Assembly (NCBI RefSeq): GCF_000754095.2
Contig: NZ_JQSG02000003.1
Location: forward strand, 1 to 64,000
Origin: Acidihalobacter prosperus
Lineage (GTDB): Bacteria; Pseudomonadota; Gammaproteobacteria; DSM-5130; Acidihalobacteraceae
DNA length: 64,000 nucleotides
Direction of reading: 5' to 3'
Both the position numbers and the translations under genes were made by a program. A model generated the notes under the pieces. That model saw nothing but the letters and a program-made list of their open reading frames with translations, ran no database searches and was not told where the DNA came from. Of the stretch, positions 1-64,000 are shown piece by piece. The first letter of the stretch is position 1, and each line of letters begins with the position of its first letter.

Positions 1-174
1 GGCACTATCGGTCTTCGGTGGCGTGACCAAGGAGGCCTGGATAGGCGCACCGGACGAGGCCGGGGTGATATTGCGGTCGAAACTGAGCCCGACGCCGAAG
101 AGAACCAATATGAACAGGTTGAGCAGAATCGCGGCCAGCAATGCCCATGGGTGCTGTTTCAGCTCACGCCACAT
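1..174 (-). CDS. tolA: TolA N-terminus (partial, runs off left edge)
   Basis: The first 58 residues of TolA are present. TolA is the inner-membrane protein of the Tol-Pal complex that reaches through the periplasm to Pal and TolB during outer-membrane constriction. The sequence begins MWRELKQHPW and continues with a single hydrophobic segment (about residues 11-30), as expected for the TolA membrane anchor. The ATG lies 4 nt after the tolR stop codon, matching the usual tolQ-tolR-tolA order. The periplasmic helical domain and the C-terminal domain lie outside the window. The identity rests on the position after tolR and on the anchor topology rather than on long similarity. Confidence 0.88.
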   Translation of the reverse strand, partial: MWRELKQHPWALLAAILLNLFILVLFGVGLSFDRNITPASSGAPIQASLVTPPKTDSA

Positions 175-178
175 GGTG

Positions 179-619
179 TCAGTGCCGTGAATCGGCGGCC
201 GGCGGCTCGGTCACCAGCCCCACCTTGTCCGCCCCAACCTGTTGCAGGATGCCCATCGCCTCAACCACTTTCCCGTAACTTACATGGCTATCGCCACGTA
301 CGTAGACCTGAATCTTGGGGTGTTTGCTCAAAATTTCTCCGGCGATATGCCTCAAGGCGGCGGCATCTAGCGCTTGCGTAGGATTGGCGCCCTGATTGAC
401 GAAAAAAGCGCCCTGGGCGTTCACCGTGACGGTCAGTGGCGTTTGCGTAGGCTGGCTGGAAACCGGCTTGGACGGCACGTGCGGGAGATCGACCTTGACG
501 CCCTGCTTCAGCAAGGGGGCAGTCACCAGGAAGATCACCAACAACACCAGCATCACATCGATATACGGAACGACATTGATCTGGGCCATCGGTTTGCGGC
601 GGCGATTTCTGCGTGACAT
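179..619 (-). CDS. tolR: TolR, Tol-Pal proton-channel subunit
   Basis: This 146-residue protein is of the ExbD/TolR family. It forms the proton-driven motor of the Tol-Pal system with TolQ in the inner membrane. A basic cytoplasmic N-terminus (about residues 2-9) precedes one membrane segment at about 17-36. That segment contains an aspartate in the context PYIDVMLVLL (D21), the family's proton-conducting residue. The rest is the periplasmic domain. Length is typical (E. coli TolR is about 142). It follows tolQ by 11 nt and precedes tolA by 4 nt, so co-transcription is likely. Confidence 0.95.
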   Translation of the reverse strand: MSRRNRRRKPMAQINVVPYIDVMLVLLVIFLVTAPLLKQGVKVDLPHVPSKPVSSQPTQTPLTVTVNAQGAFFVNQGANPTQALDAAALRHIAGEILSKHPKIQVYVRGDSHVSYGKVVEAMGILQQVGADKVGLVTEPPAADSRH

Positions 620-630
620 CGGGGACTCGA

Positions 631-1308
631 TCAGCTCATGACCAGTTGGCGCTGTAGCAATGCCAGGAATTCATCCTGGAAATTGTCATAGCGCGTCATC
701 AGACGCTCCAACTCATCGGCGAAACGGTTGTACGCGACGACGGCGGGAATCGCCGCGAACAGCCCCATGGCGGTCGCGATCAAGGCTTCCGCAATACCCG
801 GCGCCACCATCGCCAAGGATGCCTGCTGCACGTTACCCAGGGCCATGAACGCGTGCATGATGCCCCAGACGGTACCGAACAGACCCACGTAGGGACTGAC
901 CGAACCGACCGTAGCCAGAAAGTTGAGCCAGCGACCGAGTTCATCCTCCTCGCGCGAGGAGGCGACTCGCATGGACCGCTGCGCAGCGTCGATGACGAAA
1001 TTGGGTACCGTTTCCTGATTGGGTCGTTGCAGACGCAGGTATTCGCGGAAACCGGCCGCGAAGATGCCTTCAATACCACCGCGTTGCGCCTGAGTACGCA
1101 CCGATTCGTAGAGTTGCGACAGGTTCGCACCCGACCAGAAACGGTCCTCGAACACCATTGCCTGACGGCGTGCGCGCTTGAGCATGCGCCACTTCACGAA
1201 AATCATCGCCCAGGACAGCACCGAAGCGATCATCAGCAGCACCAGGACCAGCTGGGCCAGCAGGCTGGAGTTGATGACCAACTCGTAGAAAGTGGGATCA
1301 ACTGACAC
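631..1308 (-). CDS. tolQ: TolQ, Tol-Pal proton-channel subunit
   Basis: This is a 225-residue MotA/TolQ/ExbB family protein of the inner membrane. An N-terminal membrane segment lies at about residues 16-36, and two further segments lie in the C-terminal half in the TolQ signature region (SPYVGLFGTVWGIMHAFMAL, then the AIPAVVAYNRF region). I chose the GTG start at 1308 because a GGAGG sequence lies 9 nt upstream and the length then matches the family. The longer frame upstream reads as non-homologous arginine-rich sequence. The start overlaps the end of ybgC by 11 nt, suggesting translational coupling. Confidence 0.94.
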   Translation of the reverse strand: MSVDPTFYELVINSSLLAQLVLVLLMIASVLSWAMIFVKWRMLKRARRQAMVFEDRFWSGANLSQLYESVRTQAQRGGIEGIFAAGFREYLRLQRPNQETVPNFVIDAAQRSMRVASSREEDELGRWLNFLATVGSVSPYVGLFGTVWGIMHAFMALGNVQQASLAMVAPGIAEALIATAMGLFAAIPAVVAYNRFADELERLMTRYDNFQDEFLALLQRQLVMS

Positions 1309-1720
1309 GAACGACGGCCTCCAATAAATTTTCGGGGAATGCGACCGGCCTGAACGACGCTGCGTCGAGGCAAGCCAGCCTGACACTGCCACATGCGAGC
1401 AACGGCCTGTCGCCGCTCGCCTCGGAGGCCCGGAGAACCTCATGCTCGATCACGACGCTCGCGGGCCGCACGTGTCTGACCGCAGCGGTTACGTCGAGGG
1501 CATCGTTGAAACGGGCCGGTTGTCGGTAGTCAACGTCCACCGCGCGCACCGCAAAGATCACGCCGGGATCTCGCATCAGGCTGTCCTGCTCGAATCCCAA
1601 GCTTCTCAGCCACTCGGTCCGCGCTCTTTCCATGAACTTGAGATAGTTCGCGTAGTAGACGACGCCCGCCGTATCCGTGTCCTCGTAATAGACGCGTACC
1701 GGCCAGGTAAACACTTCCAT
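1298..1720 (-). CDS. ybgC: YbgC, Tol-Pal-associated acyl-CoA thioesterase
   Basis: This 140-residue hot-dog-fold thioesterase is of the 4-hydroxybenzoyl-CoA thioesterase/YbgC family. The conserved N-terminal block YYEDTDTAGVVYYANYL contains the catalytic aspartate (about D18) and is followed by the MERARTEWLR helix. Family members hydrolyse acyl-CoA or acyl-ACP and associate with phospholipid metabolism. The gene is routinely first in the tol-pal operon, as here. Because ruvB is not immediately upstream (the glr cassette and two small genes intervene), the tol promoter must lie either in the 256-bp gap at 1721-1976 or further upstream. Confidence 0.95.
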   Translation of the reverse strand: MEVFTWPVRVYYEDTDTAGVVYYANYLKFMERARTEWLRSLGFEQDSLMRDPGVIFAVRAVDVDYRQPARFNDALDVTAAVRHVRPASVVIEHEVLRASEASGDRPLLACGSVRLACLDAASFRPVAFPENLLEAVVRVS

Positions 1721-1865
1721 GGTTCACTCCCGAGGCACTCCGCACATGGCTGGGCGGAAGGCAACAGGGGGGTATTCTGTCAAATCCGAGAATGTTTCGC
1801 AGTCTTTTTGTCGCCCGGAGTCGGCCACACCCTGGCCGGCGAATCGGGGAATTGGGATTAAATAG

Positions 1866-1920
1866 CCGGCGATGTCGTCACAACAACCCGAGGGAGAATG
1901 TGTTGTGACGTCATCGCCGG
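1866..1920. repeat. 20-bp inverted repeat (hairpin) upstream of ybgC
   Basis: The left arm (1866-1885) and right arm (1901-1920) are reverse complements at 19 of 20 positions. The single mismatch is T1875 against T1911, and the loop is 15 nt (1886-1900). The hairpin lies in the 256-bp gap between the small lipoprotein gene and ybgC. It is not followed by a clear T-run on either strand, so it does not look like a standard intrinsic terminator. It could be a protein-binding site, an mRNA-stabilising stem or a remnant of a mobile palindrome. The rest of 1721-1976 holds no gene I can support. Confidence 0.8.
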
Positions 1921-1976
1921 AAGGAGCGACAACGTAGCCCACCGTCAAGAAGCGGCAGGCGAAAACTATCCGGCTA

Positions 1977-2210
1977 TCAGGAAGCCGGGGTACTGGTGGT
2001 CGCGGCCGGCGCGTGCGTGCCCGAATCGGGCATGCTCGTGGCCGGCGCGGCAGGCATCGAGGTCGCCGAGGATGGCGCCGCAGCGGTCGGGGCGGACCCG
2101 CTCGAATTCGAGGTTGCCGGGGTGCTGGATTCCTTTTTGCCGCAACCGGCGAGCAGACCGGCTCCGAGCACGATGGCAACTGCGGCGATCTTCAGCTGAT
2201 TCCTGTTCAT
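1977..2210 (-). CDS. Small predicted lipoprotein
   Basis: This 77-residue protein is not recognised as a named family. Starting at the ATG at 2210 (AGGA 8-9 nt upstream), it has a basic N-terminus, a hydrophobic stretch and a lipobox LLAGC followed by GKK, so it should be cleaved and lipidated by the lipoprotein pathway. The mature part is short and of low complexity, rich in Ser, Thr, Ala and Pro, with no globular domain visible. An in-frame ATG four codons upstream gives an 81-residue alternative. It lies between a 54-residue ORF and the long inverted repeat, on the same strand as the tol genes. Function unknown. Confidence 0.7.
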   Translation of the reverse strand: MNRNQLKIAAVAIVLGAGLLAGCGKKESSTPATSNSSGSAPTAAAPSSATSMPAAPATSMPDSGTHAPAATTSTPAS

Positions 2211-2262
2211 AAAAATCCTCATCCATCAAAGTGTGTTGCAAATATCGCGCAGCCCATCGGGT

Positions 2263-2427
2263 TCAGCGCGACGCCCCGGATGCGCTATGCGGTGCATCGG
2301 ACGGAGACTTGACCGCTTGCACCACTCCCTGGGGCGAGGCCTCACTGGCAGTCATCCACCCCAGTAGCGCAAACGCCGGACCGGTTGCCAACATGGCGAA
2401 GATGACCAAGAACACGCGCTTTTTCAT
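2263..2427 (-). CDS. Small membrane or secreted protein (54 aa)
   Basis: This short reading frame starts with ATG at 2427 and is preceded by GGGAG about 9 nt upstream. It begins MKKRVFLVIFAMLATGPAFA, which reads as a signal peptide or a single membrane anchor, and continues with a short polar tail ending in SGASR. No family is recognised. The lysine-rich start, the hydrophobic core and a good ribosome binding site argue that it is real. Its size and lack of known homologues leave doubt. It is followed by the lipoprotein gene on the same strand. The gap upstream to glrR (2428-2647) is AT-rich and holds no other gene I can see. Confidence 0.5.
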   Translation of the reverse strand: MKKRVFLVIFAMLATGPAFALLGWMTASEASPQGVVQAVKSPSDAPHSASGASR

Positions 2428-2647
2428 CCGTGCTCCCATCCGCTTGTGCCGGCGTAATCAGTCGATTCTCCTGCTTAACGTATCAATTCGCGTGCCAACC
2501 AACTAAATTAATTAATAATCAATGCATTAAATAAAATCAGGGTGGCAGGCGCGCGACAAAGCGTCGGCATATGACGACAGATCACGTGACGTTCATGTTA
2601 AACGACTGATATGGAAGGAATTTACCTGTCGCCCAATGGCGACAGTC

Positions 2648-4009
2648 TCAGGCGCGCTTGAACAAGGCGGGGTCAATATGATGGCGATTCAACAACTTGT
2701 AGAATTCCGTACGGTTGCGCTTGGCGAGCTTGGCTGCCGCCGTCACGTTGCCGTCGGTCAGCGTCAGGATGCGGGTGATGTATTCGCGCTCGGCCTGTTC
2801 CCGCGTCTCCACCAGCGACGGCATTTCGGCCGGACCTTCGTTTAGCGCCTTCTCCACCTGGCTGGCCGGGATCAGGGGCGTGGTGGTCAGCGCGATCGTC
2901 CGCTCGACGACGTTGTGAAGCTGGCGCACGTTGCCCGGCCAATCGTAGGCGACCAGCCGCGACATCGCGTCTGGCGAGAAACCCTTGATTTCCTGGGGAG
3001 CCCGATCGGCCGCCGCGGAGAGAAAGTGGGCCGCCAGCAAGGGGATGTCCTCGCGCCGATCGGAAAGCGAGGGCAAGCTCAGCGTGACCACGTTGAGACG
3101 ATAATAAAGATCCTCACGGAAACGCCCCTCGCGCACCGCCGCATCGAGATCCCGGTGCGTGGCCGAAACCACGCGAACATCCACCGCAATAGTGGACACC
3201 GCACCCACCGGTCGAACGGCCCGCTCCTGCAATGCGCGCAGCAGCTTGGCCTGTGCCGATAGCGGCATATCGCCAATTTCATCCAGAAACAGCGTGCCGC
3301 CACGCGCCGCCTGGAACAGACCCGGATGGTCGTGGGCCGCCCCGGTAAAGGCGCCTTTGCGGTGGCCAAAAAGCTCCGATTCGATTAGATTTTCGGGAAT
3401 CGCGCTGCAATTCACGGCCACGAAAGGCCCTTCGTGACGGCGGCTCGCGCGATGGATCGCATGCGCCAGCAATTCCTTGCCGGTACCGCTTTCGCCTCGG
3501 ATAAGGATGCTCGCATCGGCGCGCGCGGCCAGTTTGGCTTCCGCCAGCACGGCCTGCATTTCCGGACTGCGCGTGATGATGCCTGCGCTCCACGCCGCCT
3601 CGATTTCCGTCTCCCCGGGGAAGCCGCCCCCCAACTGTACCGCGGAGTCGATCTGGGTCTGCAGCTCGCGGTGGTTGAAGGGCTTGGTCAGGAAACCGAA
3701 CACGCCGCGCCGCGTCGCGGCCACGGCGTCCGGAATATTGCCGTGCGCCGTCAGGATGATGACCGGCAAACCGGTATAGGCACGGGCGATGGCGTCGAAC
3801 AGTGCCATGCCGTCCATCCCTTCCATGCGCAGATCCGTGATCACCACTTGCGGCCGAAACACAGGCAGCTTGGACAGCGCTTCCGCTCCGCTCTGCGCGG
3901 TCTCCACGTCGTATCCGGCCACATTCAGTCGCAGGGAGAGCACATGCAGCAGATCGGGCTCGTCATCCACCAATAGCACGCGCGTCTTAGTTGAGGTTTT
4001 GTAACTCAC
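2648..4009 (-). CDS. glrR: GlrR (QseF)-type sigma-54 response regulator
   Basis: This 453-residue NtrC-family activator has a receiver domain at about 8-125 with phosphoacceptor D59 (in VVITDLRM) and acidic pocket DDE at 15-17. The AAA+ domain at about 143-370 has Walker A GESGTGKE (172-179), the sigma-54 contact loop GAFTGA (219-224) and a Walker B within FLDEIGD. A Fis-type helix-turn-helix lies near the C-terminus (about 420-445). The GTG start at 4009 overlaps qseG by 23 nt. With the upstream kinase and lipoprotein this is the glrK-qseG-glrR (qseEGF) cassette. In enterobacteria GlrR activates sigma-54 promoters of envelope and small-RNA genes; the targets here are unknown. Confidence 0.88.
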
Positions 4010-4556
4010 GATCCTTCACCTGATTGAGCTGCGTTTCGATTCGGGTCAACGCCTTCAGTTTTGCCTGCAGGGTGTCGATTTCCTGGTGCGCAGCGGCCAA
4101 TGCCTGCGCATCCGACTGTTCGCGTTGCGCGACCTGACGCAATATGAGCGCCAATCCGCGGTAAGGCGTATCCCGCTTGGCGGCCAGAACCTGAAGCAGA
4201 TCCTCCCGCTGTTCGACGGACAGGCACTGCGGCACCACGGTGGCCAGCGTCGCAAGCGTGATCCGCGCATAGTCGTCAGGGCGCTGGGCATAACGCGCCT
4301 TGGCCTGTTCGCAGACCGCCTTCTGCCGATTCTCGGACAACGCGGCCGCCGCACCCGCATAACTCAGCAGCGCCTTGATACCGGCCGAGGGGGACGGCAA
4401 AGGCGGTGGCGGGGTTTCGGGCCGCTTCGGTCCAGGGACCGACGGCGTCGTCTCCATGGGGGCCGGCGCTTTCAGAAACGCCGGCAGCCTGGCGCAACCG
4501 GCCAGCGACAGCAGGCCCGTCAGCAACAGCAAGCCCCCAAGGCGGCCGATGCTCAT
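3987..4556 (-). CDS. qseG: QseG-like outer-membrane lipoprotein
   Basis: This 189-residue predicted lipoprotein has an N-terminal signal ending in the lipobox LAGC (about residues 18-21). A proline-rich linker (about 30-60) follows, then an alpha-helical domain ending in a probable coiled coil (about 150-185, around IDTLQAKLKAL). In enterobacteria QseG sits between glrK and glrR and contacts the kinase periplasmic domain. The placement, size and lipobox match, but sequence similarity of this family is low, so the name rests largely on context. It overlaps glrK by 4 nt and glrR by 23 nt, so all three products are probably translated together. Confidence 0.75.
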   Translation of the reverse strand: MSIGRLGGLLLLTGLLSLAGCARLPAFLKAPAPMETTPSVPGPKRPETPPPPLPSPSAGIKALLSYAGAAAALSENRQKAVCEQAKARYAQRPDDYARITLATLATVVPQCLSVEQREDLLQVLAAKRDTPYRGLALILRQVAQREQSDAQALAAAHQEIDTLQAKLKALTRIETQLNQVKDRELQNLN

Positions 4557-6034
4557 TCCGCATTCTCCTCGCGCAAATCCGGCGGCAACTCAACCACGAA
4601 CACGGCACCCTCTCCTTCGCGCGGCACATCGAGACGCACACGGCCACGGTGCGCCTGCACATATTCCTGCACGATGGCGAGTCCCAGACCGGATCCTCTC
4701 ACAATACCCTCCTGCGGAGGTCTGCCGCGGTAAAATGGCTCGAACAGATGCGCGCGATCCTCGCCGGAGATACCCGGCCCCTCATCCACCAGACGCATCG
4801 CCACCCAGCCCTCGGCGAGTGAAACCACGATATGCAGGGTCGAGCCCCGAGGCGCATATTTGATGGCATTCGAGAGCAGATTGTCGACCACCTGACGCAG
4901 TTTGGCCTCGTCTCCCCAGAGTGCGGCCCGGGTCATATGTTTGTCGACCTGCAGGCCGCGCCCGGCGATTGCCGGCATCAGCGCCTTGAGCGATTGTTCG
5001 ATCAGCTGTGCGAAATCGAGCAGCTTCAGATTCAGGCTTGCGAACTGCCCTTGCAGACGGCTGTACTGCAGCAGTTGCTCGATGCGCTCCTGCAGCTGCC
5101 GACCGCTGGCCGCCAATATGCGCATCAGACTGGCCTGCTCGGCATTGAGCATGCCCAGCACCTGCTCGTCCAGCAGCGAAACGCCTTCGAGCAGGGTCGT
5201 CAGCGGCGTCTTGAGATCGTGTGACATGTCACGCAGAAAACGCTGCTTGCCGGTTTCGAGTTCCTGCAGGCGACGGCGCGTCCAGTCGAGGCGCTCGCCC
5301 AGATATTCGAGATCGCGCGGTCCGCTGACCGCGACCGGCTGATCGAAACGGCCATCGCCGAGGTGATGGATGGCATGATCGATCTGACGCACCGGGCGCA
5401 AGATCAGTCTGCTCAGCCCGTAAGCCAGGGCAAAGGTCAACGGCACCAACAGCAAGGCGCCCCAGACCAGCACTTGCTGCAGCCAACCCGCCCGCGTCCT
5501 CAGGGCATCGACACGATGGCCGACGACGCGGCTGCTGTCGATCCAGAGCTGATGCGCCTCGCGGCTGAGACGGTCGAACCCGTCGATGCGATTCGGTGCC
5601 GCTGGCTTGGCCTGTGTCGACTGCAGAAACCGGTTTGCCAGCTCGCGCTCGCCCGCCGAAAGCTGCGCGATCTGGGTACCGAGACGCTCGCCCATGGACA
5701 ACGACATCAAGCCGTGCACCGTGTGATCGAACTGCTGGTGACTGGAGCGGAACACCTGCAGCAACCCGGGATCGCCCACCACGAGATACTGACGGGCGCT
5801 GCGCTCCATGGTGACCAGCTCCTCCATCAGCAGCAGGCTGCCCTGCGTCAGCTGTACGCCCTCGTTGACGATCTCCTCGCTCTGCCCGGCGATGCGGTTC
5901 ACCGCGTAAGCCGCGCCCAGCACCACCAGCAACAGCGGCAGCACCACCAGCGTAAAGCTGACCAGCACCAGCCCACCCAGCGAATGCGGTGGCCAGCGCC
6001 GCGGGCCGGCGCCGGATAGCCACTTAATCTTCAT
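4553..6034 (-). CDS. glrK: GlrK (QseE)-type sensor histidine kinase
   Basis: This is a 493-residue inner-membrane histidine kinase. Membrane segments lie at about 21-45 and 186-210, enclosing a roughly 140-residue helical periplasmic sensor region. A HAMP linker follows (about 208-262). The dimerisation domain contains MSHDLKTPL with the phosphorylatable H272. The ATPase domain has an N-box ([11 protein letters not shown]), DEGPGIS and GSGLGLAI. The gene starts inside the end of ruvB (11-nt overlap) and is followed directly by qseG and glrR. It should phosphorylate GlrR; its signal is not evident from the sequence. Confidence 0.9.
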
Positions 6035-7058
6035 CGTGCGCGAAAAGTTCTCCGCCCGCGGGCGGCGTCAGCCCGAAATGCGCCCAGGCCCGGCGCCCCG
6101 CAACCCGGCCGCGGGCGGTGCGCGCCAGGAACCCCTGTTGAATCAGATAGGGCTCGATAACGTCCTCGATGGTGCCGCGCTCGTCGCCGATGGCAGCCGC
6201 GAGGCTGTCCACGCCGACCGGCCCGCCGTCGAAACGCTCCATCACCGCCAGCAGCAGTCGGCGGTCCATGTGATCGAGACCGAAACGGTCGACATTGAGC
6301 ATATCGAGCGCACGCGCCGCCACCGCGACGTCGATCGCGCCATCGGCCTTGACCTGCGCGAAGTCGCGCACGCGCCGCAGCAGCCGGTTGGCGATACGCG
6401 GCGTACCGCGACCGCGGCGGGCAATCTCGCCGGCGCCTTCGGCATCGATCGCCACGCCGAGAATACGCGCCGCACGGGTCACGATGCGCGTCAGATCGGC
6501 GGTATCGTAGAACTCCAATCGCTGCACGATACCGAAACGGTCTCGCAGCGGCGAGGTCAGCAAGCCGGCCCTGGTGGTCGCGCCCACCAGGGTGAAGGGT
6601 GGCAGCTCCAGCTTGATCGAGCGCGCGGCTGGCCCTTCGCCGATCATGATATCGAGCTGGAAGTCCTCCATCGCCGGGTAGAGAATCTCCTCCACCACCG
6701 GACTCAGGCGGTGAATCTCGTCGACGAAAAGCACATCATGAGGTTCCAGGTTGGTCAACAGCGCAGCCAGGTCACCCGGTTTTTCCAGCACCGGACCGGA
6801 GGTCTGACGAAGACTCGCGCCCAGCTCGTTGGCGATAATATGCGCCAGGGTGGTCTTGCCGAGGCCAGGCGGCCCGAAGATCAGCGTGTGATCCAGCGCC
6901 TCGCTGCGCGCACGTGCAGCGTGTATGAACACCTCCATCTGCTCGCGCACGACCGACTGCCCGACATAATCGGCAAGCCGTTGCGGGCGTATGCCGTTTT
7001 CGGCTTCGCCGTCGCCGCCCAGTGATTCGCCGCTCAGCAGGCGTTCGCGCTCGCTCAC
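6024..7058 (-). CDS. ruvB: RuvB, Holliday-junction branch-migration ATPase
   Basis: This is the 344-residue AAA+ motor of the RuvABC resolvasome. Walker A GPPGLGKT, Walker B (VDEIHR), the sensor region GATTRAG and the C-terminal winged-helix domain are all present. The GTG start at 7058 overlaps the ruvA stop codon (GTGA), giving a protein of standard length. A longer upstream frame reads non-homologous arginine-rich sequence and was discarded. It is followed, with 11-nt overlap, by glrK rather than by the tol operon, which is unusual for the otherwise conserved ruvCAB-ybgC-tol order. Confidence 0.97.
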
Positions 7059-7654
7059 CGCACCGCCGCTCGCAGGGCCTGGCGAATCATCGCCTCGGCA
7101 TCGAGGCCTTCGCCAGACACGGCCGCGATCATGCGGCTCGCCTCTGGCGGGCGGTAGCCCAGCGCGACCAGTGCGCTGACCGCTTCCTCTTCGGCATCGA
7201 CCGGGCGCACCGGTGCGAGGGCAGGCGCGGCATCGCGCGTGCTGGCAACGGGTGCCGAAAGCCGGTCGCGCAGCTCGATGATCAGACGTTCGGCGGTCTT
7301 CTTGCCGATACCCGGCAAACGTGTCAGGCGCGCGCTGTCTCCGGCATGGATGCACTGCGTGAACGTCTCCGCATCCATGCCCGAAAGAATCGCGAGGGCG
7401 ACCCGCGCACCCACGCCGTTGACCTTGAGCAGCTCGCGGAACAGTGCGCGGTCGCGTTCGGCGGCGAAACCGAAAAGTTGATGGGCATCCTCGCGGACAT
7501 GCAGATGCGTGTAGAGCAGCACTTCCTCGCCGACATCGGGCAGCAAGTAGAAAGTGGACATCGGCGCCTCGACCTCGTAACCGATGCCACCCACCTCGAT
7601 GAGCAGCTGCGGGGGCTGCTTGAACGTCAGCAGGCCTCGGAGCCGCCCGATCAT
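7055..7654 (-). CDS. ruvA: RuvA, Holliday-junction-binding protein
   Basis: This 199-residue protein binds four-way junctions as a tetramer and loads RuvB. The OB-fold N-terminus (MIGRLRG, then VGGIGYEV) is followed by the two helix-hairpin-helix motifs ([18 protein letters not shown] and [16 protein letters not shown]) and a C-terminal RuvB-binding domain (about 150-199). The ATG at 7654 gives the family start MIGRLRG and overlaps the ruvC stop by 4 nt. Co-expression with ruvC and ruvB is clear from the overlaps. Confidence 0.97.
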
Positions 7655-8145
7655 GCCTGGCCTCCGACAACGCGCGGCAAACGCAGACCCGTATGCGCGT
7701 GACACACGGCGATGGCAAGGGCATCGGCGGCATCGGCCTGAGGCTTGGCATCCAGGCCGAGCAGAAGTCTGATCATATGCTGCACCTGTGTCTTGTCCGC
7801 CGCGCCTGTGCCGACGACGGCAAGTTTGATTTCGCGCGGCGCATACTCATGCACCGACAATCCAGCCACCACCCCCGCGCAGATCGCGGCGCCGCGCGCC
7901 TGGCCCAGCTTGAGGGCGGAGGCGGGATTGCGCGCCACGAAAACCTGTTCGACGACCATCACCGCGGGCGTGTGCGCTGCGACGATTTCGCCGACTTCGC
8001 GGAAGATGCGGCCAAGCCGCTCGGCAAGCGCGCCCTCCGGCAAACGGATGCAACCACTGGCGACATGCCGGCTCTGGCGCCCGTCGCTGTCGATCAAGCC
8101 ATAGCCGGTGATCCGCGACCCGGGGTCGATGCCGAGGATGCGCAT
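7651..8145 (-). CDS. ruvC: RuvC, Holliday-junction resolvase
   Basis: This 164-residue endonuclease of the RNase-H fold cuts Holliday junctions symmetrically. The acidic catalytic residues are visible in the usual contexts: D7 in GIDPGS, a glutamate in VVEQVF and the C-terminal aspartates in DAADALAIA. Length is typical. It overlaps yebC by one base and ruvA by 4 nt, so yebC-ruvC-ruvA-ruvB form one coupled transcription unit. Confidence 0.97.
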
Positions 8146-8897
8146 CAGCCGGCAGCCATGCGTTCCAGCACTTCGTCCGGGAAATCGGCGTTGGCGTACA
8201 CCGACTGCACGTCATCCAGATCTTCAAGGGTTTCGATCAGGCGGATCATGGTTTCGGCGGTCTCGGCATCGATCGGGGTGAGATTGTCGGGCCGCATGGT
8301 TGCCTCGGCGCGTTCCGGTTCGAGGCCGGCCTCGCGCATCGCCGCTGCCACCGCCTCGTAAGCATCCGGCCGCGTCAGCACCTCGATGCTGCCGTCCGTA
8401 TCCGTGACCACGTCCTCGGCACCGGCTTCCAAGGCCACCTCCATGACGCGATCTTCATCCAGCCCCGGCGGGAAACCGAGCACGCCGGTATGCGTGAACA
8501 TGAAGGCCACGGAACCATCGGTGCCGAGATTGCCGCCCGCCTTGGTGAAGGCGTGCCGTACTTCCGCCACCGTACGGTTGCGGTTGTCCGTCATGCAGTC
8601 GACCATCACGGCCACGCCGCCCGGCCCATAGCCCTCGTAACGGACCTCTTCGTAGTTGTCGCCGTCGAGTTCGCCCGCGCCGCGCTTGCGGGCGCGCTCG
8701 ATCGTATCCTTGGGCATGTTCGCCGCCAGCGCCTTGTCGATTGCGATGCGCAACCGCGGATTGGCGCTCAGGTCGTCGCCGCCCATGCGCGCCGCAACCG
8801 TGATCTCGCGAATCAGCTTGGTGAAAAGCTTGCCGCGCTTCTTGTCCTGGGCACCCTTGCGGTGCTGGATATTGGCCCACTTGCTATGCCCTGCCAT
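8145..8897 (-). CDS. yebC: YebC/PmpR-family protein
   Basis: This 250-residue protein of the YebC family starts [18 protein letters not shown], the family hallmark, and has the conserved [11 protein letters not shown] and [10 protein letters not shown] blocks. Family members are described as transcriptional regulators (PmpR) and, more recently, as translation factors that relieve ribosome stalling at proline stretches. Cytoplasmic. It is the first gene of the yebC-ruvCAB unit here, with an 81-bp gap to the upstream hydrolase gene that probably holds its promoter. Confidence 0.95.
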
Positions 8898-8978
8898 GCC
8901 GCCACCTCTTCAAGCGATACATATCGATGCGATGGCCGATTTTATCATGCCCCGGCCCGCTCCACGGAGAGACGCCCC

Positions 8979-9614
8979 CTAGCCGCGAGGGAATACCCCC
9001 TCACGCAGAAAATGGGCCACCGCCTCCGCGACATCCGCCCTGAACAACAGACCAAAATGCCCGCAAGGCACTTCGAGATGACTCGACACGTAGGGCGCCC
9101 GCGTCTCGCTCAGCGCTACCGTGCCGTCGTGCGGGCGCGGCAGCGGCCCGCCGAACAGCCGGCCCACGCCCAGCGTATTGCCGGTACCTGCCACCACACC
9201 CAGCTCGCGGCCAGCCTGCCAGGGCGGGACATCGCCCTGCAGTCCGCCGGACAGACTGGCGCCCAGCAGCGCGCGCCCCAGCAACGGCCACTGCGCCACG
9301 CGGCGCGCGGCACGACTGCCCGCCAGAGGCGACCCCAGCATCACGACGCGGCCCGGCCGCTGCAGCGGCGCCAGATCGAAGAGATGCAACACCACCAGTC
9401 CGCCGAGGGAATGCGCAACGAAATGCACCACTTCCGCGTCGATCCGGTCGACGAATGCGCGCAACACCTGCGCGTTCGCGCGCGGCGAGCGGCGCACGCT
9501 CGGATAACGAAACGGATACGGCTCGTAACCGCGCAGCTGCAGGCGGGTACGCAGCAGGCGCATTTCCAGCCCGGTCATCCACAACCCGTGCAGCGAGACT
9601 ACGGCCTCACGCAT
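8979..9614 (-). CDS. Lipase-like alpha/beta hydrolase
   Basis: This 211-residue alpha/beta hydrolase has the nucleophile elbow HSLGG (in VHFVAHSLGGLVVL) and an early strand VVSLHG that would carry the oxyanion hole. A likely catalytic His lies in the C-terminal region (VPCGHFGLL). It resembles triacylglycerol lipase/acyltransferase PGAP1-like proteins. Its substrate cannot be told from sequence. No signal peptide is visible, so it is probably cytoplasmic. I chose the ATG at 9614, with GGAG about 10 nt upstream; a GTG at 9629 would add five residues. It overlaps nudB by 8 nt and precedes yebC by 81 bp. Confidence 0.85.
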   Translation of the reverse strand: MREAVVSLHGLWMTGLEMRLLRTRLQLRGYEPYPFRYPSVRRSPRANAQVLRAFVDRIDAEVVHFVAHSLGGLVVLHLFDLAPLQRPGRVVMLGSPLAGSRAARRVAQWPLLGRALLGASLSGGLQGDVPPWQAGRELGVVAGTGNTLGVGRLFGGPLPRPHDGTVALSETRAPYVSSHLEVPCGHFGLLFRADVAEAVAHFLREGVFPRG

Positions 9615-10041
9615 GCCTATGCGCTCCACGTCGGATCGACGCGCGATCGGTCCACGAACAGGTTCGCCGCAAAGCCTCTCCGCGCGCCAGCCAGCGGTAA
9701 CGCAGGTGTTCGTGCGGATTCAGCGCGACCGGCCTCGGCCGCGGCAAGCCGACATAAAAGACGTGTTCGAGATTGCCGCGGATGCCCGGGGCGTATCGAT
9801 GGCGCCAGGGCATGACGATGGGAAAGCGGCGGGCGATACGGGCATCGATCAAGGGCACGTCGCACAATCCCGTCTCCTCGCACAGTTCGCGCCGGGCGGC
9901 GGCGGCAGGCGTCTCGCCAGCTTCGAGGCTGCCGGTCACCGACTGCCAGAAACCTCGCGGCCGGCGACGCTCCAGCAACAGCATGCGTCCGTCGCGTACA
10001 GCGACGATCACCAACACCGACTCGGGACGCTTCCAGGCCAT
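9607..10041 (-). CDS. nudB: NudB, dihydroneopterin triphosphate diphosphatase
   Basis: This is a 144-residue Nudix hydrolase. The Nudix box is seen as GSLEAGETPAAAARRELCEE followed by TG. The start MAWKRPESVLVIV and the position next to aspS match NudB, which removes pyrophosphate from dihydroneopterin triphosphate in folate synthesis. The ATG at 10041 was chosen because an upstream frame only reads aspS sequence in another frame. It lies 23 nt after aspS and overlaps the hydrolase gene by 8 nt. Confidence 0.9.
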   Translation of the reverse strand: MAWKRPESVLVIVAVRDGRMLLLERRRPRGFWQSVTGSLEAGETPAAAARRELCEETGLCDVPLIDARIARRFPIVMPWRHRYAPGIRGNLEHVFYVGLPRPRPVALNPHEHLRYRWLARGEALRRTCSWTDRASIRRGAHRHA

Positions 10042-10064
10042 CCCGACCTCAGCCTCTTGCGTCG

Positions 10065-11837
<1,773 letters not shown>

Positions 11838-11863
11838 GCTCACGTTCGGATATCCCAATCGGT

Positions 11864-11893
11864 AAAACCAAAAGCGCCGCCAGGCGGCGGCGC
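11864..11893 (-). terminator. GC-rich hairpin with T-runs between DUF502 gene and aspS
   Basis: On the minus strand an 8-bp GC-only stem (arms at 11886-11893 and 11874-11881) with a 4-nt loop is followed by TTTTGGTTTT. It sits in the 112-bp gap after the DUF502 gene and just before aspS. The interrupted T-run suggests a leaky terminator or attenuator that lets some transcription into aspS. It could also simply insulate the two genes. Confidence 0.5.
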
Positions 11894-11949
11894 GGAATCG
11901 GCAATGTTAAGGCGAGACCGCAGGAGGCGCAACCGCGACGCCAGGCGGC

Positions 11950-12582
11950 TCAAACCTCGGGGGCGGCCGTGGCGCGCGGAAGATCGCGTGGCGAGACCAC
12001 GCCGAGCGACACCACCAGCTTGAGCGCCTCCTCCACCGTCATCGATAACTCGATAACCTCATCGCGCGGCACCATCATGATGAATCCAGAGGTGGGATTG
12101 GGCGTGGTCGGCACGAACACAGTGATCACCTCCGCCGCTGTGCGCTCCTGGATCTCGCGGCTCGCGCTGCCGGTCTGAAAGGCCAGCGTCCAGATGCCGC
12201 GCCGCGGATATTCGATCAGCAGCACCTTGCGAAAGGCCTCTCCGTTGGCCGCGAACACGGTTTCGGCCACCTGCTTGACCGCCGAGTAGATGCTTCGCAC
12301 CAGAGGTATTCGCGCCAGCAGGGCCTCCCAGACGGCCACCACCTTGCGACCGAAGAGGTTCGCGGCAAGCAGCCCGGTCAAAAGCACGATAGCTACCGTA
12401 AGCACGAGGCCGAGGCCCGGGATGGGATAACCGAGGAGAGCCTCCGGACGCCATTGCGGCGGCAGCAGCAATAGCGTCCGGTCCATGAAGCCCATCAGGA
12501 CATCGATGACCGTGACCGTGATCACCAGCGGCACCCAGATCAGCAAGCCCGCAATCAGGTAACGGCGCAGCCAAGCGGCCAT
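11950..12582 (-). CDS. DUF502 family inner-membrane protein
   Basis: This is a 210-residue DUF502 protein. Two membrane segments are visible (about 8-30 and 54-78), followed by the family's conserved cytoplasmic block (LARIPLVRSIYSAVKQVAE, then the VFVPTTPNPTSGFIMMVP region). Its biochemical role is not established. It sits between fmdB and aspS, a neighbourhood kept in many gamma- and betaproteobacteria. It is probably transcribed with fmdB (32-bp gap). Confidence 0.9.
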   Translation of the reverse strand: MAAWLRRYLIAGLLIWVPLVITVTVIDVLMGFMDRTLLLLPPQWRPEALLGYPIPGLGLVLTVAIVLLTGLLAANLFGRKVVAVWEALLARIPLVRSIYSAVKQVAETVFAANGEAFRKVLLIEYPRRGIWTLAFQTGSASREIQERTAAEVITVFVPTTPNPTSGFIMMVPRDEVIELSMTVEEALKLVVSLGVVSPRDLPRATAAPEV

Positions 12583-12614
12583 GGCAGGACGTCCTCAGGT
12601 TGAGCGGCTCCCGC

Positions 12615-12878
12615 TCAGGCGGGTGCGGCAGATTTGCTTTCGGGCGGCTTGGAGGCCGGTTTTGAGGCCGTATCGCCCGCGAGATTGCGCTTGTTGTCCT
12701 TCTTGAAATCGGTTTCGTACCAACCGCCGCCGGCCAGGCGGAAGCCAGCCGCGGAAATCTGCTTCTTCAACGATAGCTTGCCGCAACCGGGGCATTCCAC
12801 CAGGGGCGCGTCGCTCATGCGCTGAATCGCTTCCAGCTCATGTCCGCAAGCCTCGCATCGGTATTCGTAGATCGGCAT
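12615..12878 (-). CDS. FmdB-family zinc-ribbon protein
   Basis: This 87-residue protein starts MPIYEYRCEACGHELE, the standard FmdB (CxxC_CXXC_SSSS) signature. A second CPGCG motif completes a zinc ribbon (Cys pairs near residues 8-11 and 32-35). The C-terminal third is a disordered Ala/Lys/Ser/Pro tail. I chose the ATG at 12878 (GGGAG upstream) over a TTG two codons earlier. It is probably the first gene of the minus-strand run. The 114-bp gap to the divergent dsrE-like gene should carry both promoters. Confidence 0.88.
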   Translation of the reverse strand: MPIYEYRCEACGHELEAIQRMSDAPLVECPGCGKLSLKKQISAAGFRLAGGGWYETDFKKDNKRNLAGDTASKPASKPPESKSAAPA

Positions 12879-12992
12879 TTTCAAATACTCCCAAACTCAG
12901 CCAATATGTGCGCGATTATATGGGGACGATTTCGATAAAAACCAGTCTGTCGTCACCCGCCCGCAACCGAGACGAGACCAGGAGAAACCGAC

Positions 12993-13370
12993 ATGGCCGA
13001 CAAGATCGTCATCATGCTGCTCAACCTCAACCCGGACTACCCCGGCACGCTGGGCACGCCGTTCTTCCAGGCCGCCGTCGCGGCCGCCATGGATCTCGAG
13101 GTGGAGATATACTTCGCAGCCCGTACCACTCGCCTGTTGATGAAGGGAGAGGCGTCACGCCTGTATCCCGGCAGCGGCCAGGAAAAATCGGTCTACGACT
13201 TCATGTGCGACGCCCATGAAGCCGGTGCCAAATTCTATGCATGCGCGGGTGCGATGGACGAACATGGCCTGACGCCCGACAATGCGATCCCCGAACTCGA
13301 CGGCGCGCGCGGCGGCGGTGCCTTCATCGGCGAAGTGGCCGAGGAAGGCGTCGCGGTTCTGACCTATTGA
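12993..13370 (+). CDS. DsrE-family protein
   Basis: This 125-residue DsrE/DsrF/TusD-fold protein starts MADKIVIMLLNLNPDYPGTL and carries cysteines in the C-terminal half (FMCDAHEAG and YACAGAMDEHG). The second is placed like the sulfur-carrying Cys of DsrE-like proteins, but I cannot assign a sulfurtransferase partner. Family members act in cytoplasmic sulfur relay or as peroxiredoxin-like proteins. AGGAG lies 9 nt upstream of the ATG. It is the first plus-strand gene after a long minus-strand run, and the SDR gene follows 5 nt after its stop. Confidence 0.85.
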   Translation: MADKIVIMLLNLNPDYPGTLGTPFFQAAVAAAMDLEVEIYFAARTTRLLMKGEASRLYPGSGQEKSVYDFMCDAHEAGAKFYACAGAMDEHGLTPDNAIPELDGARGGGAFIGEVAEEGVAVLTY

Positions 13371-13375
13371 ACGCC

Positions 13376-14230
13376 ATGAGCACGTCCCGCAGCATCCTGA
13401 TCACCGGCTGCTCCAGCGGCATCGGCCTGTGCGCGGCGCTGGCGCTGCAGCGCCGCGGCTGGCGGGTATTCGCCAGCGCCCGACACGAAGCGGATGTGGC
13501 CAGGTTGCGCGAGCGGGGGTTGCACGACGCCCTGCAACTCGATCTGGCCAACAGCGCGAGCATCGCCGAGGCAACCGTGGCGGTACTTGATGCCACCGGC
13601 GGCCGCCTGGACGCCCTGTTCAACAATGGCGCCTACGGCCAGCCCGGAGCCGTCGAGGATCTCACCCGCGCGGTCATGCGCGAGCAACTCGAGGTGAATC
13701 TGCTCGGTTGGCTGGAACTGACCAATCGGCTGCTGCCCGTCATGCGTCGCCAGGGTCACGGGCGCATCGTCAACAACAGCTCCATTCTCGGCCTGATCGC
13801 GCTGCCTTTCCGAGGCGCATACGTCACCAGCAAATTCGCCCTGGAAGGACTGAGCGACACCTTGCGCCTGGAGCTGCGCGGCAGCGGCATCCATGTCTGC
13901 CTGATCGAACCCGGCCCGATCACCAGCCGCTTTCGCGCCAACGCCTACGCCGCCTTCAAACGCCATATCGACCGCGAGAACAGTCCCTTTGCCGTCGCCT
14001 ACGCCGGTGCCGAGCGACGTCTGGCCAAGCCCGAATCGGCCAGGGCCGCCTTCGAACTGGGCCCCGAAGCCGTGGTCAACGCGCTGTTGCATGCCCTGGA
14101 AAGCCCGCGACCGCGCGCACGCTACTATGTCACCTTCCCCACTCGCCTGTTCGGCACGTTGCGCCGCCTGCTGCCGACGCGCGCGCTGGACGGTTTGCTG
14201 GCGCGTATCTCGCGCAACGAGAACGCATGA
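13376..14230 (+). CDS. Short-chain dehydrogenase/reductase
   Basis: This is a 284-residue classical SDR. The nucleotide-binding motif TGCSSGIG (about residues 9-16), the NNGAYG motif and the catalytic YVTSK (Tyr and Lys) with an upstream Ser in NNSSILG are all present. Small residues and an arginine (SARHEAD) after the second strand suggest NADP(H) preference, which is inference. The substrate is unknown. The ATG at 13376 is 5 nt after the dsrE-like stop, so the two are co-transcribed. A longer frame upstream is only the dsrE-like gene in another frame. Confidence 0.9.
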   Translation: MSTSRSILITGCSSGIGLCAALALQRRGWRVFASARHEADVARLRERGLHDALQLDLANSASIAEATVAVLDATGGRLDALFNNGAYGQPGAVEDLTRAVMREQLEVNLLGWLELTNRLLPVMRRQGHGRIVNNSSILGLIALPFRGAYVTSKFALEGLSDTLRLELRGSGIHVCLIEPGPITSRFRANAYAAFKRHIDRENSPFAVAYAGAERRLAKPESARAAFELGPEAVVNALLHALESPRPRARYYVTFPTRLFGTLRRLLPTRALDGLLARISRNENA

Positions 14231-14233
14231 GAC

Positions 14234-14452
14234 CTACTGGCGGCGGTAAGGCGTGAAATCGAATCGGCCGGCCGTCATGTCGTCCCAAATATCCGACTGC
14301 AGGATCGCCATCAACTTGTATAGACGGCGCAATTCCTCGTCCTCCATGAAGGCCTGATTGGGAGCCGACTTGAGCGCATCCGCCAACAAGGCCACCTGAT
14401 CCCGCGATAGACCCAGTATTTCGAGCCCCTCGTCACCCATTTCGACTTTCAT
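14234..14452 (-). CDS. Hypothetical acidic small protein (72 aa)
   Basis: No family is recognised. The 72-residue product is acidic and helical in appearance, starts MKVEMGDEGLEILGLSRDQV and has no cysteine, membrane segment or signal peptide. An AGGG lies 8 nt before the ATG. It converges on the SDR gene (stop codons only a few bases apart) and diverges from the peptidoglycan-binding gene across a 179-bp AT-rich gap. Amino-acid use looks protein-like, but only context and the ribosome binding site support it. Confidence 0.6.
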   Translation of the reverse strand: MKVEMGDEGLEILGLSRDQVALLADALKSAPNQAFMEDEELRRLYKLMAILQSDIWDDMTAGRFDFTPYRRQ

Positions 14453-14631
14453 AAAGCATCCCTATCATTGGTGTGCGATCAGCAATCACCGCTTGTCGTT
14501 GGCAGACGACAACCGACGTACGTTTCAACATAAAAAATAATAATTTAATCCATTTACCGAACTCTCCGCCGGCCCTAATATCCGTGTCGCCCCTCAGTCG
14601 CGAGGGGACCGTATCCTCAGGAGACAATTCG

Positions 14632-14973
14632 ATGAAAAGCTATGTTGTTGCGATGTCCGTGCTGGGCGCACTGACCCTCAGTCTCCCCGCCATGGCCGAA
14701 AACGCCATGCCGGCCGCGCCGGCCCATGAGGCCGCCAAGCCGATGACGCCCGCCAAGCCCGCGCACAAGCCGGCCATGAAGCACGTCATGCATGCCAGCC
14801 TGTCGGTGAAGAAGGCCCAGGAAGCCCTCAACAAGCACGGCGCCATGCTCAAGGTAGACGGCATGATGGGCCCCAAGACCCGCTCCGCGATCATGAGCTT
14901 CCAGAAGGCCAACGGCCTGAAGGCGACCGGCCATCTGACCAAGATGACCCTGGCCAAGCTCGAAGCCAAGTAA
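14632..14973 (+). CDS. Secreted peptidoglycan-binding-domain protein
   Basis: This is a 113-residue exported protein. A signal peptide (about 1-22, ending in AMA before EN) precedes a short Ala/Pro/Lys/His-rich linker (about 25-55). A C-terminal PG_binding_1 module follows, with the helical pattern VKKAQEALNKHG and VDGMMGPKTRSAIMSFQKAN. The module binds peptidoglycan. With no attached enzyme, the protein probably serves as a small wall-associated factor. AGGAG lies 8 nt upstream of the ATG, and a strong terminator follows the gene. The divergent gap at 14453-14631 is AT-rich and likely carries its promoter. Confidence 0.88.
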   Translation: MKSYVVAMSVLGALTLSLPAMAENAMPAAPAHEAAKPMTPAKPAHKPAMKHVMHASLSVKKAQEALNKHGAMLKVDGMMGPKTRSAIMSFQKANGLKATGHLTKMTLAKLEAK

Positions 14974-14998
14974 AAGCGCTGCCGGCACAGCGACCAGG

Positions 14999-15030
14999 GC
15001 CCCGCGGAACGATGTTCCGCGGGGCTTTTT

Positions 15031-15031
<1 letters not shown>
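14999..15031 (+). terminator. Intrinsic terminator of the peptidoglycan-binding gene
   Basis: A perfect 12-bp stem (14999-15010 with 15014-15025) has a 3-nt loop and is followed by six T residues. It lies 25 bp after the stop codon and abuts the end of clpB on the other strand. Confidence 0.93.
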
Positions 15032-17622
<2,591 letters not shown>

Positions 17623-17758
17623 GTCGAAATCCCCTCTGGATAATCGGTGAATGCCCTAAGGGATGCGGCCACCGGCGGCCTTTTTCAATGTCTGGGGTTC
17701 AGGATGTCACGCCTGCGCGCCATCGTGCTATGTTTTGCGCACACACCGGGAGGGCGCG

Positions 17759-18550
17759 ATGCACGAGATCAGAAAACTCGGCGCGGCACAGGGATGGGAA
17801 TGGGTCGCCGGCGGCTGGGATATTTTCCGCCGTCAGGCCGGGATGCTGGTGCTGCTGTTCGTGATCTTCTCGGTGATACTCCTCGGACTCGGCAGCGTGC
17901 CGGTCGCGGGGCAACTGATCGCCCTGCTGGCAACGCCGGCGCTCATGGGCGGACTGCTGGTCGCGATCGAAACGACCGCGCACGGCCAAGCCCCCGGCTT
18001 CGGCCAGCTGTTTGCGGCCTTTTCCGACCCACGGCTGCGCGGTGGCATGCTCACCCTGGGCCTCTGGACACTGGTCGTCAACGTCATCGCCCTGCTGGCC
18101 GCAATACTGCTGGGGGGCAGTTTCATCATGAGCCTGCTGGGGTTCGGCGCCATGGGCGGCGGCCATATGGGCGGGATGGCCCTGGTCGGCGCAGGCGCCG
18201 GCATCGGCCTGTTCGCGCTGCTGGGCGTGCTGCTGCTGGCACTGATCTATGCCGCGGCCCTGTTCTTCGCCGTACCGCTGGTCATGCTCGCTGACATGGC
18301 GCCGCTGGCTGCGCTGAAACTGAGCCTGCGCGCGAATATGCACAATATCGGTGCCTGGCTGATTTTCGGGCTGGTCTACCTCGCCCTCACCCTCGTCGCC
18401 ATGATTCCGCTCGGCCTCGGACTGCTTATAATCGGGCCGATGAGCATCGCCTCGACCTACTGCGCCTATCTCGACACCTTTACCAGTCTGGCCCGCAGCA
18501 CCACGCAGCCGGCAGACAGGCTGCCGCCGGGCAGCGGCGATACGGCCTGA
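17759..18550 (+). CDS. BPSS1780-type multi-pass membrane protein
   Basis: This 263-residue inner-membrane protein has a short N-terminal motif GWEWVAGGWDIFRRQ, typical of BPSS1780-family proteins, followed by about six hydrophobic segments rich in Gly, Ala, Leu and Met. Function is unknown for the family. The ATG at 17759 has GGGAGG upstream; a longer reading frame to the left is non-homologous. It stands alone between clpB (divergent) and pgeF (convergent). Confidence 0.8.
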   Translation: MHEIRKLGAAQGWEWVAGGWDIFRRQAGMLVLLFVIFSVILLGLGSVPVAGQLIALLATPALMGGLLVAIETTAHGQAPGFGQLFAAFSDPRLRGGMLTLGLWTLVVNVIALLAAILLGGSFIMSLLGFGAMGGGHMGGMALVGAGAGIGLFALLGVLLLALIYAAALFFAVPLVMLADMAPLAALKLSLRANMHNIGAWLIFGLVYLALTLVAMIPLGLGLLIIGPMSIASTYCAYLDTFTSLARSTTQPADRLPPGSGDTA

Positions 18551-18563
18551 CGCCCGCGCGAAC

Positions 18564-19331
18564 TCAACGCGCCAGCCAGATCAGGCTGGCCATGCGGCCC
18601 GTGGCACCATCGCGGCGGTAAGAATAGAAGCGCTCAGAATCGCCGTAGGTGCAGTCGCCGCCCCCCCATACGGCCGTGACGCCGGCGCGCGCCAGCGCGA
18701 GACGCGCCAAGGCATAAAGATCGGCCAGCCAGCGCCCCGCCGGCGAAGGCTTGAAGGCCGCCTGCGCACGCTCGTCTTCGAGCATGAAACGCGCCCGCAC
18801 CTCGTCGCCCACTTCGAAGGCCTGCGGGCCGATAGCGGGCCCGAGCCAGGCGAGCAGATCGTCCGGCGAGGTGTCCAGGGCGGCCACCGTCGAGGCCAGC
18901 ACGCCGTCCGCCAGGCCGCGCCAGCCGGCATGCGCCGCACCGACGCGCGTGCCGGCGCGGTCGCACAGCAAAACGGGCAGACAATCGGCGGTCAACACGG
19001 CGCACACGACCTGCGGACAGTCGGTCACGGCGGCATCCGCCTCGATACCGGCGGTGCTGTCGGCGCCCAATACGGCGACACTTCGCCCGTGCACCTGATC
19101 GAGCCACACCGGTTCTGCAGGCAACGACGCCGCGGCACGCAGCCGCGCACGGTTTTCCGCCACAGCGGCAGGATCGTCACCCACATGGGCGGCCAGATTC
19201 AGGCCGGCATACGCACCCAGGCTGACGCCGCCGGCGCGGGTCGTGACCCAGGCCCGTACCGGCGCGGGAGCGGGCCAGTCCGGACACGGCCAGTCGTGCG
19301 TCGGCGCCTCAGTCACCACGCCCCCGGACAT
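18564..19331 (-). CDS. pgeF: PgeF/YfiH, laccase-domain protein
   Basis: This 255-residue protein is of the YfiH/PgeF multi-copper-oxidase-like (laccase) fold. The metal-site residues appear in LDQVHG, TADCLPVLLCD and AAHAGWRG (His, Cys, His). Family members are described as purine nucleoside phosphorylase/adenosine deaminase or oxidoreductase, and PgeF acts as an editing enzyme in peptidoglycan precursor synthesis. The start overlaps rluD by 23 nt, the classic rluD-yfiH arrangement that lies upstream of clpB in enterobacteria. Confidence 0.92.
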   Translation of the reverse strand: MSGGVVTEAPTHDWPCPDWPAPAPVRAWVTTRAGGVSLGAYAGLNLAAHVGDDPAAVAENRARLRAAASLPAEPVWLDQVHGRSVAVLGADSTAGIEADAAVTDCPQVVCAVLTADCLPVLLCDRAGTRVGAAHAGWRGLADGVLASTVAALDTSPDDLLAWLGPAIGPQAFEVGDEVRARFMLEDERAQAAFKPSPAGRWLADLYALARLALARAGVTAVWGGGDCTYGDSERFYSYRRDGATGRMASLIWLAR

Positions 19332-20271
19332 GCTCGCGCAAAGCGGCCAGCAGCGTCGTCATGTCGTCGGGCGGCTCCGCATCCCAGACCAGGTGCTCGC
19401 CGCTGACGGGGTGCGCCAGTGCGAGCCGAGTGGCGTGCAAAGCCTGGCGGCGGAAACCGCGCATCGTATTCGTCAACGCCTCGTCCGAGCCCGGGGGCAG
19501 GCGCAAACGCCCGCCATACACGGGATCGCCGACGATGGGATGGCGGATGTGCGACATATGAACGCGAATCTGGTGGGTCCGCCCGGTTTCAAGCGCGACC
19601 CGCACCAGGGTATGGCCGACAAAGCGTTCGATCACACGGTAGTGGCTGATCGCCGGTTTGCCGCCCGGCACCACGCCCATGCGCTTGCGGTCCCGCGGGT
19701 GACGCGCGATCGGTTCCTCAACCGTGCCGCCGGCAATGAGCTCGCCCTGCACCAGCGCCAGATACTCCCGGCTGACCTCGCGCGCCGCCAGCGCCGCCAC
19801 CAGTGCCTGATGCGCCCCGGGTGTCTTGGCGACCACCATGAGGCCGCTGGTATCCTTGTCGAGCCGATGCACGATGCCGGCGCGAGGCAGGGTCGCGAGA
19901 TCGGGGGCATGGTGCAGCAACGCGTTGAGCAGGGTGCCTTCAGGGTTGCCGGCGGCGGGATGAACGACCAGGCCGGCCGGCTTGTTCAGCACCAACAGAC
20001 TGTCATCCTCGTGCCGGATATCCAGCGCGATGGCCTGCGCACGATCCTCGTGGATGACCGCCACCAACGGCCGCACGCTCACCGCCTCGCCTCCCGTCAC
20101 GCTGTCGCGCGGACGCGGCACGCGCCCGTCCAGGGTGACCCGCCCCGCCTCGATCCAGTCCTTGATGCGCGTACGCGAATAATCCGGCATCAGCTGGGCA
20201 AGCGCCTGATCCACCCGGCGACCGGCGAATTCGGGCGGTATATCAAACTGCAGACTGGCATTGGGGGGCAT
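19309..20271 (-). CDS. rluD: RluD, 23S rRNA pseudouridine synthase
   Basis: This is a 320-residue pseudouridine synthase. An N-terminal S4 RNA-binding domain (about 15-75, RRVDQALAQLMPDYSRTRIKD) precedes the RluA-type catalytic domain with the motif HRLDKDTSGLMVVAKT containing the catalytic Asp. RluD modifies helix 69 of 23S rRNA. Divergence from bamD and overlap with pgeF support RluD over RluA or RluC. The 62-bp divergent gap to bamD must hold both promoters. Confidence 0.93.
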   Translation of the reverse strand: MPPNASLQFDIPPEFAGRRVDQALAQLMPDYSRTRIKDWIEAGRVTLDGRVPRPRDSVTGGEAVSVRPLVAVIHEDRAQAIALDIRHEDDSLLVLNKPAGLVVHPAAGNPEGTLLNALLHHAPDLATLPRAGIVHRLDKDTSGLMVVAKTPGAHQALVAALAAREVSREYLALVQGELIAGGTVEEPIARHPRDRKRMGVVPGGKPAISHYRVIERFVGHTLVRVALETGRTHQIRVHMSHIRHPIVGDPVYGGRLRLPPGSDEALTNTMRGFRRQALHATRLALAHPVSGEHLVWDAEPPDDMTTLLAALREHVRGRGD

Positions 20272-20333
20272 ACGCGGCTAATCGGGTCAGTTATACTCGC
20301 CGGCTATTATTCAGGCTTTTACCCGGGACTGCC

Positions 20334-21083
20334 ATGCATATCTGGCGACACGCCGCACTGCTCGTTCTCATCAGCGCCGCCCTCGCAGGGTGTGCGTCCA
20401 CCCGTACCGACACCAAGCACTGGACCGCCGAGCAGTATTACAAGGCCGGCGAGCAAGCACTGAAGGACAGCAACTACACCCGCGCCCTGAACATGTTCGA
20501 GGCTCTGCGCGGACACTACCCCTTCGGGCAGCTGGCGCGGCAGGCCCAGCTCGAGACTATCTACGTCTACTACAAGCAGAACGAACCCAAGTCGACGGTC
20601 GAAGCGGCGCAACGCTTCATCAAGGAAAACCCGTTGTCGCCTGAAGTCGCCTATGCGTACTACATGCAGGGGCTGGCCAACTTCAATGCCCACACCGGCA
20701 TCATGGACCGCCTGTTTCCGGTCGATCCTTCGCGCGTCGATGTCGCCCCGCTCAAGGAATCCTTCGCTGCCTTCAAGACGCTGGTCGAGAAGTACCCGCA
20801 CAGCCGCTACGCGCCCGACGCGCGGCGACGCATGATTTTCCTGCGCAACGAGCTGGCGCAGCACCAGCTATACGTGGCGAGCTATTATATGAAGCGGGGC
20901 GCCTACGTGGCGGTGATCAACCGCTGCAAACTGGTTCTGCAGGACTACCCAGGCGCGCAAGCCACGCCACGCGCCCTGAGAATGATGATCGCGGCCTACG
21001 ACAAACTCGGCATGCATGAGCTGGCCGAGCAGACGCGCAAGGTTCTGGTCCTCAATACGCCCGGCGACCACGCCCGGCACTGA
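20334..21083 (+). CDS. bamD: BamD, outer-membrane assembly lipoprotein
   Basis: This 249-residue lipoprotein of the BAM complex inserts beta-barrels into the outer membrane with BamA. The signal peptide ends in the lipobox LAGC (Cys about 20). It is followed by TPR-like helical repeats that carry the family pattern (YYKAGEQALKDSNYTRAL, AYYMQGLANFN, and ARRRMIFLRNELAQHQLYVA). Length is typical. The gene is divergent from rluD and followed by a nitroreductase gene after 18 bp. Confidence 0.95.
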   Translation: MHIWRHAALLVLISAALAGCASTRTDTKHWTAEQYYKAGEQALKDSNYTRALNMFEALRGHYPFGQLARQAQLETIYVYYKQNEPKSTVEAAQRFIKENPLSPEVAYAYYMQGLANFNAHTGIMDRLFPVDPSRVDVAPLKESFAAFKTLVEKYPHSRYAPDARRRMIFLRNELAQHQLYVASYYMKRGAYVAVINRCKLVLQDYPGAQATPRALRMMIAAYDKLGMHELAEQTRKVLVLNTPGDHARH

Positions 21084-21101
21084 CAAGCACCGGGAGGCGG
21101 C

Positions 21102-21620
21102 ATGAGCGACTTCTTCACGACCCTTCGCCGCCGCCATTCGGTCCGCCACTACCAGCCCGACATGCCCGTCGAGGCCGGCAAGCTGCACGCCATTCTCGAA
21201 AGCGCCCTCTCGGCCCCTTCGGCCGGGGACCTGCAGGCCTATCAGATCGGTGTGATCGAGGATGTCGACCGCCGCGCGGCGCTGGCGCGCATCGCCGGCC
21301 AGGATTTCATTGCCGAGGCGCCGGTTTGCCTGGTTTTCTGTACCGACGCCGAGCGCTCCGCACTGGCCTTCGGGGAACGTGGCCGCGCACTCTATGCGCT
21401 TCAGGATGCGACCATTGCCGCCGCCTACGCCCAGCTGGCGGCGGTTGCCGCCGAGCTGGGTTCCGCCTGGGTCGGCTACTTCGATGGCGCGGAGATTGCG
21501 CGTCTGCTGGAGCTGCCGCCGACGCTGAACCCGGTCGCCCTGCTCACGCTCGGCTATCCGGCCGAACTCCCCGAACCGACCACACGGCGGCACCTCGACG
21601 AGGTGGTGTTCCGCCCCTAA
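21102..21620 (+). CDS. Nitroreductase-family flavoprotein
   Basis: This 172-residue protein of the nitroreductase/FMN reductase fold starts MSDFFTTLRRRHSVRHYQPD, where the Arg residues of the RRHSVR motif contact FMN phosphate. SALSAPSAGDLQAYQI gives the second flavin-contact stretch, and AELGSAWVGYFDG is a further conserved block. The substrate is unknown. It follows bamD closely (18 bp, with GGGAGG before the ATG), suggesting co-transcription, and converges on glnB across 84 bp. Confidence 0.88.
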   Translation: MSDFFTTLRRRHSVRHYQPDMPVEAGKLHAILESALSAPSAGDLQAYQIGVIEDVDRRAALARIAGQDFIAEAPVCLVFCTDAERSALAFGERGRALYALQDATIAAAYAQLAAVAAELGSAWVGYFDGAEIARLLELPPTLNPVALLTLGYPAELPEPTTRRHLDEVVFRP

Positions 21621-21704
21621 CCCGGCACGACGGCGCAGGCCAGGCGGCCTCACCGGCGGCAATCACGCGCACGGCGCCTATCCTGCATCGCGGACCCGGC
21701 GGTC

Positions 21705-22055
<351 letters not shown>

Positions 22056-22098
22056 TCAGATGTCTTGTTGTGTGTTCGAAACGGGGCGGGGGCCACGA

Positions 22099-23718
22099 TC
22101 AACGCAGCGCGCGCCCGTAACCGGAGGTGATCGGATAACGCCTGTCCTTGCCGAACGCACGGGACGAAATGCGCACACCCGGCGGCGCCTGGCGCCGCTT
22201 GTACTCATTGCGCAATACCAATCCGACCACACGCTCGACCACCTCACGATCGTAGCCGGCCGCCACGATCTCGCCGACCGACCAGTCCCGCTCGACGAAA
22301 TACTCGAGTATGGGATCGAGCACCTCGTAGGGCGGCAGCGAGTCGGAATCCTTCTGCTCCGGCGCCAGCTCGGCGGACGGCGGGCGCGTGAGCACCCGCT
22401 CGGGGATCGCAGCCCGGTCTCGGTTGCACCAGGCGGCGAGGCGATACACCAGCGTCTTGGGTACGTCCTTGAGCGGGGCAAAGCCTCCCGCCATGTCGCC
22501 GTACAAGGTGGCATAACCGACGGCCATTTCGCTCTTGTTGCCAGTAGTCAGCACCATGCGGCCGGTCTTGTTTGAAATGGCCATCAGAATCACGCCACGA
22601 CACCGGGCCTGGAGATTTTCCTCCGTGGTATCCGGCGGGCGACCCGCGAGCAAGGGATCGAGCACGCCGAGAAAGGCCTGGAATGGCCGCTCAATCGGGA
22701 TTTCGAGCGCCTTGACGCCGAGATTCGCGCACTGGATACGTGCGTCCTCGAGACTCATCGATGCCGTATAGCGCGAGGGCATCATGACCGCGAGTACGTC
22801 CTCCGCCCCCAGGGCATCGACAGCGATGGCCAGGGTCAGCGCGGAATCGATGCCGCCGGAAAGTCCGATGACCACGCCGGGGAAACCGTTCTTGCGCACA
22901 TAATCGCGCACGCCCAGCACCAGCGCCCGATAGGCATCGGCCTCGAGTCCTTCCTGCGGTGCCATCACGGCAAGAGCAGCCGCCTCCCCCGGCGACACGG
23001 GATAAAGCCCGGTTTCGAACGAAGGTGCGCGCAGGACCAGTTCGCCCGTCGCGTCGAGCACCAGCGACTGGCCGTCGAACAGCAGCTCATCCTGACCGCC
23101 CACCTGGTTCACGTAGACCAGCGGAACGCCGGTTTCCACCACCCGCTGACGCAAGGTTGCCATGCGCTCGTCGTATTTGCTCGCGTGAAACGGAGAGGCA
23201 TTGATATTGACCAGCAACTGCGCACCCGCGTCGACACTCGATCGCGCCGGCTCGGGAAACCAGATATCCTCGCAAACCGTCAGCCCCACGGCGACGCCGT
23301 CGACCTGTACCACGCACGGCGATGTGCCCTCGACGAAATATCGCTTTTCGTCGAACACGCTGTAATTCGGCAGGCAACGTTTCGCGTAGCGCGCAATTTC
23401 GCGCCCACCGCCCAGCATCACTGCGCCGTTGCGCAAACCGATTTCGTCTCGGTAGGGCACCCCGATCACGACATGGCAGTCGTCGATCAACGGCGCCATG
23501 GCCGCCAGCGCGGTCTCGACCTGCACGTGCAGGGAGGGCCGCAACAACAGATCCTCCGGCGGGTAACCGGTCAAAGCCAGCTCAGGAAACACGATCAGCT
23601 GGGCATCGAGACGCTCGCGCGCCGTACGCACCTGTTCCAGGATCATGCGCGCATTGCCCTCCACGTCCCCGACCAGCGGGTTGCACTGGGCGAGGGCGAT
23701 CCGCAGCGCCGCGCTCAT
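22099..23718 (-). CDS. nadE: NadE, glutamine-dependent NAD+ synthetase
   Basis: This 539-residue two-domain enzyme has an N-terminal nitrilase-type glutaminase. Its catalytic Glu is in [16 protein letters not shown], its Lys in the KRCLPNY region and its Cys in VCEDIW. The C-terminal synthetase domain has the P-loop SGGIDSALT and amidates nicotinic acid adenine dinucleotide to NAD. The ATG at 23718 overlaps the sucD stop by 4 nt. A longer frame upstream reads sucD in another frame and is not coding. Linkage to sucCD and glnB ties NAD supply to TCA-cycle and nitrogen genes, but only by position. Confidence 0.96.
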
Positions 23719-24596
23719 CGGCGGTCGGCTAACAACTCGTGCATTCGCCGCCCCATGGCGTCGGGCGAATGCACGATGGCGACGCCTGCGGCCTCCAGTA
23801 CGGAGAACTTCTGCGCCGCGGTACCCCGCCCGCCGGAGATGATCGCGCCGGCATGCCCCATGCGCTTGCCAGGCGGAGCGGTCACGCCGGCGATGTAGGC
23901 CACTACCGGTTTGTTCATCTGAGCCTGGATATAGGCGGCCGCTTCCTCTTCGGCCTGACCGCCGATCTCCCCGACCAGGATCACGCCCTCGGTCCGGGGA
24001 TCCTCGTTGAACAATTTCAGGCAATCGACGAAATCGAGCCCTTGAATGGGGTCGCCGCCGATGCCGACGCAGGTCGACTGTCCAAGCCCTGCGCGCGTAG
24101 TCTGATGTACCGCCTCGTAGGTCAGCGTTCCGGAGCGGGATACGATGCCGATGCGTCCGGGCATGTGGATGGCGCCCGGCATGATGCCGATCTTGCACCC
24201 GCCCGGCGTGATGACGCCGGGGCAGTTGGGTCCGATCAGGCAGGCATCCGGATAGTCCGCCAGCGTGGCACGCACCCGCAGCATGTCGAGCACCGGGATG
24301 CCCTCGGTGATGCACACGATCACCCGAATCCCCGCATCAGCGGCCTCCAGGATAGCGTCCCCGGCATACGCTGCGGGCACGTAGATCATGCTCGCCTCGG
24401 CGCCGGTCTCGCGCACCGCGTCATGCACGGTATCGAATACGGGCAGCCCAAGATGCGTCTGCCCGCCCTTGCCGGGCGTCACCCCACCCACCAGGCGGGT
24501 GCCATAGGCCAGTGCCTGCTCGGAGTGAAAGGTGCCTTGCTTGCCGGTAAAGCCCTGGCAGATGACGCGCGTCGACTGATCGACCAAGATACTCAT
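23715..24596 (-). CDS. sucD: Succinate-CoA ligase alpha subunit
   Basis: This 293-residue alpha subunit of succinyl-CoA synthetase binds CoA through an N-terminal Rossmann fold ([10 protein letters not shown]). It carries the phosphohistidine that relays phosphate, seen in [11 protein letters not shown]. It works with SucC in the TCA cycle, making ATP or GTP from succinyl-CoA. It overlaps sucC by 4 nt upstream and nadE by 4 nt downstream. Length is typical (about 290). Confidence 0.97.
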
Positions 24597-25762
24597 GCCT
24601 CGCCTCCCGCGGCCGCGACCGCACGCGCGGCGGCATCGGCAAGATCCTCAGCAGGCAGGATGTTGAGGCCGGAATCGGCCAGGATGGCGCGCCCCTTGTC
24701 GGCATTCGTACCCTCGAGGCGCACCACGACAGGCACGCTCACGGCCACCTCGCGCACGGCCTGCACGATGCCTTCGGCGATCAGGTCGCAGCGCACGATG
24801 CCACCGAAGATATTCACCAGCACCGCACGTATGTGCTCGCCGGACAGAATCAGCTTGAAGGCCTCGGCCACCCGTTCCGCGGTCGCCGCACCGCCGACGT
24901 CGAGGAAATTCGCCGGCCGTCCGCCGCTCAGCTTGATGAGGTCCATGGTGGCCATCGCCAAGCCCGCGCCGTTCACCATGCAGCCGATGTCTCCGTCGAG
25001 CCTGATGTAGTTGAGTCCGTGCCCGCGCGCGAAGGCCTCGGCGGGGTCCGTCTGGGTTTCGTCTTCCCGTTCGGCCAGCCGCTGCTGACGGTACAGCGCG
25101 TTGTCGTCGAGATTGATCTTGGCATCGAGCGCGATCAGATCGCCGCCACCGGTGACCACCAGCGGATTGATCTCGATCAGCGCCGCATCGATATCCGTGA
25201 ACAATCGGTAAAGGCGTGACAGCAGCACGCTAAATTGCGCGACCTGCGGCGCGTCAAGCCCCAAGGCAAAACCGAGTTGCCGCCCCTGCCACGCCTGCAG
25301 ACCGGCCACCGGATGCGCATGCGCGGTCAGGATCAGATCGGGCGTCTCGGCAGCCACGCTCTCGATATCTATGCCGCCGGCGCTCGAAGCCACCACGGCC
25401 ACGCGCCGATGACCGCGATCCACCAGCAGGCTGAGATAGAGTTCACGCTGTATGTCGGTCAACGATTCGATCAGCACCGAGGCGACCGGCAATCCCTCTG
25501 GCCCCGTCTGCCCGGTGACGAGCCGCGAGCCCAGGAGGCTCTCTACGGTCTCGCGCAGGGCCTTGCCGCCCACCGCGCGCCTGACACCGCCCGCCTTGCC
25601 CCGGCCGCCGGCATGCACCTGGGCCTTGGCCACCCAGGCGCCGCCGCCCAGCGTCTCGATCGCCTCGGCGACGGCCTCGCCACTTTCGACCCTTACGCCC
25701 CGGGGCACGGGGATACCGTAGTGGGAGAAAACCTCCTTGGCCTGATATTCGTGCAGGTGCAT
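24593..25762 (-). CDS. sucC: Succinate-CoA ligase beta subunit
   Basis: This 389-residue beta subunit has an N-terminal ATP-grasp domain ([35 protein letters not shown]) and a C-terminal flavodoxin-like ligase domain ([17 protein letters not shown]). It binds nucleotide and succinate. Overlap with sucD by 4 nt indicates coupled translation. The 154-bp gap to the divergent PP0621 gene should hold its promoter. No sucA/sucB genes are near, so sucCD is not part of an oxoglutarate-dehydrogenase operon here. Confidence 0.97.
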
Positions 25763-25916
25763 GGGCGAGTGCTTTATCCTTAAGGTCGTTTATGCTGACC
25801 GCTACCGCGACCGGGCGGCGCCGTACTCGGCGCGGACATGCGGCCGATCACAACCGCACTTTATTGTGCGGGAAAAATCCTGGGGAGCAAAGCCACCCCG
25901 CTCGACCGAGGGCACC

Positions 25917-26147
25917 ATGTCACGATTGCTGTTCCTGCTTGCACTGGCCGTCGTCGGCTATTATCTCTACCGCCGCCTCATCGCCAGACCGTCCGGCGAC
26001 ACGCAGCAGCCACCGGTGCGGGAACTTGACATGGTGCGCTGCGATCACTGCGGCATCCACCTGCCCGCGGCCGAGTCGCTGACGCATCGGGGCCGACGCT
26101 ACTGTTCGCGCGAGCACATGGAAACCGACGACGCCGGAAAACACTGA
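25917..26147 (+). CDS. PP0621-family small membrane protein
   Basis: This 76-residue protein has one N-terminal membrane segment (about 3-20, LLFLLALAVVGYYLYRRL) and a C-terminal zinc-ribbon-like part with CDHC and a later Cys in RYCSREH. It matches the PP0621-type protein that commonly precedes pilS in gammaproteobacteria. It is 3 nt upstream of pilS. Its role is unknown. A longer frame upstream lacks homology and was not used. Confidence 0.85.
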   Translation: MSRLLFLLALAVVGYYLYRRLIARPSGDTQQPPVRELDMVRCDHCGIHLPAAESLTHRGRRYCSREHMETDDAGKH

Positions 26148-26150
26148 ATC

Positions 26151-27764
26151 ATGCCCGGAACCGATCGCGCCGGCGGGGAACGCCAGAGCTGGCAACCGCT
26201 GCGCCTGTTCAACGTCTACCGGTTGTTCGTCGCCGCCTTGTTCCTGGCGTTGTGGCGTTTCGGCCTGGCGCCGCAGTCCCTCGGCCATCTCTCGCCCGGC
26301 CTGTTCTTCCTGACCCTGATCTCCTACCTCGGGCTCGGCCTGCTGGCCATGGCCATGATGCGCCTGCGCTGGCCTGCGTTTCATATCCAGGCCAACCTGC
26401 TGGCAGCCGGCGACGTGCTTGCGGTCATCCTGCTCGCCCACAGTAGCGGCGGCGTCACCAGCGGCGTCGAAGTCCTCCTGATACCCGCCATCGGCGCCGC
26501 CGGGCTGCTGCTCTCGGAGATCAGCGCCCTGTTCGCCGCCGCCAGCGCTTCGTTGCTGCTGCTGCTCGACCAGATCTACCTGCATCTGAGCGGCCTGCAG
26601 GCGGAAACCGCCTACACCCAGAGCGGACTGCTCGGGCTCGCCCTGTTCGTGACCGCAGTGGTCAGCGCCGCCCTTGCGCACCGTGCACGCGCCAACGAGG
26701 CGCTGGCGGTACGGCGCGGACTCGACCTGGCCAATCTGGCCGAACTCAACGAACATATCGTCGAGCATTTCAATACCGGCCTGATCGTGGCCGAACCGCA
26801 CGGCGAGATACGCCTGATCAACGACGCCGCATGGCAGTTGATGGGACATGCCAGCGGCGCCCATCTCGATGCCCTGCCGCGCCTGTCGCCCGCACTGAAC
26901 ACGCTCTATCAGCAATGGCAGGCGGCACCGGACGGGCTGCACCGCACGCTGGCCCTGCCGGGACAGGGCCTGGAACTACGCATCCGCTTCATCCCCCTCG
27001 GTCTCGACCGTCAGGCCACGCTGATCACGCTCGAGGATCAAGCCGAACTCGCCGCGCAGGTCCAATCTGCCAAGCTCGCCTCGCTCGGACGCCTCGCCGC
27101 CAGCATCGCACACGAGATTCGCAACCCGCTCTCGGCAATCAGTCACGCCGCGCAGCTGCTACATGAATCACCCTCGCTCGGCGCTCAAGACGTCCGCCTC
27201 GTTGAGATCATCCGGACCCAAAGCACGCGCATGGACGCCATCGTCGACGATGTGTTGCGCCTCTCGCGCAAGGATCCGCCGCGCACCCGCCCGCTCGATC
27301 TCAAGGTCTGGCTGCAAACCCAGGCCAGCGAAGTACGCGCGCGACTCGGCGAAGCCGGGGCGGAAATCCGCCTCCATCTTGACGATACCAGCCTCATCGC
27401 CGTCTGTGACGAAGGCCATCTGGCGCAGATATTCTGGAGCCTGTGCGAGAACGCGAATCGCTATGGACGCCGACAGGCGGACGGACGCCTGTCACTGACC
27501 TTCGCGGCCCATCGCCCGCCGGGAGCTCAGCAGATTCGCCTCGACGTGATCGATCAGGGACCGGGCGTGCCGCCCGAGGTGGTTTCCCACCTCTTCGAAC
27601 CATTCTTCACGACCTCGACTTCCGGCACGGGACTCGGCCTTTATATCGCCAGCGAACTGTGTACGCTCAACAGTGGCCACCTCGAGTACATCCCCGTCCC
27701 CGGCGGCGGCAGCTGTTTTCGATGCTTCCTGCCCGTTCTGCGGCGGGCAAGTACGGGGGCTTGA
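26151..27764 (+). CDS. pilS: PilS, type IV pilus sensor kinase
   Basis: This is a 537-residue membrane histidine kinase. Roughly six N-terminal membrane segments (about 20-175) are followed by a PAS-like linker (about 200-295). The dimerisation domain has H321 in IAHEIRNPLSAI. The ATPase domain has ENANRYGRR (N-box), DQGPGVPP and TSGTGLGLYI. In Pseudomonas PilS senses pilin level in the inner membrane and controls PilR. The position after the PP0621 gene and before pilR supports PilS over other NtrB-like kinases. Confidence 0.93.
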   Translation: MPGTDRAGGERQSWQPLRLFNVYRLFVAALFLALWRFGLAPQSLGHLSPGLFFLTLISYLGLGLLAMAMMRLRWPAFHIQANLLAAGDVLAVILLAHSSGGVTSGVEVLLIPAIGAAGLLLSEISALFAAASASLLLLLDQIYLHLSGLQAETAYTQSGLLGLALFVTAVVSAALAHRARANEALAVRRGLDLANLAELNEHIVEHFNTGLIVAEPHGEIRLINDAAWQLMGHASGAHLDALPRLSPALNTLYQQWQAAPDGLHRTLALPGQGLELRIRFIPLGLDRQATLITLEDQAELAAQVQSAKLASLGRLAASIAHEIRNPLSAISHAAQLLHESPSLGAQDVRLVEIIRTQSTRMDAIVDDVLRLSRKDPPRTRPLDLKVWLQTQASEVRARLGEAGAEIRLHLDDTSLIAVCDEGHLAQIFWSLCENANRYGRRQADGRLSLTFAAHRPPGAQQIRLDVIDQGPGVPPEVVSHLFEPFFTTSTSGTGLGLYIASELCTLNSGHLEYIPVPGGGSCFRCFLPVLRRASTGA

Positions 27765-27868
27765 CCATCGCGGCATGCCGGGGGCAGGGTGCGCCACTTC
27801 GCCCTGACACGCTATATTGATGCCATGATCGAAGGCCCGAGACACAACCCGCACGCGCTTTGCCGGAC

Positions 27869-29227
27869 ATGAGCATCCGACACGTACTGATCGTCGACGA
27901 CGAGCCCGACATCCGTGAACTGCTCGAAATCACGCTGGGGCGCATGGGCCTGGAGACTCGTTCCGCAGGCGACCTGAAGGAAGCCACCACACGCTTGCGC
28001 GAGGGCAGCTTCGACCTTTGCCTGACCGATCTCAGGCTGCCCGACGGGTCCGGCATCCAGCTTGTCGATTTCATCCAGAGGCAGCATCCGGACTTGCCCG
28101 TCGCCGTGATCAGCGCCCACGGCACCATGGAAACCGCCATTGCCGCGCTCAAGGCAGGCGCCTTCGACTTCGTCGCCAAACCGCTCGACCTCGAGCGTTT
28201 GCGCGCCCTGGTCGGCAGCGCGCTCAGACTGAGCCAAGATGGCGCGCCGGCCCAGCCCGAGCGCAGACGGCAACCCCTGCTCGGCGATTCGCCGGCGATG
28301 CAGAACATCCGTGAAACGGTAGCCAAGCTCGCCCGCAGCCAGGCCCCGGTCTACATCCACGGCGAATCGGGCACCGGCAAGGAACTCATCGCACGGCAAA
28401 TCCACGACCTCGGTCCGCGACGCACCGCCCCGTTCGTACCCGTCAATTGCGGCGCCATCCCACCGGAACTGATGGAAAGCGAGTTCTTCGGCCATCTCAA
28501 GGGCAGCTTTACCGGCGCATCGGCGGACAGACCCGGTCTGTTTCAGGCCGCCGATGGCGGCACCCTGTTTCTCGACGAGGTTGCCGACCTGCCGCTCGCC
28601 ATGCAGGTCAAACTGTTGCGCGCCATCCAGGAACGCAAGATTCGCCCGGTCGGCGCCAGCCAGGAAATTCCGGTCGATGTACGCATCCTCAGCGCCACCC
28701 ATAAGAATCTCGCGGCGGAGGTTGCCGGCAACCGCTTTCGTCAGGACCTGTACTTTCGCCTCAATGTGATCGAATTGCAGGCCCCGCCGCTACGCGACCG
28801 GGTTGATGACATCCCCCTGCTCGCCGCACACCTGCTTGAACGCATCGCGGCACGGTGGGGCCAAACGCCGCTGGCACTTGCCGACGACGCCCTGCAAGCC
28901 CTGCAGCGCCACACCTTTCCGGGCAACGTGCGCGAACTTGAAAATATCCTTGAACGCGCGGCCACGTTGTGCGAAGGCCGCACCCTGCACACCACCGATC
29001 TGCATCTGCCCGCCGCCACCGTCGCGGGCATCCCGCTTGCGGGCGACGACCTCACCACGGCCGCGACGGGCGACAGCGCACTTGACGTCCACCTGGCCAA
29101 TCAGCAGCGCGAAGCCATTCGCCGCGCGCTCGAACAAACCCGTTGGAACAAGACGCAGGCCGCGGAACTGCTCGGCATCAGTTTCCGGCAGTTACGCTAC
29201 CGCCTCAAAAAGCTGGGCATCGAGTGA
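27869..29227 (+). CDS. pilR: PilR, sigma-54-dependent pilin regulator
   Basis: This 452-residue NtrC-family regulator has a receiver domain with D54 (in CLTDLRLPDG). The AAA+ domain has Walker A GESGTGKE, the sigma-54 loop in the PilR-type form GSFTGA, and FLDEVADLP. A Fis-type helix-turn-helix lies at the C-terminus (WNKTQAAELLGISFRQLRYR). It activates pilin transcription through RpoN. I chose the ATG at 27869; a TTG three codons earlier is possible. Unusually, about 100 bp separate it from pilS. Two sigma-54-type promoters lie downstream, one for each pilin. Confidence 0.94.
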   Translation: MSIRHVLIVDDEPDIRELLEITLGRMGLETRSAGDLKEATTRLREGSFDLCLTDLRLPDGSGIQLVDFIQRQHPDLPVAVISAHGTMETAIAALKAGAFDFVAKPLDLERLRALVGSALRLSQDGAPAQPERRRQPLLGDSPAMQNIRETVAKLARSQAPVYIHGESGTGKELIARQIHDLGPRRTAPFVPVNCGAIPPELMESEFFGHLKGSFTGASADRPGLFQAADGGTLFLDEVADLPLAMQVKLLRAIQERKIRPVGASQEIPVDVRILSATHKNLAAEVAGNRFRQDLYFRLNVIELQAPPLRDRVDDIPLLAAHLLERIAARWGQTPLALADDALQALQRHTFPGNVRELENILERAATLCEGRTLHTTDLHLPAATVAGIPLAGDDLTTAATGDSALDVHLANQQREAIRRALEQTRWNKTQAAELLGISFRQLRYRLKKLGIE

Positions 29228-29270
29228 CAATTTTTGTCACTTATTGACACATGCCGTCATTTACTGACGC
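29224..29270 (+). promoter_or_regulatory. Cluster of TGTC/GACA repeats, probable PilR binding region
   Basis: GTGACAA and TTGTCAC (29224-29240) form a perfect palindrome around 3 nt that begins at the pilR stop codon. It is followed by TTGACAC (29244-29250) and further GTCA/TGAC copies up to about 29269. The known PilR site is a set of TGTC-type repeats upstream of a -24/-12 promoter. Here the cluster lies about 55-100 bp upstream of such a promoter. The assignment is inference from motif and spacing; the palindrome may also act as a transcription end for pilR. Confidence 0.6.
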
Positions 29271-29322
29271 CAGCACCCGACCCAGGGCTGCCAGACGCCG
29301 CACGCAAACGCATCCATGAAAG

Positions 29323-29338
29323 TGGCACGATAACTGTA
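29323..29338 (+). promoter_or_regulatory. Sigma-54-type promoter of the first pilin gene
   Basis: TGGCACG at 29323-29329 followed by CTGTA at 29334-29338 keeps the GG (-24) to G (-12) spacing of the RpoN consensus (TGGCACG-N4-TTGCA), with mismatches at the -12 element. It lies 75 bp before the pilin ATG. The start of transcription would be near 29348. Confidence 0.7.
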
Positions 29339-29413
29339 TACCCTCGAATAGGGCGCCGAATTGGCCCAACCTCGCGGACCCCGCAGAACACGCAAGCATC
29401 TGGAGATTTCACA

Positions 29414-29896
29414 ATGAAGAAGGTTCAACAGGGTTTCACCCTCATCGAATTGATGATCGTGGTGGCCATCATCGGTATCCTGGCCGCCATCGCCATCCCG
29501 GCCTATCAGGATTACACCATTCGCGCCAAGGTCACCGACGGCCTTAATCTCGCGGCGGCAGCCAAAACGGCGGTTGCGACGACGTATGCGGCCAACGGTA
29601 CCTTCTCATCCGGCAGCAATGCCAGTTACGGACTCGCCACGTCGACCTCCATCAACAGCCAGTACACGCAAGGCGTGTCTGTGGGGGCCAACGGCGTGAT
29701 CACGATCACCTACAACAACCTTGGTGGCACGGCCGTTTCCGGCAGCACCCTGGTATTGGCGCCGAATATCGCCAATTCCGGCAGCATCCAGTGGTACTGC
29801 ATGGCAGCCGGCGCATCGGCGCCTACAGGTGCCACGCCCACTCCCCCGGGAGCCGGCACCTTGCCCGCCAAGTATGCCCCGGCCAACTGCCGCTAA
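29414..29896 (+). CDS. pilA: Type IV major pilin PilA (copy 1)
   Basis: This 160-residue type IVa pilin precursor has a short 7-residue leader, MKKVQQG. PilD would cut it before [16 protein letters not shown], leaving N-methyl-Phe with Glu5 conserved. The hydrophobic helix is followed by [10 protein letters not shown] and a globular part. A C-terminal cysteine pair (in WYCMAAG and the final PANC) would form the disulfide loop. It has its own sigma-54-type promoter and a strong terminator, so it is a separate unit from the second pilin. Expected to be the major pilus subunit. Confidence 0.95.
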
Positions 29897-29984
29897 ACAG
29901 ACAACAACAAGCGACCTGAAGAGCTTCGAACAATTCCAACCTAAGATAAGCAAAACTACCCAGGATCTTCAGGCCTGAGCTGGC

Positions 29985-30012
29985 GCCCCGCCTTCGAGCG
30001 GGGCATTTTTTT
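29985..30012 (+). terminator. Intrinsic terminator after the first pilin gene
   Basis: A 7-bp GC-rich stem (29985-29991 with 29998-30004) and 6-nt loop are followed by A and seven T residues. It ends the first pilin unit before the second sigma-54 promoter. Confidence 0.9.
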
Positions 30013-30052
30013 GCCTAAAAATCATAGGCATAACACACCAAAACAAGCAAAA

Positions 30053-30068
30053 TGGCGCGGGTTTTGCT
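30053..30068 (+). promoter_or_regulatory. Sigma-54-type promoter of the second pilin gene
   Basis: TGGCGCGGGTTTTGCT matches the RpoN -24/-12 consensus (TGGCAC-N5-TTGCW) with one substitution in the -24 box and a perfect -12 box. It lies 51 bp before the second pilin ATG and directly after the first pilin's terminator. No clear TGTC cluster is visible just upstream, so PilR may act from the sites before the first pilin or from weaker sites. Confidence 0.8.
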
Positions 30069-30119
30069 TGAATTGGGTTGTCCACGACATTCCATAACAA
30101 TTCCAACACGGCGACCTTT

Positions 30120-30596
30120 ATGAACATCACCCACCATGCGCAGCGCGGCTTCACGCTCATCGAACTGATGATCGTGGTGGCCATCATCGGCATCCTGGCC
30201 GCCATTGCCATCCCGGCCTACCAGGATTACAGCATCCGCGCCAAGATCACCGAGGGCCTGACTTTGGCCAACACCGCCAAATCCGCCGTGTGGGACACCT
30301 ACGGCTACCTCGGCACCTTCCCCGCAGCCGGCGGCAATGCGAGCTACGGGCTGCCCGCGACCATATCGGGCACCAACACCAGCAACGTCACGATCGGCAG
30401 CCAGGGCCTGATCATCATCACCTACAAGAACAACCTCGGCGGCACGGCCAACGGCAGGACGCTCCTGCTGCAGCCCTACGCACACGACGGCGTGATCGAA
30501 TGGACCTGCTACGCGGCCAACAAACCCGCGCAGACGCCCCTGAGCAGCAACACCGCCACACTGCCCGGCAAGTACGCCCCTGCGGTCTGCCGCTAG
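30120..30596 (+). CDS. Type IV pilin (copy 2)
   Basis: This 158-residue pilin has a 10-residue leader, [10 protein letters not shown], then [16 protein letters not shown] and [10 protein letters not shown]. The first half is close to copy 1 while the globular part differs ([20 protein letters not shown]). The C-terminal disulfide cysteines are kept (WTCYAAN, final YAPAVC). A weak ribosome binding site precedes the ATG; a TTG at 30078 in frame is possible but would give a 24-residue leader. With its own sigma-54 promoter it could be an alternative or minor pilin. A strong hairpin follows it. Confidence 0.92.
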
Positions 30597-30611
30597 CCCC
30601 CTCTCTACCGC

Positions 30612-30638
30612 CCGGACTCGCGGCGGCCGCGAGTCCGG
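30612..30638 (+). repeat. Strong hairpin after the second pilin gene
   Basis: A perfect 12-bp inverted repeat (30612-30623 with 30627-30638) has a 3-nt loop and no following T-run. It lies between the second pilin and the glycosyltransferase-like gene. Without a T-run it would be a poor terminator, and may instead protect the abundant pilin mRNA 3' end or reduce read-through into the glycan genes. Confidence 0.8.
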
Positions 30639-30674
30639 TACAATCCACGATGCCTCTCCACCCTGAGGACACGC

Positions 30675-32660
30675 ATGTCCGCGCGATCACGTACGCTACT
30701 CTGGATAACCCTGCTCTTCACATCCGCACTGACGGCCTGGATCTACTGGCCAGGCGTACACGGCGGATTCCTGCTGGACGACTACGGCAACATCGTGCAG
30801 AACGCGGCACTCCACATCCACAACCTGCATCCCAACACCCTGCTCGCCGCTGCCTTTTCTTCGCATTCCGGGCCGCTGGACCGCCCCATCAGCATGCTGA
30901 GCTTCGCCCTCGACGAGTATTTCTGGGGGCCAGCCCCCTATTCGATGAAGGCTACCAATATCGTCATCCATGCGCTCAACGGCCTGCTCGTTTTCGCGGT
31001 CGCCTCTTTGATACTCAAGGCGTATCGACGCCGTTTTCGCCCCGAACTCGATGCGGGTCTGCTAGCCTGGACCGCGCTGGCGATCGCGGCCGCCTGGATG
31101 CTGCTGCCGATCAATCTCACGGCCGTGCTCTACATCGTTCAGCGCATGACCAGCCTGTCGGCGACCTTCGCCCTGATCGCCATCGGGCTGTACCTGAGCG
31201 GACGCCTGCGCATGCTCGAAGGGAGGCCGGGCCTGTGGCGGATTCTGCTCGGATTTCTCGTGTTCGCGCCCCTGAGCGTGCTGTCCAAGGAAGACGGTGC
31301 ATTGATCCCCGTCTACACGCTGATACTGGAGTGGACTCTCTTTGGATTCGCGCGCGTCGACGGCCGGCGCGACCGGCGCCTTTACCTGCTCTATCTTCTC
31401 GTCCTGATACTCCCGGGCATCGCCGGGCTCGCGTGGATGTGGCCAGGCATTCAGGCCACCTTCGAGCACTCGGGGCGATTATTCACCATGCACGAGCGCC
31501 TGCTCACCGAGCCGCGCGTGGTGCTGCTCTATATCGCCTGGTCGCTACTGCCCAATCTCGGCGCACTTAGCCTCTATCATGACGATTTTCCCTTTTCCAC
31601 CGGCCTGCTCTCGCCGCCGACCACCCTGCTCTCGATCCTCGGCATCGTCGCGCTCGTCGCCCTGGCCCTATGGCAGCGACGTCAACGCCCGTTACTGAGT
31701 CTCGGCATACTCTGGTTTCTCGGCGGCCAGCTGCTGACCGCAACTATATTCAATCTGGAACTCGTGTTCGAGCAACGCAACTACCTGCCCGATTTCGGCC
31801 TGCTGATGGCCCTGTTTTCGATGACCCTGCTGGAAGCGCCGGTCCAGCGACTCGCGCTGCCGCGCCGCATCCTGATCGTCGGACTCATAGCGCTCTATGG
31901 CGCCATTACCGCGTTGCGCGTGCACGAATGGGCCAATCCTATCCGGTTTGCGGTCCTGTCCGCAGCGGCACATCCCCACTCGCCGCGCGCCACCTACGGG
32001 CTTGGACGCACCTACGCCAGTCTGGTAGACAACGCCCAGTCCCCCATGCTGCCGCTGGCGACCGCAGCCCTGGAAAAGGCCGCGGCCGTGCCGCACGCCA
32101 GTATTCTGCCGGCGTCTGCGCTGCTGATCATGCACGCCAAGCTCAAGCTGCCGCTCAAGACCCAATGGTGGCAGGACATCGAACACACCCTCGCGCGACG
32201 CCCGGCCACGGCACAGGACATCAATGGCCTCACGGCCATGGTCAACTGCGCCATGGGCGGATGCTCCTTCCCCACCGGGCGGATGATCCGCGTGTTCCAG
32301 GCGGCCTTCGAGCAAAGCCCGAACAGCGCCAACCTCATCACCATCTACAGCAATTACGCCCTCAACGTGCTGCATGATTACTCGCTTGCCCGGCAGCTCA
32401 TGAAAACCGCGGTCAAGCTCGCGCCCAACCTGTCGCAATACTGGATCAACCTGGCCCGGCTCGACATCTATCTCGGCGACTTTGCGGCTGCCGAACAGGA
32501 TATCGCGCACCTGCAAAGACTCAATCGCCTCAATCACCTGGACGACGCCTTGAAAAACCTGCGAGCAAGGCTGGCGGAGGCGCGTAAAATCCGTGCCGGT
32601 GCCGCCAAACAACACGAACGCATGCCCGCGAAAAAAGCCGAGCTAAAGGCCCATGAATGA
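30675..32660 (+). CDS. Multi-pass membrane protein, GT-C-like with C-terminal TPR region
   Basis: This 661-residue protein has about ten to twelve hydrophobic segments in residues 9-425, then a cytoplasm- or periplasm-facing helical region (about 430-650) with TPR-like repeats (ATYGLGRTYASL, SQYWINLARLDIYLGDFAAAEQDI). The first extracytoplasmic loop carries the acidic pair D35-D36 in GGFLLDDYGNI, placed like the catalytic acidic motif of GT-C glycosyltransferases. Position just after the pilins suggests pilin glycosylation (as TfpO/TfpW in Pseudomonas), but the sequence is not recognisably one of those. GAGGA precedes the ATG. It overlaps the next gene by 8 nt. Confidence 0.65.
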   Translation: MSARSRTLLWITLLFTSALTAWIYWPGVHGGFLLDDYGNIVQNAALHIHNLHPNTLLAAAFSSHSGPLDRPISMLSFALDEYFWGPAPYSMKATNIVIHALNGLLVFAVASLILKAYRRRFRPELDAGLLAWTALAIAAAWMLLPINLTAVLYIVQRMTSLSATFALIAIGLYLSGRLRMLEGRPGLWRILLGFLVFAPLSVLSKEDGALIPVYTLILEWTLFGFARVDGRRDRRLYLLYLLVLILPGIAGLAWMWPGIQATFEHSGRLFTMHERLLTEPRVVLLYIAWSLLPNLGALSLYHDDFPFSTGLLSPPTTLLSILGIVALVALALWQRRQRPLLSLGILWFLGGQLLTATIFNLELVFEQRNYLPDFGLLMALFSMTLLEAPVQRLALPRRILIVGLIALYGAITALRVHEWANPIRFAVLSAAAHPHSPRATYGLGRTYASLVDNAQSPMLPLATAALEKAAAVPHASILPASALLIMHAKLKLPLKTQWWQDIEHTLARRPATAQDINGLTAMVNCAMGGCSFPTGRMIRVFQAAFEQSPNSANLITIYSNYALNVLHDYSLARQLMKTAVKLAPNLSQYWINLARLDIYLGDFAAAEQDIAHLQRLNRLNHLDDALKNLRARLAEARKIRAGAAKQHERMPAKKAELKAHE

Positions 32661-33528
32661 AACGCGCATCAGCATCGTCCTGCCCGCCCGCAATGAGGCG
32701 GACAACCTCCGTGAGCTGCTGCCGTCGCTGCGCGACCTGTATCCTCAGGCCGAGATCGTGGTCGTCGACGACGGTTCGACCGACCATACCGACGAGGTAG
32801 CCAGCGCAAATGGCGCGGACCGGGTCATCAGTCACCCGTACGCGATGGGCAACGGCGCGGCCATCAAGAGCGGTGCGCGCGCGGCGCGCGGCGATGTCAT
32901 CGTGTTCATGGATGGCGATGGCCAACACCAGCCGAAGGACGTCGCACGCCTGCTCGCACGCATAGAAGACGGTTACGACATGGTGGTCGGCGCACGGGAT
33001 GCCGGATCGCAGGCCTCGTTCGGGCGCCTTGCCGCCAACACCCTCTACAATCACCTCGCGAGCTGGGTAACCGGCCATGCGATCCACGATCTGACATCCG
33101 GATTCCGCGCCGTGCGCGCCGCCCGCTTTAGGCGCTTTCTGTATCTCCTGCCGAACGGCTTTTCATACCCAACGACCATCACCATGGCCTTTTTCAGGGC
33201 CGGTTATGCGGTCGATTATCTGCCGATCGAGGCGCTCAAGCGCGGTGGCAAAAGCCATGTGCGGCCGCTGCGTGACGGCCTGCGATTCCTCCTGATCATC
33301 TTCAAGATCGGTACGCTGTATTCGCCTCTCAAGGTCTTCGCCCCCACCGGCGCCGTTTTCTTTGCCTTCGGTCTGTTACGTTATCTGTACACCTATCTGC
33401 ACAACGGGACCTTCACCAACATGAGCGTCCTGCTGTTCGTTACCGGCGCCCTGGTCTTTCTGCTCGGCCTCATTTCCGAGCAGATCGCAAACCTGATGTA
33501 CGCCCAGACCCGCGACGAAGCACCTTGA
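32653..33528 (+). CDS. Family 2 glycosyltransferase with C-terminal membrane segments
   Basis: This 291-residue GT-A enzyme resembles dolichol-/polyprenyl-phosphate sugar transferases. The start ISIVLPARNEADNL is followed by VVVDDGSTD and the metal-binding DGDGQ (in FMDGDGQHQP). DLTSGFRAVR and two C-terminal membrane helices (about 225-245 and 255-280) complete the pattern. It probably loads a sugar onto a lipid carrier in the inner membrane, which could feed the adjacent GT-C-like protein. It overlaps both neighbours (8 nt and 4 nt), so the three genes are co-translated. Confidence 0.85.
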   Translation: MNETRISIVLPARNEADNLRELLPSLRDLYPQAEIVVVDDGSTDHTDEVASANGADRVISHPYAMGNGAAIKSGARAARGDVIVFMDGDGQHQPKDVARLLARIEDGYDMVVGARDAGSQASFGRLAANTLYNHLASWVTGHAIHDLTSGFRAVRAARFRRFLYLLPNGFSYPTTITMAFFRAGYAVDYLPIEALKRGGKSHVRPLRDGLRFLLIIFKIGTLYSPLKVFAPTGAVFFAFGLLRYLYTYLHNGTFTNMSVLLFVTGALVFLLGLISEQIANLMYAQTRDEAP

Positions 33529-34676
33529 GCAAGCCGCACGCGCTCGTCATCACACGCAACCTCCCGCCAATGATCGGTGGCATGGAACGGCTGGTATGGC
33601 ATATCGTCGAGGGCCTGCGCGAGGAATGGCAGGTTCAGGTCGTCGGCCCCGAACGCTGTTCCGCTCACCTGCCACCCGATGTCGGTGCCAGCGAGACCCC
33701 ACTCCGGCCATTGTGGCGCTTTCTGCTGGGTGCGCTTTTTTCCGGGCTGAAGCAAAGCCTGCGCCTGCGCCCGAAACTCGTCGTCGCCGGCAGCGGCCTG
33801 ACCGCCCCATTCGCCTGGCTGGCGGCACGACTCATTGGCGGTCGCTGTGTGGTGTACCTGCACGGCCTCGATATCGAGGCACGCCATCCCGTTTACCGCC
33901 TGCTGTGGCGCCCCTGCTTCAAACATTTCGATCGCGTCCTGGTGAACAGCCGCTTTACACGCGGACTTGCGATCGACGCGGGCGTTGATGAGTCCCGCAT
34001 CGCGCTTCTGCATCCAGGCGTCGCCCTACCCGACCTTGCGACAGCTGCCTCCCTGCGCGAGCAGTTCCGCAAGCGCTACGATCTTGGCGACGGCCCGATC
34101 ATGCTGTATGTAGGCCGCATCACGGCGCGCAAAGGACTCGCCGACTTCATTGACCACGCGCTGCCAGACATTATCCGTCGCTGCCCTGCTGCCAAACTCG
34201 TCGTCATCGGCGACGAGCCCTCAGGCTCGCTACTGGGAACCACCGGCGAACGCACACGCATCAATGCCTCATTGAATGACACAGCCCTGCAATCCCATGT
34301 ACTGTTCCTCGGCGAACGCGTCCAAGACGATCCGGAGCTCGATGCCGCCTATTTCGCCGCGGATGTGTCTGTTTTCCCGGCGCAGCAGCGCCCATACGAC
34401 AACGAAGGCTTTGGCATGGTAGCAATAGAAGCAGCGGCCCACGGCCTGCCAACGGTTGCCTTCGATGTGGGGGGTGTCGGCGACGCCCTGGCAGACACCG
34501 TCTCTGGCGCATTAATCCCGCGCGATGACTACGCGAGCTTTGCGCATGCGGTATGCACTCAGCTGTCCGCCTCAGCCCCCCAAACGATTCGGTGCCATTC
34601 AGCGCGCCTGTTCGCATCAAGGTTTGCGTGGGAAATTTTCGCAATACGCTTACGCGACATCTGCCGGATCAGGTGA
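33525..34676 (+). CDS. Family 4 glycosyltransferase
   Basis: This 383-residue GT-B enzyme has an N-terminal domain with NLPPMIGGMERLVWHI (acceptor side) and HGLDIEARHPVYR. The C-terminal donor domain has VGRITARKGL and the nucleotide-sugar motif EGFGMVAIEAAAHGLP. The predicted start is a TTG whose bases overlap the upstream stop codon (TTGA), consistent with translational coupling. It acts at the cytoplasmic membrane in glycan assembly; sugar and acceptor are unknown. Confidence 0.85.
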   Translation: MSKPHALVITRNLPPMIGGMERLVWHIVEGLREEWQVQVVGPERCSAHLPPDVGASETPLRPLWRFLLGALFSGLKQSLRLRPKLVVAGSGLTAPFAWLAARLIGGRCVVYLHGLDIEARHPVYRLLWRPCFKHFDRVLVNSRFTRGLAIDAGVDESRIALLHPGVALPDLATAASLREQFRKRYDLGDGPIMLYVGRITARKGLADFIDHALPDIIRRCPAAKLVVIGDEPSGSLLGTTGERTRINASLNDTALQSHVLFLGERVQDDPELDAAYFAADVSVFPAQQRPYDNEGFGMVAIEAAAHGLPTVAFDVGGVGDALADTVSGALIPRDDYASFAHAVCTQLSASAPQTIRCHSARLFASRFAWEIFAIRLRDICRIR

Positions 34677-34748
34677 ACATTCAACGAAAAACATGCGCCA
34701 AGACACAATGACCGCCGACACAATCGCGAACACGCCTCAAATTACGCC

Positions 34749-35555
34749 ATGATACACGCGAAATTTCGCCGGATGCTCGCGCCGCTCAAGCACACGCCAC
34801 TACACCCCCAGTGGCTTATGTACCGATCCTGGAAACGGCGTAAGCAATGGCCAGCAGTCGACATCGTAAGCGGTAGGCTACTGGACGTCGGCTGCGGCAA
34901 TCAGAATCTGCGCGCCCAGCTCCATAATCGAGTCGAATATATTGGCCTCGACTATCCCGCGACAACTGGGCTGGGCTATGCAGGCAAACCCCACATACTC
35001 GCTGATGGCCAACAACTCCCATTTGCTGACAAGACCTTCGATTCTGTTTGCCTGCTTGATGTCCTGGAACATATCCCTCAGCCGGAAAAGGCCTTTTCAG
35101 AAGCAGTCAGAGTGACTCGGCATCAAGGTAAAATCTACTGGCAGACCCCGTTCATCTACCCGATACACGATTTACCGTACGATTTTTACCGCTGGACCAT
35201 CCAAGGCATACAACAACACGAAAACAGGTACCCGGTCATACTGACGGAACTGACACCTCATAGTAATGCGATAGAAACAGCCGTCACCTTAACCAACCTG
35301 GCTCTGGCAAAAGGCATTCTTGATGCGTTTACACAGCGCCATATCAAGGTTCTGTTAGCGCCCATAGGGGCAATGTTGATCTTATTCAACAACATCTCAG
35401 GCCGACTGCTCGCTTCAGTGTTTCAAGACGTGGGCTTCATGCCCTTAGGCTATAGCGCTGTTTTTTCGAAGAACATGCCCGAGAACGGTAGTGGATCAAA
35501 ATCATCAGAATGCGTTCGCTTATCGCGTAATCGATCAGGCAAACACACACAATAG
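34749..35555 (+). CDS. Class I SAM-dependent methyltransferase
   Basis: This 268-residue protein has the SAM-binding motif LLDVGCGNQNL (about residues 44-54), a DADG-like stretch (LADGQQLPFAD) and the post-motif SVCLLDVLEHIPQPEKA, typical of Methyltransf_11. The C-terminal third has hydrophobic helices (about 170-215) that may attach it to the membrane. It likely methylates a sugar or lipid-linked glycan. No clear ribosome binding site precedes the ATG. Base composition (about half AT in places) is lower in GC than the housekeeping genes, pointing to transfer. Confidence 0.75.
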   Translation: MIHAKFRRMLAPLKHTPLHPQWLMYRSWKRRKQWPAVDIVSGRLLDVGCGNQNLRAQLHNRVEYIGLDYPATTGLGYAGKPHILADGQQLPFADKTFDSVCLLDVLEHIPQPEKAFSEAVRVTRHQGKIYWQTPFIYPIHDLPYDFYRWTIQGIQQHENRYPVILTELTPHSNAIETAVTLTNLALAKGILDAFTQRHIKVLLAPIGAMLILFNNISGRLLASVFQDVGFMPLGYSAVFSKNMPENGSGSKSSECVRLSRNRSGKHTQ

Positions 35556-35661
35556 TCCCACGCCATTCCGCCAACCCAACCCGACTCCACGACATGGCCA
35601 TAGACCATCAGCCGACTCATTCAACAGCTTTATTTCGCAGCGGCTAGCGGCCACATCCGTC

Positions 35662-36711
35662 ATGTCCGATACCATGAGGCCACCCGCCATCTGGTTTCCA
35701 ACCCTCCATGCCGGCAGCGGGGCCGATGTTTTTACGGAGCGATTGGTTGCAGGATTACGTGCACGAGACGTCCGAGCCGAAATCGCCTGGCTGCCGCATC
35801 ATGCCGAATATGCCCCCTGGAGCGTACCCGTCATACCCGCACCGAAATGGGCCAATATCATACACATCAACACTTGGCTGCCACCGCGCTTCATTCCCGA
35901 CGGGTTACCGGTTGTTGCCACCGCGCTGCATTGCGTACACGACCCCGCATTAACGCCATACAAAAATCTTGCACAAAGTCTTTACCACAAGCTGTGGATC
36001 AAGGCAGTGGAACGCCAGAATCTCGAGCGAGCGGCTCGCGTCATCAGCATCAGCGAATATAGCGCCCGACAGATACAAGCCACGTTTGGCACCACTGGCA
36101 TACACGTCGTACCGATCGGCATCGACCCGAAGGGTGCGTTTCAGGCATATCCAGCACCAGACAAGCCACACAAACCCTTCCGCCTCTTGTTCGTAGGCAA
36201 TTGGTCGGCGCGAAAAGGCGCGGATCTGCTTGCCCCGATCATGCAAACACTAGGCATGGACTTCGAACTCTGGGTCCGCGCCGGACTCAGGAGCCGACAG
36301 CTCGATGCGCTGCCACCCAACATCAAGCAAATACCGCGATGCGAAAACGAAACGGCACTCGCGCAACTTTACCGCCAATGCGACGCCCTGTTATTCCCGT
36401 CCAGACTGGAAGGCTTCGGCATGGTCGCGCTGGAAGCACAGGCCTGCGGGCTTCCAGTCATTGCTACGAATGGCTCCGCCCTGCCGGAAGTCGTAAAACA
36501 CGGCATCAGTGGATTTCTTTGCAAAACCGATCAGACAGGAGATTTTGCATCCGCAATCCGCCTGCTCGCAGCCGATCGCGCAAGATACGAACAAATCAGC
36601 CTTGCGGCCAGACAACTGGCCACCAGCCAGTTCTCGGAAGAAACCGCAATAGATAAATACTTGAATCTATATCAATCGTTATTATCGCCACCCCGCTGTG
36701 GTCAGTATTGA
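35662..36711 (+). CDS. Family 4 glycosyltransferase
   Basis: This 349-residue GT-B enzyme has FPTLHAGSGADVFTERLV near the start, the donor-domain pattern LLFVGNWSARKGADLL and the motif EGFGMVALEAQACGLPVIAT. The ATG at 35662 was chosen because the reading frame upstream overlaps the methyltransferase gene and has no glycosyltransferase features. An ATG at 35674 is also possible. The end converges with the next gene by 10 nt. Lower GC than the window average. Confidence 0.82.
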   Translation: MSDTMRPPAIWFPTLHAGSGADVFTERLVAGLRARDVRAEIAWLPHHAEYAPWSVPVIPAPKWANIIHINTWLPPRFIPDGLPVVATALHCVHDPALTPYKNLAQSLYHKLWIKAVERQNLERAARVISISEYSARQIQATFGTTGIHVVPIGIDPKGAFQAYPAPDKPHKPFRLLFVGNWSARKGADLLAPIMQTLGMDFELWVRAGLRSRQLDALPPNIKQIPRCENETALAQLYRQCDALLFPSRLEGFGMVALEAQACGLPVIATNGSALPEVVKHGISGFLCKTDQTGDFASAIRLLAADRARYEQISLAARQLATSQFSEETAIDKYLNLYQSLLSPPRCGQY

Positions 36712-37565
36712 CCAGGGGGCAGGCCCAACCACGCATGCACCAAGGCCCGCACTGGCGAAAGCGTTCTAAAACGAGCGCAACGCGCCACCGCGCGCGCACT
36801 CAACCCTAAAATCCTACCCAGCAAAAAAAGCCAACGCTCTGGTGCAGAGGTTGCAAGTTTTTTTGCAAGCAGGATATGTGCTCTAGCCATATGATACTCG
36901 TAAAAAACACCCCCTTTTCTTGAGGACCATCCACCCGCATGGGCATAGCATGCGTGCTCGACAACCACCAACTCCACACCCTGATTGACCAATCGCCATG
37001 AAAGCAACACGTCCTCTCCATACATAAAAAAATCAGGGTCGAAAAGATCCGCCTTTGCCAATGCATAAGGTATCAACAAGCATGCGCCATTGAGATAACT
37101 GATCGCTCCCGGGACGGGATGCGTCATGATCAGGCCGAGAATCTTGTGGTACCAAAGGCGCCCTGGCACCGAGCCATGCGTCGACACTGGCGCCAAAAGC
37201 GCAGGGGACGCATGTCTGTCCAGACACTCGACCAGTCCCTCAACCATGCCCTCACACGCTATCGCATCATTATTGATGAGCAGGATTGCCGCGCAGGAAT
37301 CGGCGCGCTTAGCCACATCGATACCCAGCTGCGCGGCACGCCCAAAACCCAGATTGTCTCCGGCATCGATAATCGTCATATCAAACCCGGCCACAGTATC
37401 CGCCAATGACCGCAATCGCTCGTTTAAACGGGAAAATTCCATAGAATCATCGGAATTATCCACGATAATAAACGACGACACCTGTCCCAAAAGACTTTTC
37501 ACGCATCGCTCGGTCACGTCCGCACCGAAATAATTGATTGCAACCGCAATCACCCGATCATTCAT
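36702..37565 (-). CDS. Family 2 glycosyltransferase (rhamnosyltransferase-like)
   Basis: This 287-residue GT2 enzyme has VAINYFGADVTERCVKSLLG, VDNSDDS, DNLGFGRAAQLGI and the metal site LLINNDA, followed by PDFFMYGEDVLLSWRLVNQG. This is the pattern of O-antigen rhamnosyl/galactofuranosyl transferases. ATG at 37565 has AAGG upstream. It is on the minus strand, opposite to the other glycosyltransferases, and shares its direction with the interrupted flippase. Lower GC content suggests transfer. Confidence 0.85.
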   Translation of the reverse strand: MNDRVIAVAINYFGADVTERCVKSLLGQVSSFIIVDNSDDSMEFSRLNERLRSLADTVAGFDMTIIDAGDNLGFGRAAQLGIDVAKRADSCAAILLINNDAIACEGMVEGLVECLDRHASPALLAPVSTHGSVPGRLWYHKILGLIMTHPVPGAISYLNGACLLIPYALAKADLFDPDFFMYGEDVLLSWRLVNQGVELVVVEHACYAHAGGWSSRKGGVFYEYHMARAHILLAKKLATSAPERWLFLLGRILGLSARAVARCARFRTLSPVRALVHAWLGLPPGQY

Positions 37566-37652
37566 TTCCACCTTGCAAGACCCAAATATCTATATAGACA
37601 CGAACGCCGGTTATTTCCATCTATCAATCGATTCAGGATGGCGAGCGCCTCA

Positions 37653-38963
37653 TCATCTCACCTGGTAACGAACCGCATAAGAATAAACAGCGAACCCAAA
37701 TGTCATTGCAATTTCCACAAAATACGTTGCCGCAACGGCGCCTCTCCATCCCCAGCGAGGTATCAGCCATAGATTCAGAATCACGTTGGCAAGCGCTCCA
37801 ATCGCAATGACCCTGACCACCATGATTTGACGATCCGCTCCAACCAGGGACGATTGAAGAAACAACCTCGGCAATGCCAGGAGCGGCAACCAAGCCAGTC
37901 ATTTCAGCACATCGACTGCTGCGCCGTAGCTCCGGCCCAGCACATGCGGCAACATATCCGCCGATGCATACAATGCAAAACCGACCACAACGGCGTATAC
38001 AGCCGGCAATGGCACGATACGCCACCCGTATTTCAACGCGTCGCCCAACCCGGACTGCCCCGCCTTGAAAAACCTCGCAGTCGTTGCAGTCAACCATGCA
38101 TTCATGGGAATCATCGCGAGATCCATCACGCGATAACCTGCCGAATAAGCGCCGGCCGCCTCCAGCGTGACCAATCGCGCAATCAATGCTTTATCAATAT
38201 CTGCATACAGTTTCAACGCGGTATTCACGAATGCAAATGGCAATCCGCATTTCAGTGTATGCAATACCTCATGCCACCCGGGGAATATCGCGCATCCCAG
38301 CTCTTTTCTGACAAGCGTCAGCGCGTAGATCATTGAGAGCGTTGACGAGCACACATACAAGAAAGACCATACCTCCAGGAGATTTACTGATGCATCGATG
38401 TATTCGAACGCAATCAGTATTCCCACAGCTGCGAATCTCGGCAGGACGGGGACAAACACCAGCGTGGACGCCCTCCCTATCCGGTCATGGCCTTGATACG
38501 CCTGTATGGCTGAAAGCGTGAAAGGCGCGCATACAATTTCAGCAAACCCCACCATCACAATCACTGTAAGACCCACCCCTTCAGGGAGAAGCCACCATGT
38601 CGTCGCCAAATACAACACTAATATTACAGGCATGCTCACCAGCATCACCGTGAGCACTCCACCCCAAATCCGCCCGAAAGGCTGTTCTGCACGTGCAACC
38701 TCACGCATCATCAACACAGGAGCTCCAACACCCACAAACCCGCCCATCGCCATGGCCAGCGCCAGCACTGCTGCATATGCGCCGTAATTCCCCGCCCCCA
38801 TTATTCGCGCAACGGCGATAAACACCACGCCTTGCACAAGGGTTCGCCCCGCCATGCCGAAGGTCATGTATACCGTCCCCTGCACCAGCTGCCCCGGCTT
38901 CCAGGATTTCCGTAAACGACACACAACCCGGCTCACGCGGCCATTCCGTTGCATATTCGACAC
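37653..38963 (-). pseudogene. Wzx-like polysaccharide flippase interrupted by an in-frame TGA
   Basis: Reading from the ATG at 38963 gives 354 residues with about ten membrane segments, of the oligosaccharide flippase type (VYMTFGMAGRTLVQGVVFI, GAGNYGAYAAVLALA). A TGA at 37899-37901 stops translation after AAVDVLK. The same frame continues at once with LAWLPLLALPRLFLQSSLVG and four more helices' worth of sequence to a stop at 37653. The full length would be 436 codons, normal for the family. The TGA most likely replaces a TGG (Trp). It could be a real nonsense mutation, a sequencing error or, less likely, a read-through codon. If real, the truncated protein lacks its last two to three helices. 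Confidence 0.8.
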
Positions 38964-39044
38964 TCCGTCATGTCGGATTGATCCGCTGGCAGGCCACGCC
39001 GCTCACGGAAAAGCGGTGCAAACGACGCACCTTAAGCGCCTCCG

Positions 39045-39072
39045 TTGACTTTATACCCACAGGCGCTAACAT
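39045..39072 (+). promoter_or_regulatory. Probable sigma-70 promoter for pilB
   Basis: TTGACT (39045-39050), a 16-nt spacer and TAACAT (39067-39072) form a plausible -35/-10 pair, 46 bp before the pilB ATG. The 154-bp divergent gap between the flippase and pilB (38964-39117) otherwise holds nothing recognisable. A GGGAG ribosome binding site follows near 39107. Confidence 0.55.
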
Positions 39073-39117
39073 ACTGACATTACTAAGCTAAAAATACAGA
39101 ACCCCGGGAGCCCATTC

Positions 39118-40851
39118 ATGTCAACACCTGCGACGCAGTTGAGGCTCAGCGGCCTCGCGCGTCATCTGGTTCGCAGTGGCCTGCTCAAGGAGGAGGAGGC
39201 TTACCGGCTGCAGGAACAGTCGCAGCAGAAGCGCATCCCCTTGGTCAGCCTGCTGACCAAGGAAGGCCGTCTGACACCGCCGCAGGTCGCGCTCGCCGCC
39301 GCCGAGGAATTCGGCATTCCCCTGTTCGACCTTTCGGTTTTCGATCTCGAACATCTTCCCAAGTCCCTCATCAACGAAAAGCAGGTCCGCCAGAACCGCG
39401 CCCTGCCTCTGTTCCAGCGCGGCAACCGCCTCTTCGTGGCCATTGCCGACCCCATGAATCTGGGCGCGGTCGACGAGCTTAAGTTCAACACCGGGATCCA
39501 GACTGAACCCTTGATGGTCGAGGACGACAAGCTCGACAAGACCATCGACGAAGCCTTGAGCGCCATGGATTCGTCCATGAGCGATCTGATGGGTGACGCC
39601 GACCTCGAAGGCCTAGACCAGCTCGAGGTCGCGGATACGCAGGAAGACGCCAACGCAGCAACGGCTGCCGCCTCCGACCAGGACGACGCGCCGGTAGTCC
39701 GCTACGTCAACAAGGTTCTGCTCGATGCCATCAAGCGCGGCGCATCGGATATCCACTTCGAGCCCTACGAAAAATACTTCCGCCTGCGCCTGCGCGTAGA
39801 CGGCATGCTACACGAACTCGCGCGGCCGCCGGTCGCCATGGCTGCAAAGATATCCTCTCGCATCAAGGTCATGTCGCGCATGGACGTGGTCGAGCGCCGC
39901 AAGCCGCAGGACGGCCGCATCAAGCTGCAGATCAGCAAGAACCGGGCGATCGACTTCCGCGTCAACAGCCTGCCAACGCTGTTCGGCGAAAAGATCGTGC
40001 TGCGCATACTCGATCCCAGCAGCGCCCAGCTCGGCATCGAGGCCCTCGGTTTCGAGGACGACCAGCGTAAGCTCTACATGGATGCGCTGAGCAAGCCCTA
40101 CGGCATGATCCTGGTCACCGGCCCCACCGGCAGCGGCAAGACCGTGACCCTGTATACGGGCCTTGGTATTCTCAACACCGAGGACCGGAATATCTCCACC
40201 GCCGAGGATCCGGCGGAAATCAACATGCCCGGCATCAATCAGGTCAACGTCAATCCCAAGGTGGGCCTGACCTTCGCCGAGGCCCTGCGCGCGTTTCTGC
40301 GTCAGGACCCCGACATCGTGATGGTGGGCGAAATACGCGATCTCGAGACGGCGGAAATCGCCATCAAGGCAGCCCAGACCGGCCATCTGGTGCTATCCAC
40401 GCTGCATACCAACGACGCGCCCCAGACCCTGACGCGACTGATGAACATGGGCGTTCCCGCCTACAACATCGCCAACTCGGTTTCGCTCATCATCGCCCAG
40501 CGCCTCGCACGCAGACTTTGCCCGCACTGCAAGCAAGTGCATGATGTGCCGGATGAGGCGCTGATCGAGGAAGGCTTTTCGCCCGGCGAAGTCGGCAGCA
40601 TCAAGCTGTACAAACCCAACCCGCAAGGCTGCAACAAGTGTAGCGGCGGCTACAAGGGGCGGCTGGGTATTTATCAGGTCATGCCCGTTTCCGAGGAAAT
40701 GGGGCGCCTGATCATGGCGGGCGGCAATGCCATGGATCTGGCGGCGCAAGCGGGGAAGGAGGGTATTGCGGACCTGCGTGCCTCCGGACTCAAAAAGGTC
40801 AAGGACGGCATCACCAGCCTCGACGAACTCAACCGCGTCACCAAGGACTGA
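39118..40851 (+). CDS. pilB: PilB, type IV pilus assembly ATPase
   Basis: This 577-residue extension ATPase has an N-terminal MshEN-type domain (about 1-165; LSGLARHLVRSGLL, PLFDLSVFDLEHLP), the type that can bind c-di-GMP in MshE. The ATPase core has Walker A GPTGSGKT and a Walker B near PDIVMVGEIRD. It also carries a His box (STLHTNDA), Asp-box region and a tetracysteine zinc site (CPHC and CNKC). It polymerises PilA with PilC. Transcribed with pilC and pilD; probably from the promoter upstream at 39045. Confidence 0.96.
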   Translation: MSTPATQLRLSGLARHLVRSGLLKEEEAYRLQEQSQQKRIPLVSLLTKEGRLTPPQVALAAAEEFGIPLFDLSVFDLEHLPKSLINEKQVRQNRALPLFQRGNRLFVAIADPMNLGAVDELKFNTGIQTEPLMVEDDKLDKTIDEALSAMDSSMSDLMGDADLEGLDQLEVADTQEDANAATAAASDQDDAPVVRYVNKVLLDAIKRGASDIHFEPYEKYFRLRLRVDGMLHELARPPVAMAAKISSRIKVMSRMDVVERRKPQDGRIKLQISKNRAIDFRVNSLPTLFGEKIVLRILDPSSAQLGIEALGFEDDQRKLYMDALSKPYGMILVTGPTGSGKTVTLYTGLGILNTEDRNISTAEDPAEINMPGINQVNVNPKVGLTFAEALRAFLRQDPDIVMVGEIRDLETAEIAIKAAQTGHLVLSTLHTNDAPQTLTRLMNMGVPAYNIANSVSLIIAQRLARRLCPHCKQVHDVPDEALIEEGFSPGEVGSIKLYKPNPQGCNKCSGGYKGRLGIYQVMPVSEEMGRLIMAGGNAMDLAAQAGKEGIADLRASGLKKVKDGITSLDELNRVTKD

Positions 40852-40888
40852 ACCGCACTGACGCCACACGCAGAACAGAGACGAAGCC

Positions 40889-42109
40889 ATGGCACAAAAG
40901 GCACTGAGCAAATCGATCTTCGTATGGGAAGGCGTCGACCGCAAGGGCATCCGCATCAAGGGCGAAAACGAGGCCCAGAGCGAGGCCCTGCTCAAGTCCC
41001 AGCTCCGGCGTGAGGGCATCAATCCGACCAAAATCCGCAAAAAGGCCAAATCCCTGTTCGGTGGCGGCAAAAAGATCGACGGCAAGGACATCGCCGTCCT
41101 CGCCCGCCAGCTCGCGACCATGATGAGTTCCGGCGTCCCATTGGTCCAGTCGCTGGATATCATCGCCCAAGGTCACGAAAAGCCCGCCATGCAGAAGATG
41201 GTGTTCGGCCTCAAGGGCGACGTCGAGGGCGGCAATACGCTGGCCGACGCCCTAACCAAGTACCCCGACCAGTTCGACGAGCTGTTCGTCAATCTTGTTC
41301 AGGCCGGCGAGCAATCTGGCTCGCTCGAGAACCTACTGGACAAGATCGCCACCTACAAGGAAAAAACCGAGGCGATCAAGGCCAAGATCAAGAAGGCCAT
41401 GATGTATCCCGCCGCGGTGGTCAGCGTCGCCTTCATCGTCACCGCCATCCTGCTCATCTTCGTAGTGCCGCAATTCCAGAAACTGTTCGACGGTTTCGGC
41501 GCCTCGCTGCCGGCCTTCACCCTTTTTGTCATTCATCTGTCGAAGCTATTCCAGCAGTGGTGGTGGGTGATCTTCACCGGTATCGGCGTCGGCATCTGGG
41601 CTTTTGCGCGCGCCTACAAACGCTCGTATGCATTTCACCGCCTGATCGACGGCTGGACGTTGCATGTGCCGATCTTCGGCACGCTCGCCAGCAAATCCGC
41701 CATCGCACGTTTCGCACGCACGCTGTCCACGATGTTCGCCGCGGGCGTTCCCCTGGTCGAGGCCCTGGAGTCCGTTGCCGGCGCGACCGGCAACGTGCAT
41801 TACGCGGAAGCCACGATGAAAATGCGCGAGGACACGGCATCCGGCACCCAGTTGCGGCAGTCGATGCGCCAATTCACCCACCTGTTCCCGAATATGAGCC
41901 TGCAGATGGTGGCCATCGGCGAGGAATCCGGCGCCCTCGATAACATGCTCGCCAAGGTTGCCGATTTCTATGAGGAAGAGGTCGACGTCATGGTCGACGG
42001 CCTTTCGACGCTGCTCGAACCCTTGATCATGGTCATCCTCGGCGTCATCGTAGGTGGCCTGGTCATCGCCATGTATCTGCCGATCTTCAACCTCGGCAAG
42101 GTCGTCTGA
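40889..42109 (+). CDS. pilC: PilC, inner-membrane platform protein
   Basis: This 406-residue GspF-family protein has two repeated cytoplasmic domains, each beginning with an AxxLxxLxxAGVPL-like stretch (VLARQLATMMSSGVPLVQSL and FARTLSTMFAAGVPLVEAL). Each is followed by LFPNMSLQMVAIGEESG-type sequence. Three membrane segments lie at about 175-195, 220-245 and 375-398. It anchors the pilus ATPases. Length is typical. 37-bp gap after pilB. Confidence 0.96.
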   Translation: MAQKALSKSIFVWEGVDRKGIRIKGENEAQSEALLKSQLRREGINPTKIRKKAKSLFGGGKKIDGKDIAVLARQLATMMSSGVPLVQSLDIIAQGHEKPAMQKMVFGLKGDVEGGNTLADALTKYPDQFDELFVNLVQAGEQSGSLENLLDKIATYKEKTEAIKAKIKKAMMYPAAVVSVAFIVTAILLIFVVPQFQKLFDGFGASLPAFTLFVIHLSKLFQQWWWVIFTGIGVGIWAFARAYKRSYAFHRLIDGWTLHVPIFGTLASKSAIARFARTLSTMFAAGVPLVEALESVAGATGNVHYAEATMKMREDTASGTQLRQSMRQFTHLFPNMSLQMVAIGEESGALDNMLAKVADFYEEEVDVMVDGLSTLLEPLIMVILGVIVGGLVIAMYLPIFNLGKVV

Positions 42110-42182
42110 GCCCCTCGCCGTATCGCCGCGAGCACGCGCCCGCTAGCTCGCGACCCGTCAACTCGCAGCGATACCCTGTCCG

Positions 42183-43073
42183 ATGAACCCACCCTTACCG
42201 CTCCCGTATCTCGTATTGCTTGGCTTGACCGGACTCGTGGTTGGCAGCTTCCTCAACGTCGTCATTCATCGGCTGCCGCGCATGATGGAACGGCAATGGC
42301 GACGGGAATGCGCCGAATTGGCCGCTATACCTGCACCCACGGCGGCATCCGCGCCCCTTGCCCCGCCAGCGGAGGAGTCCCCCTACAACCTCATCACCCC
42401 TGCTTCCACATGCCCGCATTGCGGCCATCGCATCAGAGCCGTCGAAAACATCCCGGTCCTCAGTTACCTGTGGCAGCGCGGCCGCTGCGCCGCCTGTCGC
42501 GGACCGATTGCCGTGCGATATCCTCTCGTCGAACTGATGGGCGCGCTACTCGCCGTCATGGTCGGGCTACGCTTCGGCCTGGGCTGGGAAACCGCGGCCG
42601 GCGCCGTGCTTAGCTGGGGGCTGCTCGCCGCGGCCGCCATCGATCTTGACACCCAGCTGCTGCCCGATAGCATCACCCTGCCGCTGCTGTGGCTCGGCCT
42701 TCTGTTCAACGTCGACGGCCTTTTCGTCCCCCTGCCCGACGCGGTCATCGGCGCCGCCGCAGGCTATCTCAGCCTGTGGGCGATTTTTCATCTGTTCCGC
42801 CTGCTCACCGGCAAGGAAGGCATGGGTTATGGCGATTTCAAGCTGCTCGCACTGCTCGGCGCGTGGTTCGGATGGCAACTGCTGCCGCTGACCATTCTGC
42901 TGTCCTCACTGGTAGGCGCCATGGTCGGGCTTTCGTTGATGGCCTTGCGCCGACACCAGCGCGAAATACCGATCCCCTTCGGCCCCTATCTCGCCGCAGC
43001 CGGGTGGATCGCGCTGTTGTGGGGGCATGTGTTGACCGACGCCTATCTGCGCTTTGCGCATATCGGCGGATGA
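42183..43073 (+). CDS. pilD: PilD, prepilin peptidase/N-methyltransferase
   Basis: This 296-residue multi-pass membrane aspartyl protease cuts the pilin leaders and methylates the new N-terminus. The cytoplasmic methylase domain has the zinc tetracysteine CPHC and CAAC (about 80-105). Catalytic aspartates lie in DLDTQLLPD and GYGDFKLLALLGAW. About eight membrane segments are visible. It overlaps coaE by 4 nt. It should process both pilins here. Confidence 0.96.
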   Translation: MNPPLPLPYLVLLGLTGLVVGSFLNVVIHRLPRMMERQWRRECAELAAIPAPTAASAPLAPPAEESPYNLITPASTCPHCGHRIRAVENIPVLSYLWQRGRCAACRGPIAVRYPLVELMGALLAVMVGLRFGLGWETAAGAVLSWGLLAAAAIDLDTQLLPDSITLPLLWLGLLFNVDGLFVPLPDAVIGAAAGYLSLWAIFHLFRLLTGKEGMGYGDFKLLALLGAWFGWQLLPLTILLSSLVGAMVGLSLMALRRHQREIPIPFGPYLAAAGWIALLWGHVLTDAYLRFAHIGG

Positions 43074-43672
43074 TCTACCGGGTTGGCCTGACCGGCGGCA
43101 TCGGCTGCGGGAAATCCACCGTGGCCGGACGCTTCGCCGCACGCGGCATCAACGTCATCGACAGTGATCGGATCGCCCGCGAACTGGTCGCGCCGGGCCA
43201 GCCGGCGCTTGCCGAAATCGTGCACACATTCGGCCCGGAAGTACTGCAGGCGGACGGACGGCTCGACCGCCGCCGCTTGCGCGCGCGGATTTTCGGCGAC
43301 CCCGACGCCAGGCGCCACCTGGAAGCGATCCTCCACCCGCGCATCCGTGCGACGATGCAGAGCGCCAGTGCCGTCGCGCAGGGCCCCTACGTCTTGCTGA
43401 TGATCCCGCTGCTGGTCGAGAGCGGTTGGCAGGATCAGGTCGATAGGATCCTGCTTGTCGACTGTGCGCCGGAAACCCAAATCCGCCGGGTCATGGTGCG
43501 TGACGGCATCCGCGAGGACGAGGCCCGGGCCATACTCGCGGCGCAATCATCCCGCGAGGCGCGCTTGGCCGTGGCGGACGACATCATCCTCAATGAAGAC
43601 GGCGATGCCGCGACGCTCGAATCTCGGATCGAGCGGCTCGACGCGCGCTACCGTGAGGCTGCGCGCGCCTGA
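43070..43672 (+). CDS. coaE: CoaE, dephospho-CoA kinase
   Basis: This 200-residue kinase makes the last step of CoA synthesis. The P-loop GGIGCGKST (about 9-17), the dephospho-CoA motif VIDSDRIARELVAPG and the lid region are present. The ATG overlaps the pilD stop (ATGA). In many gammaproteobacteria zapD follows coaE; here the gene instead converges with the cellulose operon, 10 bp away, and zapD lies 14 kb further on. Confidence 0.96.
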   Translation: MIYRVGLTGGIGCGKSTVAGRFAARGINVIDSDRIARELVAPGQPALAEIVHTFGPEVLQADGRLDRRRLRARIFGDPDARRHLEAILHPRIRATMQSASAVAQGPYVLLMIPLLVESGWQDQVDRILLVDCAPETQIRRVMVRDGIREDEARAILAAQSSREARLAVADDIILNEDGDAATLESRIERLDARYREAARA

Positions 43673-43682
43673 GCCTGCCACA

Positions 43683-46600
43683 TCAGCTTCCTGGGTTGTC
43701 CAGCCCGAGCATCCAGGGCTTGATGACGGCGTTTTCCGTGCCGCGCGACGCCCCAATGGGCTGGCGATTGAACCAGTAGCGCACCACCACACCACCCGAC
43801 AGGTTGGTGTAATCCTGACTGTTGTCGGAGCCGAAGAAGCCGCTCACGAACAGCCGGGGCGTCCAGGCGTACGTACCCGTGAAGCGCAGCCCGTAACCCA
43901 CGCTCCCCACGGTGTTTGCAGGATAGTAGGCATTGTTCGACTGGGCTTGCATGTTCGCATCCAGCGGGAAGTACTGGCTGCTGTTCTCGTGAAATATCTG
44001 CCAACCGACCAGCCCCTCGAAGCGGTAGCTGAGGCGGCTGCGCGCCTGCCCCTCCCACTTCATCGTCAGTGCCGGGCGGAAATAGTACTGCGGACTGAAA
44101 TAGCCGCCCTGACCATAGGTGAAATGACTGGAATTGTTGGCATAGAACATCGACAGCAGGTCGAAGCCGATGCCGATACGCGCGCGCTCCTGATCGACGA
44201 TCCGCCAGCTCGCGCCGAGGTTCGCTTCCACTCGCGAGTTGCTCTGCACGTGCTTGCCGTCGACGGCAGCGAGACTGAGACTACCGTAAAGCACCCTTGA
44301 CGACTCGTCCAGACCAAAGCTCATGCCGAGACCGCTGGCAAACACGCCACCCCAGACCAATCCGGTCTTGGGATCCTTGATGCCGGCATAGGACAGTACG
44401 CTATCGCGTAAGCTGTGCCGGAAGGCCATCAACGTAAGCGGACCGCCCGAGGGTTGCCAGTTGAAGGTGCCGATCAAGCTGTGTTCCAGAAAGCCCAGCG
44501 GGGAGGTACCCAACGTCACGGCCAGATTGGGGCGACTGAGCGTCATCGCCAGGGCCAACCCGCTGGCCTTGGCGTAATTGCCCGGCGAGGCGCCATAAAT
44601 GGGGGCGGTACCGATCAGGCTCGCGGCAGCCCCGCTTACCGTACCGGCGTCGACGGCGATCGGCGCCAGACGCACCGTTACCCGCGTGTTGTAATCCACC
44701 GCCGTGCCCCCCTCGAACTGGCTGCCGAACAGCGCCATCTGATCCAGACCGGTGGTGCCGCTACGCGAACGGCCGAAGAAAGCCGCATCGACATAGGGGC
44801 TCATGTGCGCCTCGATGGCCGACAACTCCCGTTCGAGCCGGTCGCGAACCACGGGAGCGTCGGCCGGCGCGACCCCGGTGCGCGTGGAGGCCAGGACCGG
44901 CGACACAGCCGGCTTCGTCGTCGCCTGCGCCCCCTCGGCAAAGGGATATGCGGGTGACGCATTCGCACCGCTGGCAAAGGGATAAGCCTTCGATGCCTGA
45001 CCGCCAACGCCCGGATCGCCTTCCGCCTCCATTTGCCCTGGCAATGTCGCCAAGGCGCTGCGCAGAGCCTTGCGCGCCGCATCCGCATCGCCCCGCTGCA
45101 GATCGACCTTGGCGGCCAGCGACTTGAGTGCCACATCGTCCGGACGCTGCGCGAGGCCTTCGGCAACCCAGCGGCTGGCCTGGCCGGTTTCGCCCGCCGC
45201 CAGAGCGGCGCCGACGGCTGCCTGATAGCCGCTGACGGATTTGCCGGGGCCTACGCGGCGATAGATCGCCACCGCTTCGGCATAATGTCCCTCCTGCACC
45301 AACAGATCGGCCCGCACGCGTTGCACCCCGGCATCGTTCGGATACAAGGCCTGGGCACCGCGTAGAATGGCCTTCGCAATCTCCGGATGCCCGTTTTCCA
45401 GCGCCATTTGCGCCTCGCGGCGCGCGCCGTTGAGGTAGAGCGCGCGCAACTGCGAACGCTGATCATCCGTCAAATCCCCGTGCCCCTGCAGGCGTGTCAG
45501 CAGTGCGTGCAGCGCCATGTCGTCCTCGGCTTGGTACAACAGCCAGGCAAGTTGCAACTGCAGATCGACGGGCGCTTGTGCGCCACCGGCTGCTATCGCC
45601 TTGCGCAGGCGCTCGATGGCCTGCGGGCGATGGTCCGTGGCCGCCTCCGCCCAGGCCATGACGCTCGCATAATCCAGATTCGGCTGCAGGCGACGCTGAA
45701 CCGCGACGGGCATACGCTCGTTCGTGGATATCACCTGCGCGGGGCTGTCCATCGCCTGCAGCGACTGAAGTGCCGCCAACCAGGCCTTCGGATCGCCCGG
45801 CGCCGCGGTGGTCAACGTCTCGAATACCCGGGTGGCTGCCTTGTTTTCCCCGAGTTGCTGGTAGGCGCCGCCCAGGGCGGCCAGGGCGGCCGGATCCTTC
45901 TGCTTGAGGTTGAGCGCCTGGTGGTATGCGTTGACCGCGCCACGATAATCGGCTTTTTCCACGGCCTGCTGCCCGGCGTGCATCCATGACCAGTAACGCG
46001 CATTGCGCGCGGCGGCCACCAGACGCGCCTTGGTCTTGGCGCCATGCGCCAGTGCACGGGCCTGGTCGTAGTATCGCGCAGCCTGTTCGAAATCCTGTGC
46101 GCGCATGGCCACGTCGGCCAGCCCCTCCACCGCCTTGTCATTCTTCGGGTCGCGGGCGAGGATGTGCTTGAAGCGCTCGTCGGCAAGATTCAGGTGCCCC
46201 GCGCGCAGGGCGGCATAGGCATCGGCCAGTTCGCGGCCATGGCGGCGCTGTTTCTGAATCCCCGCCTGCAGCCCCTCAGCCTGCCGCAGTTGCGCGCTCA
46301 GCTCGGCATCCCTGTAACTGGCCAGATAGGCGCGCAGATACGGGATCGCCTTGGGATCGTTGCCCATCCAGGCCAGTGCCTGGCGCCAATCGGAACGTGC
46401 ACCGGACACCTTCTCCCGAGCCAATGCCGCAAGCAGTTTGATGCCCTCGATACGAGTATCGGCGTGATAGCTCAGCAGCTGTCCCAGCACACGACGGTAG
46501 GCGACCTGATTGGGGTGCAGCTGAACCTGGCTGCGCAGTTCGCTGACCGCTGTTTGCCAACCACCCGACACCTTCGCCAGGGTCTGGTAATAGGTTTCCG

Positions 46601-47057
46601 CCCACTTTGGCGGCGGCGGCCCGTTGAACACGCTACGATAGACCGAAACGGCTGCCGCATAACGCTTTTCGCTGACATAGCGGGCGGCCTCGGCCAGCTT
46701 GGGGCCGGCATCCGGCCCCAGCACCAGCAACCCCCGAATCTTTGCGATGGCATCAGACTGGGGCGCCACGCGCTGAAGCCGCTCCATGTAGCGCCTGGCA
46801 TCGCCCAGACGCCCCTGATGGGCGGAATACAATCCAAGACCGGCCAGCGCCTCAGCCTGATTGGGGTCGGCAGCGAGCGCCTGACGCCAGCTCTTGACCG
46901 CAAGATCCTCGCGGCCGTGCTGCTGCCAGTATGCGGCACGCTGAATCAACAGCTGCACCGCCGCGCTGTTGGCCGGATCGGCCGCCAGTGTCAGCACCGG
47001 TGCGCTCAGGCTCAATACGCCCGCCATCACGGTAGGCATCCAGATATGTCGCTTCAT
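43683..47057 (-). CDS. bcsC: BcsC, cellulose export outer-membrane protein
   Basis: This is a 1124-residue protein. A signal peptide (about 1-26, ending in LAA) precedes a long TPR superhelix (about 30-690). Alanine-rich TPR units such as AVKSWRQALAADPNQAEALAGLG are visible. A linker follows with a repeated YPFAxGA element (about 693-715; YPFASGA then YPFAEGA), then the BcsC C-terminal beta-barrel (about 790-1124) ending in RYWFNRQP. It carries cellulose across the periplasm and outer membrane. The start overlaps bcsZ by 4 nt. Length is close to that of E. coli BcsC (about 1157). Confidence 0.94.
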   Translation of the reverse strand: MKRHIWMPTVMAGVLSLSAPVLTLAADPANSAAVQLLIQRAAYWQQHGREDLAVKSWRQALAADPNQAEALAGLGLYSAHQGRLGDARRYMERLQRVAPQSDAIAKIRGLLVLGPDAGPKLAEAARYVSEKRYAAAVSVYRSVFNGPPPPKWAETYYQTLAKVSGGWQTAVSELRSQVQLHPNQVAYRRVLGQLLSYHADTRIEGIKLLAALAREKVSGARSDWRQALAWMGNDPKAIPYLRAYLASYRDAELSAQLRQAEGLQAGIQKQRRHGRELADAYAALRAGHLNLADERFKHILARDPKNDKAVEGLADVAMRAQDFEQAARYYDQARALAHGAKTKARLVAAARNARYWSWMHAGQQAVEKADYRGAVNAYHQALNLKQKDPAALAALGGAYQQLGENKAATRVFETLTTAAPGDPKAWLAALQSLQAMDSPAQVISTNERMPVAVQRRLQPNLDYASVMAWAEAATDHRPQAIERLRKAIAAGGAQAPVDLQLQLAWLLYQAEDDMALHALLTRLQGHGDLTDDQRSQLRALYLNGARREAQMALENGHPEIAKAILRGAQALYPNDAGVQRVRADLLVQEGHYAEAVAIYRRVGPGKSVSGYQAAVGAALAAGETGQASRWVAEGLAQRPDDVALKSLAAKVDLQRGDADAARKALRSALATLPGQMEAEGDPGVGGQASKAYPFASGANASPAYPFAEGAQATTKPAVSPVLASTRTGVAPADAPVVRDRLERELSAIEAHMSPYVDAAFFGRSRSGTTGLDQMALFGSQFEGGTAVDYNTRVTVRLAPIAVDAGTVSGAAASLIGTAPIYGASPGNYAKASGLALAMTLSRPNLAVTLGTSPLGFLEHSLIGTFNWQPSGGPLTLMAFRHSLRDSVLSYAGIKDPKTGLVWGGVFASGLGMSFGLDESSRVLYGSLSLAAVDGKHVQSNSRVEANLGASWRIVDQERARIGIGFDLLSMFYANNSSHFTYGQGGYFSPQYYFRPALTMKWEGQARSRLSYRFEGLVGWQIFHENSSQYFPLDANMQAQSNNAYYPANTVGSVGYGLRFTGTYAWTPRLFVSGFFGSDNSQDYTNLSGGVVVRYWFNRQPIGASRGTENAVIKPWMLGLDNPGS

Positions 47058-48217
47058 CGCCAGTTCACCTCAAGCTTGCCATCGGGATCGAAACGGTAGA
47101 CGCCACCCAGGTAACCCAGCGCAAACAAGGTCAGGTTCTGGTCGTAGTAATGCGCCGGCTGGCCATAAAGCCCGTCCGCCTGGCGCTCCCGTTCGACGAT
47201 TTTCAGTTGCCGCTTCATCAGGGCGCTTGTCCCCAGTGTGTGCAGGTAGGGCAGCAGCGCGGCCGAAAAACCGACCGGGCCATCGCCCTGCCCAACGCCG
47301 GTTGCCATGTCCACCACAACCGGCGGTTGGGCATGAAGGTGCAGATAGTTCGCCATGCCCCAAAGCGCGGCCATCAAGCCGCGGGCCCCCTGTGTGTCCG
47401 GCGGGGTCATGCCCGCCCAGAGATAGACACGGATCGCGTCGTAGCTGCCTGTGTTCGGATATCGCTCAGGCGGGCCATATCCGCCCTTCGGGCACCAGCG
47501 GACCCAGTTGGGCGCGAACCCCCGCGCGGCGACGGCCTCCATGAATCCAGGCAATCCCTTCGCCATCGCGGACCATGGCGCGCCAAGCGCTCGGCCCAAT
47601 GCGGTCAACAGGGGCAAGGGCACATAACTCGGATTGAAGGTGTAGCAACCATCCGCATGGGGGCCGAAGCCCTCGCGACCGGGCAGCAGCATCGGCCCCT
47701 GACCGCGGATGTCGACGACCTCCTTGAGGGCGATCGTCGCGGCCAACCGGCGTCCCAAGCGCGTGTAATCATCCTGATGCCACAACCGACCGGCCTGCAG
47801 CAGGGTATACGCCATCCACAGATCCGCATCCGAAGCCGAATTCGGGTCGAGCACGCCCCATTCACCATTGGCGCGCTTGCCCCACAGCCAGGCTGGCAGA
47901 CGCTCGCCCAGTTCGCCGCCGGCAAGATTGGCCTGCGTCCAGGACAGTAGACGGGCAAACCGAGTGGGCTGGTTGGCCGCCAGCGCGAAGAACATCGCAT
48001 AGGCCTGTGACTCCGAAGTCGTGCGCTGGTCTGGATAGGCCCGATCGATCACCCGGCCCTGCGGATCGATGAAGTGCTTGGCATAGGCGTCCCACAGATG
48101 CTCGAAGCGCGCCGGATCGACCGCGCTATGGACCTGTGCGCAGGCCGACAGCAGGATCAGCACAAGGCCGATCCCGCTGCCGCGTAGCAGCACCATCAGA
48201 TGGCTGCCGCGTCCCAT
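47054..48217 (-). CDS. bcsZ: BcsZ, family 8 cellulase with predicted lipobox
   Basis: This 387-residue endoglucanase resembles E. coli BcsZ along its whole length. Conserved are the catalytic-Glu region (TTSESQAYAMFFALAAN), LPAWLWGKRANGEWGVLDPN, SYDAIRVYLWAGM and KGGYGPP. It trims cellulose during export. Unlike the E. coli protein, the signal region ends in LLSACAQ, a lipobox, so it may be lipidated rather than free in the periplasm. I chose the ATG at 48217; a later ATG at 48196 would keep the lipobox. It lies 2 nt after bcsAB and overlaps bcsC. Confidence 0.9.
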   Translation of the reverse strand: MGRGSHLMVLLRGSGIGLVLILLSACAQVHSAVDPARFEHLWDAYAKHFIDPQGRVIDRAYPDQRTTSESQAYAMFFALAANQPTRFARLLSWTQANLAGGELGERLPAWLWGKRANGEWGVLDPNSASDADLWMAYTLLQAGRLWHQDDYTRLGRRLAATIALKEVVDIRGQGPMLLPGREGFGPHADGCYTFNPSYVPLPLLTALGRALGAPWSAMAKGLPGFMEAVAARGFAPNWVRWCPKGGYGPPERYPNTGSYDAIRVYLWAGMTPPDTQGARGLMAALWGMANYLHLHAQPPVVVDMATGVGQGDGPVGFSAALLPYLHTLGTSALMKRQLKIVERERQADGLYGQPAHYYDQNLTLFALGYLGGVYRFDPDGKLEVNWR

Positions 48218-48219
48218 CG

Positions 48220-51200
48220 TCAGTTGGCAGGCAACCGCTTGGCGGCACGGCGACGCAGCAAGGCACCGACCAGCCAGGCGAGGATCAGCGCAGCGATCAC
48301 CACGCCAATCCAAATCACCCAGGGATGACGGCTCATGTGGTAACGCAGCCAGGTCCAGGCCGGCAGTTTGCCGACGTAGTAATCCGGCGTATGCAGAATG
48401 AACGAACTGACCTCGTCGCCGTGCACGATACTCAGATTGCCGAACACGTGCTTGCGCTTGTCGGCGCTCGCCAGCGTGTCGAGCAACGCCTCCCAACCGG
48501 CATCGCCCCTGGCCGACATCACCAGCAGGGCTCGTGAGTGATGCAGCGGCGACACGCCTTCCTCGATCACGGCCTGTGGGATCGCGCCGGACGACGCGAA
48601 CCGTCCGAGCGCCGCCTCGCCGTAATGGCGATCGTCGCCATTCCACCAGGGCAGGTGCCAGCGCGACTCGGCAAACCAGCCAGCCAGATTGTTCAGCTTG
48701 ATGCCATCATGGCCATACACCAGGGGCAGGTGATCGCCCCATTGCTGCATCGCCGCTCCATCCGGTGTGGTGAAGGCCAGCAGATTCCTCGCCGCCACGC
48801 TCCCGGCTTCATGCGGCCTGACCACCGCCACCCGTATGCCCGGCATACCGGTCTGCTGCCCGAACATCCCCATGACATTCAGATAAGCATGCAGCATCGA
48901 TACATCTGCCGTGGCCGGCAGCACGACGGCCGTGCGCGACAGATCCGCATATCGGGTAAAGGGATAACCGCCGTTCATCCAGATCGAGAGCGCGGGCAAG
49001 CGGGTGTAATGCGGAATCCCGCGCAGATCGATGGTGGAATCGGGGTAGATCACGCCCGCGGCATTGTAGACGTTGGTCTGCGTGCACTTGCCCTTGACCG
49101 GCACGAAATAGAACGTCGCGCTCATGGAATTGGCATAGGGATGCAGGACGCTGGCCGGGAAGCTCAGCTCCTGCTTCTGCTGCTGATCGACCCCAGCGCC
49201 CTGGGGCAGATCGAAGGCATGTACGAAATTGCCGTTGGCATTCAAATTAAGCGTCGAATTGGCGGCAATCGGGACCGAATTGTAGCCATAGTGCAGATTC
49301 ACCGGCACTCCAGGACGATCCCACAGGAACAATGAAGGCGGCAGGTAGAAGGTGAACGGCAATGTGCCCGTACCCTTCACGGCCATGGGGTTCCAGCCGG
49401 CCAGCGCATCCAGACGTACCGGTCCCGTGCTGGGCACCCAGCGTGGCGCGTCGTCCGGCTTGGACAACGGCGGCATCTCCACGCTTGCCACCTGCGTATC
49501 CGCACCCTCGAGCATCGCCGACCCAAGCACGAGCCCACGGGCTGCCGTGACGAGTTGGGCCTCGTTCTCGCCCAACACCCACAGAATCTTGCCGTAGGTA
49601 TCGTTGGGATTGGCGGTCACCGCGATCATAGGCCCACTCACGACGGGCAGTCCGGCCAGCGGCGGTAGATTTTGCGATGTGGCAAAGACCACCGCATTGC
49701 CGGAGGACGGCAGGCTGCCGATATCGACCGGAAAGTCGGTGCCGCGGTAGCTGGCCAGATCACCGAACCAGGAGGCCACGATTCCCGCCGCCTGCAACGT
49801 GGTACTGCCCGGCTGGGTGAAAAAGACGAAGGGCAGCTTGAGTCGATCCTGCAGCGACTTGTAGAAGAACGGCGCGGGCAGGTAACGCAGATTGTTGCTC
49901 AACGCCAGACGCGCGCCCGAAATCGTCAGCTCGGTGCGCGGCGAAATGGTGGCCCACAGGGTGCTGTTGCTGGGATCCTCACACTGGTCGGTATAGTGCC
50001 CGATCAGCTGGAAGCCGAGGTGATTGTATTCCGAGAACAGGTTCGGATTGACCGGAAACGTCACCGTATGCTCGTTGCCCTGATTGTCCCCGGGCTGTAC
50101 CGGTATGGCACGTACTACCTGGTCGTTGAGCAGGACATTGATCTGACTGACCCGCGGCAGCAAGCCTGGCGAAAGATGGTAGCGCATGGTCATTTCGGCC
50201 TTGGCCACGACTTGGTCGGGCGGGATCGACAGGGCCACGCCCTGAACGCCGTCGACTCCGGTCATACGCAACCCGCGCTTGGCGCCGAGGTCGCCCAGGG
50301 TCCAGTGGCGCGAAATGCTGCCCTGCGCGGCGGCGGTTTCCGCCTGAACCGGCTGCGGCAGCCCGGCCAACCCCGCGATCCCCGTCAGCAGCAGCACAGC
50401 CAGCATGGTGCTGGTCGCGCCGCTCTTGGCCGCGCTGGCGCCCGCCGGTTTTGCTTGGGCGCGCGGCGCACGCGTCCAGATGCCGCGCAGCAGGCGACCG
50501 ACGCCGACGATGGCCAGCAATCCGACCTGCACCAGGCTGCGCCAGGGCCGGTCTTCCTGCCGCGCCTCGCCCCAACCCACCCAGGCATCGGCACGACCAT
50601 AGATGATCCGCACGAGATCACCGGTCTGTTCGTTATTGAGATCGCTGAACCTGAGCCGCATCAAATTCTCCTCCGAGAAAGTCACTGTCGCCGGAAAACG
50701 GTATTCGCTTCCGTCGTAAACCACGCCGATGATCACGCTGTCGCCCAGCGGCATGCGCGCCGATACCTGCAGGCTCGTCCCGCCCTCGGAAACATCCACG
50801 GTCTTGGCCAGCATGCGATGGCCGTCCTGCCGGTAGATCATGGCCGGCAGGGAGAGCGGCACGCGGACCTTCTCCCTCACCTGACGCGTTTCCCAGTTCA
50901 CGCCGAGCACCACGCTGATCATGAGCAGGTTGTAGATCGTCCAGGCCGTGGTCATGACGATGGTTGCGGTATCCGCATGCGGCTCCAGATGCCAGCGCAT
51001 CACCGCCGCCACCAGCCCCCCCGCGTTGAGCAGGAACAGCACCACGAAAGGTGCGGCGAAACGCCGATCGAAATAGGCCTTGCGCACCAGGCCACCCTTG
51101 GCCGTGACGTTGAACTTGCCCAGCTTCGGGTTGATCACCGCCAGCAGGGTGGGCAGCAGGATGTACGGCGCCAGCGCCGTCTCGTAGACCTCGTTCCAGA

Positions 51201-52566
51201 AGGAGTTGCGATGACGCCCCTGCACGCGCGAGTTCGCGATCATGGCCAGTGCCAGATGCGGCAGCGAATAGGCCGCGATACTGAGCGCATAGGCGTTGAT
51301 CACGTAAACGCCGAAATACAGATACAGCAGCGGCGCCGTGAGGAAGATCAGCCGCGGCACCGCGAAAAAGAAATGCAGCATCGCGTTGAGATAGCAGAGA
51401 CGCTGCATCGGCTTGAGCCCTGGGCCGGTCAGCGGGTTGTCGACGCGCATGATCTGCGCCATGCCGCGCGCCCAGCGGATACGCTGACCGACGTGCCCCG
51501 AGAAACTGTCCGTGGCAAGTCCGGCAGCCTGCGGCACGTTGAGATAGGCCGAATTCCAGCCGAGACGCTGCAGCTTGAGCGAGGTATGCGCGTCCTCGGT
51601 GACCGTTTCCGTCGCGATGCCGCCGATCTGCTCCAGCGCTTCCCGACGCATCACGGCACAGGATCCGCAGAAAAAAGCGGCATTCCACAGGTCGTTGCCG
51701 TCCTGTACCACACCGTAGAAAAGCTCGCCTTCGTTCGGCACCCGCTTGAACACATTCAGGTTGCGCTCGAAGGGATCGGGCGAATAAAAGTGATGCGGCG
51801 TCTGCACCAGGCCGAGTTTGTCGTCGCGCAGGAACCAGCCCATCGCCACCTGCAGGAACGAACGGGTCGGCACGTGATCGGAATCGAAGATCGCAATGTA
51901 TTCGCCGTCCGTTTTGCCGAGCGCATGGTTCAGGTTGCCTGCCTTGGCATGTTTGTGCTCCGAGCGGGTGATGTAACCCACGCCGACATCGCGCGCGAAA
52001 TCACGGAATTCGCTGCGCACGCCGTCGTCGAGCAGATACACGGCAAACTTGTCCCGCGGCCAGTCCATTTGCATGGCCGCCAGCACCGTGGGCCGTACGA
52101 CATCGAGCGATTCGTTGTAGGTGGGGATGTAAACGTCGACCGTCGGCCAGTCCTGCGTCGAGGTGGGCAGCGGCTGCGGTTTGCGTTGCAGCGGGTAGGC
52201 CGTCTGCAGAAAGCCGAGCACCAGCACCAGCCAGGCATAGACCTCGGCCAGGAACAGGGTCAGGGTGATCGCGATGTCATACCAGTGGTAGCCGGCCACG
52301 CCGAAACCGAGTGTCTCCGTAGCGCGCCAGTAGGCATAACGGGCCGTTGCGAACAACGATAGCGCCATCAGGAAATAGGTTATCCAGTGCGCCTTGAACA
52401 GACGATTAACCAGAATCGCGAGCACTACGAACCCAAGGCCCAGCAAGGCCTGAGCCTGCCATTCGAACGGCACGGCGATCATCGGCGAGAACAGGATCAC
52501 TCCGGCCACGAAGGCGGCCATGAGTAGGGTTTCCTCAAGCCTGAACACACGTTTGATACGATCCAT
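48220..52566 (-). CDS. bcsAB: BcsA-BcsB fusion, cellulose synthase catalytic and periplasmic subunits
   Basis: This is a 1448-residue fusion. The BcsA part (about 1-700) has N-terminal membrane helices and a GT2 domain with DDG (180-182), DSD (228-230), TED (323-325) and QRIRW (361-365). More helices follow, then a PilZ domain with RxxxR (REKVR, 564-568) and DxSxxG (DVSEGG, 591-596), the c-di-GMP site. A hydrophobic segment (about 720-740, LAVLLLTGIAGLAGL) replaces the BcsB signal. The BcsB part follows (about 745-1448), with a C-terminal membrane anchor near 1415-1437. Comparable fusions are known as AcsAB in acetic acid bacteria. An ideal SD (GGGAGG) sits 8 nt before the chosen ATG. Confidence 0.95.
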   Translation of the reverse strand: MDRIKRVFRLEETLLMAAFVAGVILFSPMIAVPFEWQAQALLGLGFVVLAILVNRLFKAHWITYFLMALSLFATARYAYWRATETLGFGVAGYHWYDIAITLTLFLAEVYAWLVLVLGFLQTAYPLQRKPQPLPTSTQDWPTVDVYIPTYNESLDVVRPTVLAAMQMDWPRDKFAVYLLDDGVRSEFRDFARDVGVGYITRSEHKHAKAGNLNHALGKTDGEYIAIFDSDHVPTRSFLQVAMGWFLRDDKLGLVQTPHHFYSPDPFERNLNVFKRVPNEGELFYGVVQDGNDLWNAAFFCGSCAVMRREALEQIGGIATETVTEDAHTSLKLQRLGWNSAYLNVPQAAGLATDSFSGHVGQRIRWARGMAQIMRVDNPLTGPGLKPMQRLCYLNAMLHFFFAVPRLIFLTAPLLYLYFGVYVINAYALSIAAYSLPHLALAMIANSRVQGRHRNSFWNEVYETALAPYILLPTLLAVINPKLGKFNVTAKGGLVRKAYFDRRFAAPFVVLFLLNAGGLVAAVMRWHLEPHADTATIVMTTAWTIYNLLMISVVLGVNWETRQVREKVRVPLSLPAMIYRQDGHRMLAKTVDVSEGGTSLQVSARMPLGDSVIIGVVYDGSEYRFPATVTFSEENLMRLRFSDLNNEQTGDLVRIIYGRADAWVGWGEARQEDRPWRSLVQVGLLAIVGVGRLLRGIWTRAPRAQAKPAGASAAKSGATSTMLAVLLLTGIAGLAGLPQPVQAETAAAQGSISRHWTLGDLGAKRGLRMTGVDGVQGVALSIPPDQVVAKAEMTMRYHLSPGLLPRVSQINVLLNDQVVRAIPVQPGDNQGNEHTVTFPVNPNLFSEYNHLGFQLIGHYTDQCEDPSNSTLWATISPRTELTISGARLALSNNLRYLPAPFFYKSLQDRLKLPFVFFTQPGSTTLQAAGIVASWFGDLASYRGTDFPVDIGSLPSSGNAVVFATSQNLPPLAGLPVVSGPMIAVTANPNDTYGKILWVLGENEAQLVTAARGLVLGSAMLEGADTQVASVEMPPLSKPDDAPRWVPSTGPVRLDALAGWNPMAVKGTGTLPFTFYLPPSLFLWDRPGVPVNLHYGYNSVPIAANSTLNLNANGNFVHAFDLPQGAGVDQQQKQELSFPASVLHPYANSMSATFYFVPVKGKCTQTNVYNAAGVIYPDSTIDLRGIPHYTRLPALSIWMNGGYPFTRYADLSRTAVVLPATADVSMLHAYLNVMGMFGQQTGMPGIRVAVVRPHEAGSVAARNLLAFTTPDGAAMQQWGDHLPLVYGHDGIKLNNLAGWFAESRWHLPWWNGDDRHYGEAALGRFASSGAIPQAVIEEGVSPLHHSRALLVMSARGDAGWEALLDTLASADKRKHVFGNLSIVHGDEVSSFILHTPDYYVGKLPAWTWLRYHMSRHPWVIWIGVVIAALILAWLVGALLRRRAAKRLPAN

Positions 52567-52567
52567 C

Positions 52568-53752
52568 TCACGCACCTCCCGGCGGGGTGCTGGTCGAATC
52601 CGGCTGAATCATGTCCTCGAGCCAGGCTTCAAATTCGTCGATGGCGCGGGCGAACGGTGTGTAGGCACGGTAAACCTGGGGCGGCTGACCGTTGGCCAGC
52701 GCCTCCTGCACCGAATTGTCCAGCGGCAACGAAAGCGTCAGCAGACGGCTTCCCAGGCGCTTGCGCAAGGCCTCCGAAACCTGGACGTGCAACTCACGCG
52801 CGGCGTCGAACTGATTGAGCAGATACCACGTGCCGTAACGCGGACGATGGACAGCCTCGTCAAGCGCCCGCTCGATGCGTTCGATCATCACCAGGGCGTT
52901 GATGTCCGGACGCACGGGGACGATGGCCATGTCGAAGAAAGGCAAATCCTCGGCCACGTGGGGCGAGGCCTCCATATCCATCACCACCACCGATGCCTGC
53001 GACGCACGATGGCGGACATTCTCGATCAGTTCCGCGGTCGGCGCGTCGCCGATCAGCAAGTCGACCGGTTTGCCGCCACCCTCGATGGCCTGCGAGTAAT
53101 GCACGATTGCCGCACCACTGCGCGCACTTTCGATATCGGGCCCGCCGAAGTAATAAGCCAATGGCGAGTACGGAGTCTGTCCGACCAGGGCGCAGCGCCG
53201 ATTCAGGCGAGCAAAGGCAGCACCGAGCGCTGCGGCCAGCGTGCTCTTGCCGACGCCACCGGTGTAGGACACCAGCCCGATGACCGGCGCCAGCGTCCGC
53301 TCATCCTGCCGGCCACCGGACTCAAGCCGGTTCAGCAGGGAAAATCGCGAGGCCGACGTCGCCTGCTCGGGCGCTTTAACCACTTGAGACGGCGCAAGCG
53401 GTTGCCCGGTCACAGCGGCACGCGAACGGGCGACCGGCTCCGATGGCGCCGGGATATCCGCGCGCGGCAGATCCGCGCGTTCCAGTGTCATCACCGCATC
53501 GCCCCCGGCTTCGACGTGCCGCCTTGCGGTCGTGCCTTGCGCCCTCGAAGGCGGGATGAATTCTTCCGACCGGCTTTCGTCGACCCACGCCGACGGCGGC
53601 GGCGGCGGCTCGTCGAAGCGCTGATACGACGAGGGCTCAAGACCAAGATCGCGGTACAAATTGCGTACATCGGCCAATGGATCGACCCCACCCACCGTCG
53701 CCGTGCGGGGTCGCCGCCACCATTGCCACCATGCCTTCCGTTCGTTCGCCAT
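52568..53752 (-). CDS. bcsQ: BcsQ, ParA/MinD-like cellulose-synthesis protein with long N-terminal extension
   Basis: This 394-residue protein has a C-terminal half (about 155-394) that is a ParA-type ATPase with Walker A SYTGGVGKST. It lacks the extra ParA lysine before GG, as E. coli BcsQ does. The N-terminal 150 residues are proline- and serine-rich and probably disordered, with a short conserved-looking segment DVRNLYRDLGLEPSSYQ (about 28-44) reminiscent of BcsP/BcsR-type proteins. BcsQ helps place or activate the synthase. It is the first gene of the bcs operon (1 nt before bcsAB), divergent from the AfsR-like gene. Confidence 0.88.
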   Translation of the reverse strand: MANERKAWWQWWRRPRTATVGGVDPLADVRNLYRDLGLEPSSYQRFDEPPPPPSAWVDESRSEEFIPPSRAQGTTARRHVEAGGDAVMTLERADLPRADIPAPSEPVARSRAAVTGQPLAPSQVVKAPEQATSASRFSLLNRLESGGRQDERTLAPVIGLVSYTGGVGKSTLAAALGAAFARLNRRCALVGQTPYSPLAYYFGGPDIESARSGAAIVHYSQAIEGGGKPVDLLIGDAPTAELIENVRHRASQASVVVMDMEASPHVAEDLPFFDMAIVPVRPDINALVMIERIERALDEAVHRPRYGTWYLLNQFDAARELHVQVSEALRKRLGSRLLTLSLPLDNSVQEALANGQPPQVYRAYTPFARAIDEFEAWLEDMIQPDSTSTPPGGA

Positions 53753-54064
53753 CGTTCAACCCTCGTCTGATCGCATCAAGACAGGCTCCATTGCCACACT
53801 TGCAGGGTATTCCCCCTACCGTCACGCCACCGTCAGCGGCTCCGGCACACCCCTTTGCGTCCCCACCCGGCACTCCGTCACCGGGATCGCCGGCCAGGGC
53901 ACGCCCTGAACGCCGCCCCTCACGCAACCGACGCGGCGGCGTCCGGATTCGCCTATACGCCGGGCAGGGGGAACCTGTTAGACTCGGTCAAAATCATAAA
54001 GGGGTTCCGTCACACGTCCGTCAGGCTTGATGTGGGAGACGGATTCATCAGGATCCGCGACACA
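53753..54064. promoter_or_regulatory. Divergent intergenic region between bcsQ and the AfsR-like gene
   Basis: These 312 bp hold no gene I can support. They must carry the promoters of the bcs operon (minus strand) and of the AfsR-like gene (plus strand). The bcsQ side has a GAGGG ribosome binding site about 8 nt before the ATG. I see no convincing sigma-54 or sigma-70 pair and no clean operator repeat. The reading frame of the regulator stays open through this region in one frame, but the sequence there is arginine-rich and non-homologous. Confidence 0.6.
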
Positions 54065-57000
54065 ATGCAGGCACTCAGGCTCTCGCTGCTCGGCCCGATC
54101 GAAATCGAGTTTCAGAACCGGCAATTTTCGGGCGCGCCGCATGACAAGGGTTTCATGCTGCTGTCCTATCTGGCCGCGGAAAGCGACCGGCCGCACAGCC
54201 GCGAAGCGCTGGCCGAAATGCTGTGGCCTGACCTGCCGGCGGAGCGCGGGCGCCACAACCTGCGCCAAACGCTGTTCCGGCTGCGCAGCCTGCTTGGCAA
54301 CGGTGCCGCGGGCGACTTCCTTGAAACCGACCGCCACCGCGTCTGGTTCAACCGACATAGCGACTACCGCCTCGATCTCGATCAGTTCCTCCATGCGCGC
54401 GACGACGACATGGAATCGCTGCTGTACCGCCTCGGTCTCTATCGCGGCATGTTCATGGAAGATCTGCGCAACGAGGCGGGAGAGGATTTCGGGTTGTGGC
54501 TGGAGGAGCGACGCGCGCGTACGCATCGCCTGATGCTGACCATGCTGGAAGCGGCCTGCACGCGCTACGAATCCCAGAACGACCCAATGGCTGCATTGCG
54601 CTGGGCCGGCCGCTATGTCGAACTCGCCCCTTGGGACGAAGACGGGCACCGCCGCCTGATTCGCCTGCTCGCCGATAACGGCCAGCGCGGCGCCGCCATT
54701 GCCCACTACCGCGCCATGGCCGAATCACTCGATCGCGAGTTGGGCATCGCCCCCTCGCCCGAAAGCCGCAGGCTGCTCGAGCGCATCGAACAGACCGCAA
54801 CCCCGCAAACCGACACCCGGACGCGCAATCCCGCATGGCACGGGGAACACCATGCCGGGCTCGCGCACGAGTACCGGCAGATCACGGTCCTGCGGTGCGG
54901 ATTCGCCTACCAGGACATCGAGGATCCCGAAGCATTTGCAGAGGAGGTTGCCGAACCGATCGCCCTGGCCGTACGCATCATCGAGGAGCACAACGGCTGG
55001 ATCGCCGCGGCGCGCAGCACCGGCATCCTGGCGTATTTCGGCTGGCCAACCGCGGACGAGCGCGCCGCCACGCATGCCGTACGCGCCGCCATCGGTGTCG
55101 TCAATCAGGTGTCCGATCCGATCGGACGCAAGCTCGCCACCGGCATCCACACCGGCCCCATCATCCTGACCGGCGAAACCTCGCGCCCCGATACCATCGG
55201 CATGACCACCGATATCGCGGTGCGTCTGCAGGTGTCCGCGCGTCCAGGCATCATCGCGATCAGCGAAGCCACGCGACGCTGCATACGCGATCATTTCGAA
55301 CTCACGGCCCTGCCGCCGCTGAGTATGGCGGAACAAAAACGTCCCCTGTCCGTCTGGCGCGTCCATCGGGGCAGCCAGGGCGCACTGATGGACGGCCGTG
55401 CGCAGAAACCGCCGCTGATCGGCCGCGATGCCGAACTCGAATGCCTGCTCGACGACTGGGAACAGGCCCAGAGCGGACGATGCACGATCACCGTACTCGT
55501 CGGCGATGCCGGCCTGGGCAAGACCCGGCTGTTGCAGGCCCTGCACGAAAAGGCCGACCGCCCCCTGCTGCGGGAGACCTATTGCGATCCCCTGATGCAG
55601 CAGACCCCCTACCACCCGATCATGCACTTCTTCCGGCGCCATCTCGATCTGCCGCGGCATTGCCCCGACACGCTCGTGACCCGGGCGCTAAGCGAGCACT
55701 ATGCCGGGTTCCCGAACCAGGGCGAAGCCATCATCAAGCCATTGCAATGGCTGCTCGCGCGCCCATCGAGTCCCCAGGAGCAGGACACGAATGCCCACAG
55801 CGGCGACGGCGAGCGCCATCAGCTGGCCGAGGCCGTCGCCGCCCTGCTGGAAACGAGCGCGGAAGCGACGCCCTTGCTGCTCGTGATCGAGGATCTCCAT
55901 TGGGCAGACCCTTCCACGCTGGCGCTGCTGGGCTATCTGGCCACGCGGCTCGCCCGGGCACGCGTTCACATCTGTCTGACCATGCGCAGTACCGCCTGCC
56001 TTCCCGCCAACCTCATTGACAGGGCCCGGATCCTGCAGCTCCGGCCACTCGACCTGAAGTCCTCGCTCCACCTCACCCAGCGTATCGCCCCGCCCGACAA
56101 GACCAGCGGAGACTTCGCCCTGGTGATCGCCAAACAATCGGAAGGCAACCCCTTGTTCATCGTGGAACTGACCCACATGCTCCACGACGATGCCCTGGAC
56201 GACGCGCTGCCTGGCAAGCTTCAGGAACTGATCAGTACCCGTATCGAGCAGGCCGGCGCAGATAAGCCGCTGCTGCGTGCGGCAGCCATCATCGGCCGCG
56301 AATTCAGTACCGCCCATCTTGCCGGTCTGCTCCAGTTGCCGGAAGAAACGGTCTCTGCGGGACTCGATCGCCTGACGCAACGCCATCTCATCGACCAGCC
56401 CGCGGACGATAACGAACATTACCACTTCACCCATGCCCTGGTTCACCAGACGACCTATCAATCGGCCACGCGCAGCCAACGGCGGGCACTGCATCAGCAA
56501 TACGCCGCGCTGCTGCAATCGGAAAACGATCCCGATGCCGGCGCCATCGCCTGGCATCTGACGGAAACGGGCAGTTACGCAGACGCGGTCGGCTGGTGGC
56601 TCAAAAGCGGCCGCGACGCAGCCGGCATGGCAGCCTACGTCGAGGCCACCAGTCATTTCGAACGCGGGCTGCAGTTGCTGGAACACAGCCCTGAAAGGGC
56701 CCGGTTGTGGAGCATCGAACTCGATCTGCTGATCAATCTGGCCTATCCGCTTGCCATCACCCAAGGGTATTACGGCGCCAAATCGGAACGTCTCTACCGG
56801 CGCGCACTGGAGATCAGCAAGGACCACGACGTCGAACCCCGGCAAAGCCTGGCGCTGCTGCGCAGCTATTGGTTCGGTGCCAGCAGCCGCAAGTCCTTCA
56901 GCGAAAGCCGCCTGATCGCAGGCCGCATGATCGAACTGGCCGAATCGGTACACGCCAATGCCTTCACGGCACTTGGACACTACCTCTACGGCAATGCCTC

Positions 57001-57874
57001 ACTATGGCTCGGCGACTTTTCCCTCGCCCGGGACCACCTCGAGGAAACGCTGTCCAGGATGGACCGCAAGGATCAGGAAACGGAGCAGTTCCTGCGCAAC
57101 GACCAGCAGTTCGATGTCACCGCCACCGGCTATCTTGGCTGGAACCTGTGGTTCCTGGGCCATATCGACCGCTCCCTGCGCATGACCCAGCGCGCGGTAC
57201 ACATGGCCGAAACGCGCCACCACCCCGCGACCCTGATGGCCGCGCTCGCCACCTATATCGGCACCCGCATCTGGTGCCAGAGGGCCGACGAGGTGGCCGT
57301 GGCAGCCAAGCGTCTCGGTGCGTTGTGCCGGGAACACGGATTCCGCATATGGGACGATGTCGCCGTTCTCGCCGAGGCCTGGGCGAGAACGGTCAACGCC
57401 GGGCGCTGCGAGCCCGGCGGACTCGACGAAGCCGAGGAAACCCTCCATCGCGTGGTGACCCTCTGGCCGGGCGGCGCAACGGGATTCCAGTACATACTGC
57501 TCGACGCCTGCCTGTTCGCGGCCGACACGACCCGTGGCTGGCGCATACTCTCGCAGGCCTGGACGTCGATGCAGGCGACAGGCTCGCGCGCCTACCATGT
57601 GGGCTGCAAGCTCGCCGAGGCGAGGCTGCTTGCCCTGGAAGGGCAGAACCACGAACATTGCCTGCGTGAGGCCATCGAAATCGCCGAGCAGCAACAGGCC
57701 CGCAGCCTCGAAATACTCGCCTGGGGACGGCTCGCCAGGCATTATGCCGCGCACGACATTCGGCTTCCGGAAGGCATTCACGAGCGTCTCATCGACATGC
57801 TCGATCACTGCTCCGGCATCGAACTCGCCCCTGAACTGGCCTTTATCGAAAAACAGCTCCGCGGCTTTGCCTGA
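54065..57874 (+). CDS. AfsR/SARP-like regulator: winged helix, BTAD, degenerate cyclase, AAA ATPase, TPR
   Basis: This is a 1269-residue cytoplasmic protein. An OmpR-like winged helix (about 1-95; SREALAEMLWPDLPAERGRH) precedes a BTAD domain (about 110-245). A class III nucleotidyl-cyclase fold follows (about 268-435; GIHTGPIILTGE). It lacks the metal aspartates: LRCGF stands where FCDL is usual and RSTG where GDG is usual. An AAA/STAND ATPase comes next (Walker A GDAGLGKT near 480, Walker B LLLVIEDLHWAD near 605), then TPR-like helices (about 800-1269). AGGA lies 12 nt before the ATG. Divergence from bcsQ suggests, without proof, control of cellulose genes. Confidence 0.85.
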   Translation: MQALRLSLLGPIEIEFQNRQFSGAPHDKGFMLLSYLAAESDRPHSREALAEMLWPDLPAERGRHNLRQTLFRLRSLLGNGAAGDFLETDRHRVWFNRHSDYRLDLDQFLHARDDDMESLLYRLGLYRGMFMEDLRNEAGEDFGLWLEERRARTHRLMLTMLEAACTRYESQNDPMAALRWAGRYVELAPWDEDGHRRLIRLLADNGQRGAAIAHYRAMAESLDRELGIAPSPESRRLLERIEQTATPQTDTRTRNPAWHGEHHAGLAHEYRQITVLRCGFAYQDIEDPEAFAEEVAEPIALAVRIIEEHNGWIAAARSTGILAYFGWPTADERAATHAVRAAIGVVNQVSDPIGRKLATGIHTGPIILTGETSRPDTIGMTTDIAVRLQVSARPGIIAISEATRRCIRDHFELTALPPLSMAEQKRPLSVWRVHRGSQGALMDGRAQKPPLIGRDAELECLLDDWEQAQSGRCTITVLVGDAGLGKTRLLQALHEKADRPLLRETYCDPLMQQTPYHPIMHFFRRHLDLPRHCPDTLVTRALSEHYAGFPNQGEAIIKPLQWLLARPSSPQEQDTNAHSGDGERHQLAEAVAALLETSAEATPLLLVIEDLHWADPSTLALLGYLATRLARARVHICLTMRSTACLPANLIDRARILQLRPLDLKSSLHLTQRIAPPDKTSGDFALVIAKQSEGNPLFIVELTHMLHDDALDDALPGKLQELISTRIEQAGADKPLLRAAAIIGREFSTAHLAGLLQLPEETVSAGLDRLTQRHLIDQPADDNEHYHFTHALVHQTTYQSATRSQRRALHQQYAALLQSENDPDAGAIAWHLTETGSYADAVGWWLKSGRDAAGMAAYVEATSHFERGLQLLEHSPERARLWSIELDLLINLAYPLAITQGYYGAKSERLYRRALEISKDHDVEPRQSLALLRSYWFGASSRKSFSESRLIAGRMIELAESVHANAFTALGHYLYGNASLWLGDFSLARDHLEETLSRMDRKDQETEQFLRNDQQFDVTATGYLGWNLWFLGHIDRSLRMTQRAVHMAETRHHPATLMAALATYIGTRIWCQRADEVAVAAKRLGALCREHGFRIWDDVAVLAEAWARTVNAGRCEPGGLDEAEETLHRVVTLWPGGATGFQYILLDACLFAADTTRGWRILSQAWTSMQATGSRAYHVGCKLAEARLLALEGQNHEHCLREAIEIAEQQQARSLEILAWGRLARHYAAHDIRLPEGIHERLIDMLDHCSGIELAPELAFIEKQLRGFA

Positions 57875-57958
57875 ACAGGGGCGGAAGCGCTCCCCGGCCA
57901 TGGCAATACTGCGGCAAATGTGCAGAATAGGCCGGACATCACCCAACCGGAAGCGCGC

Positions 57959-58729
57959 GTGAAAGACTTCGTCACCTACGAACAGCCCCTCAACGAACGC
58001 ATGCGCACCTTTCTGCGCCTCGAGGTGCTCATGGAGCGCCTACGCGCCGCCATGGAGGGCGACGAAACCTGGCGCGCGCATTGCGCCCTCAACTCCCTGC
58101 TCGAAATCGTCAGCCTCGTGAACCGGGTTGACGTGAAAAACGACCTCATGCTCGAACTCGACCGCCAGGCCGCCAATATCGGTCGCCTGAGCGCGGTTGC
58201 CGGCGTGGACGAAGCCCGCCAGCATGAAATTGTCGAGCGGCTGCGCCACCTCAGCCGCAAACTCCATGAGATGTCAGGACAATTGGCGCAGCACCTGGTG
58301 CGCAACGAGTTGCTGGCGAGCATCAAGCAGCGCATGAGCATTCCCGGCGGCACCTGCGACTTTGACCTGCCCGCCTACCACTATTGGCTATCGCGCGACC
58401 CGGCATCGCGCAAGAGCGCGCTTCAGGCCTGGGTGAAACCCTTCGATCAGGTCATGGAGGCCACCGAACTCGTGCTCGGCCTGGTACGCGACAGCGCCGT
58501 GCCGACCAGCGAACGCGCCAGCCAGGGGTTTTTCCAGCAGACACTGAATCTCGAAACGCCCACTCAGATCCTGCGCGTTCGGGTCGAGGCCAGCCTGCCC
58601 GTCTATCCCGAGATCAGCGCGGGCAAACACCGCTTCAGCATCCGTTTTCTGCGCCAGCCCGACATCGCGGAACGCGCCAGCCAGACCGATGAGGACGTCA
58701 GCTTCGAGCTGGCGACCTGCGCACTCTGA
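57959..58729 (+). CDS. zapD: ZapD, FtsZ-associated cell division protein
   Basis: This 256-residue protein of the ZapD (YacF/DUF1342) family bundles FtsZ filaments at the division site. The start FVTYEQPLNERMRTFLRLE matches the family, as do the helical middle part and the C-terminal sheet (HRFSIRFLRQ). I chose the GTG at 57959 with GGAAG upstream; an ATG at 57920 would add 13 unrelated residues. In other gammaproteobacteria it lies next to coaE and yacG. Here coaE is 14 kb away and no yacG is visible, though mutT, argJ and secA follow. Confidence 0.92.
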   Translation: MKDFVTYEQPLNERMRTFLRLEVLMERLRAAMEGDETWRAHCALNSLLEIVSLVNRVDVKNDLMLELDRQAANIGRLSAVAGVDEARQHEIVERLRHLSRKLHEMSGQLAQHLVRNELLASIKQRMSIPGGTCDFDLPAYHYWLSRDPASRKSALQAWVKPFDQVMEATELVLGLVRDSAVPTSERASQGFFQQTLNLETPTQILRVRVEASLPVYPEISAGKHRFSIRFLRQPDIAERASQTDEDVSFELATCAL

Positions 58730-58737
58730 GATGCCCG

Positions 58738-59196
58738 TCAGGGTGTGGCGAAAGGCACCCTGATCTCCACCACGCGCTGCGGATATACCAAACGCAGTAC
58801 CGCAACCCAGTCGACCCGCCCCGAAGCGCAGGCCGGGATCATGGCGCGCGCGCGCCAGACCGGTCGACCGTTGTCGTCCACCCGCCGGAAGGCGAAGCGG
58901 TTATCGCCCATGTTCATGCCCGTCATCACAAAACGGACATCGGCGCTGACCGGGTCCGGGCGGGCCCGCAAGGTCAGCGCGAGCGGTGTGAGACTGGCAG
59001 GCGTCGAATCGAATTTCAGTGTCACCCGGTAGCCCTGACCGCTTACCGTGCACCCCGCCACCGCGGTCGCGGCGCAGCCTTGCGGCGCCGCCAGTGTGAC
59101 AACGGGGTCGGCCGCCTGGACGCGCCCGACCGTCAGCGCGCCACCCAGCAACAGACACGCCGTCAGTGCCGGCACCCATTTACGCATGTCGCGCAT
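58738..59196 (-). CDS. Secreted protein, FixH/copper-resistance-like fold suspected
   Basis: This 152-residue exported protein is not firmly recognised. A signal peptide (about 1-29, ending in VQA) precedes a beta-rich domain. The motif FVMTGMNMGDNRFAF and the later ARAMIPACASGRVDWVAVL resemble the pattern of FixH/YtkA-like periplasmic domains. A GGGAGGG ribosome binding site lies about 9 nt upstream of the ATG at 59196; an ATG three codons later is possible. It converges with zapD (8 bp gap) and overlaps the Nudix-ThiE gene by 17 nt, so it is co-transcribed with it. Confidence 0.65.
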   Translation of the reverse strand: MRDMRKWVPALTACLLLGGALTVGRVQAADPVVTLAAPQGCAATAVAGCTVSGQGYRVTLKFDSTPASLTPLALTLRARPDPVSADVRFVMTGMNMGDNRFAFRRVDDNGRPVWRARAMIPACASGRVDWVAVLRLVYPQRVVEIRVPFATP

Positions 59197-60196
59197 ATGC
59201 TTGCCCTCCCTCCCATAAGCCTCGAATGGCGGCAACTCCCTGACCGCCTCGCCTGCGCGCCTCCTCGATGTCAGTCGTGTCGAGCCCACCCAAGGCATAC
59301 ACCGGGAACGGTGCCTGCGCGCACATCGCCTCGAATCCCAGCCAGCCGATCGCCGGTGCACCCGGATGGCTAGCGGTTGGGCGTACCGGCGAGCAGACGG
59401 CAAAATCCACGCCCAATCGGCCTGCCAGGACCAGCTCACGCTCGTTGTGACAGGATGCGGCTATGTACAGGTTCTCCAAGTCGAGCCGGCCTTGCACGGT
59501 CTGCAGCTGCGACGCAGACAAGTGTACGCCATCCGCCCCCACCACCCGCGCCAGCTCGGGTCGTCCGTTGAGCATCAGTCGGGCGCCGTGACGCCGGCAA
59601 ACGTCAACGGCCCCCGACGCGAGGAGCCGCAACCGGTGCTCGTCCACGGACTTGGCCCGCAATTGAACCAGGCGCACGCCGCGGCGTAAAGCCGCCTCGA
59701 TCCCGGCGAAAAACCGTGCCTCGTCGACATCGGGCTCTGGCGTGATCAAATAACGGTCTGGTAGACGAAGCGCGGCCACGATGCCTCGGTTGGCGTCCGG
59801 TAGGCTCAACGCGCACAGTGCGGTCTCGTCGAACCAGTCGAATGCCTGCCCTTCCCTGGGCTCCGGTGTGCCGGAGAAGGATTCGACGCGGTACACGTGC
59901 AGGCGCACATGCCGCTCCGGATAGCGGTGGGCGATGGAGATGAGCGGACGAATGATCAACGGACGGATGCCGAGTTCCTCATACAACTCGCGATCCAGTG
60001 CGGTTTCCGGCGTCTCTCCAGCTTCGATCTTGCCGCCCGGGAATTCCCAGCGCCCCCCCTGATGCGCATCCGCACGGCGTCGCGACAATAGATAGCGACC
60101 GTCCTCGCGAACGATCGCGCCGACGGCGACCTGCAACGGCGGCGCGTCATCGGATCGGGCTGCGTCAGCTGCGGTAATCCGCGTTGATGCGCACAT
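59180..60196 (-). CDS. Nudix hydrolase (MutT-like) fused to a ThiE-like domain
   Basis: This is a 338-residue two-domain protein. The N-terminal MutT-type Nudix domain (about 20-150) has the box GGKIEAGETPETALDRELYE followed by ELG, and would clean oxidised dGTP. The C-terminal part (about 150-330) has a thiamine-phosphate-synthase barrel (YLITPEPDVDEARFFAGIEA, VQLRAKS, ALGGL). Such fusions occur in several gammaproteobacteria, and the ThiE part may not be active. It overlaps argJ by 32 nt. No separate yacG is present between it and zapD. Confidence 0.88.
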   Translation of the reverse strand: MCASTRITAADAARSDDAPPLQVAVGAIVREDGRYLLSRRRADAHQGGRWEFPGGKIEAGETPETALDRELYEELGIRPLIIRPLISIAHRYPERHVRLHVYRVESFSGTPEPREGQAFDWFDETALCALSLPDANRGIVAALRLPDRYLITPEPDVDEARFFAGIEAALRRGVRLVQLRAKSVDEHRLRLLASGAVDVCRRHGARLMLNGRPELARVVGADGVHLSASQLQTVQGRLDLENLYIAASCHNERELVLAGRLGVDFAVCSPVRPTASHPGAPAIGWLGFEAMCAQAPFPVYALGGLDTTDIEEARRRGGQGVAAIRGLWEGGQAYARHA

Positions 60197-61382
60197 ACTC
60201 GTGGCTCAGGTCGTTGGTCCAGATCCGCGCCGACGCGTCGCCTCGCGACAGATCGATGCGGATCACGATGTCCGACTCGGCCAGAGCGGCTTGCCCCCGT
60301 GCTTCCGTGTAGGCGGGGTCGCGACCACCGGCAGTCGCAATGCGAACGCCATTGATATCGAGATCAACCCGCGCAGCATCGAGGTCCGGAATGCCCGAAC
60401 GCCCGACCGCCGCCAGGATCCTTCCCCAGTTGGGATCGCTGGCGAACAAGGCGGTTTTGACCAGGGGCGAATGCGCCACCGTGAATCCGACCTGGCGCGC
60501 CTCGTCTTTGCTGCGCGCGCCGACGACATCGACGGTCACGAATTTGGTCGCCCCCTCGCCGTCGCGGATTACGGCCTGCGCCAGCTGCTGGCAAAGATCC
60601 GCAAGCGCAGCCGCAAAGGCGGCATAGCCTGGCGAATCCGCATCGACAATTTCAATGCCCGAGGCGCCCGTCGCCAGCAATGTGCAGGCGTCATTGGTCG
60701 AGGTATCGCCATCGACGGTGATGCTGTTGAATGACTCGGCCATGGCGGCATGCAGCACTTTGCCGAGCAGCGCCTCGGGGAGTCCCGCGTCGGTCCCGAT
60801 GAAGACCAGCAGAGTGGCCATATCGGGGCGGATCATGCCCGCCCCCTTGGCGATTCCCGTCAGCGTCACCGTATGCCCGTCGATCTCGATTTGCCTTGAC
60901 CCGCCTTTGGGCAGCGTATCGGTGGTCATGATCGTATGCGCGGCATCCAGCCATGCATCTTTTCGAAGATCCGCGAGTGCCGACTCGATGCCATCGGCAA
61001 AGCGATCGACCGGCAACGGTTCGCCGATCACGCCGGTCGAAAACGGCAACACGGCGTCGACGGCGCAGCCCCCCCGTTCGGCAAGCAGACGGCAAGTTTC
61101 CTGTGCGGCGGCGAGGCCGGCTGCGCCGGTGCCTGCGTTGGCGTTGCCCGCGTTCACCAGCAGGAACCGGGGCGCGGCGATGCCGAGATGCCGGCGCGCC
61201 AGTTGAACCGGCGCGGCGCAGAACGCGTTCTTCGTAAACACCGCTGCGCCTCTGGTGCCAGAGGCGGCCTCGATCACCAGCAGATCGTTGCGCGAACGAT
61301 AGCGGATACCCGCCGCGGCGACGCCCAGTCGCAGCCCGTCGATGGGCAGCAGGGGTGCCGGCAACTGCAAACCGACCGCCAT
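60165..61382 (-). CDS. argJ: ArgJ, glutamate N-acetyltransferase/N-acetylglutamate synthase
   Basis: This 405-residue enzyme moves the acetyl group between ornithine and glutamate in the recycling arginine pathway. It self-cleaves into two chains before a threonine in the conserved MATLL context (GMIRPDMATLL). NAGNANAGTG and DGDTSTNDAC-type blocks (TVDGDTSTNDACTLL) are conserved. It lies 12 bp after secA and overlaps the Nudix-ThiE gene, the order seen in many proteobacteria. Confidence 0.95.
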   Translation of the reverse strand: MAVGLQLPAPLLPIDGLRLGVAAAGIRYRSRNDLLVIEAASGTRGAAVFTKNAFCAAPVQLARRHLGIAAPRFLLVNAGNANAGTGAAGLAAAQETCRLLAERGGCAVDAVLPFSTGVIGEPLPVDRFADGIESALADLRKDAWLDAAHTIMTTDTLPKGGSRQIEIDGHTVTLTGIAKGAGMIRPDMATLLVFIGTDAGLPEALLGKVLHAAMAESFNSITVDGDTSTNDACTLLATGASGIEIVDADSPGYAAFAAALADLCQQLAQAVIRDGEGATKFVTVDVVGARSKDEARQVGFTVAHSPLVKTALFASDPNWGRILAAVGRSGIPDLDAARVDLDINGVRIATAGGRDPAYTEARGQAALAESDIVIRIDLSRGDASARIWTNDLSHEYVRINADYRS

Positions 61383-61394
61383 AGCGAGCGCCTC

Positions 61395-64000
<2,606 letters not shown>

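Follow-up and report, generated by a model that had tools for sequence, protein, structure and literature searches.

A SARP-LAL-type regulator gene with a degenerate cyclase domain beside the cellulose genes of Acidihalobacter prosperus

Regulators of the SARP-LAL type (PimR class) are known and have been described from Streptomyces antibiotic clusters, PimR being described there without an N-terminal cyclase signature. SARP operators are reported as direct repeats with an 11-bp period (PMC3367932, PMC5930380, PMC10972967), and the SARP-LALs as binding heptamers with 4-bp spacers (PMC3367932, PMC5930380). The PimR operator is placed between pimR and its divergent neighbour (PMC3367932, PMC5930380). 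In AfsR, the SARP activity is described as inhibited by the NOD and TPR parts and relieved by ATP (PMC10936776). A literature search, short of most subscription journals, returned no account of a SARP-LAL from a proteobacterium and none that links a BTAD protein to bcs genes. What is added here is a proteobacterial SARP-LAL member with candidate operators, a contrast in catalytic residues at the level of the family, and the finding that the neighbouring bcs genes are accessory.

The regulator gene and the domains of its protein

The window, that is, the whole stretch of 64,000 nucleotides analysed, contains a single open gene at 54065-57874 on the plus strand, and both the list of open reading frames and the translation confirmed the coordinates first reported for it. 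Three congeners were compared, namely G000 (the genome of the window), G001 and G002. The ATG at 54065 is the start from which they align, so the TTG at 53855 is just the mechanical longest start. The two congener orthologues share 76% and 69% identity with the window protein and have no internal stops, indicating a real gene. The gene and the domains of its product are the following:

54065..57874, plus strand: SARP-LAL-type regulator gene, 1269 aa (open reading frame, Pfam, congener alignment)
54146..54334, plus strand: winged-helix DNA-binding domain, aa 28-90 (Trans_reg_C, E 3e-5, just below cut-off; AfsR/EmbR fold matches)
54431..54787, plus strand: BTAD, aa 123-241 (PF03704, E 7e-15, over cut-off)
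54866..55375, plus strand: degenerate class III cyclase domain, aa 268-437 (alignment, predicted structure, structural matches)
55412..55975, plus strand: AAA_16 ATPase, aa 450-637 (PF13191, E 5e-23, over cut-off)
56465..57871, plus strand: C-terminal region, weakly TPR-like, aa 801-1269 (TPR_2 match)

The architecture claimed by the first-pass annotation, a winged-helix/BTAD module joined to a cyclase fold and an AAA ATPase, was borne out by Pfam, AlphaFold and Foldseek. The AlphaFold model, which covers residues 1-445 and was built on 31 aligned sequences, contains the SARP module and a class III cyclase fold (mean pLDDT 87.8, pTM 0.59). Residues ~266-438 were aligned by VIA-align to CyaB (3r5g_B) with a Z of 23.5 and an rmsd of 2.2 over 172 residues, and the Foldseek returns for the model include cyclases and, among others, AfsR (8k60, 8hvr) and EmbR (2ff4, 2fez). 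By sequence profile the cyclase is weak, with a Guanylate_cyc match at aa 356-422 (E 0.012, below cut-off). Inspection of the translation by eye revealed a Walker A motif (GDAGLGKT) and a Walker B-like motif (VIEDLHWAD) in the AAA_16 part. The TPR-like region that had also been proposed was recovered weakly, as a TPR_2 match at aa 969-997 (E 0.004, below cut-off), and a GerE/LuxR-type helix-turn-helix was not among the 9 Pfam families found in the protein at E <= 0.1. The earlier description as an AfsR-like giant regulator holds for the SARP module; as a label for the whole protein, SARP-LAL/PimR-like is more exact, since AfsR as described lacks a cyclase part. Proteobacterial records under the matches already carry the label 'BTAD domain-containing putative transcriptional regulator'.

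The cyclase domain and its relatives

The cyclase alignment comprises 31 rows, 13 of them BTAD-fused (assigned by an alignment of 150 or more residues to the SARP part, with a Pfam check for the window protein and L004) and 18 without BTAD. Aligned with the 18 rows that lack BTAD, the window protein has G279 at the first metal aspartate position and T319 at the second, in agreement with the glycine and the missing second aspartate that had been read from the sequence before. None of the 13 BTAD-fused rows (11 with the three congeners taken as one) has both metal aspartates, as opposed to 15 of the 18 rows without BTAD. Single aspartates occur at the second position in L032 and at the first in L006 and L012, none of which has both, and L004 may hold the second under a one-position shift of the alignment. 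The row L030, with a kinase-type N terminus, was excluded from the count; its positions also appear degenerate. The loss of the catalytic pair is not peculiar to the window gene but common to its closest architectural relatives.

A tree of the cyclase-AAA part placed ten BTAD-fused rows, including the window protein, in one group (support 90/86), the other three lying elsewhere on long branches; the BTAD label needs 3 changes on this tree, compared with 10.4 in shuffles. The cyclase-AAA part was also found in many plasmid records. A search of genome contigs starting from P0001 confirmed no relatives.

Pairwise identity among the congeners was 79, 80 and 72% in the cyclase domain, 78, 70 and 71% in the AAA part, and 75, 62 and 62% in the C-terminal part. 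The dead cyclase is conserved to the same degree as the AAA part and more than the C-terminal part, beside a linker with 27% identity between congeners, suggesting that it is under constraint and not decaying.

Judged by its residues, the cyclase is dead, and it is there that a nucleotide or a partner would most likely bind. Partner-side residues are shared between cyclase halves in mammalian C1/C2, and the predicted domain could likewise be half of an active heterodimer that supplies such residues to another cyclase. The intact cyclase fold and the retained arginine of the N-x3-R motif (R387) are in line with this, but the asparagine of the motif is D383 here and also aspartate in both congeners, and the BTAD-fused rows vary at the N-x3-R positions. 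We regard an active heterodimer as extremely unlikely.

Upstream boxes and the neighbouring cellulose genes

A three-way upstream alignment of the congeners, covering the DNA between the preceding gene and the start codon, contains six runs of at least four conserved bases, and four of these are the half-sites of two boxes, the box motif being taken from the same alignment that shows its conservation and three congeners being few. The candidate elements are the following:

53820..53835, plus strand: box 1, direct repeat CGTCAC-N5-CGTCA with an 11-bp period (three-congener conservation, exact-match counts)
53972..53984, plus strand: AACCTG-n-TAnACT, read as an extended -10 (three-congener conservation; no -35 seen)
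54008..54023, plus strand: box 2, direct repeat CGTCAC-N5-CGTCA with an 11-bp period (three-congener conservation, exact-match counts)

The conserved half-sites are CGTCAC and CGTCA in box 1, and CCGTCAC and CGTCA in box 2. The remaining two runs are AACCTG (53972-53977, followed by TAnACT) and a CGAC near the start codon. A sigma-70 and terminator scan of 53600-54200 found nothing, so the -10-like element is proposed from its conservation. Box 2 begins 23, 24 and 25 bp past the TAnACT element in the three congeners. The position of the boxes on either side of this conserved element suggests autoregulation, and the conservation of the pair suggests that the regulator mainly controls itself. 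Boxes 1 and 2 are 188, 158 and 176 bp apart, too irregular for helical phasing to support a loop.

Exact matches to the box number 2, 3 and 5 in G000, G001 and G002, two of them at this locus in each genome, compared with 1, 1 and 1 for a reversed-pattern control; the four other matches (G001, G002) are inside open frames of at least 192 codons. When a single mismatch is tolerated, the box is about as frequent as the reversed control (62 v 63, 86 v 83 and 89 v 101), so no wider regulon is visible and this candidate was rejected.

Repeats were also scanned in 30 upstream regions of BTAD-type family genes, with gene starts set mechanically and L119 left out. Perfect heptamer repeats at 11-bp spacing were found in 7 of the 30 regions (5 with the congeners taken as one), those beyond the congeners being L010, L012, L032 and L097, while each of the other 22 spacings from 8 to 30 bp was found in 0-3 regions (24 in total). 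When 6 of 7 matches were accepted, the 11-bp spacing was present in 15 of the 30 regions and the others in 4-14; the excess nearly vanishes, and the family-wide signal is therefore only a hint. Within the same set, most of the distant BTAD-fused genes had no perfect 11-bp repeat upstream.

As first annotated, the gene is divergent from a cellulose operon, composed of the following genes:

52568..53752, minus strand: bcsQ-like gene, divergent neighbour (CBP_BcsQ, E 3e-9; TIGR03371 below its cut-off)
48220..52575, minus strand: fused bcsA-bcsB (profile matches)
47054-48646, minus strand: bcsZ (profile matches)
43683-47057, minus strand: bcsC (profile matches)

In G000 and G001, pilB-pilC-pilD-coaE is followed by bcsC-Z-AB-Q on the opposite strand, then by the regulator gene and zapD, with secA further along. 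G002 has pilB-pilC-pilD-coaE, the regulator gene, zapD and secA without intervening bcs genes, and the orthologue (76% identity) occupies the same place between coaE and zapD. At E <= 1e-10, BcsAB was without a match in G002, which is one contig with 99% completeness, and likewise in G003 and G004. The bcs genes are a block in two of three congeners, an accessory neighbour of a regulator gene that is independent of them. A horizontal origin of bcs was considered from G+C content and set aside, there being no signal (0.641 for bcs and 0.634 for the window).

From this placement a regulator of the cellulose genes had been proposed. The divergent arrangement in G000 and G001 speaks for it, and in these two genomes box 1 precedes the bcsQ start codon by 68 and 70 bp, so bcs could be affected; PimR is reported to act on its divergent neighbour from a single intergenic operator (PMC3367932). 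Against it, G002 retains the gene, its place and both boxes, box 1 included, without a BcsAB match. Among 369 genomes of the class, a homologue of the regulator was found in 38, BcsB in 18 and both in three (G000, G001 and G029). The homologue adjoins bcs only in G000 and G001, which belong to one genus, and lies on a different contig in G029; homologues of the gene are mostly far from bcs, an outcome that the first-pass annotation had itself named as refuting its proposal. The BTAD profile had no match around the 16 other bcs loci of the class, where a BcsA match was obtained in 14 of the 16 stretches and some stretches end at contig ends, nor had the cyclase profile of the window protein in 80 named BcsAB loci. 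The BTAD profile weakly matched 15 of the 80 named loci, and three of these matches, when checked, were BcsC, a TPR protein and a winged-helix and TPR protein without AAA or cyclase. A tblastn search for BcsA, BcsB, BcsC and BcsQ in 18 stretches surrounding further homologues from the class (L038-L055; several short or cut) found none of the four. The gene is, as first remarked, not a standard bcs neighbour, no other sampled bcs locus having one like it. A regulator dedicated to the divergent bcs operon was rejected as the main reading and is very unlikely.

PhoB is the main rival, because the boxes resemble the Pho boxes of the genus: they could be PhoB sites, with the gene in the Pho regulon or with PhoB and the SARP competing for the same DNA. 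In all three congeners, repeats of TGTCAC-N5-TGTCA ahead of a PstS-like gene precede a TAGACT/TAGGCT -10-like element by 10-11 bp; two of the congeners have this arrangement also ahead of phoU, divergent from ppk1. These Pho-type repeats match boxes 1 and 2 in period and almost match them in sequence, and in Streptomyces PhoP and AfsR are reported to bind overlapping sites (PMC10936776, PMC4415409). Boxes 1 and 2 carry C in each of their 12 half-sites where the 10 PstS-like/phoU half-sites carry T; this argues against PhoB, although through shared descent these half-sites are not independent. A third site is conserved in all three genomes (L077, L082 and L088), flanked on one side by a ParA-like gene and on the other by unidentified genes; its first half-site has T in G000 but C in G001 and G002. 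The two bases are therefore exchangeable in such sites, and SARP cannot be separated from PhoB by sequence alone. The placement also differs: there is no -10-like element 10-11 bp past box 1 or box 2, the conserved one being between them, so canonical PhoB activation does not fit. A role of the boxes as PhoB sites is somewhat unlikely.

Proposed mode of action and comparison with known systems

The best explanation, and on balance a probable one, is a SARP-LAL-type regulator whose own promoter is the clearest candidate target, through autorepression, and whose cyclase makes no cyclic nucleotide. The SARP module, formed by the winged helix and BTAD, would bind the tandem heptamers with their 11-bp period. 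As in AfsR, the AAA/STAND part and the C-terminal helical region may hold the regulator off, and binding of ATP, perhaps together with a ligand, may release it; the intact Walker motifs suggest, by this analogy, an ATP-dependent switch. The cyclase domain would serve as a dimerising or ligand-binding module. If TAnACT is the -10, box 2 would extend from roughly +16 onwards, and a protein bound there, just downstream of the element, should block transcription. Box 1, ~150 bp upstream of the element, may act together with box 2. Known SARPs are activators, which counts against self-repression. The activation of pimM by PimR counts against it too (PMC3367932). Decidedly unlikely is a counterpart of the AfsR/PhoP cross-talk, where a SARP with a dead-cyclase nucleotide sensor, its operators almost identical to the Pho box of the host, would compete with PhoB at one promoter and couple phosphate to a nucleotide signal, and where cellulose would have been drawn into the circuit by insertion of bcs beside box 1.

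The architecture occurs here in small proteobacterial genomes, with a dead yet well conserved cyclase and two compact candidate operators, which makes it a tractable system for the role of a pseudo-cyclase in a SARP. The locus also sets right a conclusion that gene placement invites, the accessory neighbour here being the cellulose operon.

Like the SARP-LAL regulators of Streptomyces (PimR, SanG, PolR and FilR/PteR), the window protein has an N-terminal SARP, a cyclase-like part and an ATPase part. The guanylate-cyclase-like part, as described for them, also lacks the N-terminal cyclase signature (here G279/T319), and the C-terminal LuxR helix-turn-helix is missing. Heptameric repeats with 4-bp spacers are near the gene, here conserved and candidate operators, with PhoB as a rival. 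Unlike them, the host is a proteobacterium, the gene is flanked by bcs or coaE on one side and zapD on the other with no antibiotic cluster in view at the locus, the heptamer is CCGTCAC-like where theirs is CGGCAAG, one box is downstream of the -10-like element, and AAA_16 is the best ATPase match.

With AfsR of Streptomyces coelicolor the protein shares the SARP fold, the ATPase, a helical C-terminal part and 11-bp repeats. AfsR, however, is described as SARP, NOD and TPR without a cyclase part (PMC10936776), and its reported binding overlap with a phosphate regulator is here a rival reading. The TOMM kinase/cyclase fusion model TIGR03903 matches residues 258-1223 with 299 bits, far below its cut-off of 705.75, and the window protein, unlike this fusion, has no kinase. 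The cyclase-AAA-TPR relatives without BTAD differ in mostly keeping the metal aspartate pair that the window protein has lost. PhoB and its Pho box share an OmpR-type winged helix and 11-bp direct repeats with this system, from which the Pho box differs in having T where the half-sites here have C and in its placement relative to the -10-like element.

bcs genes near the regulator

Two bcs ORFs lie near the SARP-LAL-type regulator gene, the second of them bcsQ-like:

48220-52575 of the window, (-) strand: fused bcsA-bcsB, a single ORF of 1451 aa
52568-53752 of the window, (-) strand: bcsQ-like gene, with an N-terminal extension containing a sub-threshold BcsR match

The BcsR match covers residues 27-44 of the bcsQ-like protein (Pfam, E 0.047, sub-threshold), and this protein is perhaps a BcsR-BcsQ fusion. 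For the fused bcsA-bcsB ORF, Acidobacteriota MAGs, Herbaspirillum and Pseudomonas are among the named genomes with relatives. In L145, from an Acidobacteriales MAG, positions 2878-5016 lie upstream of a bcs locus and encode a protein with winged-helix and TPR regions, which lacks both AAA and cyclase domains.

Probable Pho boxes and another repeat in the genus

Two further sets of repeats were located in DNA stretches from the congeners:

L079, L075, L086, L085 and L074, near position 1501: Pho box candidates upstream of a PstS-like gene and in the gap separating ppk1 from phoU
L077, L088 and L082, near position 1501: third 11-bp repeat, adjoining a ParA-like gene

The genes downstream of the third repeat, which is kept in all three congeners, had no Pfam match. 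The repeats of the first set are likely Pho boxes of the genus.

Recurrent and distant box-like sequences

Among the listed one-mismatch matches to the box motif, CGTTACCAGAGCGTCA was found at about nine places in the congener G001, where it is probably a repeated element. Upstream of distant BTAD-fused genes, two consecutive CGTCAAG-type doublets were present in L051 (preceding the L032 gene), and a CGTTCAC-N4-CGTTCAC doublet in L097.
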